From positions 1,737,870 through 1,801,869 of the forward strand of contig NZ_MQWB01000001.1 of NCBI RefSeq assembly GCF_002257665.1: 64,000 bases of DNA. The letters run 5' to 3'. The stretch comes from Rubricoccus marinus (lineage in GTDB: Bacteria > Bacteroidota > Rhodothermia > Rhodothermales > Rubricoccaceae). A model generated the notes under the pieces. It had not been told where the DNA came from and did no database searches. It saw only the letters and a list, made by a program, of their open reading frames with translations. Both the position numbers and the translations under genes were made by a program. Every line of letters starts with the position of its first letter. Position 1 is the stretch's first letter. Shown piece after piece: positions 1 to 64,000 of this stretch.

Positions 1-977
1 AGCACGACGCGTGTTTTAGGCACGTAGGCTTCGTAACCGCTCTGGAACGCGAACGGGATCCCGGCGGCGCGGAGCTTGGAGGCGGTATCGAAGGCGAGGC
101 TCTCGGTCTCCCCGCCGGTCCGGTACATGGTGGGGTGCAGGACCACGGAGACGCCTGACTCGCGGATGTCCTTCAGCACGAGCGGGGCCTCCGAGGCGCC
201 GTCCAGAATCACGTTCATCTGCGGAAACTCGCGGGCGAGACGGAGGACCGCCTGGATGTCGTTGGCGCGGTGCGCCGTGATCAGCGCAGGCATCTGGCCT
301 GTGGCCACGGCCGCAAGCGCCTCGTTGTCGAGGTCACGCGAGGGCGCGTCGCCAGAGGCGTCCATCTTCTCCGCGTGGGCGAGGCCTTTGTACAGCGCGG
401 CGCGGATCTGCGCGATCACACGGGCACGCGTACCAGGCGAGTCGAAGCGGACGCCGCGGCCGACGGTCATTGCCATCATGGTCGTGGAGTCCACGAGCGC
501 CTCATCGATGGTGTCGTAGGCCGTTTTGATGATCGTCGTCTGTCCCGCAGCGAGCGCGCCGGGGGAATGCCCCGTGTGGACGGTCGTGATGCCGAGCGAC
601 AGCAGCCAGCCGACGAGCTCGTCGCGGGCGTTGTAGGCGTCCATCGCGCGAAGCGACGGCTGGAGCGGACCGCCCATATCGAGCGCGTCCTGGTCCTGCG
701 GCTGGTTAAGCAAGCCCGAGAGCCCGACCGTGCTGCGCACGTCTACCAGGCCAGGCGTCACGACGGAGCCGCGAAGCTCGCGCGCACCGGCAGGCACGCG
801 GACGCCTCTGGCGGGACCGGCGGACACGATCGTGCCGTCCTGGATCACGACCGCGCCGTCCACAATCGCGGGACCCGCCATCGTGTACAGCGTGTCGGCG
901 TAGACGACGAGCGACTGGCCTCTGGCGCCGGAGGCGGCGAACAAAAGGGAGGCGAGGAGTAGAAAACGGGTCATCAT
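1..977 (-). CDS. Secreted amidohydrolase-like protein, 3' end outside window
   Basis: The reading frame is open from the start near 977 to the window edge, so only the N-terminal ~325 residues are present. It begins with a signal peptide, then a beta-sandwich-like segment (VDGAVVIQDGTIVSAG) and the usual TPGLVDV strand of imidazolonepropionase-like amidohydrolases. The HxH metal motif expected right after that strand is replaced by VRSTVG, so this copy may bind metal differently or be inactive; a later ITAHRANDI segment matches the family. The start is either 977 (ATGA overlap with the upstream lipoprotein gene, the arrangement also used at 1543-1546) or 974. It is the last visible gene of a three-gene operon with a second, intact amidohydrolase. 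Confidence 0.75.
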   Translation of the reverse strand, partial: MMTRFLLLASLLFAASGARGQSLVVYADTLYTMAGPAIVDGAVVIQDGTIVSAGPARGVRVPAGARELRGSVVTPGLVDVRSTVGLSGLLNQPQDQDALDMGGPLQPSLRAMDAYNARDELVGWLLSLGITTVHTGHSPGALAAGQTTIIKTAYDTIDEALVDSTTMMAMTVGRGVRFDSPGTRARVIAQIRAALYKGLAHAEKMDASGDAPSRDLDNEALAAVATGQMPALITAHRANDIQAVLRLAREFPQMNVILDGASEAPLVLKDIRESGVSVVLHPTMYRTGGETESLAFDTASKLRAAGIPFAFQSGYEAYVPKTRVV

Positions 978-1546
978 CCGAGGGGGACCTGAATTACGTA
1001 GTTGCCGTCGCGGGTGACGAGCGTGAACCGGAGCGGGAGGGTCTCGCCAGAGGCGGTCCGCACGTCCCCGTCGATGGTGTAGGACGGCTCGCCGCCGACG
1101 ATGCCGGGCGTGTTGGAGGTCACGCTGCGGAGCGTGATGACCTCGATGGTGTTGAGGGTTTTCCACGGCCGCCCGCCGGTGTAGTCCACCAGCGCGCCGA
1201 GCCCGAGCGTTTCGCCGATCACCTGCGCCGCAGCGCCATCGGCGCGTTCCGTCTCGATCATCTCGCGCTGCTCAGCGAAGCCGCTGGGCTCCATCGCGCG
1301 GGCCACCGCGTACCAGTCGTGCCGGTCCACCGAGGCGGCGAAGTCCGCGAGGAAGCTGTCCAGCCGGTCGTCGCCGGTTGGGGCGACGGGGTTCGCCTCG
1401 GCGGTCATGCCATCGCCACCGGCCGCGGGAATCCCGGCGTACGGGCCGCTGGCGTCTGGCACGAGCGGCTGCGGAGAGCCCGCGCACGCGGCGAGCGCGA
1501 TGGCCGAGATGGCGACAAGCGTCAGAAGCAGAGAGAGGCTGTTCAT
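974..1546 (-). CDS. Hypothetical lipoprotein
   Basis: This 190-residue protein has a hydrophobic signal peptide ending in a lipobox (LAAC at about residues 18-21), so it is predicted to be a membrane-anchored lipoprotein. The mature part has a helical segment (DRLDSFLADFAASVDRHDW) and then a strand-rich region; this loosely resembles NTF2-like folds, but I do not recognise a family. It lies between two amidohydrolase genes and overlaps both by four bases (ATGA), which argues for translational coupling and a shared role in a secreted hydrolase operon. Confidence 0.7.
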   Translation of the reverse strand: MNSLSLLLTLVAISAIALAACAGSPQPLVPDASGPYAGIPAAGGDGMTAEANPVAPTGDDRLDSFLADFAASVDRHDWYAVARAMEPSGFAEQREMIETERADGAAAQVIGETLGLGALVDYTGGRPWKTLNTIEVITLRSVTSNTPGIVGGEPSYTIDGDVRTASGETLPLRFTLVTRDGNYVIQVPLG

Positions 1547-2826
1547 TCGTGGTCGTGCTGAGAGAAGGCGCGGTAGACGTCGTAGCCGCCGACGGAGTAG
1601 GCCGCGTCCTCGGGTATGGCGAGGTCGAAGACTTTGGTGCCGTCCACCCAGGTCTGCTCGATGCGGGTGTAGATGGAGAGCGGATCGCCGGAGAGCACGA
1701 TGAGGTCCGCGCTCTTGCCCGCTTCGAGCGAGCCGACCTCGTCGGCGATGCCGAGCATGCGGGCGCCGGCCAGCGTCATGGCCTCCAGGGCCTTTTCGCG
1801 GCTCATGCCGGCGCGCACGCCGAGGGCGGCGGAGCGGAGGAACAGGCGGCTGTCCGTGATGCCGTCGTCGGTGTGGTAGGCCACGTCAACGCCGGCGTCT
1901 TCCATCACGCGGCCGGTGCGGAAGTAGAGGCCGCGCGCCTCCATCTTGCCGCCCGGCGAATCCAGCACGATGATGGAGGCCGGGGCGCCAGCGGCGGCGA
2001 TCTCGTCCGCCACGCGCCAGCCTTCGCTAACGTGGTGCAGGACGGGCGTGAAACCGAACTCACGGCCGATGCGGAGCGCGGTCAGCACGTCGTCGTGCCG
2101 GTGCGTGTGGAAGTGGACAGTGCGCGTGCCCTCGAGCACTTCGGCCAGGCCCTCCAGACGGAGGTTGCGGCCGACGCTGTCGCCAGCGGCCCGCTTCTGG
2201 CGGAACGCCTCGGCCTCCAAGAACGCCTCGCGCACGATGGCGACGGCGCGGGCGCGCGTGTCCGGGAAGCCGTTGCGGCCGCGGAGCGAGTTGGTACCGT
2301 TGGCCATTTTCATGCCGCCGCAGATGTCGGTCAGCGGATCGTCGCAGAGGAGCATGTCCTCGATCACGTTGGCATCGCGCAGCTTGAGGTAGGCCGTCTG
2401 GCCGCTCATGAGGTGGCCGGAGCCCGGCATGACGTTGACCGTCGTGATGCCTCCGGCGCGGGCGCGCTCGAAGGAATCGGCGCGGGGGTCGAGCGCGTCC
2501 AGAATGCGCACGTCGGGGTGCATCGGCGCCGAGGAGTCGCCGCCGTCGCCGTCGCCAACGTGGGAGTGCGTGTCCACGATGCCCGGCATGAGGACCTTGC
2601 CGCTCACGTCCACGACCGTCGCGCCCGACGGCACACGGACCGAGCCTCTGGCGCCAACGGCGGTAATCCGTCCGTCTTGGACCACGACGACGCCGTCGGC
2701 GATCTCGGGCCCGGCAATCGGGATCACCTTGGCGCCGACAAACGCGGTTTGCGAGTGGGCGCCAGAGGCGAGGGTCAACAGAAAGGCAACAAGGAGCGCG
2801 CGCACGGGCAGACGTGGTGAATCCAT
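1543..2826 (-). CDS. Secreted amidohydrolase (imidazolonepropionase-like)
   Basis: The 427-residue protein starts at ATG 2826 (MDSPRLPVRA) with a signal peptide cleaved near SGAHSQ; longer upstream frames overlap gcvT and are not credible. The amidohydrolase barrel shows VDTHSHVGDG (HxH metal ligands), VHFHTHRHDD, VLHHVSEG and VAYHTDDG, and ends in the typical GSLEAGKSADLIVL strand of this family. It is therefore likely a metal-dependent hydrolase acting in the periplasm or outside the cell; the substrate cannot be read from sequence. It heads the operon with the lipoprotein and the second amidohydrolase, and is divergent from gcvT across 63 bases. Confidence 0.85.
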   Translation of the reverse strand: MDSPRLPVRALLVAFLLTLASGAHSQTAFVGAKVIPIAGPEIADGVVVVQDGRITAVGARGSVRVPSGATVVDVSGKVLMPGIVDTHSHVGDGDGGDSSAPMHPDVRILDALDPRADSFERARAGGITTVNVMPGSGHLMSGQTAYLKLRDANVIEDMLLCDDPLTDICGGMKMANGTNSLRGRNGFPDTRARAVAIVREAFLEAEAFRQKRAAGDSVGRNLRLEGLAEVLEGTRTVHFHTHRHDDVLTALRIGREFGFTPVLHHVSEGWRVADEIAAAGAPASIIVLDSPGGKMEARGLYFRTGRVMEDAGVDVAYHTDDGITDSRLFLRSAALGVRAGMSREKALEAMTLAGARMLGIADEVGSLEAGKSADLIVLSGDPLSIYTRIEQTWVDGTKVFDLAIPEDAAYSVGGYDVYRAFSQHDHE

Positions 2827-2889
2827 GAAGGCAAGGTACGCGGGTGGCAGAGGCTCGGGTAGCTTCGGGCTCCACCTTGCTCCCGTTGC

Positions 2890-4011
2890 ATGTCTGACGC
2901 CCTCAAGACCACGCCCCTCCACGCCCAGCACGTCGCGCTTGGCGCCAAGATGATGCCCTTCGCGGGGTGGGACATGCCGGTGCAGTATTCCGGCATCTTG
3001 GACGAGCACCACGCCGTGCGCAACGCGGCCGGCCTGTTCGACGTGAGCCACATGGGCGAGGTGGCGGTGCAAGGGCCGGACGCGCAAGCGTTTATCCAGC
3101 ACCTCGTCACCAACGACGTCTCGCGGATTGTGGACGGGCAGGCGCAGTACACGGTCATGTGCCACGAGTCCGGTACGGCCGTGGACGATCTGCTCGTCTA
3201 CCGCCTCGCGCACGAGGACTGGATGCTCGTCATCAACGCGAGCAACATCGACAAGGACCTCGCGCACATGCGCGACGTGCACGGGGCTGGTGATTGGGAC
3301 TGCACGCTGACCGACCTCTCGGACCAGACCGCGCTGATCGCGCTGCAGGGGCCTCTGGCGTTCGAGATCCTCGGCGAGGTCACCGACGCCGTGCCGGCCG
3401 ACCTCCCGTTCTACCGCTTCGTGGCGCCAGAGGCGGGAACGTTCCTGGGTTGCGAGTCGCCCATCGTCTCGCACACCGGCTACACCGGCGAGGCGGGCGT
3501 CGAGATCTACTGCACGCCCGAGGAGGCGCCGCGCGTCTGGGAGGCGCTGATGGAAGCCGGCTCCGCCAGAGGCCTCTTGCCGGCCGGGCTGGGCGCGCGC
3601 GACACGCTGCGCTTGGAGTCCGGATTCTGCCTCTACGGCCACGAACTGAGTGACGAGATCACTCCGCTGGAAGCGGGCGTCGGCTGGGTGGTCAAGCTGG
3701 ACGCAGGAGATTTTGTCGGCGCTGAGGCGCTGCGTGAGCAAAAGGCCTCTGGCGTGCCGCGCAAGCTCGTCGGGCTCGTCGTGGAAGGCCGCGGGATCCC
3801 GCGCGAAGGCTACGAGATCGCCTCTGGCGACCGCGTAATCGGGACGGTCACGAGCGGCACGCAGTCACCCGTGCTAGCCCAGGGCATCGGACTCGGGCTC
3901 GTCGAGAACGACCCGGCGTACACAGCCCCAGGAAGCGCCCTCGCCATCCGCGTGCGAGGCCGTGAATTGGCTGCGACGGTCGCGAAGCCGCCCTTCCACA
4001 AGCAGAAATAG
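2890..4011 (+). CDS. gcvT: Aminomethyltransferase (glycine cleavage T-protein)
   Basis: The 373-residue protein matches GcvT over its full usual length: N-terminal LHAQHVALGAKMMPFAGWDMP, the DVSHMGEV segment, the DLLVYRL region and C-terminal barrel residues (LVEGRGIPREGYEI, GTVTSGTQSP). T-protein transfers the methylene group from aminomethylated H-protein to tetrahydrofolate and releases ammonia. The other glycine-cleavage genes are not nearby. The start is ATG 2890. The next gene, comB-like, follows after 46 bases on the same strand. Confidence 0.95.
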   Translation: MSDALKTTPLHAQHVALGAKMMPFAGWDMPVQYSGILDEHHAVRNAAGLFDVSHMGEVAVQGPDAQAFIQHLVTNDVSRIVDGQAQYTVMCHESGTAVDDLLVYRLAHEDWMLVINASNIDKDLAHMRDVHGAGDWDCTLTDLSDQTALIALQGPLAFEILGEVTDAVPADLPFYRFVAPEAGTFLGCESPIVSHTGYTGEAGVEIYCTPEEAPRVWEALMEAGSARGLLPAGLGARDTLRLESGFCLYGHELSDEITPLEAGVGWVVKLDAGDFVGAEALREQKASGVPRKLVGLVVEGRGIPREGYEIASGDRVIGTVTSGTQSPVLAQGIGLGLVENDPAYTAPGSALAIRVRGRELAATVAKPPFHKQK

Positions 4012-4057
4012 GCGGTACCATCCGGCCCCTGGTTTTTCCTGCTTAGCCCTCGTCCTC

Positions 4058-4792
4058 GTGGATATCGACGTCGTCCTCTCCCCCGCCGTCCTCGCGCCAG
4101 AGGCGCTCAAGGGCCGCCGCGTGGTCATGGTGGACGTTCTGCGCGCCTCCACGACGATCGCCACGGCGCTGGCCTCTGGCGCCCGCGCGGTCATCCCGGC
4201 GACTGACACCGGCGAGGCCGGCCGGTTGGCCGCCAACCTGGACCCAGACTTCTCGCTGCTCGGCGGCGAGCGCGACGGCAAACCCGTCGCCGGCTTCGGC
4301 GCGGGGAACTCTCCGGCGGAGTACGGCCCCGAGGCGGTGCAGGGCAAAACCGTCGTGCTGACCACGACGAACGGGACGCGAGCGCTCGCAAAAGCCAAGG
4401 CCGGCATCGAAGTGGCTGTTGGCGGCTTTGTCAACGCGGCGCGGGCGGCGCGCTTTCTCGCGGAGGGTTTGGAGCGCGGCGAGCCGGGCACGATCCTCTG
4501 CGCCGGCTGGCACGGACGGGTCTCGCTTGAGGACACGCTGTGCGCCGGACTGCTCGTGAGCCGCGTCGTAACGGCCGCGCAGGCCTCCGGCCTCACGGAT
4601 TCGTCCAAGATGGCCTACGCCCTCTACCAGGGCAGCCGCGACGACATCGAGCGCGCGCTCCGCAGCACGGAGCACGCCCGAAGGCTAATCGCCCTCGACT
4701 TCGGCGACGACATTACGCGCTGCGCCCAGATCGACACGCTGGACGTGCTCCCGGTCCAGCACGATGGCCGGATCACGGCCTCTGGCGCCTAG
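4058..4792 (+). CDS. comB: 2-phosphosulfolactate phosphatase family protein (ComB-like)
   Basis: From GTG 4058 the protein is 244 residues, the usual ComB length. Family hallmarks are VVMVDVLRASTTIATAL, TNGTRAL and a Gly-rich GWHGRVSLEDTLCAG segment. ComB removes phosphate from 2-phosphosulfolactate to give sulfolactate. In bacteria without coenzyme M this may feed sulfonate or sulfonolipid metabolism, which is an inference here. The frame continues upstream to 3962, but that part overlaps gcvT and has no homologous look, so GTG 4058 is preferred. The gene ends in an iterated-motif copy. Confidence 0.85.
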   Translation: MDIDVVLSPAVLAPEALKGRRVVMVDVLRASTTIATALASGARAVIPATDTGEAGRLAANLDPDFSLLGGERDGKPVAGFGAGNSPAEYGPEAVQGKTVVLTTTNGTRALAKAKAGIEVAVGGFVNAARAARFLAEGLERGEPGTILCAGWHGRVSLEDTLCAGLLVSRVVTAAQASGLTDSSKMAYALYQGSRDDIERALRSTEHARRLIALDFGDDITRCAQIDTLDVLPVQHDGRITASGA

Positions 4793-4826
4793 AACTCGGC
4801 GCGGTGTAGACGCTGGCGCCAGAGGT

Positions 4827-5705
4827 CTACATCACGACCAGGATCGTTGCCAGCCAGTTCGGGCGCGTCGAGATGCGGAAGCCTCTGGCGGTCGGCCCGG
4901 TCGGAATATCGGTAGAGATGTCCGTACGCGAGGGGTCTGAGCCCAGCCGCGCGGTGCGGATAAAGCGCGTTTGGCCGGGCGCGTTGGGATCGTAGACGTG
5001 GAACGTCGCCTCGCCAGAGGCCTCCCCGCGCTCGACGCCGAAGGCGACGACCTGGTGGTTCCGCGTCGGGTCCGGCGCGTCGCCGACAAGCCCGAGGACG
5101 ACGAGCCGACCGGACTCGATCTTCCGCGCCGCGTGCTCCACCTCGCGCGCCATTGCTTCCGCCAGAGGCGGGTGAGCCGATCCGTCCAGCCGCGCGCGGG
5201 CCCACGCCGCTACAAACCGCGGGAGCGAGGCGCGAAGCGTTTCGGCCTGACGCCGGCGCAGCAGCGAGCGCATCGCGTCCTTCGTCAGCGATGCCGTCGG
5301 GACGGAGCCTCTGGCGTGCCACCGCTCCGCCGCTGCGAGCGCCATACCGCCGCATAACCCGAAGCTGCGCCACCGCTGCGCGATGCCGCGCACGAGCACG
5401 TCGCCGCCGCCCGCCGCCCCAGCCGCGCCGCCCGCGACCGCGCCTACGCCAGAGGCGCGCCGGCCCAGAAGCCGCCCCCCAACCGCGCCAGAGGCTGCGA
5501 GCGCGAGCGCCGAAAGCGGCCGGAGCCGCCGCGCGAGTTCGCCTAGGTCCGCGTCCGTCCACACGAATGAGTTCGTAAACGAGAAGCCATCGCGGGCCGG
5601 GTCGAAGTCGAGAACCGTAGGAGCGCGGGAAGCGACCAGCAGTCCGTGGACAGAAATCGGCTCCACGGAGGGCACAATCGGAGGGACGCGGGGAGTTGTA
5701 CGCAT
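4827..5705 (-). CDS. Hypothetical protein, possible papain-fold cysteine hydrolase
   Basis: This 292-residue protein has no signal peptide that I can see. A Gly/Ala-rich stretch (about residues 70-105) could insert in or lie on a membrane. Three spaced elements look like a papain/C39-type active site: Cys118 in FGLCGGMA, His217 in TRNHQVVAFG, and Asp239 in VYDPNAPG. The Cys-at-helix-start, His-strand and Asp-strand order is typical of that fold, but I do not recognise a named family. The C terminus is hydrophobic. It is convergent with comB and divergent from an L,D-transpeptidase gene. Confidence 0.6.
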   Translation of the reverse strand: MRTTPRVPPIVPSVEPISVHGLLVASRAPTVLDFDPARDGFSFTNSFVWTDADLGELARRLRPLSALALAASGAVGGRLLGRRASGVGAVAGGAAGAAGGGDVLVRGIAQRWRSFGLCGGMALAAAERWHARGSVPTASLTKDAMRSLLRRRQAETLRASLPRFVAAWARARLDGSAHPPLAEAMAREVEHAARKIESGRLVVLGLVGDAPDPTRNHQVVAFGVERGEASGEATFHVYDPNAPGQTRFIRTARLGSDPSRTDISTDIPTGPTARGFRISTRPNWLATILVVM

Positions 5706-5792
5706 GAGAGAAGCTATCCTGTTGGCCGGACCGGGGCCGCGCCCCGAGTCTACCCCTTCTCGCCCGTACGCTGTCGAACTCGGACGCCTGCC

Positions 5793-7319
5793 GTGACCCG
5801 CCTCCGCCTCGCCGCCTTCCTTCTCCTGCCTCTGGCGACCGCCGCCCAGGGGCCTCTGGCGACCGCGGACACGTCAATGTCTCGCCTGTCTGCAGCATCC
5901 TCCCCGGAGGGCGCGCCAGAGGCCGACCTGATCGTGCGAGCGCTCGAACGGACGGACGTCTTCCCCGGCGTCGAGGAGGTGTACGCTTCGCGCGATCACG
6001 CGCCGATCTGGACAGCCCCGGGCGACGCGCGCCTCCTCCTCGCGCGGTTCGAGGACGCCCGCTTTGACGGCCTCACCGCCGCCGACCTCGACCTCGAGCG
6101 GCTCCGCGCCCTCGGAGCCTCTGGCGACGCCGCCGACCGTGCCCTCCGCGACGTGCTCCTCACCGATGCCGTGCTTCGCCTCGCCGACGTTCTTCTCGGC
6201 CGCCGCGTAGACCCCGAGCAGATCCACGAAGGGCACTGGTTCCTGACGCGAGAGGCACAGCGCCGTCGCGCCACCCCTGCCGCCACGCGTTTCCGCGAGC
6301 CTCTGGCGAGCGACGAGCCCGCGCGCGCCGTCCTGGCCGCGCTCGACGCGCTCCAACCCCGCCACGCCGAGTACCACGCGTTGCGCCAGAGGCTTCGCGA
6401 GGCGCTCGCCGTCGACCTTTCGGTGGTTCAGCCCGCCTCTGCCCGCCTTCCGGATTCGGCCGCGGTGTACCCCGAGGTCCCGCTCCAGCGTCCAGACGCC
6501 GCCAAGATCGCGCTGCTCCGCCTGAACTTGGAGCGCTGGCGCTGGCTTCCGGACGACTTCGGAGACGCTCACGTCCTCGTCAACGTCCCCGCCACCACGC
6601 TGTGGCTCCGCGAGACCTCTGGCGACGGCGGCGCGCCAGAGGCCGTCCTGACCATGGACGCGACCATCGGACAGCCGGCGCCGGCGTGGCAAACCCCCGT
6701 CCTCTCGGACCCGATTCGCACCGTCTCGTTTTTCCCCACGTGGACGCCGACGATCACGATTCAGCGGCGCGAGATCATCCCAGAGGCGCGGTTGGACGGC
6801 GGCCAGAGCCTATACGAGCGCGGCTTTACTGTCTCGCGCGGCGGCCGAACAATGGACCCGCGCGATGTGGATTGGGAGCGCGCCCGTGCCGGCCAGTACC
6901 GCATCACGCAGCGCGGCGGCCCGCTCGGCGAGTTGGGCCGCGTGAAGTTCGTGATGCCCAACCCGCACTGGATTCTGATTCACGACACGAACACGCCCGA
7001 AGAATTCGACGCGGACGAGCGGGCGCTCTCTCACGGCTGCGTCCGCGCCGCCGACCCCGGCGCCCTCGCCGACGCCATCCTCACGCGCACGAATGGGTGG
7101 GCCGACGGTCGCGCCAGCGGCCTGATCGAAGGCGCACCCCGCACCCAGGGCGTGCGGCTCCGCGAGCGCTTCCCGGTCCACATCGTGTATTTCACCGCGT
7201 GGCCTGGCGAGGACGGGACCCTGGAGACCTTTGAGGATGTCTACGGCCGCGATGCCGAACTCGCCGCAGCGCTGGGCCTGGAGCTTCCCGCCAGAGGCGA
7301 GATCGCTTCCGCACCATAA
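5793..7319 (+). CDS. L,D-transpeptidase (YcbB-like), short form
   Basis: From GTG 5793 the protein has 508 residues and a signal peptide (LLLPLATAAQG). The N-terminal half matches the scaffold domain of YcbB-type enzymes (PIWTAPGDARLLL; LDALQPRHAEYHALRQRL), and the C-terminal half is the YkuD catalytic domain with HDTN and SHGCVR, Cys416 being the nucleophile. These enzymes make 3-3 crosslinks in peptidoglycan or attach proteins to it. Unlike the next gene, it has no recognisable peptidoglycan-binding insert before the LNLERWRWLPDDFG segment. It forms a tandem pair with the gene at 7393. Confidence 0.88.
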   Translation: MTRLRLAAFLLLPLATAAQGPLATADTSMSRLSAASSPEGAPEADLIVRALERTDVFPGVEEVYASRDHAPIWTAPGDARLLLARFEDARFDGLTAADLDLERLRALGASGDAADRALRDVLLTDAVLRLADVLLGRRVDPEQIHEGHWFLTREAQRRRATPAATRFREPLASDEPARAVLAALDALQPRHAEYHALRQRLREALAVDLSVVQPASARLPDSAAVYPEVPLQRPDAAKIALLRLNLERWRWLPDDFGDAHVLVNVPATTLWLRETSGDGGAPEAVLTMDATIGQPAPAWQTPVLSDPIRTVSFFPTWTPTITIQRREIIPEARLDGGQSLYERGFTVSRGGRTMDPRDVDWERARAGQYRITQRGGPLGELGRVKFVMPNPHWILIHDTNTPEEFDADERALSHGCVRAADPGALADAILTRTNGWADGRASGLIEGAPRTQGVRLRERFPVHIVYFTAWPGEDGTLETFEDVYGRDAELAAALGLELPARGEIASAP

Positions 7320-7392
7320 CGCACGCCGCCGAGCCTCTGGCGTACGTTCTCCGGCCGTCGCGCGTTTGGCGTCTTCCCCATCACCCCCTCTG

Positions 7393-9057
7393 ATGTCCCG
7401 TCTGGTCGTTCACCCTGTTCTCGTCGCGGTCCTCGCGTGGTCCCTTGGTTGGGGCATTTTCGACGGTTTGTTCGGAGACAAGGGCCCCGAGCAGATCGCC
7501 GCCTCGGACGTGCAGGAGTCAATCCAGGCCCTCGCTGTGGCCGCCTCAGATGAGGTCGGGGATCTGTATGCCGCCCGCGAGTACGTATCGCTGTGGGGCT
7601 CGGAAGAAAGGTCTGCGCTCATGGCCCGCCTCAGCGCGGCCTCTGGCGACGGCATCGCGCCCGAGACCATCGGCGTCGACGACGCGCGAGACGCCCTCGC
7701 GATGTGGGAGGGCACGCGCCAGGAGTGGGCCGCGCTCGACGACGAGACGCGGGAGGCCACGCCCGACCCGCGGCCCCAAGCGCTCGCCCGCGCGGACGTG
7801 CGCCTTACCGAGGCTGTGCTCCAGCTCGGCGACAAGCTCGCCGGCTCGCGCATCGATCTCGCCGCGCTGCACCCCGGCACGTGGTTTCCCGACTCCCGCG
7901 ATTCGCTCGCCAGAGGCCGCGTCCTCGATGCCGTCGCCTCTGGCGACGCGCAGGCCGTGCTGCGCACGCTCGATGAGCTTCAGCCGCAGCACCCGCAAGC
8001 GCAGCAGCTTCGAGCCGCGCTCCGCCGCCTCCGCGACGCCGACGCCGCCCCTATTCCCGACGGCTCGCCTCTGGCGATGGGCGAGCGGTCCATCCGCGTG
8101 CCCCACGTACGCGCTCGCCTCGCCGCTCTCGGGTACCTCGGCGCTGATGCGCCAGAGACCGGCTGGAACGACGCCGAGCCGTATTTGCTCGATGCCGAGA
8201 TCGGCCGTGCGCTCGCGCGCTTCCGCGACGCCAGAGGCCTCGCGCCCGACTCCTCGCTGGACGCCGCGACAACGGCCGCGCTTAACACGGACTTAGACAG
8301 CCTCGCGGACCGCGTCGCGCTCAACCTCGAGCGCTGGCGTCACCTCCCCGACGATTTCGGGGAGCGCTACGTGTGGGTCAACATGCCCGCCTACCATTTG
8401 GAGGTGCGCGAGCCCGACGGCGAGGTCGGAATCGAGATGACCGTCAACATCGGCAACGCGCAAACGCGGGGTTGGACCACGCCCGTGATCTCAGACTCCA
8501 TCACGCGCGTTGTCTTCCGCCCGGCGTGGTACGTACCAAGCTCGCTCGCTGCCGCGCAGGTCTTTCCCATGGCGCGTGCGGACAGCCTCAGCCTGTACCG
8601 CTCTGGCTTTGAGGTGTACCAGAACGGCGCCCCGGTAGACAGCCGCCTTGTGCCGTGGGACTCGGTCTCGGTCGGCCAGTTCCGGTTTGTGCAGCGCCCA
8701 GGCCCCAGCAACCCGCTCGGCCGCGCCAAATTCCCGATGACGAACCCGTACGCGATCCTCATCCACGACACCAACCGCCGCAACTTCGGCGGGGCGGTCT
8801 CTAGCGGATGCGTCCATGCCGGCGATGCCGAGGCTCTCGCTGCCTATCTGCTGCGCGCCGAGGGCTGGACGGAGGAGCGGGCGCAGCAGGCGTACCGAAA
8901 CGGGCCGCAGCGCCAGGGCGTTCCCCTCTCGTCGCCCATCCAGACGCACTTCGTCTACCTCACCGCCGAGGTCGACGCCTCTGGCGCGCTCGTCTTCCAC
9001 GACGACCCCTACGGCTACGACGTGAAGCAACTCGCGGCGCTCGAAGGAGCGCTGTAG
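7393..9057 (+). CDS. L,D-transpeptidase (YcbB-like) with peptidoglycan-binding domain
   Basis: Start ATG 7393 gives 554 residues with an N-terminal hydrophobic signal or anchor. The order is scaffold domain, a peptidoglycan-binding domain around residues 235-300 (VRARLAALGYLG, LDAATTAALN), then a YkuD catalytic domain with LNLERWRHLPDDFG, HDTNRRNFGG and SSGCVHAG. Cys473 is the predicted nucleophile; Ser replaces the usual His in SHGC. It is a paralogue of the upstream gene, 73 bases away, and probably co-transcribed with it. A perfect 22 bp palindrome follows at 9063-9084. Confidence 0.88.
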   Translation: MSRLVVHPVLVAVLAWSLGWGIFDGLFGDKGPEQIAASDVQESIQALAVAASDEVGDLYAAREYVSLWGSEERSALMARLSAASGDGIAPETIGVDDARDALAMWEGTRQEWAALDDETREATPDPRPQALARADVRLTEAVLQLGDKLAGSRIDLAALHPGTWFPDSRDSLARGRVLDAVASGDAQAVLRTLDELQPQHPQAQQLRAALRRLRDADAAPIPDGSPLAMGERSIRVPHVRARLAALGYLGADAPETGWNDAEPYLLDAEIGRALARFRDARGLAPDSSLDAATTAALNTDLDSLADRVALNLERWRHLPDDFGERYVWVNMPAYHLEVREPDGEVGIEMTVNIGNAQTRGWTTPVISDSITRVVFRPAWYVPSSLAAAQVFPMARADSLSLYRSGFEVYQNGAPVDSRLVPWDSVSVGQFRFVQRPGPSNPLGRAKFPMTNPYAILIHDTNRRNFGGAVSSGCVHAGDAEALAAYLLRAEGWTEERAQQAYRNGPQRQGVPLSSPIQTHFVYLTAEVDASGALVFHDDPYGYDVKQLAALEGAL

Positions 9058-9062
9058 CGCCG

Positions 9063-9084
9063 AGGCCTCTGGCGCCAGAGGCCT
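9063..9084. repeat. Inverted pair of the iterated decamer, 22 bp palindrome
   Basis: Two copies of GCCTCTGGC meet tail-to-tail and form a perfect palindrome with 11-base arms, six bases after the stop of the second L,D-transpeptidase. It could fold as a terminator hairpin, although no T-tract follows. Confidence 0.8.
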
Positions 9085-9166
9085 AAATGTGCGGGAGATG
9101 TAATGCCGGTGTGACCTGGACCGTTCGAGCGGCGGCTGGCCCAGTACGACCCTCCCTCCACCTCTT

Positions 9167-10276
9167 ATGGCGCACCGACTCCCTTTCTTCGCCGTCCTCG
9201 CGATGGCATCGCTCGTCGCGACGGGCTGCTCTCCGTACAACTACGGGTACGGCAACGACCGCAGCGGCGGCTACTACGGCAACGACGGGTACAACGACCC
9301 GTACTACGACGACGTCCCCGTTTACGGAAACGGCGGCTATGACTACGGCGGCGGCTACGACGAAGGCTACCGCGATGGATACCGAGACGGCTACTACCGA
9401 GGCCGTGCCTATCCCACCTACGCCCGCGTTCGGCAGAACACCTACCGCGTGTGCCACGGCCGCCGCACGGTCACGCTTTCGGGCAGAAACCTGGACGCCC
9501 ACCTTAACCACGGCGACTTTTTCGGCTCCTGCTCCAAGCAGTTCCGCGACCGCCACGAACGCTACTACCGCGTCGGCCGATACCACACCAACTACAAGCG
9601 TTCGGTTGAGCGCCGGCGTGCTGCGGACCGCGGAGATCGGTACGACGACGGCGAACGCCGCGCCCGCCGCGACGACCGCAACCGCAACGTGGACCGCAAC
9701 CGTCAGGACAACCGCGCCCGTCAGGCCCGTGAGGCTGCCAGCCGTCAGAATCGCGCTCGGGACTCTCGTGAGCGTCAGGCACGCGAGCGTGCGTCCCAGC
9801 AGCGGGAAGCGCGTCAGCGTGCAGATCGCCAGCGCGAGGCTCGGCAGCGAGCAGCGCAGCAGAGGTCTCAGCGTGAGGCCCGCCAGAGGCAATCGCGTGA
9901 GCGGGACGCTCGCCAGCGCGCTACCCAGCAGCGGGAAGCCCGTCAGCGTTCTGAGCGTCAGCGCGAGGCCCAGAGACAATCGCGCGAGCGAGACGCTCGC
10001 CAGCGGGAGGCACGCCAGCGAACGGAGCGTCAGCGGGAAGCGCGGGAGCGTGAGGCCCGGCAGCGCTCCGAGCGCCAGCGCGAGGCGCGGGAAAAGCAGA
10101 CCCGCGAGCGGGAAGCACGTCAGCGCTCCGAGCGCCAACGGGAAGCGAACCGCTCCAACCAGCGGTCGCGCGAGAACACCCGCCAGGGCCGCCAGCGGAA
10201 CAACCGCGAGGCTGAGCCCGAGAAGGAAGAGCGCAACGAGCGCTCGCGCCGTAGCCGCCGCGGCGGCAACGACTAG
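9167..10276 (+). CDS. Arg/Gln/Glu-repeat lipoprotein with CHGRR...HGDFFGSC domain
   Basis: The 369-residue protein has a lipobox (VATGC, Cys21), a Gly/Tyr/Asp-rich region at about 22-85, and a compact motif at about 93-125 (CHGRRTVTLSGRN, HLNHGDFFGSC). That motif resembles the widespread CHNG...HLAHGDxxGxC motif of secreted Bacteroidota proteins. From about residue 140 to the end it is almost only Arg, Glu, Gln, Ala and Ser in degenerate REARQRSERQ decads, predicting a long charged single helix or coiled coil that may bind a polyanion. Function is unknown. Its stop codon shares CTAG with the convergent hutG stop. Confidence 0.75.
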   Translation: MAHRLPFFAVLAMASLVATGCSPYNYGYGNDRSGGYYGNDGYNDPYYDDVPVYGNGGYDYGGGYDEGYRDGYRDGYYRGRAYPTYARVRQNTYRVCHGRRTVTLSGRNLDAHLNHGDFFGSCSKQFRDRHERYYRVGRYHTNYKRSVERRRAADRGDRYDDGERRARRDDRNRNVDRNRQDNRARQAREAASRQNRARDSRERQARERASQQREARQRADRQREARQRAAQQRSQREARQRQSRERDARQRATQQREARQRSERQREAQRQSRERDARQREARQRTERQREAREREARQRSERQREAREKQTREREARQRSERQREANRSNQRSRENTRQGRQRNNREAEPEKEERNERSRRSRRGGND

Positions 10277-11202
10277 CGCGCCGCGAGGCCGCGCAGAATG
10301 TGCCAGACGGTGAGAGCGGCGAGCGTCGCCGTTCTCCCGTCCTGGTCCAGCCGGGGATTCGCCTCCACCACCTCGAACGAGCCGACGCCTCTGGCGCGGC
10401 CACAGGCCTCCGCGGCGTGCAGCCACAGGCGTGGGGACAGCCCGCCCACGCCCGGTGCGCTCACGCCCGGGGCCTCTGGCGCCGCCACCGCGTCGATGTC
10501 GAAGGACGCCATCGCCGGCCGAGGCGTTGGATGGATAAACGCGTCGATGGCGGCGCGGTCCAGATCGGCACCCCACGCGATGCGCCCACCTCTGGCGCGG
10601 ATCCAGTCCGCATGCGCCGCGGCGACGCGCCAGGGATGGAGGCCCGCTACGGAGTACGACCGGACGTGCCCGGACGGGTGCTCCAACGCCTGTCGGAACG
10701 GCGAGCCAGAATGCGCGCCAGAGGCCCCGACCTCGCGCACATCGGCGTGGGCGTCCCAGTTGAGGACGTGGACATCGCGTTGCGCCTGGCAGTAGCCGAG
10801 GAGATGCCCGTAAGCGGTCTCGTGGCCGCCCCCGAGCACGATCACGGTCTTCTCCCCCACCCATGGCGCGATCGTATCCGCGAGGGCGTGCTGGTCGGCC
10901 TCCACGTCTCCAGAAACCGCGATGTCGCCCGCATCCACCGTCCGTTCGAGGAGCGCCGCGAACGCCTCTGGCGAACGCGCGTCCGGCGTCATCTTGTAGA
11001 GCGCATCGCGGATCGCCGCCGGGCCGCCAGAGGCTCCGGGTCGGCCGCCGTTGCGCGCGACGCCAGCGTCCGATGGGAAGCCGACGAGGATCACCCGCGC
11101 GTCAGGCACGCGGCTATGGGAGCCGGCGAGCCACCGCCCGAGGCGCGGGTCCTCTGGCGAAGTCAGCGGCGCGAGAATTGAGGGGACTGAAAGACCGCTC
11201 AC
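10273..11202 (-). CDS. hutG: Formimidoylglutamase/arginase-family hydrolase
   Basis: This 309-residue ureohydrolase-family protein has the metal-binding series GGGHETAYG, NWDAHADVRE and SFDIDAVAAP, and the PGVSAPG segment typical of formiminoglutamate hydrolases. It would hydrolyse N-formimino-L-glutamate to glutamate and formamide, the last step of one histidine-degradation route. The pathway call rests on hutI, which lies one base upstream on the same strand. GGGHE replaces the more usual GGDH. The start is GTG 11202. Confidence 0.85.
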   Translation of the reverse strand: MSGLSVPSILAPLTSPEDPRLGRWLAGSHSRVPDARVILVGFPSDAGVARNGGRPGASGGPAAIRDALYKMTPDARSPEAFAALLERTVDAGDIAVSGDVEADQHALADTIAPWVGEKTVIVLGGGHETAYGHLLGYCQAQRDVHVLNWDAHADVREVGASGAHSGSPFRQALEHPSGHVRSYSVAGLHPWRVAAAHADWIRARGGRIAWGADLDRAAIDAFIHPTPRPAMASFDIDAVAAPEAPGVSAPGVGGLSPRLWLHAAEACGRARGVGSFEVVEANPRLDQDGRTATLAALTVWHILRGLAAR

Positions 11203-11203
11203 G

Positions 11204-12430
11204 CTAGGCCGACCAATCGTATGCCACCTCGCCGCCGATGTACGCGTACCAGATAGCGTCGGGATCGAACGAGTACATCCACGTCTCCACCGACGAGCTG
11301 TTGATCAGGACAAAGTCCGCGTGGTAGCCGGGCAGAAGCGACCCGACTGACCCGTGCAATTGCAGTGCCCGCGCGGCCACGGTCGTAGCGCCGCGGAGCA
11401 CCTGCGCGGGCGTCATCCTCTGGCGCACGCAGGCGGCCCACATCGCCAGAGGCAGGTCCGCGACGGGCGCGCTGCCGGGGTTGAAGTCGGTTGCTACGGC
11501 CACAGGCACTCCGGCCTCCATCAACTCCCTAGCGGGCAGCGGCTCCACGCCGAGCACCAGCGTCGCCAGAGGCAGGCTTACCGCGACCGTTCCCGCGCGC
11601 GCCATCGCGCGGATGCTGGCCTCCGAGATGTTCTCCAGATGGTCCGCGCTCGCAGCGCCCACCTCGGCCGCGAGTGCTCCGCCCCCCGTATCGCTGAGTT
11701 GGTCGGCGTGCAGCTTGGGGACGAGCCCGAGGCCTCTGGCGGCGGCGAAGACCCGCCGCGCCTCGTCCGGTGTGAACGCGCCGGTCTCGACAAAGGCGTC
11801 GCAAAAGACCGCCAAACGCTCCGCAGCAACGGCCGGGAGAATCTCGTTACAGATCAGATCCAGGTACCCGTCGCGGTTGCCTGAGAACTCTGGCGGGACG
11901 GCGTGGGCCGCGAGAAGCGTCGGGATGAGCCTCTGGCGCGAGGTCTGCGCGAGCCGCTTGTAGACGCGGAGTTGCTTGAGCTCATCCGCCAGCGAAAGCC
12001 CGTACCCGCTTTTCGCCTCGACCGTCGTGACGCCGCGCCTCAACATGCGGCAAAGCAGGAGGTCCGCATTTACCTGCAACAACTCTTCGGACGCTTCGCG
12101 CGTGGCGCGGACCGTCGAGAGAATGCCCCCGCCTCTTGCGGCGATGTCGAGGTAGGACGTTCCGTTCAAGCGCTCGGTGAACTCATCGGCCCGCGCGCCC
12201 CCAAAGGCGAGGTGCGTGTGGCAGTCCACCAACCCTGGCACGACCGTCAGGCCGGCGGCAGAGACCTCCGGCTCATCCGCATACGCAACCGGGAGGTCTT
12301 GCTCACGCCCAACCCACTCCACGCGACCCTCGCGCCACACCATCGCCGCGCTCTCGATCTCACCCACATCGTCGGCGCGGGCCTCTGGCGGGCACGTGTA
12401 CAGCCTCTTGACATCGGTGAGGACCGGCAC
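11204..12430 (-). CDS. hutI: Imidazolonepropionase
   Basis: The 408-residue protein has the full HutI signature: LVDCHTHLAFGG metal site, RLNGTSYLDIAARGGGI, TVEAKSGYGL, KLHADQLSDTGG and ATDFNPGSAP. It opens the imidazolone ring to give N-formiminoglutamate in histidine catabolism. The start is GTG 12430. It is followed after one base by hutG. HutH and HutU are not in the window. A small lipoprotein gene ends three bases upstream, so the three may form one transcript. Confidence 0.95.
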   Translation of the reverse strand: MPVLTDVKRLYTCPPEARADDVGEIESAAMVWREGRVEWVGREQDLPVAYADEPEVSAAGLTVVPGLVDCHTHLAFGGARADEFTERLNGTSYLDIAARGGGILSTVRATREASEELLQVNADLLLCRMLRRGVTTVEAKSGYGLSLADELKQLRVYKRLAQTSRQRLIPTLLAAHAVPPEFSGNRDGYLDLICNEILPAVAAERLAVFCDAFVETGAFTPDEARRVFAAARGLGLVPKLHADQLSDTGGGALAAEVGAASADHLENISEASIRAMARAGTVAVSLPLATLVLGVEPLPARELMEAGVPVAVATDFNPGSAPVADLPLAMWAACVRQRMTPAQVLRGATTVAARALQLHGSVGSLLPGYHADFVLINSSSVETWMYSFDPDAIWYAYIGGEVAYDWSA

Positions 12431-12432
12431 CG

Positions 12433-12780
12433 CTAGAGGCGCGTCACGCGGTGCGTCGGCTCCACACAGGGGCGGACGGCCCCCGCCTCGTCCGTAGCAC
12501 CCACGACTTCGATACGGTCCCCTTCACCCAAGTCGTTAACGTCTACGAGCCCTTCGGCTTCGCAGAGGTTCATCCGCGCCGGGATCAGCACGCGTACGCT
12601 CTCGCCAGAGGCGGTCGTCATCACGATTACGCCGTCGCCGTCGTACGTCCAGGGCGTAAGGTCCACCGATGCGACCGTGCCCGATACGACGTCGCCAGAG
12701 GCCGAGCCGTTGCCCGACTCTGGCGCGCTCTGGGAGGCACAGCCGCTAGCGAGAAGAGCGAGAAAGAGGAGCGTGCGCAT
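12433..12780 (-). CDS. Small hypothetical lipoprotein
   Basis: From ATG 12780 the protein is 115 residues with a clear lipobox (LLASGCAS). The mature part is a small beta domain (VVSGTVASVDLTPWTYDGDGVIVM, VRVLIPARMNLC, GDRIEVVG) reminiscent of OB-fold or NfeD-like beta barrels; that resemblance is weak. Its two mature cysteines (NLCEAE and RPCVEP) could form a disulfide. The longer upstream frame runs into hisS and is rejected. It lies immediately upstream of hutI on the same strand. Confidence 0.65.
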   Translation of the reverse strand: MRTLLFLALLASGCASQSAPESGNGSASGDVVSGTVASVDLTPWTYDGDGVIVMTTASGESVRVLIPARMNLCEAEGLVDVNDLGEGDRIEVVGATDEAGAVRPCVEPTHRVTRL

Positions 12781-12805
12781 AGCAGAGAAAGAGGGTGCGC
12801 CGAAC

Positions 12806-14098
12806 CTACGCCTCTGGCGCCGCTCCGAGGGCGCCGGCAAGATCGGCGAACGGCGTGGCGGTTTGCTCGCCGCTGGCGAGGTCCTTGACCTGCGCAACGC
12901 CAGAGGCCAGGTCGTCCGGGCCGACGATGACGGCGAACCGGGCGTCTTGACGTGAGGCCTCTTTCAGCTGCTTCCGCCACGCGCGCCCCAGCAGGTCGAA
13001 CTCGACGCGGAGGCCTCTGGCGCGGAGCGCCTGGGCGGTCTGGAGTGTCCAGGGGCGCGCGTCGTCGTCCATCGCGACGAGGAACGCGTCGGGGCGCGAG
13101 AGGCCGGGGAGCTCCGTGCCTGCATCCGCGAGGGCGAGGAACAGGCGCTCGATCCCGGCTGCGTAGCCGACCGCCGGAACAGGCGTTTTGCTGCCCACCG
13201 CCTCCGCCAGTCCGTCATACCGGCCGCCAGCGGCCAGCGCGCTCTGCGCGCCGAGTGCGTCGCTCTCCAACTCGAACACGGTCCGGGTGTAGTAGTCGAT
13301 GCCGCGCACGAGCAGCGGGTCCTCTACGTACGGGATACCGAGCGCATCGAGGTGCGTCTTGACCGCCTCGTAGTGCGCACGTGCGTCCTCGCCGACGTAG
13401 TCCGGCAGCTTGGGCGCGTCGGCCACAATCTCGCGCTCGCGCGGGTCTTTGGTGTCGAGGAGGCGGAGTGGGTTCGTGTCCAGCCTCTGGCGGCTCGTCT
13501 CCGTCAACTCATCCACGAACGGCGCGAAGTAGGTCCGCAACGCGTCGAGGTAACGCGGCCGATCGACGGCGTCGCCGATGGTGTTGAGACGAAGCCGTGT
13601 GTCCGTGATTCCGAAGGCGGCGTAGATCGCGCGGAGGTTGGCGATGACCTCCACGTCTGCCTGCGGCTGGTCGCTGCCCAGAAGTTCGACGCCGAACTGG
13701 TGGAACTGGCGGAAGCGTCCCTTTTGCGGGCGCTCGGCGCGGAAGCACGGCCCGATGTAGAACAGCCGCTGCGCGCCGCCGCGCTGGAGCAGGCTGTGCT
13801 GCAACGCCGCGCGCACGACTGGCGCCGTCACCTCGGGTCGGAGCACGTACGTCTCGCGCCCGCGCTCCACGGTGAACATCTCCTTTTGCACGATGTCCGT
13901 CGTCCCACCGACGCCTCTGGCGACGAGATCGACCGGCTCTAGAACGGGCGTGCGGATCTCGTCGAAGCCGAACCGCCGCATCTGGTCCTGCACGATGCCC
14001 TCGACGTGGCGCCACGCGGGGGTGCCGGGGATGTCGCTCCCTCCGGAGTCGTGCGCGATGGGGAGCACGTCGAACGTGCCGCGGATGGTCTTAAACAT
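12806..14098 (-). CDS. hisS: Histidyl-tRNA synthetase
   Basis: This 430-residue class II synthetase has motif 2 in FRAERPQKGRFRQFHQFGVELLG, the HisRS-specific LVRGIDYYTRTVFE, the motif 3 region AAGGRYDGLAEAVG (following SALAAGG), and a C-terminal anticodon-binding domain (ALRARGLRVEFDLLGR). Length is normal for the family. It charges tRNA-His with histidine. It follows the PTS IIA-like gene on the same strand after 104 bases. Start ATG 14098. Confidence 0.96.
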   Translation of the reverse strand: MFKTIRGTFDVLPIAHDSGGSDIPGTPAWRHVEGIVQDQMRRFGFDEIRTPVLEPVDLVARGVGGTTDIVQKEMFTVERGRETYVLRPEVTAPVVRAALQHSLLQRGGAQRLFYIGPCFRAERPQKGRFRQFHQFGVELLGSDQPQADVEVIANLRAIYAAFGITDTRLRLNTIGDAVDRPRYLDALRTYFAPFVDELTETSRQRLDTNPLRLLDTKDPREREIVADAPKLPDYVGEDARAHYEAVKTHLDALGIPYVEDPLLVRGIDYYTRTVFELESDALGAQSALAAGGRYDGLAEAVGSKTPVPAVGYAAGIERLFLALADAGTELPGLSRPDAFLVAMDDDARPWTLQTAQALRARGLRVEFDLLGRAWRKQLKEASRQDARFAVIVGPDDLASGVAQVKDLASGEQTATPFADLAGALGAAPEA

Positions 14099-14202
14099 GG
14101 GGCGTGCGGAGCGGGAGCGTGGAAACTGCTCGCGCGGGCCTCTGGCGTCAAACGAATCCCCCGCGACCTGCTCGGGTGCGCCACCGCCCCATTGGCCGGA
14201 CG

Positions 14203-14676
14203 CTACCCCAGCGCGGCCTCTGCGTCGGCCAGCGCGCGGTGAACATCGCGGACTGACTCGGCGTCGAGCAGCCTCTGGCGCGTACCCGCGTCCGCCATCA
14301 CGCGCGAAATGCGGCTCAGGAGCCGAAGATGCACGCTCCGCTCGCGCTCCGGTCCTGCGAGCAAAAGCACGATGCGAACGGGCGAACCGTCCAGCGAGTC
14401 ATAGTCCACGGCCGACTCCAAGATGGCGAGCGCGGCCGTCGTGTCGTCCACGCTCTGGGTGCGCGCGTGCGGGAGGGCGAGCCCCTGCCCCACGCCCGTA
14501 GACATCAACGCCTCGCGCTGAAGGACCGCGTCCAAGATGACAGAGGCATCGGCGGCCGTTCCGTGCGCGGCCAGGGCCGACATCGTCTCCAATAGCTCTC
14601 GTTTCGACGCGGCGGGAAGGCCGACGCGTACACGTTCAGCCGGGAGCAGGGTAAGAAGCGTCTGGGTTTGGATCAC
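14203..14676 (-). CDS. PTS IIA-domain regulatory protein (PtsN-like)
   Basis: The 157-residue protein is a single EIIA-Ntr/fructose-type domain with the phosphorylatable histidine in GVGQGLALPHAR and the VRIVLLLAGP strand. No sugar-specific EIIB or EIIC is nearby, so a regulatory role like PtsN is more likely than sugar transport; that is inference. The start is GTG 14676. It lies 104 bases upstream of hisS and is divergent from a BON-domain gene. Confidence 0.85.
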   Translation of the reverse strand: MIQTQTLLTLLPAERVRVGLPAASKRELLETMSALAAHGTAADASVILDAVLQREALMSTGVGQGLALPHARTQSVDDTTAALAILESAVDYDSLDGSPVRIVLLLAGPERERSVHLRLLSRISRVMADAGTRQRLLDAESVRDVHRALADAEAALG

Positions 14677-14771
14677 GCCAGAGGCTACTCTAGGCCGCGT
14701 CGCGCGTTCCGGGCAATCGGGGTGAAGGGGAACGCCTGCGTTCCGAATCGTGGCGTCTGAACGGCCGAAGC

Positions 14772-15155
14772 GTGGACGTTTGCGCGCGTATGGCGTTGCG
14801 TGCGCGCGGCACGGCTCTTGAAGACAGGTGCCAGCAACCGACCGCCTTCCCCGTGGCTGCTTCCGCCCCCGTTTCTGCCTACGGCCTTCCCGGCCCGCTC
14901 CGAGCCCTTATTGAAGGGTTCCAGGAGCGCCGCGCCCGTACCACCGCCGACAAGTCTCTCGCGCTCCGCCTCAAGGACGCTATGACCCGCGAGCAGGTCA
15001 CCGCCAGAGGCCTGAGCTTCTACATCGAGCATGGGGCCGTTGCCGTGTACGGCAACGTCGCGGACGGCGCCGAGCGCGAGGCTATCCTCGGCCTGATCGC
15101 GCGGCAGCCCGGCGTTACCCGCATCGTGGACCACCTCCGGCTGGCCGACGCGTAG
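14772..15155 (+). CDS. BON-domain protein
   Basis: The C-terminal part (about residues 60-125) is a BON domain with LALRLKDAMT, LSFYIEHGAVAVYGNVADGAER and GVTRIVDHLRL, a fold often tied to membrane or peptidoglycan binding in OsmY-type proteins. The start is uncertain: GTG 14772, ATG 14790 and GTG 14853 are all in frame, and the residues before 14853 look unlike a real N terminus, so the protein may be only about 100 residues. No signal peptide is evident with the shortest form. Confidence 0.7.
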   Translation: MDVCARMALRARGTALEDRCQQPTAFPVAASAPVSAYGLPGPLRALIEGFQERRARTTADKSLALRLKDAMTREQVTARGLSFYIEHGAVAVYGNVADGAEREAILGLIARQPGVTRIVDHLRLADA

Positions 15156-15167
15156 CCCGACACCAAG

Positions 15168-15187
15168 CGCCTCTGGCGCCGGAGGCG
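15168..15187. repeat. Imperfect inverted decamer between convergent genes
   Basis: CGCCTCTGGC is followed directly by GCCGGAGGCG. As RNA the arms pair over ten bases with one G-U wobble. It lies between the convergent BON and DoxX genes and could end transcription from either side. Confidence 0.65.
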
Positions 15188-15196
15188 TCGATATGT

Positions 15197-15634
15197 TCAG
15201 GCACGCCGCAAACGGCGCCCTACGATCGCGTCCAGGCTGTAGCGCCCGCCCCCTGCAAGAAGCAGCGCGATGGCGGCGCTCCCGTAGGCGTAGGACAGTT
15301 CGCGGTCGCCAAAGGCGTCGCCGGCGTGCGCGAGGAAAAAGGCTACGCCCATCGTGAAGAGGACGGCCGCGGCAGCAGGCCGCGTGAGCAGTCCGAGCGC
15401 GAGAAGGAGCCCGCCGCCGAACTCCGAAAGAGCGGCCAACCACGCAAATACCTCTGGCGCCGGAAAGCCGAGCTCTCCCGTTTTCGAGACAAACCCGGCG
15501 CTCGGCGGGAGCTTACCGAGCCCGTGGCCGAACGCCATCGCGAGGCCCACGCTGACGCGAAGCACGAGCAGGCCGAGGTCGGCCCCGAGCGAGTTCTCGC
15601 CAGAGGCGAACATCTTCTGTGTCAGCCCGCTCAT
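15197..15634 (-). CDS. DoxX-family membrane protein
   Basis: From ATG 15634 the protein is 145 residues with four predicted membrane segments and DoxX hallmarks: LGLLVLRVSVGLAMAFGHGLGKL, FAWLAALSEFGGGLLLALGLLTRPAAAA and FTMGVAFFLAHAGD. DoxX proteins are small inner-membrane proteins linked to oxidative or sulfur metabolism, with varied roles. Its ATG overlaps the stop of the upstream GNAT gene (ATGA at 15631-15634), showing translational coupling. Confidence 0.85.
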   Translation of the reverse strand: MSGLTQKMFASGENSLGADLGLLVLRVSVGLAMAFGHGLGKLPPSAGFVSKTGELGFPAPEVFAWLAALSEFGGGLLLALGLLTRPAAAAVLFTMGVAFFLAHAGDAFGDRELSYAYGSAAIALLLAGGGRYSLDAIVGRRLRRA

Positions 15635-16050
15635 GCCCTCCGGACCCAGCCGTTCTCGATGGGCTTGAAGCCCAGGTGCGCGTAAAAGCCCGTCGAAAGG
15701 TTGGAATCCCGCAGGACGAGCTCCGTCCCCTTGCAACGCTCCAGAACGGTGTCGATCAGCTTTTTGCCCAGCCCCGTGCCCTGCACGTCGGGCTCCACGG
15801 CGAGGTCGCAGAGATAGCTCACCTGGTAGCCGTCGGTGAGAACGCGCGCGAGGCCGACGAGGCGGTCCCCTTGCCAGGCCGAGAGCACGAGCTGCGACCG
15901 CTCGAACGACTCGCGCAGGCGGTCAGCGTCATCGGTCTGCCGCAGGAGCGGCGCGCGCCGGTACAGCGTCGCGATTCGTCCGGGCGTGAGGCCTTCTTGC
16001 GTGTCGCGGATCTCGAAGTCGGCAGAGTCCTGCATGTCAGCGTTCTGCAT
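15631..16050 (-). CDS. GNAT-family N-acetyltransferase
   Basis: About 139 residues from ATG 16050 (ATG 16035 is the in-frame alternative). It has the GNAT acetyl-CoA site VSYLCDLAVEPDVQGTGLGKKLI, with the Q/RxxGxG/A loop as QGTGLG, and a C-terminal FYAHLGF strand. It would acetylate an amine on a small molecule or protein; the substrate is unknown. It lies 22 bases downstream of an ABC ATPase gene and is coupled by ATGA overlap to the DoxX gene. Confidence 0.85.
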   Translation of the reverse strand: MQNADMQDSADFEIRDTQEGLTPGRIATLYRRAPLLRQTDDADRLRESFERSQLVLSAWQGDRLVGLARVLTDGYQVSYLCDLAVEPDVQGTGLGKKLIDTVLERCKGTELVLRDSNLSTGFYAHLGFKPIENGWVRRA

Positions 16051-16072
16051 GTGAGCGTAGAAAGGGCCGTGC

Positions 16073-17098
<1,026 letters not shown>

Positions 17099-17111
17099 GG
17101 GCGGAAACAGG

Positions 17112-17137
17112 TCGGGGCACGGCGTGCCGTGCCCCGA
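17112..17137 (-). terminator. Strong hairpin between sucC and the ABC ATPase gene
   Basis: TCGGGGCACGGC and GCCGTGCCCCGA form 12-base perfect arms separated by two bases, 14 bases upstream of the ATG at 17098. It may terminate sucC transcription or attenuate the ABC gene. There is no clear T-tract. Confidence 0.5.
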
Positions 17138-17148
17138 GGGATCAAAAC

Positions 17149-17191
17149 GGGCCTCTGGCGCCCCCCAGTCGGGAACTCGCGCCAGAGGCCC
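17149..17191. repeat. Long-loop inverted pair of the iterated motif
   Basis: GGGCCTCTGGCG at 17149-17160 pairs perfectly with CGCCAGAGGCCC at 17180-17191 around a 19-base loop, directly after the sucC stop codon. Confidence 0.75.
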
Positions 17192-17200
17192 AGAGATGCG

Positions 17201-18373
17201 CTACGCGTCGAGCGCTGCGGTGACCTTGTCGGCGGCCTCCTGGAGGCGGATCGCCGTCTGGATGGGCAGGCCGCTGTCCTTGAGGATCTGCATGCCTTCC
17301 TCCGCATTGGTGCCCTGCAGGCGCACGATCAGCGGAACGGTGAGCTCCATGTTGCTCGCGGCCTCCACGACGCCCTTGGCGACGCGGTCGCAGCGCACGA
17401 TGCCGCCGAAAATGTTGACGAGGATCGCCTTCACGTTCGGGTCGGACTGGATGATGCGGAAGCCCGCCTCAGTCGTCGCCGGGGACGCCGTTCCACCCAC
17501 GTCGAGGAAGTTGGCTGGTTCACCGCCAGCGAGCTTGATGAGGTCCATCGTGCCCATCGCGAGCCCGGCGCCGTTCACCATGCAGCCAACATTGCCGTCC
17601 AGCTTGATGTAGTTGAGGTTGTGCTTGCCAGCCTCGACCTCCAGCGGGTCCTCCTCGGCCTCGTCGCGCATCTCCGCGAGGTCCTTGTGGCGGAACATCG
17701 CGTTGTCGTCCAGATCCATCTTCGCGTCGAGCGCGATGATCCGGCCGTCCTCGGTCTTGACGAGCGGGTTGATCTCCGCGATGGTGGCGTCGGACGCGCG
17801 GTACGCCTTGTACAGCGCCATCACAAACTTGACGCCCTCCTTGAAGGCGGTGCCTTCGAGTCCGAGCTGAAACGCGATCTCGCGCGCCTGGTAGGATCGG
17901 AGCCCGGTCGTGGGGTCGACGTGGACCTTGACGATCTTCTCGGGCGTGGCCTCGGCCACCTCCTCGATCTCGACGCCACCCTCGGTGGAGGCCATGATGA
18001 CGTCCATGCCCGTCGCGCGGTCGAGCGTCACGCCGAGGTAGTACTCGTGCGCGATGTCCTCGGCGGCGGTGACGAGCACCTTGCGGACGAGCTGGCCCTC
18101 AGCGCCGGTCTGCGGCGTGATGAGCTGCATGCCGAGGATCTTCTCCGCGGCGGGCTTCACGTCGTCGATGCTGGGGCAGAACTTGACGCCTCCGCCCTTT
18201 CCGCGGCCTCCGGCGTGGATCTGCGCCTTGACGACGAACTGGGTGACGCCGTCGGCGGCCATCGTCTGGGCGGCTTCGACGGCCTCCTCGACCGTGTCGG
18301 CGACGATGCCGCGCTGCACGGCGACGCCGTACTGGTCGAGGATTTCTTTGGCCTGGTACTCGTGGACCTTCAT
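17201..18373 (-). CDS. sucC: Succinyl-CoA synthetase beta subunit (ADP/GDP-forming)
   Basis: The 390-residue protein has the family start MKVHEYQAKEIL, an ATP-grasp domain with VKAQIHAGGRGKGGGVK, the EINPLV metal-binding segment, and the C-terminal CoA-ligase domain with GAGLAMGTMD, NIFGGIVRCD and PLIVRLQGTNAEEG. It forms succinate, CoA and nucleoside triphosphate from succinyl-CoA in the TCA cycle. The partner sucD is not adjacent. icd, another TCA gene, lies 1.6 kb away on the opposite strand. A G-rich tandem tract sits about 90 bases upstream of its start. Confidence 0.96.
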   Translation of the reverse strand: MKVHEYQAKEILDQYGVAVQRGIVADTVEEAVEAAQTMAADGVTQFVVKAQIHAGGRGKGGGVKFCPSIDDVKPAAEKILGMQLITPQTGAEGQLVRKVLVTAAEDIAHEYYLGVTLDRATGMDVIMASTEGGVEIEEVAEATPEKIVKVHVDPTTGLRSYQAREIAFQLGLEGTAFKEGVKFVMALYKAYRASDATIAEINPLVKTEDGRIIALDAKMDLDDNAMFRHKDLAEMRDEAEEDPLEVEAGKHNLNYIKLDGNVGCMVNGAGLAMGTMDLIKLAGGEPANFLDVGGTASPATTEAGFRIIQSDPNVKAILVNIFGGIVRCDRVAKGVVEAASNMELTVPLIVRLQGTNAEEGMQILKDSGLPIQTAIRLQEAADKVTAALDA

Positions 18374-18462
18374 CGGGAGGGCGGGTTGGGAGGGGAAAGC
18401 ACAAACTTAGCCCCCACCCGAGGCCTGTTGGGTGGAGCGTAAGGGAAAGCGGTGCCTCTGGC

Positions 18463-18518
18463 GGGGACTGGGGACTGGGGACTGGGGACTGGGGACTGGG
18501 GACTGGGGACTGGGGACT
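18463..18518 (+). repeat. Eight tandem copies of GGGGACT, G-quadruplex prone
   Basis: Eight perfect 7-base units run without interruption, giving eight GGGG runs separated by ACT on the plus strand. The geometry fits a parallel G-quadruplex. It lies 90 bases upstream of the sucC start and 229 bases upstream of the permease start. Confidence 0.95.
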
Positions 18519-18536
18519 GAAGGTGAGCCGGTGGGA

Positions 18537-18552
18537 CCTCTGGCGCCAGAGG
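18537..18552. repeat. 16 bp palindrome of the iterated motif
   Basis: CCTCTGGCGCCAGAGG is a perfect palindrome made of two inverted half-sites, in the sucC/permease divergent region. Confidence 0.8.
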
Positions 18553-18635
18553 CGCTGGAGAGCATCGCGGTAGCGCGGGTTCGCCTGACGCTTTGTACCA
18601 CTTAACTGAGAGGCCGCCCAGCCAGACCCCGGCCT

Positions 18636-18653
18636 CGCCAGAGGCCTCTGGCG
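18636..18653. repeat. 18 bp palindrome of the iterated motif
   Basis: CGCCAGAGGCCTCTGGCG is a perfect palindrome in the opposite head-to-head arrangement, with AGGCCT at its centre. Confidence 0.8.
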
Positions 18654-18746
18654 GAGCCGAATCCGCAGCCTCCTTCCACGCCTCTCGCTCCAGAGGCGCG
18701 GCCCGCGCGTTGTCCTGAACTTGCACCGACGTCCCCGCCCTCCCGT

Positions 18747-19850
18747 TTGACCCGCTTCGACCGCTACGTCCTCGTCCGCTTTCTCGCCGCCAGCGGCCTG
18801 CTGCTGGTGCTGCTCATCGTGACGTTCGTAGTCCTGGACTACGTGGAGTACGTGGACGACTTCCTGGACCGCGGGGCGACGCAGAAGGACGTGTTCAGCA
18901 CGTACTACCTCCACTACATCCCCGAGATCGTACGGCTGGTCTCGCCTCTGGCGGTGTTCCTGGGCGCGATTTACACCACAGCGCGGCTGGCGCAGTCGAT
19001 GCAGCTCGCGGCGCTCCGCTCAGCGGGCGTGAGCGTGTGGCGGTACGCGCGGCCGTTTGTGCTGGCAGGGTTTGCAATAACGGCTGCGCTGTTTGCCTTC
19101 AACGGCTGGGTCGTCCCCCGCGCGAACGCCGTCGTCCACGACTTCCAGAACCGGTACTACCGTGAGGCACCCGAGGAGCGCACCGGCTCGGAGATCGTCC
19201 GTCAGCTCGCGCCCGACGCCATCCTCGCCGTCGGCTACTTCGACCGCGAGGAAGGCCGCGCGATCCGCATCACGGCCCTCCAACTCGATACCGCCTCTGG
19301 CGGCCTGCCCTCCGGCGTCCTCCAACGCATCGACGCTCCTCAGATGGAGTGGATCGACACGCTCCGGACGTGGCGCCTCACGACCGTCACCACGCGCACC
19401 TTCGACGCCAGAGGCGGCGAGACGCTCCGCCAGGCGACCCAACTGGACACCGCCTTTTCGGTCCTGCCCCGCGACCTCGCACAAAGTGACCGCGACGCGG
19501 AGCGCATGACGATCCCCGAAGCGCGCGCATACGTCGAATCCCTGGGTAGGGCCGGCGTGCGGGAGCGAGGCCGCCCCATCGTTTCGCTCCAGAGCAAGCT
19601 GTCCTACCCCCTCGCCAACCTCATCCTCGTGCTGCTCGCGGTGCCTCTGGCGTCGCGCCGTCGGCGCGGTGGGCAGGCCGCCCAGCTCGTGCTCGGTCTC
19701 GGCGTCGCGTTCTTGTACCTCGCGATGCAAAAGACGATGGAGCCGTTGGGATACGTCGGCGACATCCCGCCCGTGGCCGCCGCCTGGATCCCCCACGCCG
19801 TGTTCGCGCTCGTGGCGCTGCTCGCCATCTGGCGCTCGCACCGCGTCTAA
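18747..19850 (+). CDS. LptF/LptG-family permease
   Basis: From TTG 18747 the 367-residue protein has the YjgP/YjgQ layout: an N-terminal membrane segment ([24 protein letters not shown] is the first), further segments to about residue 110, a periplasmic beta domain (about 120-270), and C-terminal membrane helices with [21 protein letters not shown]. Such proteins are the membrane part of the LPS export transporter. Whether it acts as LptF or LptG cannot be told, and no LptB or LptC gene is adjacent. Confidence 0.88.
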
Positions 19851-19859
19851 CTGCAGTGT

Positions 19860-19885
19860 GCGGGCATCTGGCGCCAGAGGCCCGC
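19860..19885. repeat. 26-base near-perfect palindrome with iterated motif core
   Basis: GCGGGC-ATCTGGC and GCCAGAG-GCCCGC pair over 13 bases with a single mismatch, between the permease and icd genes. It may act as a terminator hairpin. Confidence 0.7.
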
Positions 19886-19944
19886 GCGGCGCTCACAGCG
19901 GCACCTCCCGTACCTTCGCCGACTTCCTTTCCAAACCGCACCCC

Positions 19945-21201
19945 ATGGCTGACTACACGCACCTCACGACCCCTGCCTCTGGCGACACGATCACGATGTC
20001 GGACGCCGGGCTGAACGTCCCTGACAACCCGATCATTCCGTTTATCGAGGGCGACGGCATCGGCCCCGACATCTGGGCCGCCGCGAGCCGCGTGCTGGAC
20101 GCCGCCGTCGCGAAGGCCTACGGCGACGACCGCAAGATCGAGTGGTTCGAGGTCTTTGCCGGCCAGAAAGCCCACGACCAGTTCGGCGAGTGGCTGCCCC
20201 AGGACACCCTCGATGCCATCAACGAGCACCTCGTTAGCATCAAGGGGCCGCTCACGACGCCCGTCGGCGGCGGCATCCGCTCGCTCAACGTGGCGCTCCG
20301 CCAGAAGCTGGACCTCTTCGCGTGCGTCCGCCCCGTCCGCTACTTCGACGGCGTCCCGAGCCCGGTGACGAACCCCGAGAAGGTGGATATGGTCATCTTC
20401 CGCGAGAACACGGAGGACATCTACGCCGGCATTGAGTTCGAGAACGGGACGGAGGACGCCGAGACGTTTAAGCGGCTCATGAAGGAGCACTTCCCGACGC
20501 GCTTCCAGAACGTCCGCTTCCCAGATACGGCTGGCTTCGGCATTAAGCCCGTCTCGCAAGAGGGCACGCGCCGCATCGTCAAGGCCGCGCTGGACTTCGC
20601 TGTCGCTCAGGGCCGCGATAGCGTCACGCTCGTGCACAAGGGGAACATCATGAAGTTCACCGAGGGCGCCTTCCGCGATTGGGGCTACGAGACGGCCGGA
20701 GAACTGTACGGCGCCGAAGAGTTGGACGGCGGCCCCTGGCGCACCTTCGAGGTAGACGGCCGCACGATCACCGTCAAGGACGTGATCGCCGACGCCTTCC
20801 TGCAGCAGATCCTCACCCGCCCCGCGGACTACGGCGTGATCGCAACGTTGAACCTCAACGGCGACTACGTGAGCGACGCCCTCGCGGCTGAAGTCGGCGG
20901 CATCGGCATCGCGCCGGGCGCCAACATCAACTACGACACCGGCGTCAGCATCTTCGAGGCCACGCACGGCACGGCGCCTAAGTACGCCGGCCAGGACAAG
21001 GTCAACCCGTCCTCGGTTATCCTCTCCGGCGAGATGATGTTCCGTTACATGGGCTGGAACGAGGCCGCCGACGCCATCATCCGCGCGATGGAAACGACCA
21101 TCTCGCAGAAGCGGGTCACCTACGACTTCGAGCGCCTCATGGACGGCGCGACGCTGCTCAAGTGCAGCGAGTTTGGCGACGCGCTGATCGAGAACATGTA
21201 G
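19945..21201 (+). CDS. icd: Isocitrate dehydrogenase, NADP-dependent type
   Basis: Start ATG 19945 gives 418 residues, the normal size for the E. coli-type enzyme. Hallmarks are [14 protein letters not shown], the substrate-site [48 protein letters not shown] and the late [20 protein letters not shown]. It oxidises isocitrate to 2-oxoglutarate in the TCA cycle. The in-frame extension to 19669 overlaps the permease and is rejected. A motif palindrome and a perfect hairpin follow the stop. Confidence 0.96.
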
Positions 21202-21216
21202 ACGTCCCCCCGTTCC

Positions 21217-21234
21217 CGCCAGAGGCCTCTGGCG
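21217..21234. repeat. 18 bp palindrome of the iterated motif
   Basis: CGCCAGAGGCCTCTGGCG, 15 bases after the icd stop codon. Confidence 0.8.
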
Positions 21235-21242
21235 ACGAACTC

Positions 21243-21273
21243 GAGCCCCCGGTGCTAACGGCACCGGGGGCTC
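21243..21273 (+). terminator. Hairpin terminator after icd
   Basis: GAGCCCCCGGTGC and GCACCGGGGGCTC form perfect 13-base arms around a TAACG loop. The T-tract is weak (ACTTAT follows). Confidence 0.75.
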
Positions 21274-21319
21274 ACTTATGCATGGCCGTTAGGGGATTGT
21301 CCTACACGTTTGTTAGGCA

Positions 21320-21345
21320 GAGCCTGACATTTCACACAGGCTCTA
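21320..21345 (+). promoter_or_regulatory. 8-base inverted repeat upstream of the T9SS protein gene
   Basis: AGAGCCTG and CAGGCTCT flank ACATTTCACA in a locally AT-richer stretch, 58 bases before ATG 21404. It could be an operator or a 5' leader hairpin. Confidence 0.4.
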
Positions 21346-21403
21346 AGTATCATGGGGCCGCGGCAAATACGAGCCGCGTTTTCATCCCCACCCCCTCACC
21401 ACC

Positions 21404-23092
21404 ATGCGCTTTTCTACACACCTATTGGCTTTGTGTGTGACGCTCGGCTTTACCGCCGGCGCGTCCGCTCAGACCAAAACATTCAGCCCGAAGGGCGAAG
21501 GCGGGCCCGTCGCCTCTCCTCAGGTTGATCTGTACCAGGGTCAGCACGTTCGTGCTTTGCCCGCACACAAATCAGGAGGCTCGGGCGCGACCCTCGCCGA
21601 AGACTTCGACGCCGTCGAGAACGGTGGTCTCCCGGAGGGCTGGACGCAGTTCGAGGCGGGAACCGGCGCAGCCGCGGCCGAGACCTGGGCAGTGCTCCCG
21701 TACAGCGCCGATGACCCCTCGTTGGGCAAAGCCGCCGGTGTGTTCTTCGAGGACGTCGCCAGCGGCCTCGCCGTGGACTACCTCGTGACGCCTCAGGTCT
21801 CGATCGTCAACGGCGACCGGCTCCGTGCCACTCTGTTCGAGCTGTACGCGGCAGAGTACGGTTCCACCTACGAGATCCGAGTGTCCACGTCCGGTAACGC
21901 CTCGGCTGCCGACTTCACGGACGTGATCGCGACGTTTACGGAGGCCACCCTGCCCACCCTCGCAGAAGGTCCTACCGCGACGACGTACGACCTGTCTGCT
22001 TACGCGGGCATGGACATCTACATCGCGTTCGTCTTCAGCAACGATGACGGAGACGCCTTCGTGATCGACGACGTGTTTGTGGAGCAGCCGCCTGCGGGTT
22101 CCGTCATCGCGCTGAGCAGCGAGGCCGTTGACTTCGGCATCGTCCCGGTCGGCAGCACCGCAACGACGACGATCACCGTTTCCAACAACGGCGGTGCGGA
22201 CCTCGTGATCTCATCCATCGACGCCTCTGGCGACGGGTTCGCGGTTGACATGACGGGCACCTCCATGACGGTGGCGCCTAGCGCTTCAACCACGTTCGAG
22301 ATCTCCTACTCCCCGACGGCTGCAGGAGACGAGGGTGGAAGCGTGACGATCGCCAGCAACGCCGCGAGCTCGCCCAGCACCATCGCCCTCTCCGGGATTG
22401 CCGCAACCGCTCCAGACAACGACAACATCGCGGACGCTACCCCCATCAGCGAGGACGGGACGTACAGCGGATCGAACATTCTGGCGACGCTGGAAACCGA
22501 TGAGCCAGTGCCGAGCTGCCAGAGCCTCCAGGGCGCGTCCATCTTCTGGGCGTACACGCCGGGTTCCGACGGCACGGTCACCATTGACCTCTCCGCTTCG
22601 GATTTCGACACCATCCTCACCTTCCACCAGGCGGACGGCACGGAGATCGACTGCAACGACGACGGCGGAACGGGTCTCACCTCGCTCCTCAGCGACGTCC
22701 CCGTAACGGCTGGCACGACGTACCTCATCCGCGTCGCCGGCTTCGGCGTTACGACCGCGGCCACCGGCGCCGTTTCGTTCGACCTGGCGCTCACGCCAGT
22801 CGTGGCAAACGAGAACGCTCCCAACGCGGAGTTCGCGCTTACCGCGCCGCAGCCGAACCCGGCCTCTGGCGCTTCGCAGGTCTCTCTCAAAGTTGAGACC
22901 TCGCAGTCGGTGAACGTCGTCGTGTACGACCTCCTCGGCCGCGCCGTCGCGACCCTCCACGAGGGCCCGCTGGCTTCTGGTCAGGAGACCACGTTTACGG
23001 TGAACACGAGCAGCCTCCAGGCTGGCCCGTACGTGATCCGCGCGCAGGGCGAGACGTTCGTCTCCACGCAGCGTCTCACGGTCGTTCGCTAG
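21404..23092 (+). CDS. Secreted multidomain protein with T9SS C-terminal sorting domain
   Basis: The 562-residue protein has a signal peptide (CVTLGFTAGASAQ), a choice-of-anchor/cleaved-adhesin-like jelly roll at about 65-225 (AVENGGLPEGWTQFE, FVIDDVFVEQPP), and a choice-of-anchor D, ASH-like domain at about 230-330 (VDFGIVPVGSTATTTITVSNNG). A further beta domain at about 340-465 carries CNDDGGTGLTSLL, and the type IX sorting domain at about 475-562 has LTAPQPNPASG and VYDLLGRAVATL. It is probably exported through the T9SS and held at the surface or released. It stands alone, with a hairpin upstream and a terminator downstream. Confidence 0.88.
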   Translation: MRFSTHLLALCVTLGFTAGASAQTKTFSPKGEGGPVASPQVDLYQGQHVRALPAHKSGGSGATLAEDFDAVENGGLPEGWTQFEAGTGAAAAETWAVLPYSADDPSLGKAAGVFFEDVASGLAVDYLVTPQVSIVNGDRLRATLFELYAAEYGSTYEIRVSTSGNASAADFTDVIATFTEATLPTLAEGPTATTYDLSAYAGMDIYIAFVFSNDDGDAFVIDDVFVEQPPAGSVIALSSEAVDFGIVPVGSTATTTITVSNNGGADLVISSIDASGDGFAVDMTGTSMTVAPSASTTFEISYSPTAAGDEGGSVTIASNAASSPSTIALSGIAATAPDNDNIADATPISEDGTYSGSNILATLETDEPVPSCQSLQGASIFWAYTPGSDGTVTIDLSASDFDTILTFHQADGTEIDCNDDGGTGLTSLLSDVPVTAGTTYLIRVAGFGVTTAATGAVSFDLALTPVVANENAPNAEFALTAPQPNPASGASQVSLKVETSQSVNVVVYDLLGRAVATLHEGPLASGQETTFTVNTSSLQAGPYVIRAQGETFVSTQRLTVVR

Positions 23093-23126
23093 AACGCCCC
23101 GTAGGTCCCGCGGCTTCGGCCGCACG

Positions 23127-23158
23127 AGCCCCGGTCTCCCTGTGAGGCCGGGGCTTTC
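23127..23158 (+). terminator. Rho-independent terminator after the T9SS protein gene
   Basis: AGCCCCGG and CCGGGGCT form eight-base arms around a 13-base loop and are followed by TTCTC. Confidence 0.75.
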
Positions 23159-23164
23159 TCGTGG

Positions 23165-23184
23165 CCGCCAGAGGCCTCTGGCGG
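23165..23184. repeat. 20 bp palindrome of the iterated motif plus a third half-site
   Basis: CCGCCAGAGGCCTCTGGCGG is perfect; another CCTCTGGCGG follows at 23191-23200, just before the stop of the convergent DUF2188 gene. Confidence 0.8.
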
Positions 23185-23207
23185 ATCAGGCCTCTGGCGG
23201 ATCCGTT

Positions 23208-23531
23208 TTACCGCCGCCCGCGGAGAGCGAAGCCGACGCCAACAAGGCACACGGCCGCCATGCCGACCAAGAACGGGGCCGAGCGTAGCGCGTCGGTCCA
23301 GCTAGAATTTGGGTTGTCCACGATTTGCTCGAAGGTGTGGACGGACTCGATGGCTCCCCCTTCGCCGTGCAGCACGATGCGCCCATCCCCCAACTGGCGC
23401 ACGATCGCCTCAGTGCCTTCCAGCGCAGCCGAGCGGGAGTCGGCCTCAAGCGATACCGTAGGCGAGCCCTGCAGGCGTGCCGCCCAGCGACCGTTGCGGG
23501 GGACGATGTGGTAGACGTTGTGATCGGACAT
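23208..23531 (-). CDS. DUF2188-domain protein with C-terminal membrane anchor
   Basis: From ATG 23531 the protein is 107 residues. Its N-terminal 50-60 residues match DUF2188 (VYHIVPRNGRWAARLQG, SAALEGTEAIVRQL, GRIVLHGEGG). DUF2188 is usually a small cytosolic domain of unknown function. Here it continues through a linker into one C-terminal hydrophobic helix (PFLVGMAAVCLVGVGFAL) ending in RGRR, so it is probably tail-anchored in the inner membrane, which is less usual for the family. Confidence 0.8.
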   Translation of the reverse strand: MSDHNVYHIVPRNGRWAARLQGSPTVSLEADSRSAALEGTEAIVRQLGDGRIVLHGEGGAIESVHTFEQIVDNPNSSWTDALRSAPFLVGMAAVCLVGVGFALRGRR

Positions 23532-23645
23532 AGGGAGCAGAGGCGGGGAGGACAAAAGTAGCGCGGCGGCGCACGCGGGCCAATTGGAGACGCCACGGGC
23601 GCGGTGCAGGGCGGAGATACCTTCTGGCCCTTCCCCTCGTGATCT

Positions 23646-25994
23646 GTGAAACTGCTCGCTCGTCTCGCCGCCGTCCTCTTGGTCGTTGTAGCCCTGGTTT
23701 GCCTCGGCGCATGGCTGGCCGTCCGTGCGTCCCTACCAGACTTGGACGGCGAGGAGCCTCTGGCGGGACTCCAGGGTGAGGTCGTTGTAGACCGTGACAG
23801 CCTGGGTGTGGTCCACATCCAGGCCACCACCCGCGCCGATGCCGCGCGGGCACTGGGATACGTCCACGCGCAGGAGCGCCGCTTCCAAATGGACCTTTTG
23901 CGCCGTGCCGCCAGCGGCGAGCTCTCGGCACTGCTCGGCCCCACGCTCCTGAGCGCGGACAGCGTGCTCCGCCCGCACCTCTTCCGCGAACGCGCACGGG
24001 CGGCCTACGACGCTTTGCCCAACGACCACCGCGCGATTCTGGACGCGTACGCCTCTGGCGTCAACGCCGGGACCGATGCTCTCGGCGCGCGTCCGTTCGA
24101 ATACCTCGTGCTCCGGCAATCGCCCGACGCCTGGCGTCCGGAGGACGCGCTGCTGGCCGCGTACGCCATGACCATCGACCTCCAGCGGTCGGACCTGGAC
24201 GACGAGTTGGCGGTCTTTGCCCGGACCGAAGTGCTCCCTCCGGCGCTAGCCCGCTTTCTCGACCCCGGAGGCGACCAGTGGGACGCGCCTCTGGCGGGAG
24301 AAGCCGTCTCCCCGCCGCCGCCGCCAGAGGCCGACTCGCTCGGCGGGTTCCTTCCCAGTCCCGTCGGAGACTCGGGCATTGAGGACAGCTTTCTCTCGGA
24401 GTTGCAGCGGGACGCGCTTCGCGTGGGTTCCAACAACTGGGCCGTCTCGGGTGCGCGCACTGCCAGCGGCGCTGCGATGGTGGCCAACGACATGCACCTC
24501 GGAATCAGCCTCCCGAACATCTGGTTCCGCGCGTCGATGACCGTCACGCCAGAGGCCGGCGCGGCGATGACCGTTTCGGGTGTCACGTTGCCCGGCACGC
24601 CGCTCGTCATCGTGGGCTCCAACGGGAGCGTCGCGTGGGGCTTTACGAACTCGTACGGGGACTACGTGGACCTCGTCCGGCTGGAGATGGAGCCGGGGAT
24701 GACCAACCTCGTGCGGACCGACACGGGCACGGTAGAGCTGAGCACGCAGCGCGAGACGCTGTACGTGGCCGGCGCCGACTCCGTCTTGCTGGATGTCGAG
24801 ATCAGCCCATGGGGCCCCGTGTTGCTAGAGGACGGCCGTGGCGACCGCTACGCCGTGCAATGGGCGGCGCACCGCCCCGAGGCGACCAACCTGCGGCTGA
24901 TCGAACTCGAAGGGGCGCAGTCACTGGACGAGGCACTGGACATCGCGAACCGCTCGGGCATCCCGGCGCAGAACTTCGTGGCAGGCGACCGGAGTGGGCG
25001 GATCGGCTGGACCATCGCGGGACGCATCCCCGAGCGCGTAGGCCGAAGCGGCCAGGAGCCCACCGCCTCCACCGATCCCGACGCGCTGTGGACCGGGCTT
25101 CTGGCGCCAGAGGCCGTGCCGCGCATCGTGGACCCGGCAGATGGGCAGCTGTGGACCGCCAACGCCCGCGTTGTGAGCGGCGACGCGCTCCGGCTCATCG
25201 GCGATGGCGGGTACGCCTCTGGCGCGCGCGCGCAGCAGATCCGCGACGGGCTCCGCGCCCTGACTCGGCCCATTGTGCCCGCCGACCTCCTCGCGATCCA
25301 ACTCGACGACCGGGCGGTGTTTATGAGCCGCTGGCGCGATCTGCTTAGCGGCATCGTCACCGACGCGAGCGACGGCGTGGACCGCTCGGCCCTGCGCCAG
25401 AGGCTGGATGGGTGGACCGGCCGCGCCTCGACCGACTCGCCCAGCTACGGCGTCGTCAAGCGGTTCCGCGCCGAGGTGGGCAGCCGCATCGCGGCGTCAC
25501 TGATGGCGCTGCCTCTGGCGATGTACGACGACCCGGGCGCGCTCAGCGAAGCCGCTATCTGGCAGCTCGCGAGCGAGCGCCCCGCCCACCTCCTGCCGCC
25601 GGACTGGGACTCGTGGGAAGCCCTCCTGCTCAGTGCAGCGGATGAGGCCGCCGCCGCCACGCCGCAAACCTGGGGACTGGAGAACAAGGCCGAGATCGAG
25701 CACCCTTTGGCGGACGCGCTCCCGCTTGTCGGGCGGCTTTTGCGGATGCCGGCGGACCCGATCCCAGGCGACGCCTGGACGCCGCGGGTCGCGGCCGCGT
25801 CGTTTGGCTCCAGCGAGCGCATGGTGGTCTCGCCCGGCCGCGAGGATGAGGGCATCCTACACATGCCCGGCGGGCAGGCCGGCCACCCGCTGTCCCCGTA
25901 TTGGGGCGCTGGCCACGACGCCTGGGTCGAAGGCCGCCCGCTCCCGTTCCTGCCCGGCCGTCCCGTTTGGACGCTCCGCCTCGTTCCCGCGTGA
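23646..25994 (+). CDS. Penicillin acylase-family Ntn hydrolase
   Basis: The 782-residue protein starts at GTG 23646 with an N-terminal hydrophobic signal or anchor. It has the alpha-chain start VVVDRDSLGVVHIQA and ALGYVHAQERRFQMDLLRR, then a Pro-rich spacer (about 222-240), then the autocatalytic cleavage site GSNNWAVSG, where Ser262 becomes the N-terminal nucleophile of the beta chain. VIVGSNGSVAWGFTNSYGD is another family segment. The family hydrolyses amides, including beta-lactams and acyl-homoserine lactones; the real substrate is unknown. Confidence 0.9.
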   Translation: MKLLARLAAVLLVVVALVCLGAWLAVRASLPDLDGEEPLAGLQGEVVVDRDSLGVVHIQATTRADAARALGYVHAQERRFQMDLLRRAASGELSALLGPTLLSADSVLRPHLFRERARAAYDALPNDHRAILDAYASGVNAGTDALGARPFEYLVLRQSPDAWRPEDALLAAYAMTIDLQRSDLDDELAVFARTEVLPPALARFLDPGGDQWDAPLAGEAVSPPPPPEADSLGGFLPSPVGDSGIEDSFLSELQRDALRVGSNNWAVSGARTASGAAMVANDMHLGISLPNIWFRASMTVTPEAGAAMTVSGVTLPGTPLVIVGSNGSVAWGFTNSYGDYVDLVRLEMEPGMTNLVRTDTGTVELSTQRETLYVAGADSVLLDVEISPWGPVLLEDGRGDRYAVQWAAHRPEATNLRLIELEGAQSLDEALDIANRSGIPAQNFVAGDRSGRIGWTIAGRIPERVGRSGQEPTASTDPDALWTGLLAPEAVPRIVDPADGQLWTANARVVSGDALRLIGDGGYASGARAQQIRDGLRALTRPIVPADLLAIQLDDRAVFMSRWRDLLSGIVTDASDGVDRSALRQRLDGWTGRASTDSPSYGVVKRFRAEVGSRIAASLMALPLAMYDDPGALSEAAIWQLASERPAHLLPPDWDSWEALLLSAADEAAAATPQTWGLENKAEIEHPLADALPLVGRLLRMPADPIPGDAWTPRVAAASFGSSERMVVSPGREDEGILHMPGGQAGHPLSPYWGAGHDAWVEGRPLPFLPGRPVWTLRLVPA

Positions 25995-26003
25995 TCCCCA
26001 GCG

Positions 26004-26021
26004 GCCTCTGGCGCCAGAGGC
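26004..26021. repeat. 18 bp palindrome of the iterated motif
   Basis: GCCTCTGGCGCCAGAGGC, nine bases after the penicillin acylase stop codon and before the M28 peptidase gene. Confidence 0.8.
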
Positions 26022-26053
26022 TCCGCCTGCACCTGCTGCTCCCATCTCCCGAC

Positions 26054-27760
26054 ATGACACGACTTCTCCTCGTCCTTCCGCTCAGCCTCACCTTTGCCGC
26101 GTGCTCCGGCTCGCCGGCCACGGTAGACGCCGGCAGCACCGCGCCGCGCGTGCTCCCCGAGCCGCCAGAGGCTGCCCTGGCCGCGCTCGATAGCGTGGAC
26201 CTTCGCGCGCACACCGCCACGCTCTCGTCGGACGCCTTCGAAGGGCGCGGGACCGGTACGGCGGGCGAGCGCAAAACTGTGGACTACATCATCGCGCAGA
26301 TGCGCGAGATCGGCCTGGAGGGCGGGATGCCAGACGGCTCCTTCCGCCAGCCGGTGCCGCTGCGAAGCGTCCGCACGACCGAGGCCGAGAACATCGCCTT
26401 CGCGCCAGAGGCGGGCGGCACCCCGATGCCTCTGGCGTACGGCCCGGACATCATCGGCACACCCGGCGGCACGATCTCGAACCTCGACCTTGCGGGCGCC
26501 GAGATCGTGTTCGTGGGCTACGGAATCACCAACCCCGGCTACGACTGGGACGACTACAAAGACACGGACGTGCGCGGCAAAATCGTTGTCAGCTTTGTCA
26601 ACGACCCGCCCGCGACAAGTTCGGAGCCCACGCTTTTCCAGGCCGATACGCTGACGTACAACGGTCGGTGGACCTACAAGTACGAGGAAGCGCGACGCCG
26701 CGGCGCTTTGGGGATGCTCCTCGTCCACACCGAGGCGACGGCCGGCTACCCGTTCTCCGTCCTGAACGGCGACGCCTACGGCGAGCACTACAAAAACGTC
26801 GAGGTCCCCGAAGGAGCGCTCGCGCTCGCCGGGTGGATCTCCGAACAGGCCGCCAGAGGCCTGGCACGCATGGGCGGCATGTCGCTCGAGGACTGGTTTC
26901 GGATGGCCGGAAGCCGGTCCTTCCAGCCCGTGAGCGTCCCGGCCACGTTCGAAGCGTCGATGGCCTTTGCGCACGCTGAAGGCGTGACCGGCACCAACGT
27001 CGTCGGCAAGCTGCCCGGCGCCGACGCAGCGCAAGAGGCCGTGGTCTACACCGCCCACCACGACCACCTCGGCATCGACCGCGAAGCCGAGGCCCGCGGC
27101 GAGGACGGGATTTACAACGGCGCGATCGACAACGCCTCTGGCGTGGCGATGCTGCTGGAGATCGCCGAGGCGTTCGTGGCCTCTGGCCCGCCGCCGCGCC
27201 GCAGCGTGTACTTCGTGACGGTTTCGGCTGAGGAGTCCGGCCTGTTGGGCTCGGCCCACTTCGCGGCCAACTCGCCGGTCCCGCTGCGCGACATCATCGC
27301 GAACGTCAACGTGGACTCCGGCAACCTCTACGGCGAGACCGACGACATCGTAGGCATCGGCGCCGAGCGGAGCGAGATGTTCGGCTACCTCACCGAGGCC
27401 GCCCGTGCCGAGGGCTTGCGCGTTACGATGGACGTGGCGCCCAACCAGGGGCTCTTTTTCCGCTCCGACCAACTCGCCTTCGCCAGAGGCGGCGTCCCGG
27501 CGGTCTTTATCAACACGGGTGAGTCGTACCGCGGCCGCCCTGCCGACTACGCCGCCCAGGTCCGCGCCGACTACCGCGGCAAGCGCTACCACCAGCCGGG
27601 GGACGAGATGACCGACGACCTCTCGTTTGGCGGCATCCTCCAGCAAACCCGCGTCGCCTTCCGCATCGGCTACGGCATCGCGACAAGCGACCTCCGTCCC
27701 CAGTGGCGACCCAGCGAGGCGTTTGCCGAAACCCGCCGCGCCTCCGAAGCGGGCCGCTAG
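26054..27760 (+). CDS. M28-family metallopeptidase lipoprotein
   Basis: From ATG 26054 the protein is 568 residues with a lipobox (LTFAACSG). It has the N-terminal LSSDAFEGRGTGTAGERKTVDYI segment, an inserted PA-like domain (about 140-290), and the M28 catalytic core: YTAHHDHLG, NGAIDNASGVAMLLEIAEAF, SAEESGLLGS, VNVDSGNLYG and later FFRSDQLAFARGGVPAVF. The His/Asp/Glu set of a two-zinc aminopeptidase is intact. It is likely to trim peptides at the cell envelope. Confidence 0.9.
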   Translation: MTRLLLVLPLSLTFAACSGSPATVDAGSTAPRVLPEPPEAALAALDSVDLRAHTATLSSDAFEGRGTGTAGERKTVDYIIAQMREIGLEGGMPDGSFRQPVPLRSVRTTEAENIAFAPEAGGTPMPLAYGPDIIGTPGGTISNLDLAGAEIVFVGYGITNPGYDWDDYKDTDVRGKIVVSFVNDPPATSSEPTLFQADTLTYNGRWTYKYEEARRRGALGMLLVHTEATAGYPFSVLNGDAYGEHYKNVEVPEGALALAGWISEQAARGLARMGGMSLEDWFRMAGSRSFQPVSVPATFEASMAFAHAEGVTGTNVVGKLPGADAAQEAVVYTAHHDHLGIDREAEARGEDGIYNGAIDNASGVAMLLEIAEAFVASGPPPRRSVYFVTVSAEESGLLGSAHFAANSPVPLRDIIANVNVDSGNLYGETDDIVGIGAERSEMFGYLTEAARAEGLRVTMDVAPNQGLFFRSDQLAFARGGVPAVFINTGESYRGRPADYAAQVRADYRGKRYHQPGDEMTDDLSFGGILQQTRVAFRIGYGIATSDLRPQWRPSEAFAETRRASEAGR

Positions 27761-27783
27761 CCTCTGGCGCATCCCCTCTCCGT

Positions 27784-27819
27784 GCGGGCCTCTGGCGTAA
27801 CCATGCGCCAGAGGCCCGC
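27784..27819. repeat. 14-base-arm hairpin built from an inverted iterated motif
   Basis: GCGGGCCTCTGGCG and CGCCAGAGGCCCGC pair perfectly around the loop TAACCATG, between the M28 peptidase gene and the next lipoprotein gene. This is a plausible terminator. Confidence 0.8.
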
Positions 27820-27850
27820 GTAGCCGCACGACCACCACACAATCGCCCTC

Positions 27851-28390
27851 ATGCGAACCGCTGCCCTCTCCCTCACCCTTCTCGTCCTTTCTGCTTGCGG
27901 CTCCGACTACGACACCGACGCGGGTGCGCCAGAGGCGCCTCCAGCCGAGGCCTTGGGCGAAGCGGAAGACTCTGCCGGTGCGGACGTTGGCTTCAGCGAC
28001 CCTATCCGGGGCGAGATCGCTGCGCTTGAGCAGAGTGCAGACGGCAAGGTGGAGGTCGGCGTCACGGACGAGGTCGTGTTTTTCCGCTTTACGAAGAAAG
28101 CCCAGGCCAAGGCCCAAGAAGGGTTTGAAGCCGAAAGCGGCGACGACAGCATCGACGAGATGGTCAAGGGCCTCGCCGGCGGAGTCATTGCCAAGGCGCT
28201 CGCCTCGACGGTGCAACTGCCCCACGAAGATGTCCAGGCCTTGCGCTACGAAAGCGGCCGTCTGATCATCGACGGCGAAGGCGACGGTCCGACGTTCAGC
28301 TTCGAGGAAGAGGGCGAAACCAACAGCGGGATGGCCTTCGACGAGGCCGCGGCGAAGCGGCTGATCCGCGCCTTCGAAGCCCAGCGGTAG
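27851..28390 (+). CDS. Hypothetical lipoprotein
   Basis: The 179-residue protein has a lipobox (LLVLSACGS, Cys at about 16), a short Ala/Pro/Glu-rich linker, and a mature domain with DEVVFFRFTKKAQAKAQEG and a helical ESGDDSIDEMVKGLAGGVIAKALAS stretch, then ALRYESGRLIIDGEG. I do not recognise the family. It stands alone between two inverted-motif elements. Confidence 0.7.
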   Translation: MRTAALSLTLLVLSACGSDYDTDAGAPEAPPAEALGEAEDSAGADVGFSDPIRGEIAALEQSADGKVEVGVTDEVVFFRFTKKAQAKAQEGFEAESGDDSIDEMVKGLAGGVIAKALASTVQLPHEDVQALRYESGRLIIDGEGDGPTFSFEEEGETNSGMAFDEAAAKRLIRAFEAQR

Positions 28391-28418
28391 CCTCTGGCGC
28401 CGCCGCCACGCCAGAGGC
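28390..28418. repeat. Inverted pair of the iterated motif with 9-base loop
   Basis: GCCTCTGGCG and CGCCAGAGGC pair perfectly; the left arm begins at the last base of the preceding stop codon. Confidence 0.75.
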
Positions 28419-28490
28419 GCCACTGCCACGCGCGCATGACGGGGGCGGCGGCGGTTTCCCGTATCCGAGATCACACCCCTGCACGCACCC

Positions 28491-29285
28491 ATGGCCCACG
28501 ACATCGATTACACGCTCCACGGCGACGACATGCAAATCGTCGAGATCGAACTCGATCCCGGCGAGGCCGTACGCGCCGAGGCGGGCGCGATGTTGTACAT
28601 GGATGGCCCGATCCAGATGGACACCGGCACCGGCGGCGGGTTCATGAAGGGACTCAAGCGCCGGATCGCCGGCGAGAGCTTCTTTATCCCCTCGTTCACG
28701 AATGGCGGCCGTGACATGGCCCGCGTCGCGTTCAGCGCTCCGTATCCAGGGAAAGTGATCCCCATCGAGTTGTCCGATTTCGGCGGCACGTTCCTCTGCC
28801 AGAAGGACACGTTCCTGTGCGCGGCTCAGGGCATCGAAATAGAGGTGGCGTTCACCAAGAAGATCGGCGCAGGCTTGTTTGGCGGCGAGGGCTTCATCCT
28901 TCAGAAGCTGACGGGCGACGGCCTCGCGTTCGCGCACGCGGGTGGGACGGTGATCGAACGCGATCTCGCAAGAGGCGAAACGCTCCGAGTGGACACCGGC
29001 TGCCTCGTCGCCTTCGAGACGAGCGTGGATTACGACATCGAGTTCCAGGGCGGGTTCAAAAACGCGCTGTTTGGCGGCGAAGGGCTGTTCCTCGCCAAAA
29101 TCCAGGGCCCCGGCAAGGTCTACCTCCAGAGCCTCCCGTTCTCCCGCCTCGCAGACCGGATTGTGGCGGCGAGCCGGTCTTTCAGCAACCGGGGTGAGAC
29201 GGGCGGCAACGGCGGCGCCCTCGGCGCACTGGGAGGGCTCGCCGCTGGCGGCCTCCTGGGCGGCCTTCTCGGCGAGGATCAGTAG
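28491..29285 (+). CDS. AIM24/TIGR00266-family protein
   Basis: The 264-residue protein matches the AIM24 family throughout: VEIELDPGEAVRAEAGAMLYMDG, FFIPSFTNGG, GFILQKLTGDGLAFAHAGGTVIERDL, VDTGCLVAFETSVDYDIEFQGGFKNALFGGEGLF and the Gly-rich C terminus LAAGGLLGGLLGED. These are trimeric beta-roll proteins of unclear cellular function. It is convergent with the glycosyltransferase gene, 15 bases away. Confidence 0.9.
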   Translation: MAHDIDYTLHGDDMQIVEIELDPGEAVRAEAGAMLYMDGPIQMDTGTGGGFMKGLKRRIAGESFFIPSFTNGGRDMARVAFSAPYPGKVIPIELSDFGGTFLCQKDTFLCAAQGIEIEVAFTKKIGAGLFGGEGFILQKLTGDGLAFAHAGGTVIERDLARGETLRVDTGCLVAFETSVDYDIEFQGGFKNALFGGEGLFLAKIQGPGKVYLQSLPFSRLADRIVAASRSFSNRGETGGNGGALGALGGLAAGGLLGGLLGEDQ

Positions 29286-29300
29286 CGACCGCCCCGGGCC

Positions 29301-30473
29301 TTACCCCTCGTCGGTTGCCGCGCCAGAGGATCTGCCTCTGGCGCCAGCGGCCTCGCTGAACAGCGCGTCATAGTGCGCGATGTGCTCCCGCCAGGCGAGG
29401 TGCGCAGGGATCTCGCGGAGCACCTCGGCGGGGAGGCGCCTGTCGCTGCCTGAAAGCAAGCGCTTGAGGGTTTCGAAGAGGTCGTTCTCGTCCTCGTAGA
29501 GAACGGGCGCGTGCAATAACGGCGAATGGAGCTGAGCGGGGATCAGTTCAGGGTACGTCAGGCGGTTGGGCAACAGCGGGTGGCACCCGCAGTGGATCGC
29601 CTCCATCATGGCGATGCCGAAAAACTCGTGCTTCGACGTGGACACGACGATATCCGCCCGGTGCAGCAGCGAGGCGTAGGCCTCGAAGCTTTCGGCGTAG
29701 CCGTAGTGCATCACGCGCTCGGCGTAGCGCCGGAACCCCTTCTCGAACGCCGGCGGCGTCTCCTCGAACGACTGCCCGGCCAGGATGAGCCGGAATCGGT
29801 GGCCGGAGTCGTCCAATCGGTTGACGACGCGGAAAAAGGCCTCGGGGTCTTTGTCGTACTCCCAGCGGTGGTTCCAGAGCAGGATCGGCGGGCCGGGCTC
29901 CAGCACGCGCCGCTTCTCCGCCAGAGGCCGCGCGGCGTCCAGCCCGGCAAGGTCCAATCCCAGATGCAGGACTGACGACTTCTCGCGCAGCGCCGGCAGC
30001 GTGCCTACGTGCGTGTAATCTGGGAAGCGCCTCAAGAGGTCCGGCAACGCGCTGAAAAACTCCGAGCGGTGGAATTCGGAGTTGAAGACCACACGGTCGG
30101 CCGCGAGAGCGGACAGGATGTTGAGGTATGCGTAGGTGTAGTCCCGGTCTTCTCCCTCGCGAAGCGGGTACGTGAGTTGGTTCTCGTGGAAGTACAGCAC
30201 CACCGGCACGTCCGCGAACACGTCGCGCGTGAGCGCGAGAAAGGCCGGGACGTTGACCATGTCCGAGGCGAAGATGACCTCTGGCGTCCAGCCGTCGGCG
30301 CACGCCTCGCGGGCCTTTTCGGCGAGCGTGACGGCGCCGCCCTGCATCCGCCACTTCCAATAGCGCGCGGCCATGGTGACCGGCCGCACGTCGTGCGCGC
30401 TGTGGCGCACCAGATCGTCTAGAAACCGGCGGTGAGAGCCGCCGTGCCAGGGTTCGAGCGCGAGGACGCGCAC
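29301..30473 (-). CDS. Glycosyltransferase of the tRNA-queuosine mannosyltransferase (QTMAN/GTDC1) type
   Basis: The 390-residue protein starts at GTG 30473 with LALEPWHGGSHRRFLDDLV, the start of the DUF3524 N-terminal domain. It continues with PVVLYFHENQLTYP and VFNSEFHRSEFF, and has a C-terminal GT4-like domain with LLWNHRWEYDKDPEAFF and VSTSKHEFFGIAMMEAIHCGCHPLLPNRLTYPELI (E-x7-E donor site). Members mannosylate queuosine in tRNA-Asp, so that is the likely role. A small gene lies three bases upstream on the same strand. Confidence 0.82.
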   Translation of the reverse strand: MRVLALEPWHGGSHRRFLDDLVRHSAHDVRPVTMAARYWKWRMQGGAVTLAEKAREACADGWTPEVIFASDMVNVPAFLALTRDVFADVPVVLYFHENQLTYPLREGEDRDYTYAYLNILSALAADRVVFNSEFHRSEFFSALPDLLRRFPDYTHVGTLPALREKSSVLHLGLDLAGLDAARPLAEKRRVLEPGPPILLWNHRWEYDKDPEAFFRVVNRLDDSGHRFRLILAGQSFEETPPAFEKGFRRYAERVMHYGYAESFEAYASLLHRADIVVSTSKHEFFGIAMMEAIHCGCHPLLPNRLTYPELIPAQLHSPLLHAPVLYEDENDLFETLKRLLSGSDRRLPAEVLREIPAHLAWREHIAHYDALFSEAAGARGRSSGAATDEG

Positions 30474-30476
30474 CGG

Positions 30477-30707
30477 CTATTCGCCACTGGCGTCCTCCCC
30501 GATCCCCTCCGTCTCCTCGGCCGAGGCCGGGCGGACGACCGCGAGCGTGCGACGCTGCAAGCAGTCGCGCAGGGTGACATCGCGCACCTCGGTGGCGTTG
30601 ACGACGGTTTCTTCCTGCGACTCCAGCGAGAACGAGCGCGAGGCGAGGCGCACCGTGAGGGGGCCTTCGGTGACGTTTTTGACGACCATGCCGCGACGTT
30701 CGGCCAT
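30477..30707 (-). CDS. Small hypothetical protein
   Basis: This 76-residue frame is just upstream of the glycosyltransferase gene, with only three bases between stop and next start. The sequence GMVVKNVTEGPLTVRLASRSFSLES predicts a small beta-sheet fold; the tail is acidic. No family is recognised. Its position argues that it is co-transcribed and real. It is divergent from comF across 54 bases. Confidence 0.6.
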   Translation of the reverse strand: MAERRGMVVKNVTEGPLTVRLASRSFSLESQEETVVNATEVRDVTLRDCLQRRTLAVVRPASAEETEGIGEDASGE

Positions 30708-30761
30708 AGGAGGGTTGGATGCGTGAGGGAGCCGGAAGATATTCCCTCCCGCACCCTCGCG

Positions 30762-31463
30762 ATGTTCGTGTTCCGCGCCTTCCGTTCTGCCGTCCGTGCC
30801 GCCAGCGGCCTCGTCTTTCCGAGCCTCTGCCTGGGCTGCGGCGGGCCTCTGGCGGACGCCGCGCCGATATGCGCTTCGTGCGTGCGGATGCTACCGCGAC
30901 CGGCGCCCGAGGCTTTGGCCGGCCAACTCCTCGCGCGGGACTGCGCCGAGCCTCTGGCGCGCCGCAGCGTCGCCCTGTGGCGGTTCGATCCCGGCGGGAC
31001 GGTCCAGCGCGTGCAGCATGCGCTCAAGTACGGGCGCCGCCCCAGCCTCGGGATCCCCTTGGGGCGCCTTCTAGGCGACGCAACGCAGCGTCACGCCAGA
31101 GGCTGGGCCCCGGACGTTGTGTGCCCGGTCCCGTTGGCGCCCATCCGCGAGTTGGAGCGCGGTTACAACCAGTCCGCCGGGCTGGCCTCTGGCGCAGCCG
31201 ACGCGCTCGCGTGTGAGACCGAGGACCTGCTCGTTCGCACCCGCAGCACGCGGACGCAGACCACGCTCGCGTTTAGCGAGCGGTGGCAAAACGTCGCCGG
31301 TGCGTTCGCGCGCTCGCCAGAGGCTCGGCCTCTCGCGGGCGTCCGCGTCCTCCTCGTGGACGACGTGGTGACGACGGGCGCGACGCTTCTTGCGGCGGCG
31401 CAGCCGCTGCTTGACGCCGGCGCGGAGGTCACGGTTGCAGCCCTCGCGATGGCGGACGGATAG
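30762..31463 (+). CDS. comF: ComF-family phosphoribosyltransferase-like protein
   Basis: From ATG 30762 the protein is 233 residues. It has the N-terminal zinc-finger cysteines in FPSLCLGCGGPL and APICASCVRML, the ALKYGRRPSLGIPLGRLLGD segment, DVVCPVPLAPIRELERGYNQS, and the PRPP-binding VLLVDDVVTTGATLLAAAQPL. ComF supports DNA uptake during natural transformation in several bacteria, which matters because this genome carries a candidate uptake sequence. No other competence gene is in the window. Confidence 0.88.
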   Translation: MFVFRAFRSAVRAASGLVFPSLCLGCGGPLADAAPICASCVRMLPRPAPEALAGQLLARDCAEPLARRSVALWRFDPGGTVQRVQHALKYGRRPSLGIPLGRLLGDATQRHARGWAPDVVCPVPLAPIRELERGYNQSAGLASGAADALACETEDLLVRTRSTRTQTTLAFSERWQNVAGAFARSPEARPLAGVRVLLVDDVVTTGATLLAAAQPLLDAGAEVTVAALAMADG

Positions 31464-31593
31464 AGAGCGCGAGGGATTGGGCGCGGTGGGTGTGTCGGTA
31501 GAACGCTGAGCCCGCCCCAGCGCCAGAGGCTAGAGGGTGACAGAGCTAGGGCGCGCGAACGCGGCCTCTGGCGGGACAACCCATCTCACACCC

Positions 31594-32220
31594 TCACACC
31601 ACGCTGATCTGATCGGCACAGAGCGCGGCCTCCTCCGGGTCGTTCGTGGCGAGGACAACGGCGCGCGATGGTTCGCGCACGAGCGATGCCACGAGATCCC
31701 GGCCGCTGGCGTCGAGCGTGGCGCCGGGCTCGTCCAGGAGCAAAACGGGCGGGTCGTGCAGCAGCGCCGTGGCGATGCGGAGCCGCTGGCGCATGCCGGT
31801 CGAGAAGGTGGACACGTAATCGTCGGCGCGGTCCCCCAGGCCGACCCGGGCGAGCGTGCTCAGCACGTCGGCCTCTGGCGTGAGCCCTCGGACGCGGGCG
31901 AGAAAGTCCAGCGTCTCGCGGGCGCTGAGTTGGGGGTAGAGCGCGAGGTCCGGCGTGACGAGGCCGACACGGTGCGCACGCTCGTCGGCGCTCACGAGCG
32001 TCTCACCCACCGTGAGGTCGACGCTTCCGCCGGTCGGGGTGAGGACGCCTGCCAAGACCTTGACCAAGGTGGACTTCCCCGACCCGTTCGGCCCTGTCAC
32101 CGACAGAGGCGTACCCTCGCGCACCTCGAGCGAGATCCCGCGGAGGATCGCGCGGAAGCCGTAGTGCATCGTGATGTCTCGCCCTCTGAGACGGACCTTT
32201 GGGCGGGTTTCTCCGTTCAT
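31594..32220 (-). CDS. ABC transporter ATP-binding protein (CcmA-like)
   Basis: The compact 208-residue ATPase has Walker A GPNGSGKST, signature FSTGMRQRL in place of LSGGQ, Walker B PVLLLDEPGATLD and a short C terminus. Size and the STGM signature resemble CcmA, the heme-exporter ATPase of cytochrome c maturation, and ABC-2 type ATPases. No CcmB or other ccm gene is adjacent, so the symbol is withheld. It is divergent from the SodC-like gene across only 21 bases. Confidence 0.8.
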   Translation of the reverse strand: MNGETRPKVRLRGRDITMHYGFRAILRGISLEVREGTPLSVTGPNGSGKSTLVKVLAGVLTPTGGSVDLTVGETLVSADERAHRVGLVTPDLALYPQLSARETLDFLARVRGLTPEADVLSTLARVGLGDRADDYVSTFSTGMRQRLRIATALLHDPPVLLLDEPGATLDASGRDLVASLVREPSRAVVLATNDPEEAALCADQISVV

Positions 32221-32241
32221 GGGGCTAAGCTACCTGACCCC

Positions 32242-32790
32242 GTGCGCCTCCTCCCCTTCTTGCTTCTCGGCCTCGCTGCCTGCGCGCAAGACGACCCGAC
32301 GCCTCTGGCGCCAGAGGCGTCCGCCCCTCGCGCGATCAGCGCCGATACTGTAGACGTGCAAGGGGTCTCGGCGGCCCGGGCTCAGGTAGAGGGTGACGTG
32401 ACAGGGACGGTCACGCTGCGGCGCGTTGGCGGCGGCACGCGCGTCCTGATGAGCCTGGACGGTCTCGGTCGCGACCGTTTCCACGGCGTGCAGATCCTCT
32501 CGGCGCGCTCCTGCGATGACCTCGACCCTGCGCGTCACCTCGGCGATGGACGCGCGACGCACGGCCCGTACGATGCCACGACAGGCCGGCGCCACGCGGG
32601 CGACCTCGGCAACATCAAGGGCGATGATCGCCGCCGCGGCCGGTTCGACCGGATCGACCCCGTCGTTTCGCTGGACGGGTACGTGTCCGCCGTTGGCCGC
32701 GCCGTCGTCGTCCGCGCCAGCCAGGACGATGGGTGGGCCTCTGGCGGCGGCGAGGTGATCGGATGCGGCGTCCTGACTCCAACGAGATGA
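32242..32790 (+). CDS. SodC-like lipoprotein lacking the copper ligands
   Basis: From GTG 32242 the protein is 182 residues with lipobox LAAC (Cys14). The SodC fold is clear from FHGVQI, THG, RRHAGDLGNI, SAVGRAVVVRAS and GCGVLTP. Aligned to bovine Cu,Zn-SOD, zinc ligands are kept (His99, His107, His118, Asp121) and both disulfide cysteines are kept (Cys91, Cys175). The copper-only ligands are Gln84, Leu86 and Arg158, and the catalytic Arg position is Val172. It is therefore probably not an active superoxide dismutase. Its stop overlaps the next start (ATGA). Confidence 0.85.
   Translation: MRLLPFLLLGLAACAQDDPTPLAPEASAPRAISADTVDVQGVSAARAQVEGDVTGTVTLRRVGGGTRVLMSLDGLGRDRFHGVQILSARSCDDLDPARHLGDGRATHGPYDATTGRRHAGDLGNIKGDDRRRGRFDRIDPVVSLDGYVSAVGRAVVVRASQDDGWASGGGEVIGCGVLTPTR
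32299..32320. repeat. 22 bp motif palindrome inside the SodC-like gene
   Basis: Two inverted half-sites join perfectly with 11-base arms and encode the linker PLAPEAS just after the lipobox. Confidence 0.8.
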
Positions 32791-33656
32791 TGCGCACGCT
32801 CGGTTTCGTCCTGCTTCTCCTTCTCGCCAGCGGCCTCGCATTCGCGCTGGGCTGGAACCAGCGAGATCAGCGCGTGCCTCCCCCGCCTCCGCCAGAGGCT
32901 GCGGACTCCCCGGCGCTGGACTCACTGGATGCCCGCGCGGCTCGGCTTCGTGGCGCGCTGGAGCGGCTCGCGCCGCCTTCGCCAGAGGAGGAGAACAGCC
33001 TGCGCCGCCCACGGACGCCGAACTACCGCGTGCACCTCGGCTGGGCGGACTCGCTCGGCGTGCAGCCGCTGGCGAGCGAGGCTGAGTTGGGGCGTCACCT
33101 GGCCTCTGGCGCGCTCGTGCCGCTCGTTGACACCGAGTTCTACGTGGTGCGCACGCTGGAGCATTCCAAGCCATTTACCACCCCAGCACTGCGCGAAAGC
33201 CTGGCCGAAGCGGGCCGGCGCTTCCAGGCTGAGCTCGCCCGGTCTGGACTCCCCCCCTATCGGTTTAGCGTGTCGTCCGCGCTGCGAACAGCGGACCTGC
33301 AGGCCGACCTCGGCCGGCGCAACCGCAACGCGACCTCGGGCACGTCCTCCCACGAGTACGGCGCAAGTGTCGACATCGTAACGTTCCGCTATGCGTACGC
33401 GTCTTCGCCTCAGGATTCCATCACGGTAGACGTTGCCGATCCGCATCTAGATCGGGCGAATCGGTTGCTCGTGGACACCTATACGGAGGCCGCGCGTTCC
33501 CGCTGGGACCACCTGTACGGCGCGCTCGCTCGCGCGCTGGGCTCCATGCAGCGCGACGAACGCTTGGTGGTCCTGCTCGAAGCCGAGCAGCCCGTCTTTC
33601 ACGTCACGCATCGAATCCCTGGTGACCTCGACCGATCCGACCCCGACTCCGACTAG
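32787..33656 (+). CDS. DUF5715-family protein, possible M15-like zinc peptidase
   Basis: Start ATG 32787 (or 32790) overlaps the SodC-like stop and gives 289 residues with an N-terminal membrane anchor and a Pro-rich linker. The core has RFSVSSALRTADLQADLGRRNRNA, then SSHEYGASVDI (His189, Asp196), and a late QPVFHVTH (His272). The SxHxxGxxxD layout matches zinc D,D-carboxypeptidases of the M15/Hedgehog type, so a peptidoglycan substrate is plausible but not shown. A paralogue overlaps its 3' end by 35 bases. Confidence 0.75.
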   Translation: MMRTLGFVLLLLLASGLAFALGWNQRDQRVPPPPPPEAADSPALDSLDARAARLRGALERLAPPSPEEENSLRRPRTPNYRVHLGWADSLGVQPLASEAELGRHLASGALVPLVDTEFYVVRTLEHSKPFTTPALRESLAEAGRRFQAELARSGLPPYRFSVSSALRTADLQADLGRRNRNATSGTSSHEYGASVDIVTFRYAYASSPQDSITVDVADPHLDRANRLLVDTYTEAARSRWDHLYGALARALGSMQRDERLVVLLEAEQPVFHVTHRIPGDLDRSDPDSD

Positions 33657-34584
33657 CGCGCCTTTGGCGCCCGCCGAACCCTCTGGCGCCTCTCCTCCCG
33701 CACCACCCGACGATCTCTCGCCAGAGGCGGCCTCTCGGCGCCGGTTCAAGAAGCGATGGGCCGCTGTGTTTCTCGCTCTCGTCGGCGTGGGCATCGTGGC
33801 ATTTACGACGCAGCAGGCCGCGCTGGTAAGCGACGCAGCCGACGCCCATGAGGCGTTTTTGAGCGAGATCGAATCCAGGCTTTCGCGCGTGACCGACCTC
33901 AGCGACGAGGAGATCGCAGACCTCCGCCGATCGCGCAACGCGACGCACGTGGAGGAGGCGCAGGCGCGCGGCATTCCGCCCGTCACCCAGCGCGCAGCCC
34001 TGGCCGACTCCGCCGACGCGGGCGGCCTCGTGCCTCTGGCGTCGAACGCGAGCGTGAATCTCCTAGACGCCACGCACTCCATTTACCGAGCCACGCCCGG
34101 CGTGGGGGTCGCGCTGGATTCCATCTCGGCTCGGTTCGGGCGCGAGTTGGAGGCGCGCGGTTTGCCGCAGTTCCGCTTTACCGTCTCGTCGCTGCTCCGG
34201 TCCGGCGAGGATCAGGCCAACCTGAGCGGCACCAACGTCAACGCCGTTCGCGGCCGCTCCAGCCACGAGTACGGGACCACGTTCGACATCACGTACCGAC
34301 GTTTCGATTTCGACGGCGGCAGGGCACCCGAGGCACCGTCGCTCCCCGAAGGTCTCACCTCGGCGTTCGCCACGCCGCTCCGCCAGAGGCTGGACGCAGC
34401 CGAGCAATCGTTCTACGACGACATCGCGATGGAGCGCGCGCCGGCTCTCGCCGCCATCCTCGGCCGCGTTCTCATCACGCTCGAAGACGACAGCGTCCTC
34501 GTCGCGCTCCGCGAGCGCCGGCAGCCCGTGTACCACGTGACCGAGACCAACGGCGACACACGCCTGACACCCCTCACACAGTAA
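33622..34584 (+). CDS. DUF5715-family protein, second paralogue
   Basis: This 320-residue protein starts at GTG 33622, inside the preceding gene. It has a Pro/Ala-rich cytosolic tail with motif-derived peptides, one membrane segment at about 47-63 (VFLALVGVGIVAF), and a periplasmic domain with RFTVSSLLRSGEDQANL, SSHEYGTTFDI (His215, Asp222) and QPVYHVTE (His305). It carries the same candidate zinc triad as its neighbour. The two may form a heteromer or act on different substrates. Confidence 0.75.
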   Translation: MTSTDPTPTPTSAPLAPAEPSGASPPAPPDDLSPEAASRRRFKKRWAAVFLALVGVGIVAFTTQQAALVSDAADAHEAFLSEIESRLSRVTDLSDEEIADLRRSRNATHVEEAQARGIPPVTQRAALADSADAGGLVPLASNASVNLLDATHSIYRATPGVGVALDSISARFGRELEARGLPQFRFTVSSLLRSGEDQANLSGTNVNAVRGRSSHEYGTTFDITYRRFDFDGGRAPEAPSLPEGLTSAFATPLRQRLDAAEQSFYDDIAMERAPALAAILGRVLITLEDDSVLVALRERRQPVYHVTETNGDTRLTPLTQ

Positions 34585-34592
34585 CCTGACAC

Positions 34593-35381
34593 ATGCGCGT
34601 TCTCCTCCTCGCTCTCGCCATCGTCTCCCCTTCCCTTGCGGCCCAGCCTCTGGCGCCTGAGGACAGCGTGCTCGTGGAGCGGCTGTTAGAGGTCTCGGGC
34701 GTACTGCAGTCCCCGGACATGACTGCCGATCAGTTTGCTAGCGCCCCGCTGCCAGCCCCGCTCGCCGACAGCTTGCTCGCCGCCTTCGCGTCTCAGGCCA
34801 TCGTCGACAGCGTGCGCGCGGCCTTTGTGCGCAACTACGACCGCGACAACACGGTCGCCGCTATCGAGGTGCTCACGGATCCAGTCCTCCGGCCTTTGCT
34901 CGATATCCAGCAGTCCATGGCAAGCGCCGAGGCTGGGGAGGAGATGGTCTCCGTGCTCGCGAACCCGAGCGCCTACGACCTCGCCGATAGCCTAACCGTC
35001 GCGCGGCTCGTGAGCTCTACCGGCATGGCTGAGACCTCGTACGAGTCCTCGCGCAAGATGACGATCGCCATGATGTCTGCTATGCCCAGTGGCGCCCAAG
35101 ATGTCGCGTTCGGTGGAAAGTCCGTCGAGGAACAGGTCGACTCCGTGCTGGGCGCGCAGTTCGAAGGGTTTCAGAGCACCATGATCACCTCGTCGCGCTA
35201 CGCCTACCGCGACGTTCCGCCAGAAGCCGTCACGCGCCTTGCGGACTTTTACGCCTCTCCCGCCGGGCAATACCTCTTGACCGTTTCGCACGAAGGGACC
35301 GAAGCGGGCATGGAGCCTTTGTATGGACGCCTCGCTCAGCTGTTCGAGGTGATGTTCGACGCCTCTGGCGGGGGCCAATGA
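34593..35381 (+). CDS. Secreted DUF2059-like protein
   Basis: The 262-residue protein has a signal peptide (VSPSLAAQP) and a mainly helical mature part. The C-terminal segment with YRDVPPEAVTRLADFYASPAGQYLL resembles DUF2059 domains, which are periplasmic and of unknown role. It follows the DUF5715 pair after eight bases, and its stop overlaps the polB start (ATGA), so DNA polymerase translation appears coupled to this envelope gene. Confidence 0.7.
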   Translation: MRVLLLALAIVSPSLAAQPLAPEDSVLVERLLEVSGVLQSPDMTADQFASAPLPAPLADSLLAAFASQAIVDSVRAAFVRNYDRDNTVAAIEVLTDPVLRPLLDIQQSMASAEAGEEMVSVLANPSAYDLADSLTVARLVSSTGMAETSYESSRKMTIAMMSAMPSGAQDVAFGGKSVEEQVDSVLGAQFEGFQSTMITSSRYAYRDVPPEAVTRLADFYASPAGQYLLTVSHEGTEAGMEPLYGRLAQLFEVMFDASGGGQ

Positions 35382-37780
35382 CAGCGCCCGAGCGCGAAAA
35401 CGTACCGGACGTCTCTGGCGCTGATGCACTCCCGCCAGAGGCGCTCAGCCCCGAGGAGGACGCCCTGCTCTATGGCCACGACCTGACCGAGCGGATCGTC
35501 GCGCTCCACCCCGTCGGGCCGGGCACAATGCGCGTGTACCGCCGCACACCAGAGGACGCGGTGACGTGGGAGGACGAGCGCTACCACCCGTTCTTCCTGC
35601 TGGACGACATCGACCTGCTCAAAGGCTTCCCGCGTGACCGTTTCCAGTTTCAGCCTCTGGCGGGCTCCAACGCCTACCAGTGGCTTGTCGTCTTTCCGGA
35701 CGCCGGGAGCTACTGGGACGCGCGGCGGCACATCCAGCAGGCGAGCGACACGCAGAAGGAGCGCCCGGACGCCATCTACTTCGTGGGTGGCCCGGAACAG
35801 CAGTACCTGATGCAGACTGGCCGGACGCTTTTCAAGGGCATGGAGCTCCACGACCTCCACCGGCTCCAGTTCGACCTGGAGGTGTACTCCGAGCGGGGCT
35901 TCCCGCAGGCCGAGGTACCCGAGCACCGCATCATCCTCGTAGCGCTGAGCGACAACCGCGGGTGGAGCCGCGTTGTGGGCGGCCCGCTCATGGACGAGCA
36001 AAGCGTTCTGGAAGAAACGCTGGAGCTGATGCGCGAGCGCGACCCCGACGTGATCGAAGGCCATAACGTCTTTGGCTTCGACCTCCCCTACCTCGCCGCG
36101 CGTTGCCGTCGCCACGGCGTGCCTCTGGCGCTCGGCCGCGACGGAAGCGAGCCGCGGAGCTTTCCGAGTTCGATGCGCTTTGCCGAGCGGCAGATTGAGT
36201 TCGAGGCCGTCGAGATCGCCGGCCGCCACATCGTGGACACACTGTTCCAGGTGATGAGCTTCGACGTGTTCTCGCGCGACCTGCCCAACTACACGCTGAA
36301 GGGCGTCGCCAAGTACTTCGGCTTCGCGCCAGAGGGCCGCACGTACATCGAGGGCGAGGACATCGCGCAGACGTGGCGCGAGGACCCACAACGCCTCATC
36401 GACTACGCGCTGGACGATGTGATCGAGACGGCTGCCATCGCGGAGCACTTGAGCGGGAGCACCTTCTACCTCACCCAGATGGTGCCGATGCCGTACGGCC
36501 AGTGCGCGCGGAGCGGGCCGGCGTCGAAGATCGAAAGCCTGTTCGTCCGCGGCTACCTGCACGCGCGCCACAGCGTGCCCCGCGCCGAGGCCGGCAGCCA
36601 GATCGTGGGCGGCTACACCGACGTGTTCATGACCGGCGTCGTCGGCCCCGTCGTCTACGCCGACGTCGAGAGCCTGTACCCGTCCATCATGCTCAACTAC
36701 GGCGTGCAGCCCCGCCGCGACGCGCTCGGCATTTTCCCACGCCTGCTCCAGCGCCTCACCGACCTCCGATTCGTCACTAAGCGCGCCATGCGCGAGGCCT
36801 CTGGCGAGAACGAGACGCGCGAACTGGACGCGCGCCAAACCGCCTACAAGAACATCATCAACTCGTTCTACGGCAACATGGGCTTCGGCTTCGCGGCCTT
36901 TAACGACTTCGCCGAAGCCGACCGCGTGGCGGCCACAGGCCAGAAGCTATTGCGGCAGATCATGGCGCTGATCCGCGATCGCGGCGGCCGCATCGTCGAG
37001 GTGGACACCGACGGCGTCCTGTTCGTCCCCCCGCCAGAGGCCCAATCCGCCTCTGGCGACGCCGAGCGCGCGTTCGTCTCGGCTCTCTCCGAGAAGATGC
37101 CCGAGGGCATCCGCATCGGCTTCGACGGCCGATTCGAGCGGATGCTGTCATTCAAAAAGAAGACCTACGCGCTGCTCGGCTACGACGGAACGCTGAAGGT
37201 AAAGGGCTCCAGCTTGGTCTCGCGCAGCACCGAGCGCTTTGGCCGCCGCTTCGTGCGCCGCGCCATCGAACTGCTCCTAGCCGAAGACGTGGCCGCGCTC
37301 CACGCGCTCTACCTCAACCACCGCCAGAGGATCATCGCGCACGACTGGGACGGCGTGGCCAGCTTCCAGCGGATCGAAACGCTCAAGCAGCCTCTGGCGC
37401 GATACGAGCGCGACGTGCGCGACGGCAAACGCAACCGACCGGCCTCCTACGAGCTCGCGAAACAGCGCGCCGAGGCCACAGGCGAGCCCGTCCGCATCGG
37501 CGACCGCATCGCGTTCTACATCGCAGGGGGCGGTGGCCGTGTGTTCGAGGCCGCCAAGCTCGCGAGCGAGTGGGACCCGGCGGACCCGGACGAGGACACC
37601 GCGCACTACATCGGCCGGTTGGACCAGTTCGCGTCCAAGTTCTCGGCCTTCTTCGAGACCGACCACGCCTTCCGGCAGGTGTTTTCCGAAGAGGACCTTT
37701 TCGGCTTCGACGCCAGAGGCATTCGCCTGGCCGTACGGGAGCGGGCGCCAGAGGACGTGACGGATGACGTGCCGTTTTAG
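35378..37780 (+). CDS. Family B DNA polymerase with proofreading exonuclease
   Basis: The 800-residue protein has all expected catalytic motifs. Exonuclease motifs are FDLEVYS (Exo I), GHNVFGFDLPYL (Exo II) and YALDDVIET (Exo III). Polymerase motifs are ADVESLYPSIM (motif A), KNIINSFYGNMG (motif B) and EVDTDGVLF (motif C). It therefore looks like an active polymerase and 3'-5' exonuclease related to Pol II, which usually acts in repair or damage bypass; LexA-type control was not seen. It is the last gene of the run that begins at 32242. Confidence 0.93.
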   Translation: MTAPERENVPDVSGADALPPEALSPEEDALLYGHDLTERIVALHPVGPGTMRVYRRTPEDAVTWEDERYHPFFLLDDIDLLKGFPRDRFQFQPLAGSNAYQWLVVFPDAGSYWDARRHIQQASDTQKERPDAIYFVGGPEQQYLMQTGRTLFKGMELHDLHRLQFDLEVYSERGFPQAEVPEHRIILVALSDNRGWSRVVGGPLMDEQSVLEETLELMRERDPDVIEGHNVFGFDLPYLAARCRRHGVPLALGRDGSEPRSFPSSMRFAERQIEFEAVEIAGRHIVDTLFQVMSFDVFSRDLPNYTLKGVAKYFGFAPEGRTYIEGEDIAQTWREDPQRLIDYALDDVIETAAIAEHLSGSTFYLTQMVPMPYGQCARSGPASKIESLFVRGYLHARHSVPRAEAGSQIVGGYTDVFMTGVVGPVVYADVESLYPSIMLNYGVQPRRDALGIFPRLLQRLTDLRFVTKRAMREASGENETRELDARQTAYKNIINSFYGNMGFGFAAFNDFAEADRVAATGQKLLRQIMALIRDRGGRIVEVDTDGVLFVPPPEAQSASGDAERAFVSALSEKMPEGIRIGFDGRFERMLSFKKKTYALLGYDGTLKVKGSSLVSRSTERFGRRFVRRAIELLLAEDVAALHALYLNHRQRIIAHDWDGVASFQRIETLKQPLARYERDVRDGKRNRPASYELAKQRAEATGEPVRIGDRIAFYIAGGGGRVFEAAKLASEWDPADPDEDTAHYIGRLDQFASKFSAFFETDHAFRQVFSEEDLFGFDARGIRLAVRERAPEDVTDDVPF

Positions 37781-37802
37781 CGTAAACAGGGCTCTCTCAA
37801 AC

Positions 37803-37820
37803 TTTCACTCGGAAGTGAAA
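37803..37820. promoter_or_regulatory. TTTCAC-N6-GTGAAA dyad upstream of the fasciclin gene
   Basis: A six-base-arm dyad in an AT-richer patch 155 bases before ATG 37975. A further TTTCAC half-site lies at 37950-37955. It could be a repressor site. Confidence 0.35.
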
Positions 37821-37974
37821 ACCGCGTCAAGGGTAGCGGCGTGTACCAACCACGCACCCGCTCCGCCTCTGGCGCGAGCGCTCGGACAAACACTTACGTC
37901 CGCTTGGGTGTCCATCGGCTACTCGCCCTCTTTGGGGCTCGGTAGTCTGTTTCACTTCCAACCCCTCCCTTCTC

Positions 37975-38502
37975 ATGAAGACCCTTCTCTCCCTCTTTCT
38001 CGGCCTCACGCTTCTCGCAGGCTGCTCCTCCTCCAGCGAAATGGAGATGGACGCCAACGCCGGCGTGATGGTAGGCGGCTCGATGATGCTGCCCACTCAG
38101 AACCTCGTCCAGAACGCCTCTGGCGCCAGCAATCTGACCACGCTCGTCGCGGCCGTAACGGCTGCCGATCTCGGCGCGACGCTTTCCGGCCCCGGCCCGT
38201 TCACCGTGTTCGCTCCGCCGAACAGCGCCTTCGCCGCGCTTCCCGCTGGAACGGTTGACAACCTGCTGAAGGCCGAAAACAAGGCCCAGCTCACCGCTGT
38301 CCTGACCTACCACGTCGTCCCCGGCCGCCTCAGCGCCGCTGATCTCCGCGATGGCCAGATGCTGACGACCGTAAACGGCGCGCAGCTTCAGGTCCGCAAG
38401 ATGGACGGCAAGGTGATGGTCGGTGGCGCAACGGTTACGCAGGCCAACGTGTACGCCAGCAACGGCGTCGCCCACGTTATCGACAAGGTCCTGCTTCCAT
38501 AG
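37975..38502 (+). CDS. Fasciclin-domain lipoprotein
   Basis: The 175-residue protein has a lipobox (LTLLAGCSS) and one fasciclin domain: ASNLTTLVAAVTAADLGATLSGPGPFTVFAPPNSAF (H1 region), LTYHVVPGRLSAADL and VYASNGVAHVIDKVLLP (H2 region). Fasciclin domains mediate adhesion at the cell surface. It has its own 194-base upstream region and a good terminator at 38525, so it is probably monocistronic. Confidence 0.93.
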   Translation: MKTLLSLFLGLTLLAGCSSSSEMEMDANAGVMVGGSMMLPTQNLVQNASGASNLTTLVAAVTAADLGATLSGPGPFTVFAPPNSAFAALPAGTVDNLLKAENKAQLTAVLTYHVVPGRLSAADLRDGQMLTTVNGAQLQVRKMDGKVMVGGATVTQANVYASNGVAHVIDKVLLP

Positions 38503-38524
38503 TCCGCCTCCGGACCTCAGACCC

Positions 38525-38562
38525 AGAAGGGCGTCGCACGCGTGTGTGGCGCCCTTCTTTTA
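38525..38562 (+). terminator. Rho-independent terminator after the fasciclin gene
   Basis: AGAAGGGCG and CGCCCTTCT form nine-base arms around a 16-base loop and run into TTTAT. Confidence 0.8.
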
Positions 38563-38567
38563 TGCCG

Positions 38568-39608
38568 CTACGGTACGATGGTCGTCGTCACGGATGTCCG
38601 CGCAAAGGACCCGAACACGCCGAGACCGCTGTCGTTCTCGATGTTCGTCGTCACATTCGGAATCTCCCCGGGCGAGATGGTCGTCGGGTTGAACTGGACG
38701 GACTGCGTGGAGATAAACGCCACGAGCGCTGGGTCCAGCGAGTTCAGCGTAAACGTGTGCGGTCCGAAAAAGCTCACCGCCAGCCACGGGACAATTACCG
38801 TGAGCGTCCCGTCCCCGTTGCGGACGTACGACTCCTCGTTCAGCAGGGGCGACTCACCTCCCGCGATGTCCTCGGGCAGGAAATCGCAGTCGTATGCGCC
38901 ATTCCCCAGCGGCTCGCAGTCGATGCCATCGATAAACGAAGCGGCGTCCGCGGTCGGGCCAAAGCGGCCCTCGACGAACTGGCGCCGGAGTCCGAAGGAC
39001 TCGTCGTCCCGCTGGTACACCTCGTAGTCGTCAATGGCATCGGCGGAGATGCCAATCAGGAACACGTTCTGATCGCCGCTGGCGGCGGCGCCCGAGCGTA
39101 CGCGGAAGCTCGGTCCGAGTCCGTTGAAGCCCTGGAGGTACGTCACCTCTGGCGCCACGTCCTCCGCCAGGGTTACCGCCTCTGGCGTCGTCGTGCGCGC
39201 CGTGATCAGGGGGCGGCCCGGCACGTCGGCCCTGAATGCGTACGTGCGGCCGGGCAGCGTGATCGACGTCGAATCATCGGTGACGTAACGCCCTCCCCCA
39301 ATGTGCGCGTAGGCGTACTCCGCCTCTGGCGCGCCAGAGGCGTCCAGAAGCGAGATCGTGATGCTCGCGTCCGTGACCGGGGGCGTGGCGCCAGAGGTCC
39401 CGCCCAGCGCGGTCGTGCGCGAAAGCGTCACGGCGCGGAGCGGCTCGCCCACCTCGAGGATCGCGCTGACGACGATCTGCTCCTCGTAGTCGGGACCGCT
39501 GAGGTCGCAGCCCTTGGCCACGAGGAGAAGGAGCACGGCGGCGACGGCGCGCGCCAGAGGCGCGGCGGTCGGGGTCAGCCTCTGGCGGAAGGAGAAGAAG
39601 GGCGTCAT
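38568..39608 (-). CDS. DUF4249 lipoprotein partner of a TonB-dependent receptor
   Basis: The 346-residue protein has a lipobox (LLVAKGCDL) and the DUF4249 start EEQIVVSAILEVGEPLRAVTLSRT, followed by beta-rich domains (TDASITISLLDASG, RYVTDDS). DUF4249 proteins are encoded next to SusC-like or carboxypeptidase-regulatory TonB receptors in Bacteroidota and are thought to bind ligands at the outer membrane. The receptor gene lies three bases upstream on the same strand. Confidence 0.85.
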   Translation of the reverse strand: MTPFFSFRQRLTPTAAPLARAVAAVLLLLVAKGCDLSGPDYEEQIVVSAILEVGEPLRAVTLSRTTALGGTSGATPPVTDASITISLLDASGAPEAEYAYAHIGGGRYVTDDSTSITLPGRTYAFRADVPGRPLITARTTTPEAVTLAEDVAPEVTYLQGFNGLGPSFRVRSGAAASGDQNVFLIGISADAIDDYEVYQRDDESFGLRRQFVEGRFGPTADAASFIDGIDCEPLGNGAYDCDFLPEDIAGGESPLLNEESYVRNGDGTLTVIVPWLAVSFFGPHTFTLNSLDPALVAFISTQSVQFNPTTISPGEIPNVTTNIENDSGLGVFGSFARTSVTTTIVP

Positions 39609-39611
39609 CGG

Positions 39612-41864
39612 CTAGAAGTCGAGGCTGAACGAGACGTTCGGCAGGAAAGGAAGCTGGCGCACGAAGTCGACGGTGATGGGGTCGGTGTCGAAGTCGTAGG
39701 TCGGAAACCAGATGTTGCGGCGGCTATAGACGTTGATGGCCTGCAGCTGGAGCTCGTAATCGCCCACGCCGAAAAAGCGCCCGACGCGCTTGAAACCCAC
39801 GTCAACGCGGTGGTAGGGTGGCAATCGCGCGTTGTTGAGCGCGGTGGTGTACAAGCCATCGAGCTCGCCGTCCTCTAGGAAGGGAACGTCCGAGACGGTA
39901 TAGCTCGCGTCGGCGGACGTGTAGGCCTGTCCGGTCGCGTACTTGCCGACAGCGGTCGCGCTCCAGCCTTTGCCCAGGTCGTAGGAGGCCACGATGTTCA
40001 GGTCATGCAGACGGTCGTACTTGGGCGCGAAGAAGTCCTCGAAGCCGAACTCGCCGGGATAGCGGCGGCGCGTGACACCCAGCGTGTAGCCGATCAGGCC
40101 TGTGGCCCGGCCGAGCCCCTTCTCTAGCAGGATCTCCGCCCCGTACGCGTAGCCCTCGCCGACACGGAACAGCTCGTCGTAGTCCAAGCCGCTCACGTCC
40201 TGGACGCCCGGCCGCTGGTCGAACAGATCGCGCAAGAGGCGGCCGTACAGCTCCACATCCAATCGGTACGCCTTACCGACGCGGGTCTTGAGTCCGAGCA
40301 CCATCTGCTCGGACTCCTGCGGCACGACGCCCTGACCGACGGTCACCCACGTGTCGAACCCGGAGAACGCTTCGTTGGAGATCAGCGAGAGGAACTGGTG
40401 GTACCGCCCGGCCGCGAGTTGGACTACGGTGTCGGAGCCGAGCTTGCGCTCGATCTGCGCCTGCGGCGAGAAGCGGAGGTAGTCCCCGCGAGAGAAGTAC
40501 TGCGCGCGCAGACCGCCCGTCAAGATCCACTGTGGCGTGGGCCGGACCTTTGCCTGGACGTAGCCAGACCCGTACCCCGATGGGCTCGTAAAGTCGATCT
40601 GGACCTGCTCGTTGAAGGTCTGCTTGTAGTCCAGCCGGAAATGCCCTCCCCACGCGCCGGTCGAGACCTCCAGCTTCTCACTCGGGAGCCACTCCAGGTC
40701 CACGCGGCCAGAGTAGTCCGTGACCGTGTTCGTGTTCGTGAACTCGGTCCCGAAGACGAGCGCCTCCGGGAGCGAGAAATAGCGGCTGGCCGTCGCGCGC
40801 GTCTGCAGGAACGTCGTCTCGCCGAGGATGCGGTTGTAGGACGCCGAAAGCGTCCGGTTGCCGTAGTCGAGGTCGAACTGCGAGTTCTCACCAAACGGCA
40901 CGCCGACGATATCGCGCCCGGCGTACGCCGAGACCGATACGCGGTCACGGTCGGTGAGGTCGACACCGACCTTAGCGTTGAGGTCGTAGAAGTAAAACTT
41001 GTCCGGGATGCCGTCCTGATCCAGGTTCTCGCGCAGCGTTGCCAGGAGCGGCTCCAGCGTGGAGCGCCGCGCGTTGAAGGAGTACGAGCTCCGCCCCACG
41101 CCCGGGACAGGTCCTTCGATGCCGACCCGGCTCGCCAGAAGCCCAACCGAAACGTTGCCGTGGGTCTCGTTGCGGTTGCCGTCTCGGTTGTAGATGTCGA
41201 TCACCGAGCCCAGGCGTCCTCCGTAGGTCGTCGGGTACGCCCCTTTATAGAGGCGCACGTCTTTGATCGCGTCCGTGTTGAACGTGCTGAAAAAGCCGAA
41301 GAAGTGCGTCGGGTTGTAAACCGTCGTGCCGTCTAGGAGGATCAGCGTCTGGTCCGGGCTACCGCCGCGGATGTATAGGCCGCTGGAGAAGTCGCTGGAG
41401 GACTTCACGCCCGGCAGCAGTTGGATCGCGCGGAAAAGGTCCGCCTCGAACGCCGTCGGGAGGTCCTTGACGAGCCGGATCGGCACGTCGATCGTGCCCA
41501 CCGCCGCGGCCTGCTCGATGGGCTCGTCGGCCTCGACCACCACCTCACCCAGCGAGGCCTCTGGCGCGAGGTCGATGTCGATCCGCTGCGTCTCGCCAGA
41601 GGCCAGCGCGATGCGGCGCGTCAGCGTCTGGTACCCGATAAACGAGTAGCGGAGCGTCAGCGAGTCCGCGGGCAGGCTGCCCAGCGTATAAAACCCCTGG
41701 ACGTTCGTGGCCGACCCACGCCCGGCCGCGGAGCCGTCCACGACCACGACGTTGGCACCGATCAGCGTCTCGCCAGAGGCGGCGTCGCGCACGAACCCGT
41801 TGACAGATTGGGCGCCCGCGGAAGCGGCGAGGAGGAGGAAACAACCGACGACGAGAGCGCGCAT
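39612..41864 (-). CDS. TonB-dependent receptor with carboxypeptidase-like regulatory domain
   Basis: Start ATG 41864 gives 750 residues. After a signal peptide come an N-terminal carboxypeptidase-like domain (VNGFVRDAASGETLIGANVVV; residues about 20-100), a plug domain (LPTAFEADLFRAIQLLPGVKSSSDFSSGLYIRGGSPDQTLILLDGTTVYN) and a 22-strand type barrel that ends in NVSFSLDF with an aromatic last residue. It would import a ligand too large for porins using TonB energy. It is transcribed with the DUF4249 gene. Confidence 0.93.
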   Translation of the reverse strand: MRALVVGCFLLLAASAGAQSVNGFVRDAASGETLIGANVVVVDGSAAGRGSATNVQGFYTLGSLPADSLTLRYSFIGYQTLTRRIALASGETQRIDIDLAPEASLGEVVVEADEPIEQAAAVGTIDVPIRLVKDLPTAFEADLFRAIQLLPGVKSSSDFSSGLYIRGGSPDQTLILLDGTTVYNPTHFFGFFSTFNTDAIKDVRLYKGAYPTTYGGRLGSVIDIYNRDGNRNETHGNVSVGLLASRVGIEGPVPGVGRSSYSFNARRSTLEPLLATLRENLDQDGIPDKFYFYDLNAKVGVDLTDRDRVSVSAYAGRDIVGVPFGENSQFDLDYGNRTLSASYNRILGETTFLQTRATASRYFSLPEALVFGTEFTNTNTVTDYSGRVDLEWLPSEKLEVSTGAWGGHFRLDYKQTFNEQVQIDFTSPSGYGSGYVQAKVRPTPQWILTGGLRAQYFSRGDYLRFSPQAQIERKLGSDTVVQLAAGRYHQFLSLISNEAFSGFDTWVTVGQGVVPQESEQMVLGLKTRVGKAYRLDVELYGRLLRDLFDQRPGVQDVSGLDYDELFRVGEGYAYGAEILLEKGLGRATGLIGYTLGVTRRRYPGEFGFEDFFAPKYDRLHDLNIVASYDLGKGWSATAVGKYATGQAYTSADASYTVSDVPFLEDGELDGLYTTALNNARLPPYHRVDVGFKRVGRFFGVGDYELQLQAINVYSRRNIWFPTYDFDTDPITVDFVRQLPFLPNVSFSLDF

Positions 41865-42054
41865 GCGAGAGCTGGAAACCGTGGGGGATGGACGCAGCCC
41901 CACGTGACATGGGTACGCGCGCTGGGCGGAGAACGCGAGAACTCGCCTCTGGCGAGACGCGAAACGCCCGCACTTCGTGCGCGTGTCAGACCAAGCTCAC
42001 GCGAAGGCGTGCGCCAGAGGCCCGTTCTAGCTTTCCCGAAACACCCGACGCCCC

Positions 42055-42339
42055 ATGCCGACTTACCGCTACCGCCGCGCCGACGGCACCACCTTCGAGC
42101 ACTTCCAAAAGATGTCTGACGACGCCCTGACGCAGGACCCGGAGACCGGAGAGCCCGTCGAGCGCGTGATCTCCGGTGGCGCCGGCCTGCAGTTCAAAGG
42201 CTCCGGCTTCTACCTGACGGACTACGTCAAGAAAAGCGGCGGCGAGGACAAGAAGGCCTCTGGCGACGCGAAGCCGGCCAAGGCAGAAAAGGCCACCGCG
42301 AAGCCCGCAGCGAAACCCAGCACGAGCAGCTCCGACTAG
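42055..42339 (+). CDS. FmdB-like regulatory protein without zinc-ribbon cysteines
   Basis: The 94-residue protein follows the FmdB pattern: MPTYRYRRADGTTFEHFQ, GEPVERVISGGAGLQFKGSGFYLTDY and a Lys/Ala-rich tail. The two CxxC pairs of the usual zinc ribbon are replaced by RRADG and DPETG, so it cannot bind zinc in the usual way. Cysteine-poor forms occur in this phylum. FmdB-type proteins are small and of unclear function. It is divergent from the TonB receptor gene across 190 bases. Confidence 0.85.
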   Translation: MPTYRYRRADGTTFEHFQKMSDDALTQDPETGEPVERVISGGAGLQFKGSGFYLTDYVKKSGGEDKKASGDAKPAKAEKATAKPAAKPSTSSSD

Positions 42340-42386
42340 AGACCGCGCGCGTCCGATGTAGCCTGGACGCGTTGCTCGCCGTGCAC

Positions 42387-42404
42387 CGCCAGAGGCCTCT
42401 GGCG
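42387..42404. repeat. 18 bp palindrome of the iterated motif
   Basis: CGCCAGAGGCCTCTGGCG between the convergent FmdB-like and membrane-protein genes, next to a separate terminator. Confidence 0.8.
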
Positions 42405-42413
42405 CACAAGCAA

Positions 42414-42443
42414 AGCGCCCACCTGGAGATCCGGGTGGGCGCT
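42414..42443. terminator. Bidirectional terminator between convergent genes
   Basis: AGCGCCCACC and GGTGGGCGCT form ten-base arms around a ten-base loop; GTTTCG follows on the plus strand and TTGCTT on the minus strand. Confidence 0.75.
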
Positions 42444-42467
42444 GTTTCGTTCGGCGGACGCCAGAGG

Positions 42468-43136
42468 CTAGTCGCGGAACTTCTTGATCCAACCGTCAGC
42501 CTTCTTAGCGACGACGCCGGTCACGGCGACCTTGACGGCGTCGCTCATCACGTCGGCGAAGTCTTTCGCCTTGTCGACGCCTTCCTCGGCGGCTTCGCCT
42601 GCGCGCTCAGCGACGTGCTCGGCGGCTTCCTTCAATGCGACCGCGGCGGCAGCCAGGGCTGCTGCGGAGGCGGTTGCGGCGTCGCCAGCGGTGTGCTTGG
42701 CTTCGGCGTACGATCCTTTCGCCTGCTTCTGAAGCACCTTCGCGCGCTTCTCGACGCGCTCGGTCAGGGTCGGAGGCTCAGGATCGGGCGACATCGCGAT
42801 AAGCAAACGACCGACTACGAGGCCGACGCCGCTGGCGGCGAGAAGCGCCAGGCCGGGGTGCGCCTCTGCCCACTGCTTCACCTTCTCGACGGGGCTGTCG
42901 CTCGCGTAATCGTCGGGCATCTCGTATTCCCCCGGCGTAGGCATGGCGACGCGGCCTGGAGCGGGCGAGGCTGAGCCAGAAACGGCCTGCTTGGCAGGCT
43001 CAGCCGAACCGGTGGGCACAACGGGAGCGGTATCGGTAACGGGCTCGGGGCCGCCAGCCGTCTTGTCGGAGCCGACGTTGGCGCGGTCCGCGAGAGGCTC
43101 GTCGGTGGAATCGGTGTTGGGGTTCGAAGTGGCCAT
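42468..43136 (-). CDS. Membrane-anchored Ala-rich helical protein (DUF883/YtxH-like)
   Basis: From ATG 43136 the protein is 222 residues. It has a Pro/Ser/Thr-rich N-terminal part, one hydrophobic segment (GLALLAASGVGLVVGRLL) and a C-terminal run of Ala/Lys/Glu amphipathic helix (YAEAKHTAGDAATASAAALAAAAVALKEAAEHV). This layout resembles the small stress-linked DUF883 or YtxH proteins, which associate with membranes or ribosomes; the match is by composition only. Confidence 0.65.
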   Translation of the reverse strand: MATSNPNTDSTDEPLADRANVGSDKTAGGPEPVTDTAPVVPTGSAEPAKQAVSGSASPAPGRVAMPTPGEYEMPDDYASDSPVEKVKQWAEAHPGLALLAASGVGLVVGRLLIAMSPDPEPPTLTERVEKRAKVLQKQAKGSYAEAKHTAGDAATASAAALAAAAVALKEAAEHVAERAGEAAEEGVDKAKDFADVMSDAVKVAVTGVVAKKADGWIKKFRD

Positions 43137-43381
43137 GGTGAGAGGGAGAGTTCGGAGATGGGGGCCCTTGGGAGGGCGGTAAAAGGTGGTACGCCATCTC
43201 TCTCGGATCGTTTCTCGAAGAGCGTGCGTGATGCCGTACGCCTCGGCGAGAGCAGGCCTACCGAAGGCATAGAGCCTGTCTCGACGCGCCAGAGGCCGCG
43301 CGGGGCTCTTGCGCGAGGTGTCGCGCAACGTGACCGAATGGAGCGGCTGACTCGTAGATTGCCGAATCACCGGTCCCGCTC

Positions 43382-45613
43382 ATGCCTTCTCGTACCTACG
43401 TCGCACAGCGCCCCGGCGCCTTTGGAGGCCTTGTCCAGGCGCGGGACCTCGCGGGCTACCAGTTGGAGGCCCTCCCGTCGGTCAACATCCGCGATTACTA
43501 CTTCGACACGGAGGACGCGGAGTTGCTGCGGCAGGGCATGTGCCTGCGCGTCCGCGAGCAAGGCGGCGAGCGGCGCGCCCTTCTGCGTGGCGTCCGGCCG
43601 GACGACCCGAGGCTGGAGATCGAGGCGACCCTGGACGGCCCGCACACCGAGGTGTTCGACACTCCCAGAGGACTGCTCCATGAAGCGCTCGAATCGCTCG
43701 TCGGCGGTAGCGCGCCGGGACTGGTGGAGCCGTTGCATCCCCTGATCCGATTCCGGCAGTACCGCACCCCCCGGATGGCGTACGACGGCACCCGCCTTCT
43801 CGGCCTGCTCTCGTTCGACGTGGTCGTGATCGAGTTGCCCGAGGGGCCGTACGCGACCAACGAATTGGACATCGAGCTATCAGACGCGGGGCACGAAGCC
43901 GACCTGTACGCCCTCGACCCGTTGCTCCGAGAAGGTGGCCTCGTACCGGTCGCGCTTACCAAGTTCGAGCGTGGCGTGATGCGCCTCCCCCGCTCCTTGA
44001 CGGAGCCCTTGTTGCTGCTGCCCGACGAGCGCGAGGCGCTTGAGATCCTCGCGGAGTCGGACCAGGCTCTCCACCGCCGCCGCGCGCGTGTGCTCCTGCT
44101 CGACGCCAGAGGCTTCCGCTCGTCCACGATCGCGAACCAGGTCGAACTCAGCACGGCGCGCGTGAGGCACTGGAAGCAGCAATTCCGGGAACAGCGGATG
44201 GCCATTTTCGAGATGCAAACCCGAGCGCCCGCCTCCGACCACCACGCGTACCGCGTGTCGGAGATGATGGCCGGTGGCGCGGAGGCCGTCGCGCCGGTGG
44301 CGATCTCGCCCGACCGCGTCCCCCCGATGGACTCGGCTCCGCGCCCCAAATCTGCGCGCGCCGAGGTTCCGTCCGAGCCCCAGGCCTCTGGCGACGGCGC
44401 CCCCCCGATGCGTCCCGAGATCGCGCTGCCGTCCGGAGAGGTCAGCGACATCGAGGATCTTCTCGCCCTGTTTCAGCCCGGCGAAACGACGACACCCATC
44501 CTCCACGACCCCGTGGACGAAGACGGCGTCCCCGAGCCCGACGCAGAGCCGCACGAGGCCTCTGGCGATGTGGCGGAGCCCGCACTCACGGAGCCCGCCG
44601 CGACGCCAGACGACCGGGAGAGCGTTCCGGGACTTCGAGTCGAAGCGCCGGAGTCAGCATCGCCCCCAGAAGTACGGCCCTCGCCGACGGTCCACTCCGT
44701 TGCTCGCTCGGCCGTCTCGCCGATCGGGCTGACCGCAGCGGAGACCGCGCCAGAGGCCTCTGGCGACCGGCCCACGGCCCGACGTCCCCGCATCCAGCCC
44801 GACGATTCCATTTTGGAGGCGGCGCTGCAGATCCTCTCGTACCACTTCGGCCAACTCGGGTGGTGCGCGGCAGACCTGGACCGGCCACGAGGGCCGTTCC
44901 GGCTGCTGCTGGCGGTGCACCGCGTCCGCCTTTCGCTGGAGGTCTTCGAGCCCATCTTGCCCCGCGAGACGGTCGAATCGCTGCACCGCGGGCTCCGGCG
45001 CCTCGCGTACGGACTCAACCACACGTTCGACCTCGAACGACTGATCGAAGACAACCCCGGGGATGACGCCATCGAGTTGCGCCGCCAGAGGTCGCTCGAT
45101 TCGCTTCGCACCGTTCTCCAGGGCCACTCTTTCGAGTCGTGGATCGGGCGCGCGCAGCGGCTCGTCGAGCGACTGGCGTCCCAACAGCGCGCGGGCGTCG
45201 AGACGCCAGACGACGCGCCCCACGTGTGGGACGACTACGTCGCGGACCCCGGCGTGATTCCGGGCCGCACGCGGGTCCGCCACCTGCTCGGCAGCGCGCT
45301 CTGGCAACGCATTGAGGCCTTGATCTCCTGGGAAAAGGACGGCGCCGCGCCAGAGGCCGACGTCGCGTACCACCTCGCTTTGGCTTGCTCCGGCATCCGC
45401 TTCGTGCTCGGCATCGCGGAAACCACCGCCCCCGGGCCCGTGCGCCAGGCCGACGCGATCCTGGACCGGGCGGAAGCGCGTCTGATGTCGCTGCACCTCT
45501 CGCGCGAGACCACGCCAGAGGCCGAGCGCCAACGGGAACTGCACGAAACGTGGGCCGAGCTCCGCGGCCCCGAACTCCGGCACGCCTTTGCCGAGACGCT
45601 CGTCGCGCTCTAG
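43382..45613 (+). CDS. CYTH-HTH-CHAD domain fusion protein
   Basis: The 743-residue protein has three parts. Residues 1-205 are CYTH-like (VNIRDYYFDTEDAELLRQGMCLRVRE, NELDIELSDAG, LTKFERGVMRL), but the N-terminal ExExK is absent (TYVAQ instead). Residues about 215-276 are a homeodomain-like HTH (HRRRARVLLLDARGFRSSTIANQVELSTARVRHWKQQF). A Pro/Glu/Ala linker leads to a CHAD domain at about 473-743 (LAVHRVRLSLEVFEPIL). CYTH-CHAD fusions bind polyphosphate; the HTH between them suggests a DNA-linked role. It is divergent from the helical membrane protein gene. Confidence 0.78.
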   Translation: MPSRTYVAQRPGAFGGLVQARDLAGYQLEALPSVNIRDYYFDTEDAELLRQGMCLRVREQGGERRALLRGVRPDDPRLEIEATLDGPHTEVFDTPRGLLHEALESLVGGSAPGLVEPLHPLIRFRQYRTPRMAYDGTRLLGLLSFDVVVIELPEGPYATNELDIELSDAGHEADLYALDPLLREGGLVPVALTKFERGVMRLPRSLTEPLLLLPDEREALEILAESDQALHRRRARVLLLDARGFRSSTIANQVELSTARVRHWKQQFREQRMAIFEMQTRAPASDHHAYRVSEMMAGGAEAVAPVAISPDRVPPMDSAPRPKSARAEVPSEPQASGDGAPPMRPEIALPSGEVSDIEDLLALFQPGETTTPILHDPVDEDGVPEPDAEPHEASGDVAEPALTEPAATPDDRESVPGLRVEAPESASPPEVRPSPTVHSVARSAVSPIGLTAAETAPEASGDRPTARRPRIQPDDSILEAALQILSYHFGQLGWCAADLDRPRGPFRLLLAVHRVRLSLEVFEPILPRETVESLHRGLRRLAYGLNHTFDLERLIEDNPGDDAIELRRQRSLDSLRTVLQGHSFESWIGRAQRLVERLASQQRAGVETPDDAPHVWDDYVADPGVIPGRTRVRHLLGSALWQRIEALISWEKDGAAPEADVAYHLALACSGIRFVLGIAETTAPGPVRQADAILDRAEARLMSLHLSRETTPEAERQRELHETWAELRGPELRHAFAETLVAL
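44748..44765. repeat. 18 bp motif palindrome inside the CYTH-HTH-CHAD linker
   Basis: CGCCAGAGGCCTCTGGCG encodes part of PEASGD in the low-complexity linker between the HTH and CHAD domains. Confidence 0.8.
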
Positions 45614-45771
45614 GAATACGAAGCGCGCGTGGACAGGGCCTCTGGCGCGCTGCAATCGCCACGCCGCAGCGCGGCAGTATTCAGGTACAGTCAAAACCGG
45701 AGGTCCCGGCCACGCTTCACCCTCTCGCCATGCGCGGGGGGGACGCGATGGAGTTACTTGCTCATACGAGC

Positions 45772-45787
45772 CCGGGGAAATCCCCGG
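45772..45787. promoter_or_regulatory. CCGGGGA-AA-TCCCCGG dyad upstream of hemH
   Basis: A 16-base dyad with seven-base arms, 32 bases before ATG 45819. It may be an operator or a leader hairpin. Confidence 0.35.
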
Positions 45788-45818
45788 CTGTTTCCGTTCA
45801 CCGCAGCGTCGAAACGAG

Positions 45819-47084
45819 ATGACCCCACGCGAGTACCTCGCAGGCTTTCAAGATGACCCCCGATTGATCTCGGGGGCGTTCTACGATCAGGCCCCGGTGG
45901 AGGTACGGCGTGGCGAGACTGTCGGTGTGGTGCTCATGAACCACGGGGGCCCGCTAGAGCGTGCCGACGTGGAGCCCTTCCTGTACAACCGGCTCATGGA
46001 CCCCGCCGCGATGCGGATGCGCGTCCCGGGATTCATCCGCGACCGGTTTTCGCGGCTGTACGCCAAGCGCCGGGCTCGCAAGCTCATGCGCGAGTACGAG
46101 CTAATTGGCGGGGAAAGCCCGGTGGTCCGCCACGCGAGAGAGCAGGCCAAAGCGCTCCAGCGGGAGCTCCAGGACCGCTACGGCGACTCGCTCGGCGTTC
46201 AGTTCAAGACGTTTGTCGCGATGCGGTACGGGCACCCGACGTGCTACAACGCCGCGCGCGAGATGGTGGCCGCTGGCGTGGACCGGCTGGTCCTTCTCCC
46301 GTTGCACCCGCACTACTCCAGCACGACGACCGGTACTTCGCTCGCCTTCTGGAAGGCGTTGGAGGACAACGGCGAGATCGAGTCTCGCCCGACCAGCTAC
46401 GTCTACGAGTACGCCGCCCACCCCAAGTACATCCGCGCGCTTTCTGAGCGGATCGACGAGGGATTGCAGCGGTTTCCCTCTTCCGTGCGTGACCGCGTCA
46501 ACATCGTGTTCACGGCGCACGGCGCGCCGCTGCACGCGCTGAAGGAAAGCCGCGACCCGTACTGCTGCCTGGTCCACGCGACCGTGCAAGAGGTCACCAA
46601 GTACCGCGCAGATACCGACGGCGGGCGCTTTTCCCACGTCTCCTTCCACCGCGTCGGCGTGCCCGGCCGTGGCCTGGGACCGAGTACGGGAGAGGTCATC
46701 GAGCAGATCGCGGACGAAGGCTTCGAGGGCATCCTCGTGGTGCCGGTCACGTTCACATCTGACCACATCGAGACCGCGTACGGCCTGGACGTGGTGGAGC
46801 GTGCTCGCGCTGTGACGGCGGGAATCGAGCATTACGAGGTCGCCAGCGGCCTCAACTGCCACCCCCTGTTTATCACCGCGCTCGCGGAGACCGCGACGGC
46901 CCAGATGCAGGTGGCCTCTGGCGACAACGGGGACGTGACGCTTCCGCCCTCTATCGCCTCGCTTCCGCGACTGGACCCCGCCTGCCGCGCCGTGCGCTGC
47001 CGCTGGTGCGCCCACATGCGCGAGGCAACAGATTGGAGCACGGTTCAGGACGAGTCCACCGTCGAGGAAACCGTCACGTTGTAG
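45819..47084 (+). CDS. hemH: Ferrochelatase with C-terminal cysteine cluster
   Basis: From ATG 45819 the protein is 421 residues. Family motifs are VGVVLMNHGGP, MRYGHPTCYNAAREM, LLPLHPHYSSTTTGTS, VFTAHGAPL (catalytic His) and PVTFTSDHIETAYGLDVV. It inserts ferrous iron into protoporphyrin IX or a coproporphyrin. The C terminus adds CRAVRCRWCAH, a C-x4-C-x2-C group that could hold a 2Fe-2S cluster as in animal and some bacterial ferrochelatases. The upstream frame to 45588 overlaps the preceding gene and is rejected. Confidence 0.92.
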   Translation: MTPREYLAGFQDDPRLISGAFYDQAPVEVRRGETVGVVLMNHGGPLERADVEPFLYNRLMDPAAMRMRVPGFIRDRFSRLYAKRRARKLMREYELIGGESPVVRHAREQAKALQRELQDRYGDSLGVQFKTFVAMRYGHPTCYNAAREMVAAGVDRLVLLPLHPHYSSTTTGTSLAFWKALEDNGEIESRPTSYVYEYAAHPKYIRALSERIDEGLQRFPSSVRDRVNIVFTAHGAPLHALKESRDPYCCLVHATVQEVTKYRADTDGGRFSHVSFHRVGVPGRGLGPSTGEVIEQIADEGFEGILVVPVTFTSDHIETAYGLDVVERARAVTAGIEHYEVASGLNCHPLFITALAETATAQMQVASGDNGDVTLPPSIASLPRLDPACRAVRCRWCAHMREATDWSTVQDESTVEETVTL

Positions 47085-47088
47085 CCGG

Positions 47089-47571
47089 ATGGACCACCTG
47101 CTCAGAACACTGGCAGCGGTCCCGCCCCTGGCCCGCATCCTGCACGTCGGCTGTGGGGATGGCACCTTGACGGCTAACATCGCCCGACTCGGATTCGAGG
47201 TCTGGGCCTGCGACGCCAACCCGGAGCCTGCCCGCGACGCACTCGCGGCCGTCCTCGGCCCTGATGTGGCCGAGGCGCGCGTCTCCCGAGCAACCCCGGA
47301 TTCGCTCGGCTTTGCCGACGACACATTTGACTGGGTGGCGGTGCATTTCGAAGCGCTCCCTACGCCAGAAGATTTCGCCTACGTGCACCGCGTGATGCAC
47401 CCTGGAGCTTGGGTCTGGGCCAGCGCACCGGCCGGCTCGCCAGAGGCCCTGGAAGCGGCAGCCTCTGGCGCAGGCCTCGCGCTCTCCGAACGCGCGGCGG
47501 CGGACGAGAAGAACGGCGAGCCGGTGGTCCGAGGCATCTTTCGCCGGGTCGGGGACGACGTGAGGGGGTAG
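47089..47571 (+). CDS. Class I SAM-dependent methyltransferase-like protein
   Basis: The 160-residue protein has the Rossmann start ILHVGCGDGTLTANIARLGFEVWACDANPEPAR (glycine-rich SAM loop and acidic motif II residue) and a later FDWVAVHFEALP segment. It is shorter than most such enzymes, so substrate-binding elements are minimal. The substrate is unknown. It follows hemH by four bases and may be co-transcribed with it. Confidence 0.75.
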   Translation: MDHLLRTLAAVPPLARILHVGCGDGTLTANIARLGFEVWACDANPEPARDALAAVLGPDVAEARVSRATPDSLGFADDTFDWVAVHFEALPTPEDFAYVHRVMHPGAWVWASAPAGSPEALEAAASGAGLALSERAAADEKNGEPVVRGIFRRVGDDVRG

Positions 47572-47572
47572 A

Positions 47573-47592
47573 CGCCTCTGGCGCCAGAGGCG
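47573..47592. repeat. 20 bp palindrome of the iterated motif
   Basis: CGCCTCTGGCGCCAGAGGCG starts two bases after the methyltransferase stop codon. Confidence 0.8.
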
Positions 47593-47685
47593 CGCACGTG
47601 GATCGTTTTGCAAGGGTCACAGCACCGGTCGGGAAGCAGCGGCCGCGCTCGGTATCTTCGGGCCCCTCCCCCACCCTGAACTGCA

Positions 47686-48441
47686 ATGCTCGTCGTCGGC
47701 AACTGGAAAATGAACACCTCGCACGCAGAGGCGATCGCCCTCGCGGCCGACGTGGTTCGGGAAACTGAGGGCATCGCGGGGAAGGCCGGCGTGGGCGTGT
47801 GCCCGCCGTTCGTGTGGCTGGACGCCGTCGCAGAGCGCGTGCGGGGTACCCAGGTGGCACTCGGCGCGCAGAACGTCGCCGCCGAGGCCTCTGGCGCGTT
47901 TACCGGCGAGACCTCGGCGCCGATGCTGAGCGACCTGGGATGCACCTACGCCATCGTCGGCCACTCTGAACGCCGCGCCCTTTTCGGAGAGACCGACGCG
48001 GATGTAGCCGCCCGCGCCAGAGGCGCGATGGCGCACGGGCTGGTGCCCATCGTGTGCGTCGGCGAGACGCTGGAGGAGCGCAAATCGGGCGACGCGGAAG
48101 CAGTCGTGCGGCGCCAGCTAGAGGGGTCGCTCGACGGCCTCGACGTGGCCTCTGACGACGCCCTCGTGATCGCGTACGAGCCCGTCTGGGCCATCGGCAC
48201 GGGCGAGACGGCGTCTCCCGAGCAGGCGCAAGACATGCACGCCACCATTCGCGCAGCGCTCCGCCAGAGGCTGGGCGACCTCGCCTCTGGCGTGCAAATC
48301 CTCTACGGCGGCAGCGTCAAGCCCGGCAACGCCGCGACGCTGTTCGCGCAAGAGGACGTCGACGGCGGGCTCGTCGGTGGCGCGTCGCTGGATGCGGCAG
48401 GCTTTGCCGCGATCGTGCGCGCAGCGGCCGAGGCTGCGTGA
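47686..48441 (+). CDS. tpiA: Triosephosphate isomerase
   Basis: The 251-residue protein has all TIM landmarks: VVGNWKMNTS (Lys), GQN-equivalent LGAQNVAAEASGAFTGE, the catalytic His in IVGHSERR, the catalytic Glu in AYEPVWAIGTG (loop 6), and ILYGGSVKPGN near the C terminus. It interconverts dihydroxyacetone phosphate and glyceraldehyde 3-phosphate. Its stop overlaps the next start (GTGA), coupling it to a lipoprotein gene with no obvious metabolic link. Confidence 0.97.
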   Translation: MLVVGNWKMNTSHAEAIALAADVVRETEGIAGKAGVGVCPPFVWLDAVAERVRGTQVALGAQNVAAEASGAFTGETSAPMLSDLGCTYAIVGHSERRALFGETDADVAARARGAMAHGLVPIVCVGETLEERKSGDAEAVVRRQLEGSLDGLDVASDDALVIAYEPVWAIGTGETASPEQAQDMHATIRAALRQRLGDLASGVQILYGGSVKPGNAATLFAQEDVDGGLVGGASLDAAGFAAIVRAAAEAA

Positions 48442-49799
48442 GCCGAGCCGCGCTCGCGTTTGCCTTCTGCGGCCTCGCCCTTCTCGCGGGCTGCGGCGGC
48501 GCGCGGCCGTCGGCCGACGGCCGCGCCAACGGTTACACCCCCGGCGTGCCGGATTTCGATCTGGACGCGAGCGTCATCTCGGCGGTCGACCCGGTCGAGA
48601 TCGAAGCGCTGGTCTCGATTCCGCGTTCGTCGCTCGTGTTCACGCGTGATGACGAGGGCTTCCGCACGATCGTCCGAACGGCGTTCCGGCTGTCCGACCT
48701 CGAGAACACGCCTCTGGCGTCGCCCGCCCGCGCAGACACGCTGCGCGTGGCGACCTACGCCGAGACGGCCTCGTTCGTGCCGCTCGTTGTACGCCAGCGG
48801 CTGCCTGCCGTTGCCGGCGCGCTCGTGGTACAGGCCGAAGTGGAGGACGTGCGGACAGGCCGGACGGCGCTCCGACGCCTCAGCATCCGGGTCCCGGAGC
48901 CGAGCGAGGGGCTGGCGCTCGGCCTCCCCCGCCTCCGCGGCATCCTGGCCACCACGCAGGCCTATCAACCACTCCTCGCTCTCGGCGTGCCCTCAGACCT
49001 GGACTCCCTCCAGGTCCGCCTCGACGTGTTCGGTGCCGCCGGGGCCGTTTCGGTCCGCGCCGACCTCTTGCGGCTCCGCGCGGACACGACGGTTGCGGAG
49101 CCGCCCTCGGCGTTTGCCCCCTCGCGCGTTTCGCTTCGCGCCAGAGGCGTTCTCGCGAGCGACCCCGACACCGTTCTCGTCTCGCGCCAGAGGATCCCAT
49201 CTCCAGATGCGCGCCTGACCATCGAGACCGCGCTGCCGCCTCTGGCGCCGGGCGTGTACCGGATCGTCATGACGGCCGAGGGCGACGCGCGCGAAGAAGC
49301 CACCACGGAGCGTACGTTCGTCGTCCGGCCCGAGGATTTTCCCCTGCTCGTCGGCGTGGAGGACTTGGTTCAGCCTCTGGCGTACCTCGCCACGCCTCGC
49401 GAGAAGAACCTCTTGCGCGATGCCGGCCCCGACTCGCTCCGCTTCGCGTTCGACGCGTTCTGGGGCGGACTTTTCCGCGACCGCCGCCAGGCTGCTGCCA
49501 CCTTCCGCGCCTACTACGAGCGCGTCGAAGAAGCCAACCGGCGCTTTTCGACCTACACCGAAGGGTGGAAAACGGACCGCGGCATGATCTACGTCATCTT
49601 CGGACCGCCCGAGCGTGTCGAAAACCGCTTCGACCGCGAAGTGTGGTCGTACGCCAGCGGCGTCTTCGCCTTTGAGCGCACGGCGCGGCGCGAGAGCGGC
49701 GACGCCCCGTTCGACGTGTGGACTCTCGTGCGAGACCGTGCCTATGACGCGCAGTGGCGCCGCGCAATCCGCCTCTGGCGCAACGGCCAGCCCCCGTGA
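48438..49799 (+). CDS. GWxTD-domain lipoprotein
   Basis: The 453-residue protein has a lipobox (LALLAGCGG), a beta-rich central part made of repeated strand pairs, and a C-terminal GWxTD domain (about 325-430) with LRFAFDAFWGG, the name-giving GWKTDRGMIYVIFGPPERVE and REVWSYASGVFAFER. The domain is common in Bacteroidota/Rhodothermota lipoproteins and has no settled function. The start is GTG 48438, overlapping the tpiA stop. Confidence 0.9.
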   Translation: MSRAALAFAFCGLALLAGCGGARPSADGRANGYTPGVPDFDLDASVISAVDPVEIEALVSIPRSSLVFTRDDEGFRTIVRTAFRLSDLENTPLASPARADTLRVATYAETASFVPLVVRQRLPAVAGALVVQAEVEDVRTGRTALRRLSIRVPEPSEGLALGLPRLRGILATTQAYQPLLALGVPSDLDSLQVRLDVFGAAGAVSVRADLLRLRADTTVAEPPSAFAPSRVSLRARGVLASDPDTVLVSRQRIPSPDARLTIETALPPLAPGVYRIVMTAEGDAREEATTERTFVVRPEDFPLLVGVEDLVQPLAYLATPREKNLLRDAGPDSLRFAFDAFWGGLFRDRRQAAATFRAYYERVEEANRRFSTYTEGWKTDRGMIYVIFGPPERVENRFDREVWSYASGVFAFERTARRESGDAPFDVWTLVRDRAYDAQWRRAIRLWRNGQPP

Positions 49800-49930
49800 G
49801 TCCGTGCGTTGCGCGAAGTGGTCTCGGCGACGATGCACCTGCCTGACTGGCCAGTTGCTCTCTTGCAGCCGCTCCTACTTCGCCTGCACAGCCCGCGGGA
49901 AGTGCAGACATGAACCTCTAGGCGAAACCG

Positions 49931-49950
49931 GGCCTCTGGCGCCAGAGGCC
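49931..49950. repeat. 20 bp palindrome of the iterated motif upstream of ileS
   Basis: GGCCTCTGGCGCCAGAGGCC in the 195-base gap between the GWxTD gene and ileS. I saw no T-box or other leader in that gap. Confidence 0.8.
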
Positions 49951-49994
49951 TGAGGTGTAGCGGTACCTTTCGCGCTCCACTTCCAGAGCCGCAG

Positions 49995-52900
49995 ATGCCC
50001 ACCGCTTCCCGCTACCCCGACGCCGACGCCTTCGACCAGGTCACGGTAGAGAAGGCGATTCTGGACCGGTGGGACGCCGAGGACACGTTCCAGCGCAGCC
50101 TCGATCTCCGCGACCGCGCGCCGACGTTCGCCTTCTACGAAGGCCCGCCGACGGCGAACGGTAAACCCGGCATTCACCACGTTCTCGCGCGGACGCTGAA
50201 GGACCTCTTCTGCCGCTACAAGACGATGAAGGGCTTCCGCGTGGACCGCAAGGCGGGCTGGGACACGCACGGCCTCCCGGTCGAGATCGAGGTCGAAAAG
50301 GCGCTCGGGCTCGAAGGGCGTCACGCCGTCGAGGAGTACGGCATCGCGGAGTACAACGCGGCCTGCCGCGAGAGCGTACTCAAGTACAAGGGCCTTTGGG
50401 ACTCTCTGACGGTCCGCATGGGCTACTGGGTGGACCTCTCGGCGCCCTACGTCACGTACGAGAACGAGTACATCGAGAGCGTCTGGGCGTTGCTCCAAGT
50501 GCTACACCAGAAGGGGCTGCTCTACCGCGGGCACAAGATTCAGTGGTACAGCCCCGCCAACGGGACCGTTCTCTCCAGCCACGAGGTGAGCCTGGGTTAC
50601 GAGGAGGTGCAGGACCCGAGCATCATCGTCCGCGCGCCTCTGGCGGACGAGCCTGGCACGTCGCTCTTGGCGTGGACCACGACGCCCTGGACGGTCCCCA
50701 GCAACGCCGCGATGGCCGTCGGCCCGAAGATCCGGTACGTCAAGGTCCGCGTCGCGAAAGAAGGCGGCGGGACGGAGCACCTCATCGTCGCCGAGAGCCG
50801 CATGGCCGCGACGATCAAAGACGAGAACGCCGTCATCGTGGAGCACCTTACGGGCGCCGACCTCATCGGGCGCCGCTACGAGCCCATGATGCCCGAAGCG
50901 GGCGAGTGGTTCGTGGACCGCGCCACGGGCGACGAAGCGTTTGCGCGCGAAGGCCTCTGGCGCGTTGTCGGCGCCAACTACGTCACGACGGACGACGGCA
51001 CCGGCATCGTCCACACCGCACCCGCCTTCGGCGCCGATGACAACCTGACGGGCCAACGTGAGGGCATTCCGCTGCTCAACCCCGTCGAGCCCGACGGCAC
51101 GTTTGCCGAGGGCTTCCCGGTTTGCGGCGGCCTCTGGTTCAAGGACGCCGACCGCCCGATCATCCGCGACCTCGCCGCCCGAGGCCTCCTCTGGCGCGAG
51201 GACTCCTACGTCCACAACTACCCGCACGATTGGCGCAAGGGCACGCCGCTGATGTCGTACCCGGTAGACTCGTGGTTCGTGGAGACGACGCGGGTCAAGG
51301 ATCGGATGGTGGAGCTCAACCAAACGATCAACTGGCAGCCGGAAGCCATTGGTACAGGCCGGTTTGGCCAATGGCTGGAGAACAACGTGGACTGGGCACT
51401 CAGCCGGATGCGCTACTGGGGCACGCCGCTTCCCATCTGGGTGAGTGACGAGGACCCGGACTACGTGGAAGTCATCGGCAGCATCGAGCAGCTCCGCGAG
51501 AAGTGCGGCGGCACGTTCCCGCCAGAGGCGCTCAACCCGGCCTCTGGCGAGGTAGACCTGCACCGCCCCTACGTGGACGCGCTGACGTGGCCGGCGCCCA
51601 ACGGCGGGACCATGCGCCGCATCCCGGACCTGCTGGACGTGTGGTTCGACTCGGGCGCGATGCCGTTCGCGCAGTGGCACCAACCCTTCGAGAACGATGA
51701 CGCCTTTGCGCGCAACTACCCGGCGGACTTTATCGCCGAAGGCGTAGACCAGACGCGCGGGTGGTTCTACACGCTCCACGCACTCGGCACGCTCATCACG
51801 GACTCGGTCGCCTTCAAGAACGTCGTCGTGAATGGCCTTGTGTTGGACGCCAGCGGCCAGAAGATGTCGAAGTCCAAGGGCAACGCTGTGGACCCGTTCG
51901 CCGCCATCGCGACGCACGGCGCAGACCCGGTGCGCTGGAACATGATGGCCGCGAGCCCGCCGTGGGAAAGCCTGCGCTACTCCGACGACGCCGTTCTGGA
52001 GACGCGCCGCAAGTTTTTCGGCACGCTCGTCAACACGTACCGCTTTTTCGCGACCTACGCGAACGTGGACGGCTACCACTACGACGAGGACGCCGCGACG
52101 CCTCTGGCGCGCCGGAGCGAGCTGGACCGCTGGGTGCTCTCGCGCCTGCAGAGCACGATCGCGGAGACCGACGAGGCCCTCGACGGCTACCACCCGACGC
52201 GCGCGGCCCGCTCCATCCAGACGTTCGTGGACGACATGTCCAACTGGTACGTCCGCCGCAGCCGACGCCGGTTCTGGAAGAGCACGGACGACGCCGACAA
52301 GCGCGCCGCCTACGACACTCTCTACGAGTGCCTACGGACCGTCGCGCAGCTCATGGCGCCTCTGGCGCCGTTCACCGCTGAGTGGTTGTACAGCCAACTC
52401 CGCCCCGGCAAAAGCGTCCACCTTACCGATTTCCCCGAGGCCTCTGGCGAGCGGTTGGACACCGACCTCGAAGACCGGATGGCACTCGCGCGGGCCGTCG
52501 TAACCGCCGCGCTCGCGCTCCGCAACGATGCTGGCATCGGCGTGCGTCAGCCTCTGGCGGAGTTGCTTGTTGTGACCGACGTGGACGGCGTGGACGAGGC
52601 AACGCTCCGGTCCGTCGAGGACGTGATCTTGGACGAGGTGAACGTCAAGCGGCTCGAAACGGTGAGCGGCAGCGGCGGGCTCGTCAACAAGAGCGCACGG
52701 CCCAACTTCAAGACGCTCGGCCGCCGGCTGGGCAAGAACATGGGCGCGGCCAAGGCACTTATCACCACGCTCTCGCCAGAGGCCATCGTGGCCTACGAGC
52801 GCGACGGCACGCTTACGCTGCCGCTGGCGGGCGAGGACGTGACGTTCGTCGCGGGCGACATCGAGGTCGTCAGCGAAGGCGTGGAGGGCCGCCCCGTGCG

Positions 52901-53228
52901 TCAGGAGACCACGGGCGACCGGACGGTCACCGTCTCGCTGGACACGGCGTTGACCGACGACCTTCGCGCCGAGGGCATTGCGCGTGAGTTCGTCAACCGC
53001 GTGCAGGCGCTCCGCAAGGACGCGGACTACGAGGTGACAGACCGCATCGAGATCGTCTACGCGGCGCCAGAGGCCGTCTCCGCGGCCCTTCTGGCGCACC
53101 ACGAGTACGTGAGCGCGGAAACCCTCGCGCTCGCGCTTTCGTCCGGTGACGCCTCTGGCGACGCCGCGACGGAGACGGATTTCGGCCACGGCCCCGTTAC
53201 CATCGCCGTTCGCCGCCCCGCGGCTTAG
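49995..53228 (+). CDS. ileS: Isoleucyl-tRNA synthetase
   Basis: The 1077-residue class I synthetase has the HIGH-type motif as GIHHVLAR in GPPTANGKPGIHHV, the editing domain with TTTPWTVPSNAAMAVG and DDGTGIVHTAPAFGADD, RMRYWGTPLPIWV, and KMSKSKGN. Length and the C-terminal domain match the eukaryotic-like type 2 IleRS, which tends to resist mupirocin, rather than the shorter zinc-ribbon type; that assignment is inferred. Start ATG 49995. Confidence 0.96.
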   Translation: MPTASRYPDADAFDQVTVEKAILDRWDAEDTFQRSLDLRDRAPTFAFYEGPPTANGKPGIHHVLARTLKDLFCRYKTMKGFRVDRKAGWDTHGLPVEIEVEKALGLEGRHAVEEYGIAEYNAACRESVLKYKGLWDSLTVRMGYWVDLSAPYVTYENEYIESVWALLQVLHQKGLLYRGHKIQWYSPANGTVLSSHEVSLGYEEVQDPSIIVRAPLADEPGTSLLAWTTTPWTVPSNAAMAVGPKIRYVKVRVAKEGGGTEHLIVAESRMAATIKDENAVIVEHLTGADLIGRRYEPMMPEAGEWFVDRATGDEAFAREGLWRVVGANYVTTDDGTGIVHTAPAFGADDNLTGQREGIPLLNPVEPDGTFAEGFPVCGGLWFKDADRPIIRDLAARGLLWREDSYVHNYPHDWRKGTPLMSYPVDSWFVETTRVKDRMVELNQTINWQPEAIGTGRFGQWLENNVDWALSRMRYWGTPLPIWVSDEDPDYVEVIGSIEQLREKCGGTFPPEALNPASGEVDLHRPYVDALTWPAPNGGTMRRIPDLLDVWFDSGAMPFAQWHQPFENDDAFARNYPADFIAEGVDQTRGWFYTLHALGTLITDSVAFKNVVVNGLVLDASGQKMSKSKGNAVDPFAAIATHGADPVRWNMMAASPPWESLRYSDDAVLETRRKFFGTLVNTYRFFATYANVDGYHYDEDAATPLARRSELDRWVLSRLQSTIAETDEALDGYHPTRAARSIQTFVDDMSNWYVRRSRRRFWKSTDDADKRAAYDTLYECLRTVAQLMAPLAPFTAEWLYSQLRPGKSVHLTDFPEASGERLDTDLEDRMALARAVVTAALALRNDAGIGVRQPLAELLVVTDVDGVDEATLRSVEDVILDEVNVKRLETVSGSGGLVNKSARPNFKTLGRRLGKNMGAAKALITTLSPEAIVAYERDGTLTLPLAGEDVTFVAGDIEVVSEGVEGRPVRQETTGDRTVTVSLDTALTDDLRAEGIAREFVNRVQALRKDADYEVTDRIEIVYAAPEAVSAALLAHHEYVSAETLALALSSGDASGDAATETDFGHGPVTIAVRRPAA

Positions 53229-53266
53229 CGCGCAACGTCTCGCGCGTTCGCTCGTCTACGCCCGAC

Positions 53267-53286
53267 GGCCTCTGACGCCAGAGGCC
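53267..53286. repeat. Imperfect inverted iterated motif between ileS and lspA
   Basis: GGCCTCTGAC is followed by GCCAGAGGCC, with mismatches only at the centre. Confidence 0.65.
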
Positions 53287-53307
53287 ACCACTCCCCCGCT
53301 CTGGCTC

Positions 53308-53952
53308 ATGCGCGCTCTCTGGTATACTCTCGCCATCGTCCTCGTGGATCAGGTCACGAAGGTGATCGTCAAGTCCACGATGCGGCTCGGCGAGTCGATC
53401 TCGGTCGTGGGCGACGTGTTCAAGTGGACGTTCACCGAAAACCCGGGCATGGCGTTCGGGATGGAGCTGTGGGACGGGGAGCCCATTGGCAAGCTGCTCT
53501 TGAGCATCTTCTCGGTCGTCGCGACCGTGGCCATCTTCTTCTACCTCCGCCACGTGCGGGACGCCCCGGCGGGGTACCGCGTCTCGCTCGCGCTGATCCT
53601 CGGGGGCGCGCTCGGCAACGTGATCGACCGCGTGTTCTACGCCGAGATCTGGGGCTACGGCCACATCTTCTTCGGCAAGGTCGTGGACTTCGTGCACCTC
53701 GACGTATGGAGCGGCTATCCGCCGGACTGGCTCCCCATTTGGGGGGGCAAGTACGTCGCCCTGTTCCCCATCGGCAACATCGCGGACCTCGCGATCATCG
53801 CGGGCGTGGTCGGCGTCCTGGTGACGCAGAAGGCGTTCCAGGAGTACGTCCACGACCGGAACCGCCCCGCGACGCCAGAGGCCGTCACCGTTGTGGACGA
53901 GCCCGTTGTAGCCGAGCCGCACACCGACCCGGCGCCTCCGCCGGTCGTGTAG
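53308..53952 (+). CDS. lspA: Lipoprotein signal peptidase II
   Basis: Start ATG 53308 gives 214 residues with four membrane helices. The family elements are ALWYTLAIVLVDQVTKVIVK, FTENPGMAFGM, LILGGALGNVIDRVF (catalytic Asp), VVDFVHLDVW and FPIGNIADLAIIAG (second catalytic Asp). It cleaves signal peptides from diacylglyceryl-modified prolipoproteins, which are many in this window. A 40-residue Pro/Thr/Val-rich C-terminal tail is longer than usual. Confidence 0.95.
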   Translation: MRALWYTLAIVLVDQVTKVIVKSTMRLGESISVVGDVFKWTFTENPGMAFGMELWDGEPIGKLLLSIFSVVATVAIFFYLRHVRDAPAGYRVSLALILGGALGNVIDRVFYAEIWGYGHIFFGKVVDFVHLDVWSGYPPDWLPIWGGKYVALFPIGNIADLAIIAGVVGVLVTQKAFQEYVHDRNRPATPEAVTVVDEPVVAEPHTDPAPPPVV

Positions 53953-53955
53953 CGG

Positions 53956-53973
53956 CGCCAGAGGCCTCTGGCG
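53956..53973. repeat. 18 bp motif palindrome filling a convergent gap
   Basis: CGCCAGAGGCCTCTGGCG lies between the lspA stop and the facing stop of the next gene, occupying almost the whole 21-base gap. Confidence 0.85.
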
Positions 53974-55032
53974 TCAGCGCGCGCTCGGCACGTAGTCCGT
54001 CGGCAGGAGATCGGCCACGCGCTCCCAGTCCCAGTAGCCATAGCGGACCACGTCGAGCGGGTCGAGCACCTGGCCGGATGGCGTGAGGCTCACGTCGCCG
54101 CCCTTGAGCACGAGGTATGAAACCTGCCCGCCGCCGCGGCTCCGCGCTGCGGTGGAACGTGGGTCTTCCTCGCGGAGATACCGGACGTGCCACGCGGCGG
54201 GAACGCTCAACCGGAGCACGCCGGGATCGACGACAGTGATGGCGTCCTGTAGTTGGTCCTCGCTGAGCGTCAGCGTGTTGATCGAGATCCGCGTGCCCGG
54301 CCGCGAGGTCGGCAGCACGCGGTAGCCTGCGGCGTAGGCGTCGCCAGAGGCCAGCCGCGCTGCGAAATGCGGCCACGAGCCGTTGTAAGCACTTTCGCGC
54401 GCCCGCTCCCACCGGCGCCTCTGGCGGCCCGTCCCCTCCATCTCGCGGAACGTGACCTCGCCCTGCCACTGCCACCGGTCCCCGGTAGAAGTGAACCGAA
54501 GGCCGTAGAGCGTCAGGCTGTACCCAAGCGATGCGTTCTCGACCTCCAGCGTAGCCTCGGCTTCCGCCATGAACAACCCGCCTTCGGACTCACGCAGGTC
54601 CAGAACCTCCGGGTTCAGAATGCGCACGCCTCTGGCGTTGCGCGACGTGCCGATAAACTCGCGCTCGAACCGCCGCAGCCGCTGGCGCCAGAGGCGCGGC
54701 TGCTCGCGCTCGACGACGGCCTCGCCGAGACTCAGCGTGGCAGGGCTCAGCCGAACCGTCAGGCCATCGGTCGGGAGCACGACCGGGCGCGTTTCGGTCT
54801 CGTATCCCACGGCCGAGATCACGAGCGTACGCGAGCCCGCCAGAGGCGTCACGAGCGCGAACCGGCCGTCGGCGTCGGTCGCGTCGCCGGTTTGGGAGCC
54901 GGCGAGAAGCACGTTGGCGCCAGGGATCGGCTGGCCGCTCTCGGCGTCTAGCACGACGCCGCTGGCGGCTTGAGCGTGCGCGCGGGGGAGCGCGAGGGAA
55001 AGCAGGATGAGGCAGGTCAACGCGATACGCAT
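53974..55032 (-). CDS. Carboxypeptidase-like regulatory domain protein
   Basis: The 352-residue protein has a signal peptide (LALPRAHAQA) and a carboxypeptidase-like regulatory (CNA-B-like) domain at about 22-105 (GVVLDAESGQPIPGANVLL, DADGRFALVTPLAG, GYETETRPVVL). The remaining domain has PRLWRQRLRRFEREFIGTS, which matches the DUF5686-like/CarboxypepD_reg family pattern, and LSVPAAWHVRYLRE. It is probably a cell-surface or periplasmic protein; function unknown. Confidence 0.82.
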   Translation of the reverse strand: MRIALTCLILLSLALPRAHAQAASGVVLDAESGQPIPGANVLLAGSQTGDATDADGRFALVTPLAGSRTLVISAVGYETETRPVVLPTDGLTVRLSPATLSLGEAVVEREQPRLWRQRLRRFEREFIGTSRNARGVRILNPEVLDLRESEGGLFMAEAEATLEVENASLGYSLTLYGLRFTSTGDRWQWQGEVTFREMEGTGRQRRRWERARESAYNGSWPHFAARLASGDAYAAGYRVLPTSRPGTRISINTLTLSEDQLQDAITVVDPGVLRLSVPAAWHVRYLREEDPRSTAARSRGGGQVSYLVLKGGDVSLTPSGQVLDPLDVVRYGYWDWERVADLLPTDYVPSAR

Positions 55033-55083
55033 GGCGAAATGTAGAGCGCGACCCTAGCCTTTACGCCTGCCACCGCACCATCC

Positions 55084-55641
55084 ATGCGCCTGCTCATTCT
55101 GCTGCTCGTACTGGCCGCCCCTGGCGCCCTGGCTCAATCCGAGTCCGACGCGCGCTCCCCGCGCACGCCAGAGGCTCGGCCATGGCGGGTTGCGGCCTCT
55201 GGCGGTCTCCATGCGGCGCTCGGTACGGCGGTCGCCGTTTCCGCGGACAAAAGCGTTCTGAGTCCTCTCGCGCTGGGCGTCCGAACGACCGCGTTCGGCG
55301 GCGGGGGCATCCCCGTTGATGATGGCGGAGGCCAGACCGGCGCGACCGGCGACGTGTACCTCGCTCTGCAGACGAACGGGCGCGTCCGCTTTCGGCTCAT
55401 CGGCGGGCTTGGGCTCGGCATCCTGGAGGGATACTCGGGCGGCCTCCCGTGCGAGCCCGAGTTCGGAGCCTGCACCGGATCCCAAGGCTTTTCGGGCCTC
55501 TACACATATTCCATCGTCGGACTCGGGACCGACCTTCACCTCACGCACGCCGTCGCGATCGGCGCGGAGTACCGCGTGGACCCATCGTTTTCCGGCCCCA
55601 ACGCGTCCACGCTGGATGCGGGCCTACGCCTCCGCTTCTGA
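55084..55641 (+). CDS. Small predicted outer-membrane beta-barrel protein, paralogue 1
   Basis: The 185-residue protein has a signal peptide (VLAAPGALAQS), the strand-rich repeat pattern of small porin-like barrels (WRVAASGGLHAALGTAVAVSADKSV, GDVYLALQTNGRVRFRLIGGLGLGIL) and a C-terminal strand ending in RLRF with a terminal Phe. Two cysteines in CEPEFGACTG could form a disulfide. A paralogue follows 26 bases downstream. Confidence 0.75.
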   Translation: MRLLILLLVLAAPGALAQSESDARSPRTPEARPWRVAASGGLHAALGTAVAVSADKSVLSPLALGVRTTAFGGGGIPVDDGGGQTGATGDVYLALQTNGRVRFRLIGGLGLGILEGYSGGLPCEPEFGACTGSQGFSGLYTYSIVGLGTDLHLTHAVAIGAEYRVDPSFSGPNASTLDAGLRLRF

Positions 55642-55667
55642 GCCTCTGGCGCTGTTTCCAGAATCCC

Positions 55668-56234
55668 ATGCGTCGGCTCTCCCTCGTCTTTCTTCTCGCG
55701 GTGTCCCACGTGGCTGCGCAAACAGCGCCAGAGACGCGGTCCACGGTCGCGCCAGAGGCCAAACCGTGGCGGGTTGCGGCTTCTGGCGGTATCGCGGGCC
55801 CGTGGCTCAACGCCGCAGTCTCGTTGAGCGCGGAGCGAACCGTTCGAGGCCCCGTTGCCGTTGGCGGTCGGCTCGCCCGCTTTGCTGAGAGCGACGTCGG
55901 GATCGACGATGGCGGCTCCATGACCGGGGGCTCCGGCGAGGTCTTCGCATCGCTAGCCACTCGCGGCAGCGGGCTCGGCCTCCGCGCGCTTGCAGGCCTC
56001 GGCGTAGCCGTCCTGGACTACGACGGGGGCGGCTTCGGGTGCTTCCCCGAGTTCGGCGACGTGTGCTCCCCGTCGTCCAGTTTCAGCGGCGCACGGCCGT
56101 ACGCGGTTGTGGGATTGGGCCTGGACTACTACCCGCAGCGCAGCGTAGGCATCGGCGCGGAAGGGCGCGCAGCGCTCATGGACGGCCCCGCGAACGTGTC
56201 GTCCTTCGAGGTGGGCTTGCGCGTGCGCCTCTGA
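55668..56234 (+). CDS. Small predicted outer-membrane beta-barrel protein, paralogue 2
   Basis: From ATG 55668 the protein is 188 residues and matches its upstream neighbour along its length: signal peptide, PWRVAASGG-like opening (KPWRVAASGGIAGPW), GGSGEVFASLATRGSG, CFPEFGDVCSPSS and a terminal GLRVRL. The pair reflects tandem duplication. The role is unknown; a structural or adhesive outer-membrane role is only a guess. Confidence 0.75.
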   Translation: MRRLSLVFLLAVSHVAAQTAPETRSTVAPEAKPWRVAASGGIAGPWLNAAVSLSAERTVRGPVAVGGRLARFAESDVGIDDGGSMTGGSGEVFASLATRGSGLGLRALAGLGVAVLDYDGGGFGCFPEFGDVCSPSSSFSGARPYAVVGLGLDYYPQRSVGIGAEGRAALMDGPANVSSFEVGLRVRL

Positions 56235-56252
56235 TCCTCTGGCGCCAGAGGA
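56235..56252. repeat. 18 bp palindrome of the iterated motif
   Basis: TCCTCTGGCGCCAGAGGA directly after the paralogue 2 stop codon; two further copies form another palindrome at 56292-56307. Confidence 0.8.
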
Positions 56253-56291
56253 GCGGCACGCCAGAGGCCCCACGCACCCAAGGCGCTGAGT

Positions 56292-56307
56292 GCCAGAGGC
56301 CTCTGGC
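56292..56307. repeat. 16 bp palindrome of the iterated motif upstream of lepA
   Basis: GCCAGAGGCCTCTGGC in the 205-base gap before lepA. Confidence 0.8.
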
Positions 56308-56439
56308 GACGGGGCCTGCGCGCCACCGCGTGCCGGTGGCTCTAGCCCGCTGTACCGCTTCCCCGCTTCTTGGGCCTCCACAGGCACGCTCGGCGGTACT
56401 TTCGCGTTCGATCTCCCCTCGCACGTCCAACACCGCTCC

Positions 56440-58247
<1,808 letters not shown>

Positions 58248-58251
<4 letters not shown>

Positions 58252-59132
58252 GTCGCCAGAGGCCCGTACACCCTCGGCCTCTGGCGCGCTGGCGGCCGGT
58301 TGGGAGCAGCCGGCTCCTGATGGCGGTGCTCGTCGCCCTCGCGTGCGTAGCCGGCGCGTCCGCGCCAGCGGCGCAGGACGTCGTGCAAATGTTGCAGGAC
58401 GACGCCAACCGCGTGCGCTCCGCTCAGGCCGCAGCCGAAGCCGACCTCACGACGGTCCACCCGCTTCCTGTCCGCGCCTACCCGCAGTCCGACTGGGCCC
58501 TCCGCCGCCTCGACGCCGACGCGGAGCGCCAGAGGCAGCGCGAGGCCGACTCCCTCGCGGCGCGCGCCGATAGCCTCTTGCGGGCCTCGCGGCGGCTCAC
58601 CGTACTCGATTGGGAAAAGACGGACCCCGGCGCACAGGAGCCGTTTCTGGAGGACTTCCGCGAGACGTACTGGAAGGCCGCTAGCGCCCTGATCCCGTCG
58701 CCCATCGACACGATGGGGACGCTGGAGTTGCGCACGAGGCTGACCCAGCTGTTCGGGACCCCGACGCGCAACGCGGCCGCCGCAGCGCAGGAGCGGTACC
58801 TCGGCAGCGAGTTCGTGCAGTTCGAGTACTGGTTCGTCGTCAACGACACGATCCCGCTGCTCGTCCTCGATACCGCCGGACCGTTCGGGCGCGGGCTGCT
58901 CATCGCTGGCCGGGAGTCGCAGTCCACGCTCATGCCGAAGATCAAGGCTGACCTATCGGCCCGGCTTCTGGCGGCGCCTGCCACCGTCCCGTATGTGGAC
59001 TACTACCACGACTTCGAGCGCAAGCAGTGGTTCAAGACCGGCTTCGACGGCGAGGCCTACTTCACCGAACGCATCCGGACGCCCCGGTGGGCGCGCAACT
59101 TCGTCGACACGAAGTGGCTGATCCACCGCTGA
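58248..59132 (+). CDS. Hypothetical secreted protein coupled to lepA
   Basis: From GTG 58248 the protein is 294 residues, its start overlapping the lepA stop (GTGA). It has a basic N terminus, a signal peptide ([21 protein letters not shown]), a charged helix ([28 protein letters not shown]) and a C-terminal domain with [29 protein letters not shown] and [22 protein letters not shown] do not recognise the family. Confidence 0.7.
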
Positions 59133-59227
59133 GCGCCGCCTCGGCAGTAGCCCCAGGCCTCTGGCGCTGCACCGCTCGTACCATTCGGCCGCTTTGCTCG
59201 TAGAGCCGGCCCCCTCCCTCTCCGCCC

Positions 59228-60418
59228 GTGCCCAGTACCCCTCCCGACGCCTCGGTGACCCCTGACCGCCCGTCTCGCAAGAGGCCGGGGCGCACCACGC
59301 GCCAGAGGTCTGGCCGCAAGCCGGAAAAGATCAAGCCGACGTTCAAGGAGAACGTCTCGTTCTGGATCAAGGCGATCGTCGTCATCCTGTTCCTGCGGGC
59401 GTTCATCTTCGAGCCCTACCGGATCCCGTCGGAGTCGATGGAGGACACGCTGCTGGTGGGCGACTTCCTGATCGTGAGCAAGCTGCACTACGGGGCACGC
59501 ACGCCGAACACGATCGGCATCCCGTTTACGCGGATCTACGTCCCCGGCCTCGTTTTCCCGCAGACGCGCCTGCCCGGGTTCTCGGAGCCCGCCAGAGGCG
59601 ACGTGGCCGTGTTCAACTACCCGGCGGCGGTCGACGTGGAGCGGGGTGTGATCCCGGCAGACACGCCTATCGAGCGGCGCGCGCCATACATCAAGCGCAT
59701 CGTGGCCGTGCCTGGTGACACGCTCGCGATGGTCGACAAGATGCTGATCCTCAACGGCTCGCCCGTGCCCCTCGGTGCGACTCTGAAGCAGCGCTGGCGC
59801 GCCTTCTCGGCCGATGGCGACCGGCCGACCGCTCGCGAGATGCTGGACATGAACGTGCAGTACCTGGAAGGCACGGACGGACAGGCAGCAGACGGCGTCC
59901 GTCAATTCGACATCACCACGACGCCCGGCGGCGCCCAGCTTCTGGCGGCGGACCCCGAAGTCGCGCGCGTGGAGCCGTTCGTGCTTCCGGACTCGATTTC
60001 CTTTAGCGATCCCCGCTTGTTCGACCCGCGCGCGATCGACCTCATCTACGACCCCGCCCTGGCGTGGAACGCGGACCAGTACGGCCCGCTCGTGGTGCCC
60101 GGTGTGGGCATGACCATCGACGTCACCGCCGAAACGATGGAGACTTATGCCGACGTGCTGGAGCAGTACGAAGGCGTCGAGGTCGCCGAGGCGCGCGGGG
60201 GCGGCTACCTCCTCAACGGCGTCGCGCGGGACACGTACACGTTCAAAGCCGACTACTACTTCGCGATGGGCGACAACCGCGACAACTCGGTCGACAGCCG
60301 CTACTGGGGCTTCGTGCCCAAAACGCACCTCGTAGGCAAGGCCGTCTTCAAGTTCCTGTCGTTCAAGGGCGAGTTCCCCTTTGTCCGTCCGAGTCGGTTT
60401 TTCCGCCCCATTCGCTGA
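59228..60418 (+). CDS. lepB: Signal peptidase I, paralogue 1
   Basis: The 396-residue protein starts at GTG 59228. A basic cytosolic N terminus is followed by one membrane segment (FWIKAIVVILFLRAFIF), the catalytic Ser in YRIPSESMEDTLL, the catalytic Lys in YIKRIVAVPGD, and GDNRDNSVDSRYWG near the end. Between the Lys box and that box there is an unusually long insert (about 160 residues). It cleaves signal peptides of secreted proteins. A second gene of the same type follows 16 bases downstream. Confidence 0.93.
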   Translation: MPSTPPDASVTPDRPSRKRPGRTTRQRSGRKPEKIKPTFKENVSFWIKAIVVILFLRAFIFEPYRIPSESMEDTLLVGDFLIVSKLHYGARTPNTIGIPFTRIYVPGLVFPQTRLPGFSEPARGDVAVFNYPAAVDVERGVIPADTPIERRAPYIKRIVAVPGDTLAMVDKMLILNGSPVPLGATLKQRWRAFSADGDRPTAREMLDMNVQYLEGTDGQAADGVRQFDITTTPGGAQLLAADPEVARVEPFVLPDSISFSDPRLFDPRAIDLIYDPALAWNADQYGPLVVPGVGMTIDVTAETMETYADVLEQYEGVEVAEARGGGYLLNGVARDTYTFKADYYFAMGDNRDNSVDSRYWGFVPKTHLVGKAVFKFLSFKGEFPFVRPSRFFRPIR

Positions 60419-60434
60419 TGGGTAGCGGCGCCCT

Positions 60435-61595
60435 GTGAGCGACGATCCCACCCCGCAGCGGGCGCCAGAGGTCACGCCTCTGGCGTCGCCGCTCGTGCCG
60501 CGCTGGCGCGTGCATCCGCCGAGGATGGACGCGCACCTCGCGCGAGAGGCGGTCCCGCCTCTGGCGCCAGAGGCCACGGCGCCGGCCGTGCCGCACCGGA
60601 GCGGGTGGTCGGTGTTCCGCGTGATCGCGAGCGCGTTCCTAGCGGCGTTCCTCTTACGGGCCTGCGTGTTCGAGGCCTACCGCATCCCGTCGTCGTCGAT
60701 GGAGCAGACGCTTCAGCCGGGCGACTACGTGTTCGTGAGCAAGCTGGGCTATGGGACACGCATCCCGGAGACCTTCCGGCTTCCGCTCTCGCGCCGGGAA
60801 CGCGCGAACCCGATTCTGCCCGGCGTGCGCCTCCCCGGGATCGGCGCGCCCGCCAGAGGCGACGTGGTCGTGTTCCACTACCCCGCCGATGGCGGCCCGA
60901 TCCACCGGCGGACGCCGTACGTGAAGCGGCTGGTGGGGCTTCCTGGCGAGGTCGTGGAGATCCGCGAGAAGCAGGTGTTCGCGGACGGCGCGCCCGTCGA
61001 AAGGGCGCCGACAGGACGCCAGTTCTGGGTGGTGCTCCTCGCAGAGCGCGCGTTTCTCCAACCCGACAGCCTCACTTCTGTTGGACTCACGGGGCGGATC
61101 GAGCGCGTGAGCGACCGCGAGCGGGTGATCGAGGCCACGCAAGAGGTCGCCGCCCGCGTGCGCCGCCTGCCGGGCGTCGAATCCGTCGAGGCGCTGGTGC
61201 GCCGCCCGGGCGACGGCAGCGCCGATTTCCCCGCCTCTGGCGCTTACAGCCTGGACGACTGGGGACCCGTCCGCGTCCCGTTCAGGGACTGGACGATCCC
61301 GCTCGACAGCGAGACGTGGAGCCTCTACCGCGCTGCGATCCTCAAGCACGAGCCTCTGGCGGTGGAGCGCGTCGCGGGCGGCTTCCGAGTGGAGGGCGTG
61401 CCCGCGGACTCGTTCACGTTCTCCCAGGACTACTACGTCGTCCTCGGCGATCACCGCGACGACTCGGCGGACAGCCGCTCGTGGGGGTTTGTGCCGGACA
61501 CGCACCTCGTGGGCCGCGCGCGCCTCATTTATTTCTCGTGGGACCCCGAGTCTGGAAAGGCGCGCTGGGACCGCGCGCTGCACATCGTGCGGTAG
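60435..61595 (+). CDS. Signal peptidase I, paralogue 2
   Basis: The 386-residue protein starts at GTG 60435 and matches its neighbour. It has an N-terminal tail rich in motif-derived peptides (PLASPL, PLAPEA), a membrane segment (VIASAFLAAFLLRACVF), catalytic Ser in YRIPSSSMEQTLQ, catalytic Lys in YVKRLVGLPGE, and GDHRDDSADSRSWG with the usual Asn replaced by His or Asp. The long insert before that box is also present. Divergence between the two suggests split substrate sets. Confidence 0.92.
   Translation: MSDDPTPQRAPEVTPLASPLVPRWRVHPPRMDAHLAREAVPPLAPEATAPAVPHRSGWSVFRVIASAFLAAFLLRACVFEAYRIPSSSMEQTLQPGDYVFVSKLGYGTRIPETFRLPLSRRERANPILPGVRLPGIGAPARGDVVVFHYPADGGPIHRRTPYVKRLVGLPGEVVEIREKQVFADGAPVERAPTGRQFWVVLLAERAFLQPDSLTSVGLTGRIERVSDRERVIEATQEVAARVRRLPGVESVEALVRRPGDGSADFPASGAYSLDDWGPVRVPFRDWTIPLDSETWSLYRAAILKHEPLAVERVAGGFRVEGVPADSFTFSQDYYVVLGDHRDDSADSRSWGFVPDTHLVGRARLIYFSWDPESGKARWDRALHIVR
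60557..60574. repeat. 18 bp motif palindrome inside the second signal peptidase gene
   Basis: GCCTCTGGCGCCAGAGGC encodes PLAPEA in the cytosolic tail. Confidence 0.8.
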
Positions 61596-61616
61596 GCGGT
61601 AGCGCTGAGCAGGCTA

Positions 61617-61636
61617 GGCCTCTGGCGCCAGAGGCC
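61617..61636. repeat. 20 bp motif palindrome between convergent genes
   Basis: GGCCTCTGGCGCCAGAGGCC lies between the signal peptidase stop and the facing stop of the vWA gene. Confidence 0.85.
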
Positions 61637-61666
61637 ACACGTGTCGCAGCGGGATTGGCCTCCCTG

Positions 61667-63787
61667 CTACACCATGCCCGCGCGCTTGCGGACCACCCAC
61701 TCGGTGGTGAGCAGGGCGACAATGATCGCCAGAAGCCACGGCAAGGCGAGCAGCGGCGTCTCCTCGACGCGCTCCACAGGACGGTCCGCGAGGCCGCCCG
61801 CTTCGCGGAGGCCAGCCAGCCACGGCGCGAGGCTGTCCAACGGAACCGTTCGCCCGCCGGAGCGCTCCGCCAGGAGCCGCATCAACCCCACGTCAGCCCC
61901 AGGTTCGCGGAACTCGACGCCCACCTCCCCAACGCCGAACACGGCGCGGTCCGACCCCAGGCGTGCGCCTCTGGCGGTGGCGACACCTTCGACGGTGTAC
62001 GAGCCGGGCGCGAGCGAGCCTGCGTCGGCGACGTAGCGCCCGTTGCCGACGGGGCGCATGGGGAGTTCGACCGGCGCGCCGGCGCCGCGGATGGTGAGCG
62101 CGACCTCGGCATCCTCGACGGGTTCTAACGTCTCGGTGTAGACCTCCCCGGAGAGCGTGACCCTCTCGCGGGCGTCGAACAGCGCGCGGTCGGCGCGGAT
62201 GCGGACCGGGCGGCGATCGCGGACGGCGGTGGTCCACCGCACGAGTCCCGACGTGAGGCCAGAGAGCACGGGCGCGAGCACGTCTAGGTCGGGCGGGAGC
62301 GTGCGCCAGCGCCAGAGGCCCGTGCCCAGGACCGCGGCGGAGCGGACGGCGCCCTGCTGCCGAACCGCCAGAAGCGGCGCGTCGAAGGTCTGCCCCCCGC
62401 GGCGCACGGCGAGCAGCGTGCGGGCGCCAGGCTGGAGCACCCACCGCGTCGTGCTGATCTGCAGCGGCGGGAGCGCCTGCAGCCGCGCCGGGTCCACGCC
62501 GGTCTCGCTCAGGATCGGGTGCGCCTCGCCAGCGGCCGTCGCGGCGGCGCCCGCCTCGACGAACGCCGAGCGGATCTGCGCGGGCTCAACGGGGAGCACG
62601 TCTCCAAAGGAGCGCCCCAGCGTGGCGAGATCGGTCTGGGTGCCCAGCACGAACAGGGTCGCCAGGCCGCCTCTGGCGGCTTCCGCGAGGCGCTCCACTT
62701 CAGCGCCAGAGGCCGCCCCGCCCGGGTAGCCAACGAGCACGAGGAGATCGAACGCCGTCAGGTTCGCGGGCAGCGGGCCCTCGTAGAACTGGCCGGGGCT
62801 GCGCTGCGTGCGCGTGGTCACGCGTAGTTGGCGGTCGGTTTCGAGGACCGAGCGCATCGCGACGAGATCCGGCCCCGGCCCGGCGCCGACGAGCAGCACG
62901 CGGCGCGCTCCGCTCAGCACGCGGACCGAAAACGTCTCGGTGTTGTTGCGCGTCGTGGCCTCGCCCGCAAGAGGCCCAACGGTCACGGTGTAGCGCCGGA
63001 GCCCCTCGCCGCTCGGCGTGATGTCGAGCTCGGCGGTCGCCTCGGCGCCAGACGGGGCCAACGCCACGCTCGTGCGGGCTACAACCGCCCCGCCAGAGGC
63101 AATGGTGACGGGCACGGTCTGCCCGTCGTAGCCCTGCTGCCGCACGCCGACGCGGACGGGCAGCGGGCTCCCGGCGTACGCGATCTCGTTGGTGACGACG
63201 CGCGCGAGCTGGATGTCGCGCGTGGAGAGGCTGTCCCCCGCGACGGCGGTAAAAATGGGGACCGGGAAACGCTCTGCCAGGGTGGCGGGACTGCGGCCCT
63301 GCGTCACGCGGCCGTCGGAGACGAGGAGCACGCCGCGGAGATTCCGCCCCGCGAAGTCGGCTTCGATGCGCCCGAGCGCGCTCGCGATATCCGTCCGCGG
63401 ATCGACAAACGCGAGGCTGTCCCGCGAGACCGGCGCGGCATCGGCGCCGAAGCCGTAGAAGCGGAGCGCGTCATCATCGGGGAGCGCGCCCAACGCCTCC
63501 CGAACGGCGGCCTCTGGCGGCCCGACGCCCAGCGTCAGGCTTTCGCTCTCGTCCACGAGCACGGCGAGAAGCGGCGCGTCGCCAGAGGCGGAGATCGAGC
63601 GCCAGACCGGCCCGAAAAGCAGCAGGAGAACGAGGAACAGCGCGGCGCTCCGAAGGGCCGTCAGGACGCCTCGCCTCCAGCCCGTGACCGTAGGCGTCGT
63701 GCGGCCGTAGGTCCACCACGCGAGCGCGGCGGCGAGCAGCGCGCAGAGCGCGAGAAGCCAGGGAGGAGCGGCGAGGGCGAGGTCCAC
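61667..63787 (-). CDS. von Willebrand A-domain membrane protein
   Basis: The 706-residue protein starts at GTG 63787. Two N-terminal membrane segments (to about residue 63) precede a vWA-like domain whose metal site reads LLAVLVDESESL (DxSxS) with LLVSDGRVTQG. A beta-rich region and a Rossmann-like GATase1 segment (LLVLVGYPGGAASGAEVERL) follow. The C terminus has one membrane helix (LPWLLAIIVALLTTEWVV). The architecture matches Bacteroidota proteins near BatA/MoxR-type clusters; function unknown. Confidence 0.75.
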   Translation of the reverse strand: MDLALAAPPWLLALCALLAAALAWWTYGRTTPTVTGWRRGVLTALRSAALFLVLLLLFGPVWRSISASGDAPLLAVLVDESESLTLGVGPPEAAVREALGALPDDDALRFYGFGADAAPVSRDSLAFVDPRTDIASALGRIEADFAGRNLRGVLLVSDGRVTQGRSPATLAERFPVPIFTAVAGDSLSTRDIQLARVVTNEIAYAGSPLPVRVGVRQQGYDGQTVPVTIASGGAVVARTSVALAPSGAEATAELDITPSGEGLRRYTVTVGPLAGEATTRNNTETFSVRVLSGARRVLLVGAGPGPDLVAMRSVLETDRQLRVTTRTQRSPGQFYEGPLPANLTAFDLLVLVGYPGGAASGAEVERLAEAARGGLATLFVLGTQTDLATLGRSFGDVLPVEPAQIRSAFVEAGAAATAAGEAHPILSETGVDPARLQALPPLQISTTRWVLQPGARTLLAVRRGGQTFDAPLLAVRQQGAVRSAAVLGTGLWRWRTLPPDLDVLAPVLSGLTSGLVRWTTAVRDRRPVRIRADRALFDARERVTLSGEVYTETLEPVEDAEVALTIRGAGAPVELPMRPVGNGRYVADAGSLAPGSYTVEGVATARGARLGSDRAVFGVGEVGVEFREPGADVGLMRLLAERSGGRTVPLDSLAPWLAGLREAGGLADRPVERVEETPLLALPWLLAIIVALLTTEWVVRKRAGMV

Positions 63788-63799
63788 GGGTCAGCGGCG

Positions 63800-63823
63800 G
63801 CCTCTGGCGGCGCTGCCAGAGGC
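63800..63823. repeat. Inverted iterated motif with short loop
   Basis: GCCTCTGGC and GCCAGAGGC pair over nine bases around a six-base loop, just upstream of the vWA gene start. Confidence 0.7.
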
Positions 63824-63870
63824 GGGTTCAACGACGTCTCGCGCGCGTTCGTGCGGCATCGTCCGGTGCG

Positions 63871-64000
63871 TCATCCCAGGAGACGGTCGGCCTCGAAGGC
63901 GCCCGGCAGCAGGTCGGCGGGCGTCGTCACGATGGGCGCGCCGTCGCCGTTCCAAATGTGGACCTCCGCCTGAGGCGCGTGCTCAGCGAGAAGCTGTCGG
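63871..64000 (-). CDS. 3' end of an unidentified gene
   Basis: The last 42 codons of a minus-strand gene are visible, ending in a TGA at 63871. The translation includes AEVHIWNGDGAPIVTTPADLL and ends EADRLLG. This is too little to assign a family. It lies 83 bases upstream of the vWA gene on the same strand, so they may be one operon. Confidence 0.55.
   Translation of the reverse strand, partial: RQLLAEHAPQAEVHIWNGDGAPIVTTPADLLPGAFEADRLLG

Follow-up and report, generated by a model that had tools for sequence, protein, structure and literature searches.

What can keep a superoxide dismutase (SOD)-like gene in a genome once the residues that hold its copper are gone? A gene of Rubricoccus marinus, located in the 64-kb stretch of DNA that was analyzed as a whole (the window), raises this question. 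A first-pass annotation had described its product as a SodC-family lipoprotein with an intact zinc site and no copper site, in a reading frame (32242–32790) whose frame and coordinates are correct. The protein carries a Sod_Cu domain (Pfam PF00080; E = 3.6e-15) at residues 53–177, and its top PDB sequence match is 7b4o, a CuZnSOD from Bacteroidetes (E = 6e-13). AlphaFold2 predicts a SOD beta-barrel (58 related sequences; mean pLDDT 89), for which Foldseek returns 7b4p/7b4o as the top PDB matches; a sequence-profile search likewise has this CuZnSOD among its best solved structures. Pfam, AlphaFold2 and Foldseek hence all point to the Greek-key beta-barrel fold of SOD. A lipobox, LGLAAC, can be read at residues 9–14, and its cysteine is retained in 5/5 aligned copper-less copies as well as in nearly all lipoprotein SodCs. 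The gene and the elements at its N-terminal end are the following:

32242 to 32790, forward strand: gene for the SodC-like lipoprotein, a putative pseudoenzyme of 182 amino acids (V1–R182), GTG start at 32242, stop at 32788–32790 (sequence, Pfam, PDB match, AlphaFold2, Foldseek)
32242 to 32283, forward strand: predicted short lipoprotein signal with lipobox LAAC and lipidated Cys14 (sequence, Cys14 conservation)
32344 to 32367, forward strand: new N-terminal motif DTVDVQGV (D35–V42), conserved only in the copper-less clade

The metal-site residues were assigned by aligning 119 unique SodC proteins, with equivalents numbered H46, H48, H120, R143 and so on:

32491 to 32499, forward strand: lost copper ligands, now Gln84 (H46) and Leu86 (H48)
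32713 to 32715, forward strand: lost copper ligand, now Arg158 (H120)
32755 to 32757, forward strand: lost catalytic Arg143, now Val172
32536 to 32538, forward strand: zinc ligand His99 (H63)
32560 to 32562, forward strand: zinc ligand His107 (H71)
32593 to 32604, forward strand: zinc ligands His118 (H80) and Asp121 (D83)
32512 to 32514, forward strand: disulfide Cys91 (C57)
32764 to 32766, forward strand: disulfide Cys175 (C146)

The residue claims of the first-pass annotation, i.e., a zinc set and cysteines that are kept next to Q84, L86, R158 and V172, are all borne out by this alignment. All four zinc ligands (H63/H71/H80/D83) are present, the bridging aspartate of the secondary bridge (D162) is retained, and the loop preceding H63 is shortened. 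None of the copper ligands H46/H48/H120 remains; the replacing Q84, L86 and R158 are invariant in 6/6 orthologues, and the catalytic Arg143 is Val here and Ile in the same-genus genome G001. Canonical SodC has 33 alignment columns with a conservation of 90% or more, and the copper-less clade retains 18 of them. Conditioned on the survival of these 18/33 columns, the chance that exactly the four zinc ligands and two cysteines are kept while exactly the three copper histidines and the arginine are lost is about 0.0013. The comparison with SodC families that the annotation had proposed thus upholds the loss of the copper site, and the alignment of the copper-less clade shows no conserved His, Cys or Met that has arisen as an alternative copper ligand. 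A histidine in the tail of the G001 protein (LPHGG) is peculiar to that genome and not common to the clade. From these residues we infer that the protein has neither copper binding nor dismutase activity, while it probably binds zinc. SOD zinc sites accept copper in vitro, and the bridging histidine H99 and D162 are both retained, such that one can imagine a redox enzyme whose metal, copper or a different one, occupies either the zinc site or a rebuilt site. Yet the catalytic arginine is absent and the surroundings of the old copper site have gained no conserved His, Cys or Met; this is the least probable of the functions considered here.

A SOD fold with a disrupted copper site, as seen here, is one defining trait of YojM-type pseudoenzymes, and the parallel with Bacillus YojM that the first-pass annotation drew holds well. 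According to PMC10432803, the copper site of YojM/BsSOD is disrupted and the protein is inactive, and PMC8382915 mentions that the B. subtilis protein 1S4I is unable to bind copper; both cite Banci et al. 2005 for the work on YojM/BsSOD (PDB 1S4I). The absence of copper binding and dismutase activity is thus reported for YojM, whereas it is read from residues for the present protein. There are further differences. YojM misses two copper ligands, whereas the present envelope lipoprotein, from the Rhodothermales, misses the catalytic arginine and each of the three copper-only histidines; its genome additionally encodes a canonical SodC, and graded intermediates occur in relatives.

The genes surrounding the SodC-like gene allow its history to be followed across genomes:

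31594 to 32220, reverse strand: CcmA-like ABC ATPase, the divergent neighbor (several families of the order share the ccmA–sodC linkage)
32787 to 33656, forward strand: DUF5715 protein, predicted to be membrane-anchored, with an SSHEYGxxxD motif (Pfam; ATGA overlap with the SodC-like gene at 32787–32790)
33622 to 34584, forward strand: second DUF5715 protein, start uncertain (Pfam and locus comparison)
35378 to 37780, forward strand: family B DNA polymerase, a downstream syntenic marker (Pfam and locus comparison)

The search for other members with the Q/L/R pattern, another proposal of the first-pass annotation, was run on 114 genomes from the order and on 394 from the phylum, and the SodCs fetched amount to the 119 unique proteins of the alignment. 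Six orthologues with this pattern occur in six genomes of two genera (g1 and g4), with Val or Ile in place of Arg143; a scan of genome contigs gave the G001 orthologue as its sole match. Among the 119 sampled Bacteroidota SodCs, missing copper ligands are confined to the ccmA-linked locus of the Rubricoccaceae family. In all nine family genomes examined, the SodC-like gene is divergent from ccmA, and DUF5715 follows it wherever the contig extends (the contig of G008 ends within the gene). Arg143 is lost in 9/9 of these ccmA-linked copies, while the copper histidines are all gone in only 6/9. The other three family members are intermediates, each without the arginine and with most copper ligands retained. 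In G005 every copper and zinc ligand is present and only the arginine is absent, and G002 has additionally changed H46 to Thr. The third, in G003, retains the copper histidines but has lost the catalytic arginine and the zinc ligand H80 (now Arg), with H63 out of register in the alignment. Zinc-site retention is therefore not universal in the wider family, which counts against a pseudoenzyme built around zinc. Viewed as a locus, this G003 orthologue (G003:C72:2361-2792; L017, L046) is the mirror image of the change in the copper-less clade. In the G005 gene (G005:C122:10837-11415; L016), an insertion of five residues has also doubled the copper strand (HIYEGHIHEGG).

In the phylogenetic tree, all six copper-less proteins fall into a single clade (100/98), nested in a larger one (100/97) that unites all nine ccmA-linked copies and stands apart from the canonical SodCs encoded in these genomes. 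The ccmA–sodC pair also occurs in at least five other families of the order (f2, f7, f10, f11 and f13), and SodC is canonical in each of them. DUF5715 is adjacent to the canonical sodC in f10, and polB lies nearby in f13 as well as in G017, a genome of f10. Since the SodC at the ccmA locus is canonical in other families, the ancestor at this locus was an ordinary SodC. The canonical lipoprotein SodCs of the order share the orthologous locus (ccmA–sodC, often with DUF5715 and/or polB), the zinc site and the disulfide with the copper-less protein, and differ by their full HxH...H copper site and Arg143. The closest solved fold and sequence belong to the E-class CuZnSODs of group 3a (BbCuZnSOD, 7b4o/7b4p; PMC8382915), whose Gly-Asp-Cys-Ser tetrad is also found in the ccmA-linked canonical ancestors. 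The copper-less clade, on the contrary, lacks the copper ligands, Arg143, the tetrad and Gly150. Judged by sequence, the gene descends from a canonical ccmA-linked, E-class-like SodC.

A second, separate canonical SodC is encoded in 9/9 family genomes, near mutS in those with readable flanks, and the second SodC of G000 has every ligand. Around mutS, G007 contains four tandem SodC genes (G007:C7:19666-22280; L052), one of them with Pro at the position of Arg143; the same Pro is seen in a mutS-adjacent copy of G029. The presence of a second SodC in the genome renders the ccmA-linked copy redundant, and one may suspect that it is a decaying remnant that folds by chance. The shortened loop ahead of H63 and the long stem branches of the copper-less clade also speak for decay; these branches make a phase of relaxed selection possible. 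On the other hand, frameshifts are absent in all nine genomes, and dN/dS is below one, ranging from 0.23 to 0.49 within the copper-less clade and from 0.13 to 0.50 for canonical copies (NG86 values, used because YN00 saturates on most pairs, and rough in high-GC DNA with synonymous sites near saturation in the more distant pairs). In conservation, the copper-less protein roughly equals the active-type SodC encoded alongside it in each genome, with identities of 67% versus 62% (G000–G001) and 50% versus 43% (G000–G004), and somewhat lower within g4 (63 versus 75%, 61 versus 64% and 82 versus 88%). Moreover, the new residues Q84, L86, R89 (a further arginine beside the former copper site) and R158 are invariant in the clade, which has also gained an N-terminal motif; nothing resembling DTVDVQGV is present in the intermediates or in the canonical forms. 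Based on dN/dS and the paralogue-matched identities, decay is unlikely, and these values indicate that the copper-less clade is under purifying selection. The first-pass annotation had proposed selection for the fold with zinc rather than decay. Its second half stands, given six orthologues with invariant Q/L/R, a dN/dS below one and a conservation close to that of active SodC. This support does not extend to its first half, selection for zinc; G003 shows the opposite trend, with copper histidines kept and H80 replaced by Arg.

The window also contains an iterated sequence that touches this gene. The 9-mer CCTCTGGCG occurs 250 times in the 64 kb versus 1.76 expected, and in 90% of the copies it is preceded by G, giving the 10-mer GCCTCTGGCG. 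The whole 4.43-Mb genome holds 15,555 copies, equally on both strands and in genes as well as intergenic DNA, or about one per 285 bp. G001 has 157 copies, and 28 other relatives are at background level. Where a site can be aligned with G001 (39 cases), the difference usually consists of several substitutions and not of a clean insertion. CCTCTGGCG is a species-specific, very dense iterated sequence that resembles uptake sequences or HIP. Within the SodC-like gene, motif copies lie at 32302–32317 and 32738–32746: the first site is the palindromic pair CCTCTGGCGCCAGAGG, which is translated as PLAPE within the linker, and the other copy falls within the shortened electrostatic loop. The iterated motif may thus have shaped the protein sequence, and its density is possibly more unusual than the copper-less SodC itself.

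What, then, could the conserved protein do? The stop codon of the SodC-like gene overlaps the start of DUF5715 (by ATGA or one base) in 5/5 copper-less loci whose sequence could be read beyond that stop; the spacing is +1 to +3 bases in the intermediates and +56 in the canonical outgroup. Because of this gene coupling, which is the basis of the proposal, the lipoprotein is probably a partner or scaffold of the translationally coupled DUF5715 envelope protein; against it, the ccmA–sodC–DUF5715 neighborhood is older than the loss of copper. The DUF5715 protein has a hydrophobic N-terminus and appears membrane-anchored, and nearly all aligned copies carry an SSHE[YF]Gxx.D motif. Two DUF5715 genes stand in tandem here (32787–34584), with an SSHEYGxxxD motif resembling that of M15/VanY peptidases. 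Over this motif the VanY match is weak (E = 0.14, below the Pfam cutoff), so the relation to M15/VanY peptidases is putative, and a sequence search of the PDB found no relative of DUF5715.

We favor the following explanation, with a probability of roughly 0.6. The protein would be a catalytically dead SodC pseudoenzyme, i.e., a lipoprotein that faces the periplasm and has the Cu,Zn-SOD fold, its disulfide and probably a structural zinc, without copper or dismutase activity, which evolved from the canonical ccmA-linked SodC and has a binding or scaffold role for DUF5715. The residue pattern, ancestry, stepwise loss, purifying selection, synteny and ATGA overlap behind it come from sequence, and we infer zinc occupancy, inactivity and the non-enzymatic role for DUF5715. 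Zinc delivery is a less likely variant than non-enzymatic binding: the lipoprotein would hold periplasmic zinc and pass it to, or buffer it for, a co-translated DUF5715 protein whose SxHxxGxxxD motif is like that of M15/VanY zinc peptidases. The intact zinc site, the ATGA coupling, the conservation of SSHEYG/FGxxxD in nearly all aligned DUF5715 copies and the VanY match over the motif are in line with it. Set against this are the sub-threshold VanY match, the missing PDB relative and the zinc site of SODs, which is buried and normally structural. In addition, canonical SodC is also linked to DUF5715, hence the linkage was not made for zinc delivery, and zinc handling is rather unlikely. A broader proposal is an envelope system peculiar to the family. 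In it, a co-translated, VanY-like DUF5715 protein of the cell wall would have its obligate binding partner or zinc donor in the SodC-fold lipoprotein, which would be loaded with zinc and carry a pocket rebuilt from Gln, Leu and Arg where the copper site was. This proposal is doubtful.

The SOD fold has been reused without copper catalysis in domain 2 of CCS, the eukaryotic SOD1 copper chaperone, which is another copper-less SOD domain. With an active-type SodC also in every family genome, a CCS-like protein that docks on this SodC and aids its maturation or copper supply is conceivable. The parallel, drawn in the first-pass annotation, turns out to be weak. The SodC-like protein has no Atx1-like domain, no CxC tail and no MxCxxC motif, its only cysteines being C14, C91 and C175, and it is a periplasmic lipoprotein. 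The two sequence markers of the E-class dimer interface that were compared, as defined in PMC8382915, are eroded: the GDCS tetrad has become R-x-C-[DEQ], and Gly150 is replaced by T/S/E. The disulfide loop of the active-type partner SodC is also different and longer. Given these missing motifs and eroded markers, such a role is very unlikely.

Under the favored pseudoenzyme explanation, the second, active SodC would carry the dismutase role, leaving the ccmA-linked copy free to change. Loss of the active-site arginine would have come first, followed by that of the three copper histidines, whose places Gln, Leu and Arg now hold as fixed residues with R89 beside them; the N-terminal DTVDVQGV segment is a further addition. 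The product would be a non-enzymatic, zinc-stabilized lipoprotein that acts by binding, with the co-translated DUF5715 protein as first candidate partner.

Copper-less SOD-like proteins such as YojM are already known. A literature search on SOD in Rubricoccus and Rubrivirga, incomplete in coverage, found no report, though one may exist elsewhere. Within this coverage, it is new that all copper-specific residues are lost in a lipoprotein, at one family locus among the sampled Bacteroidota, and with surviving intermediates. The order in which an enzyme dies can be read at a single syntenic locus, from a full SodC in neighboring families, over forms without the arginine that mostly keep the copper histidines, to forms without copper ligands and with fixed replacements. 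The fold and the zinc site are here separated from catalysis in a bacterial lipoprotein, and the living intermediates make it testable what retains a dead metalloenzyme.
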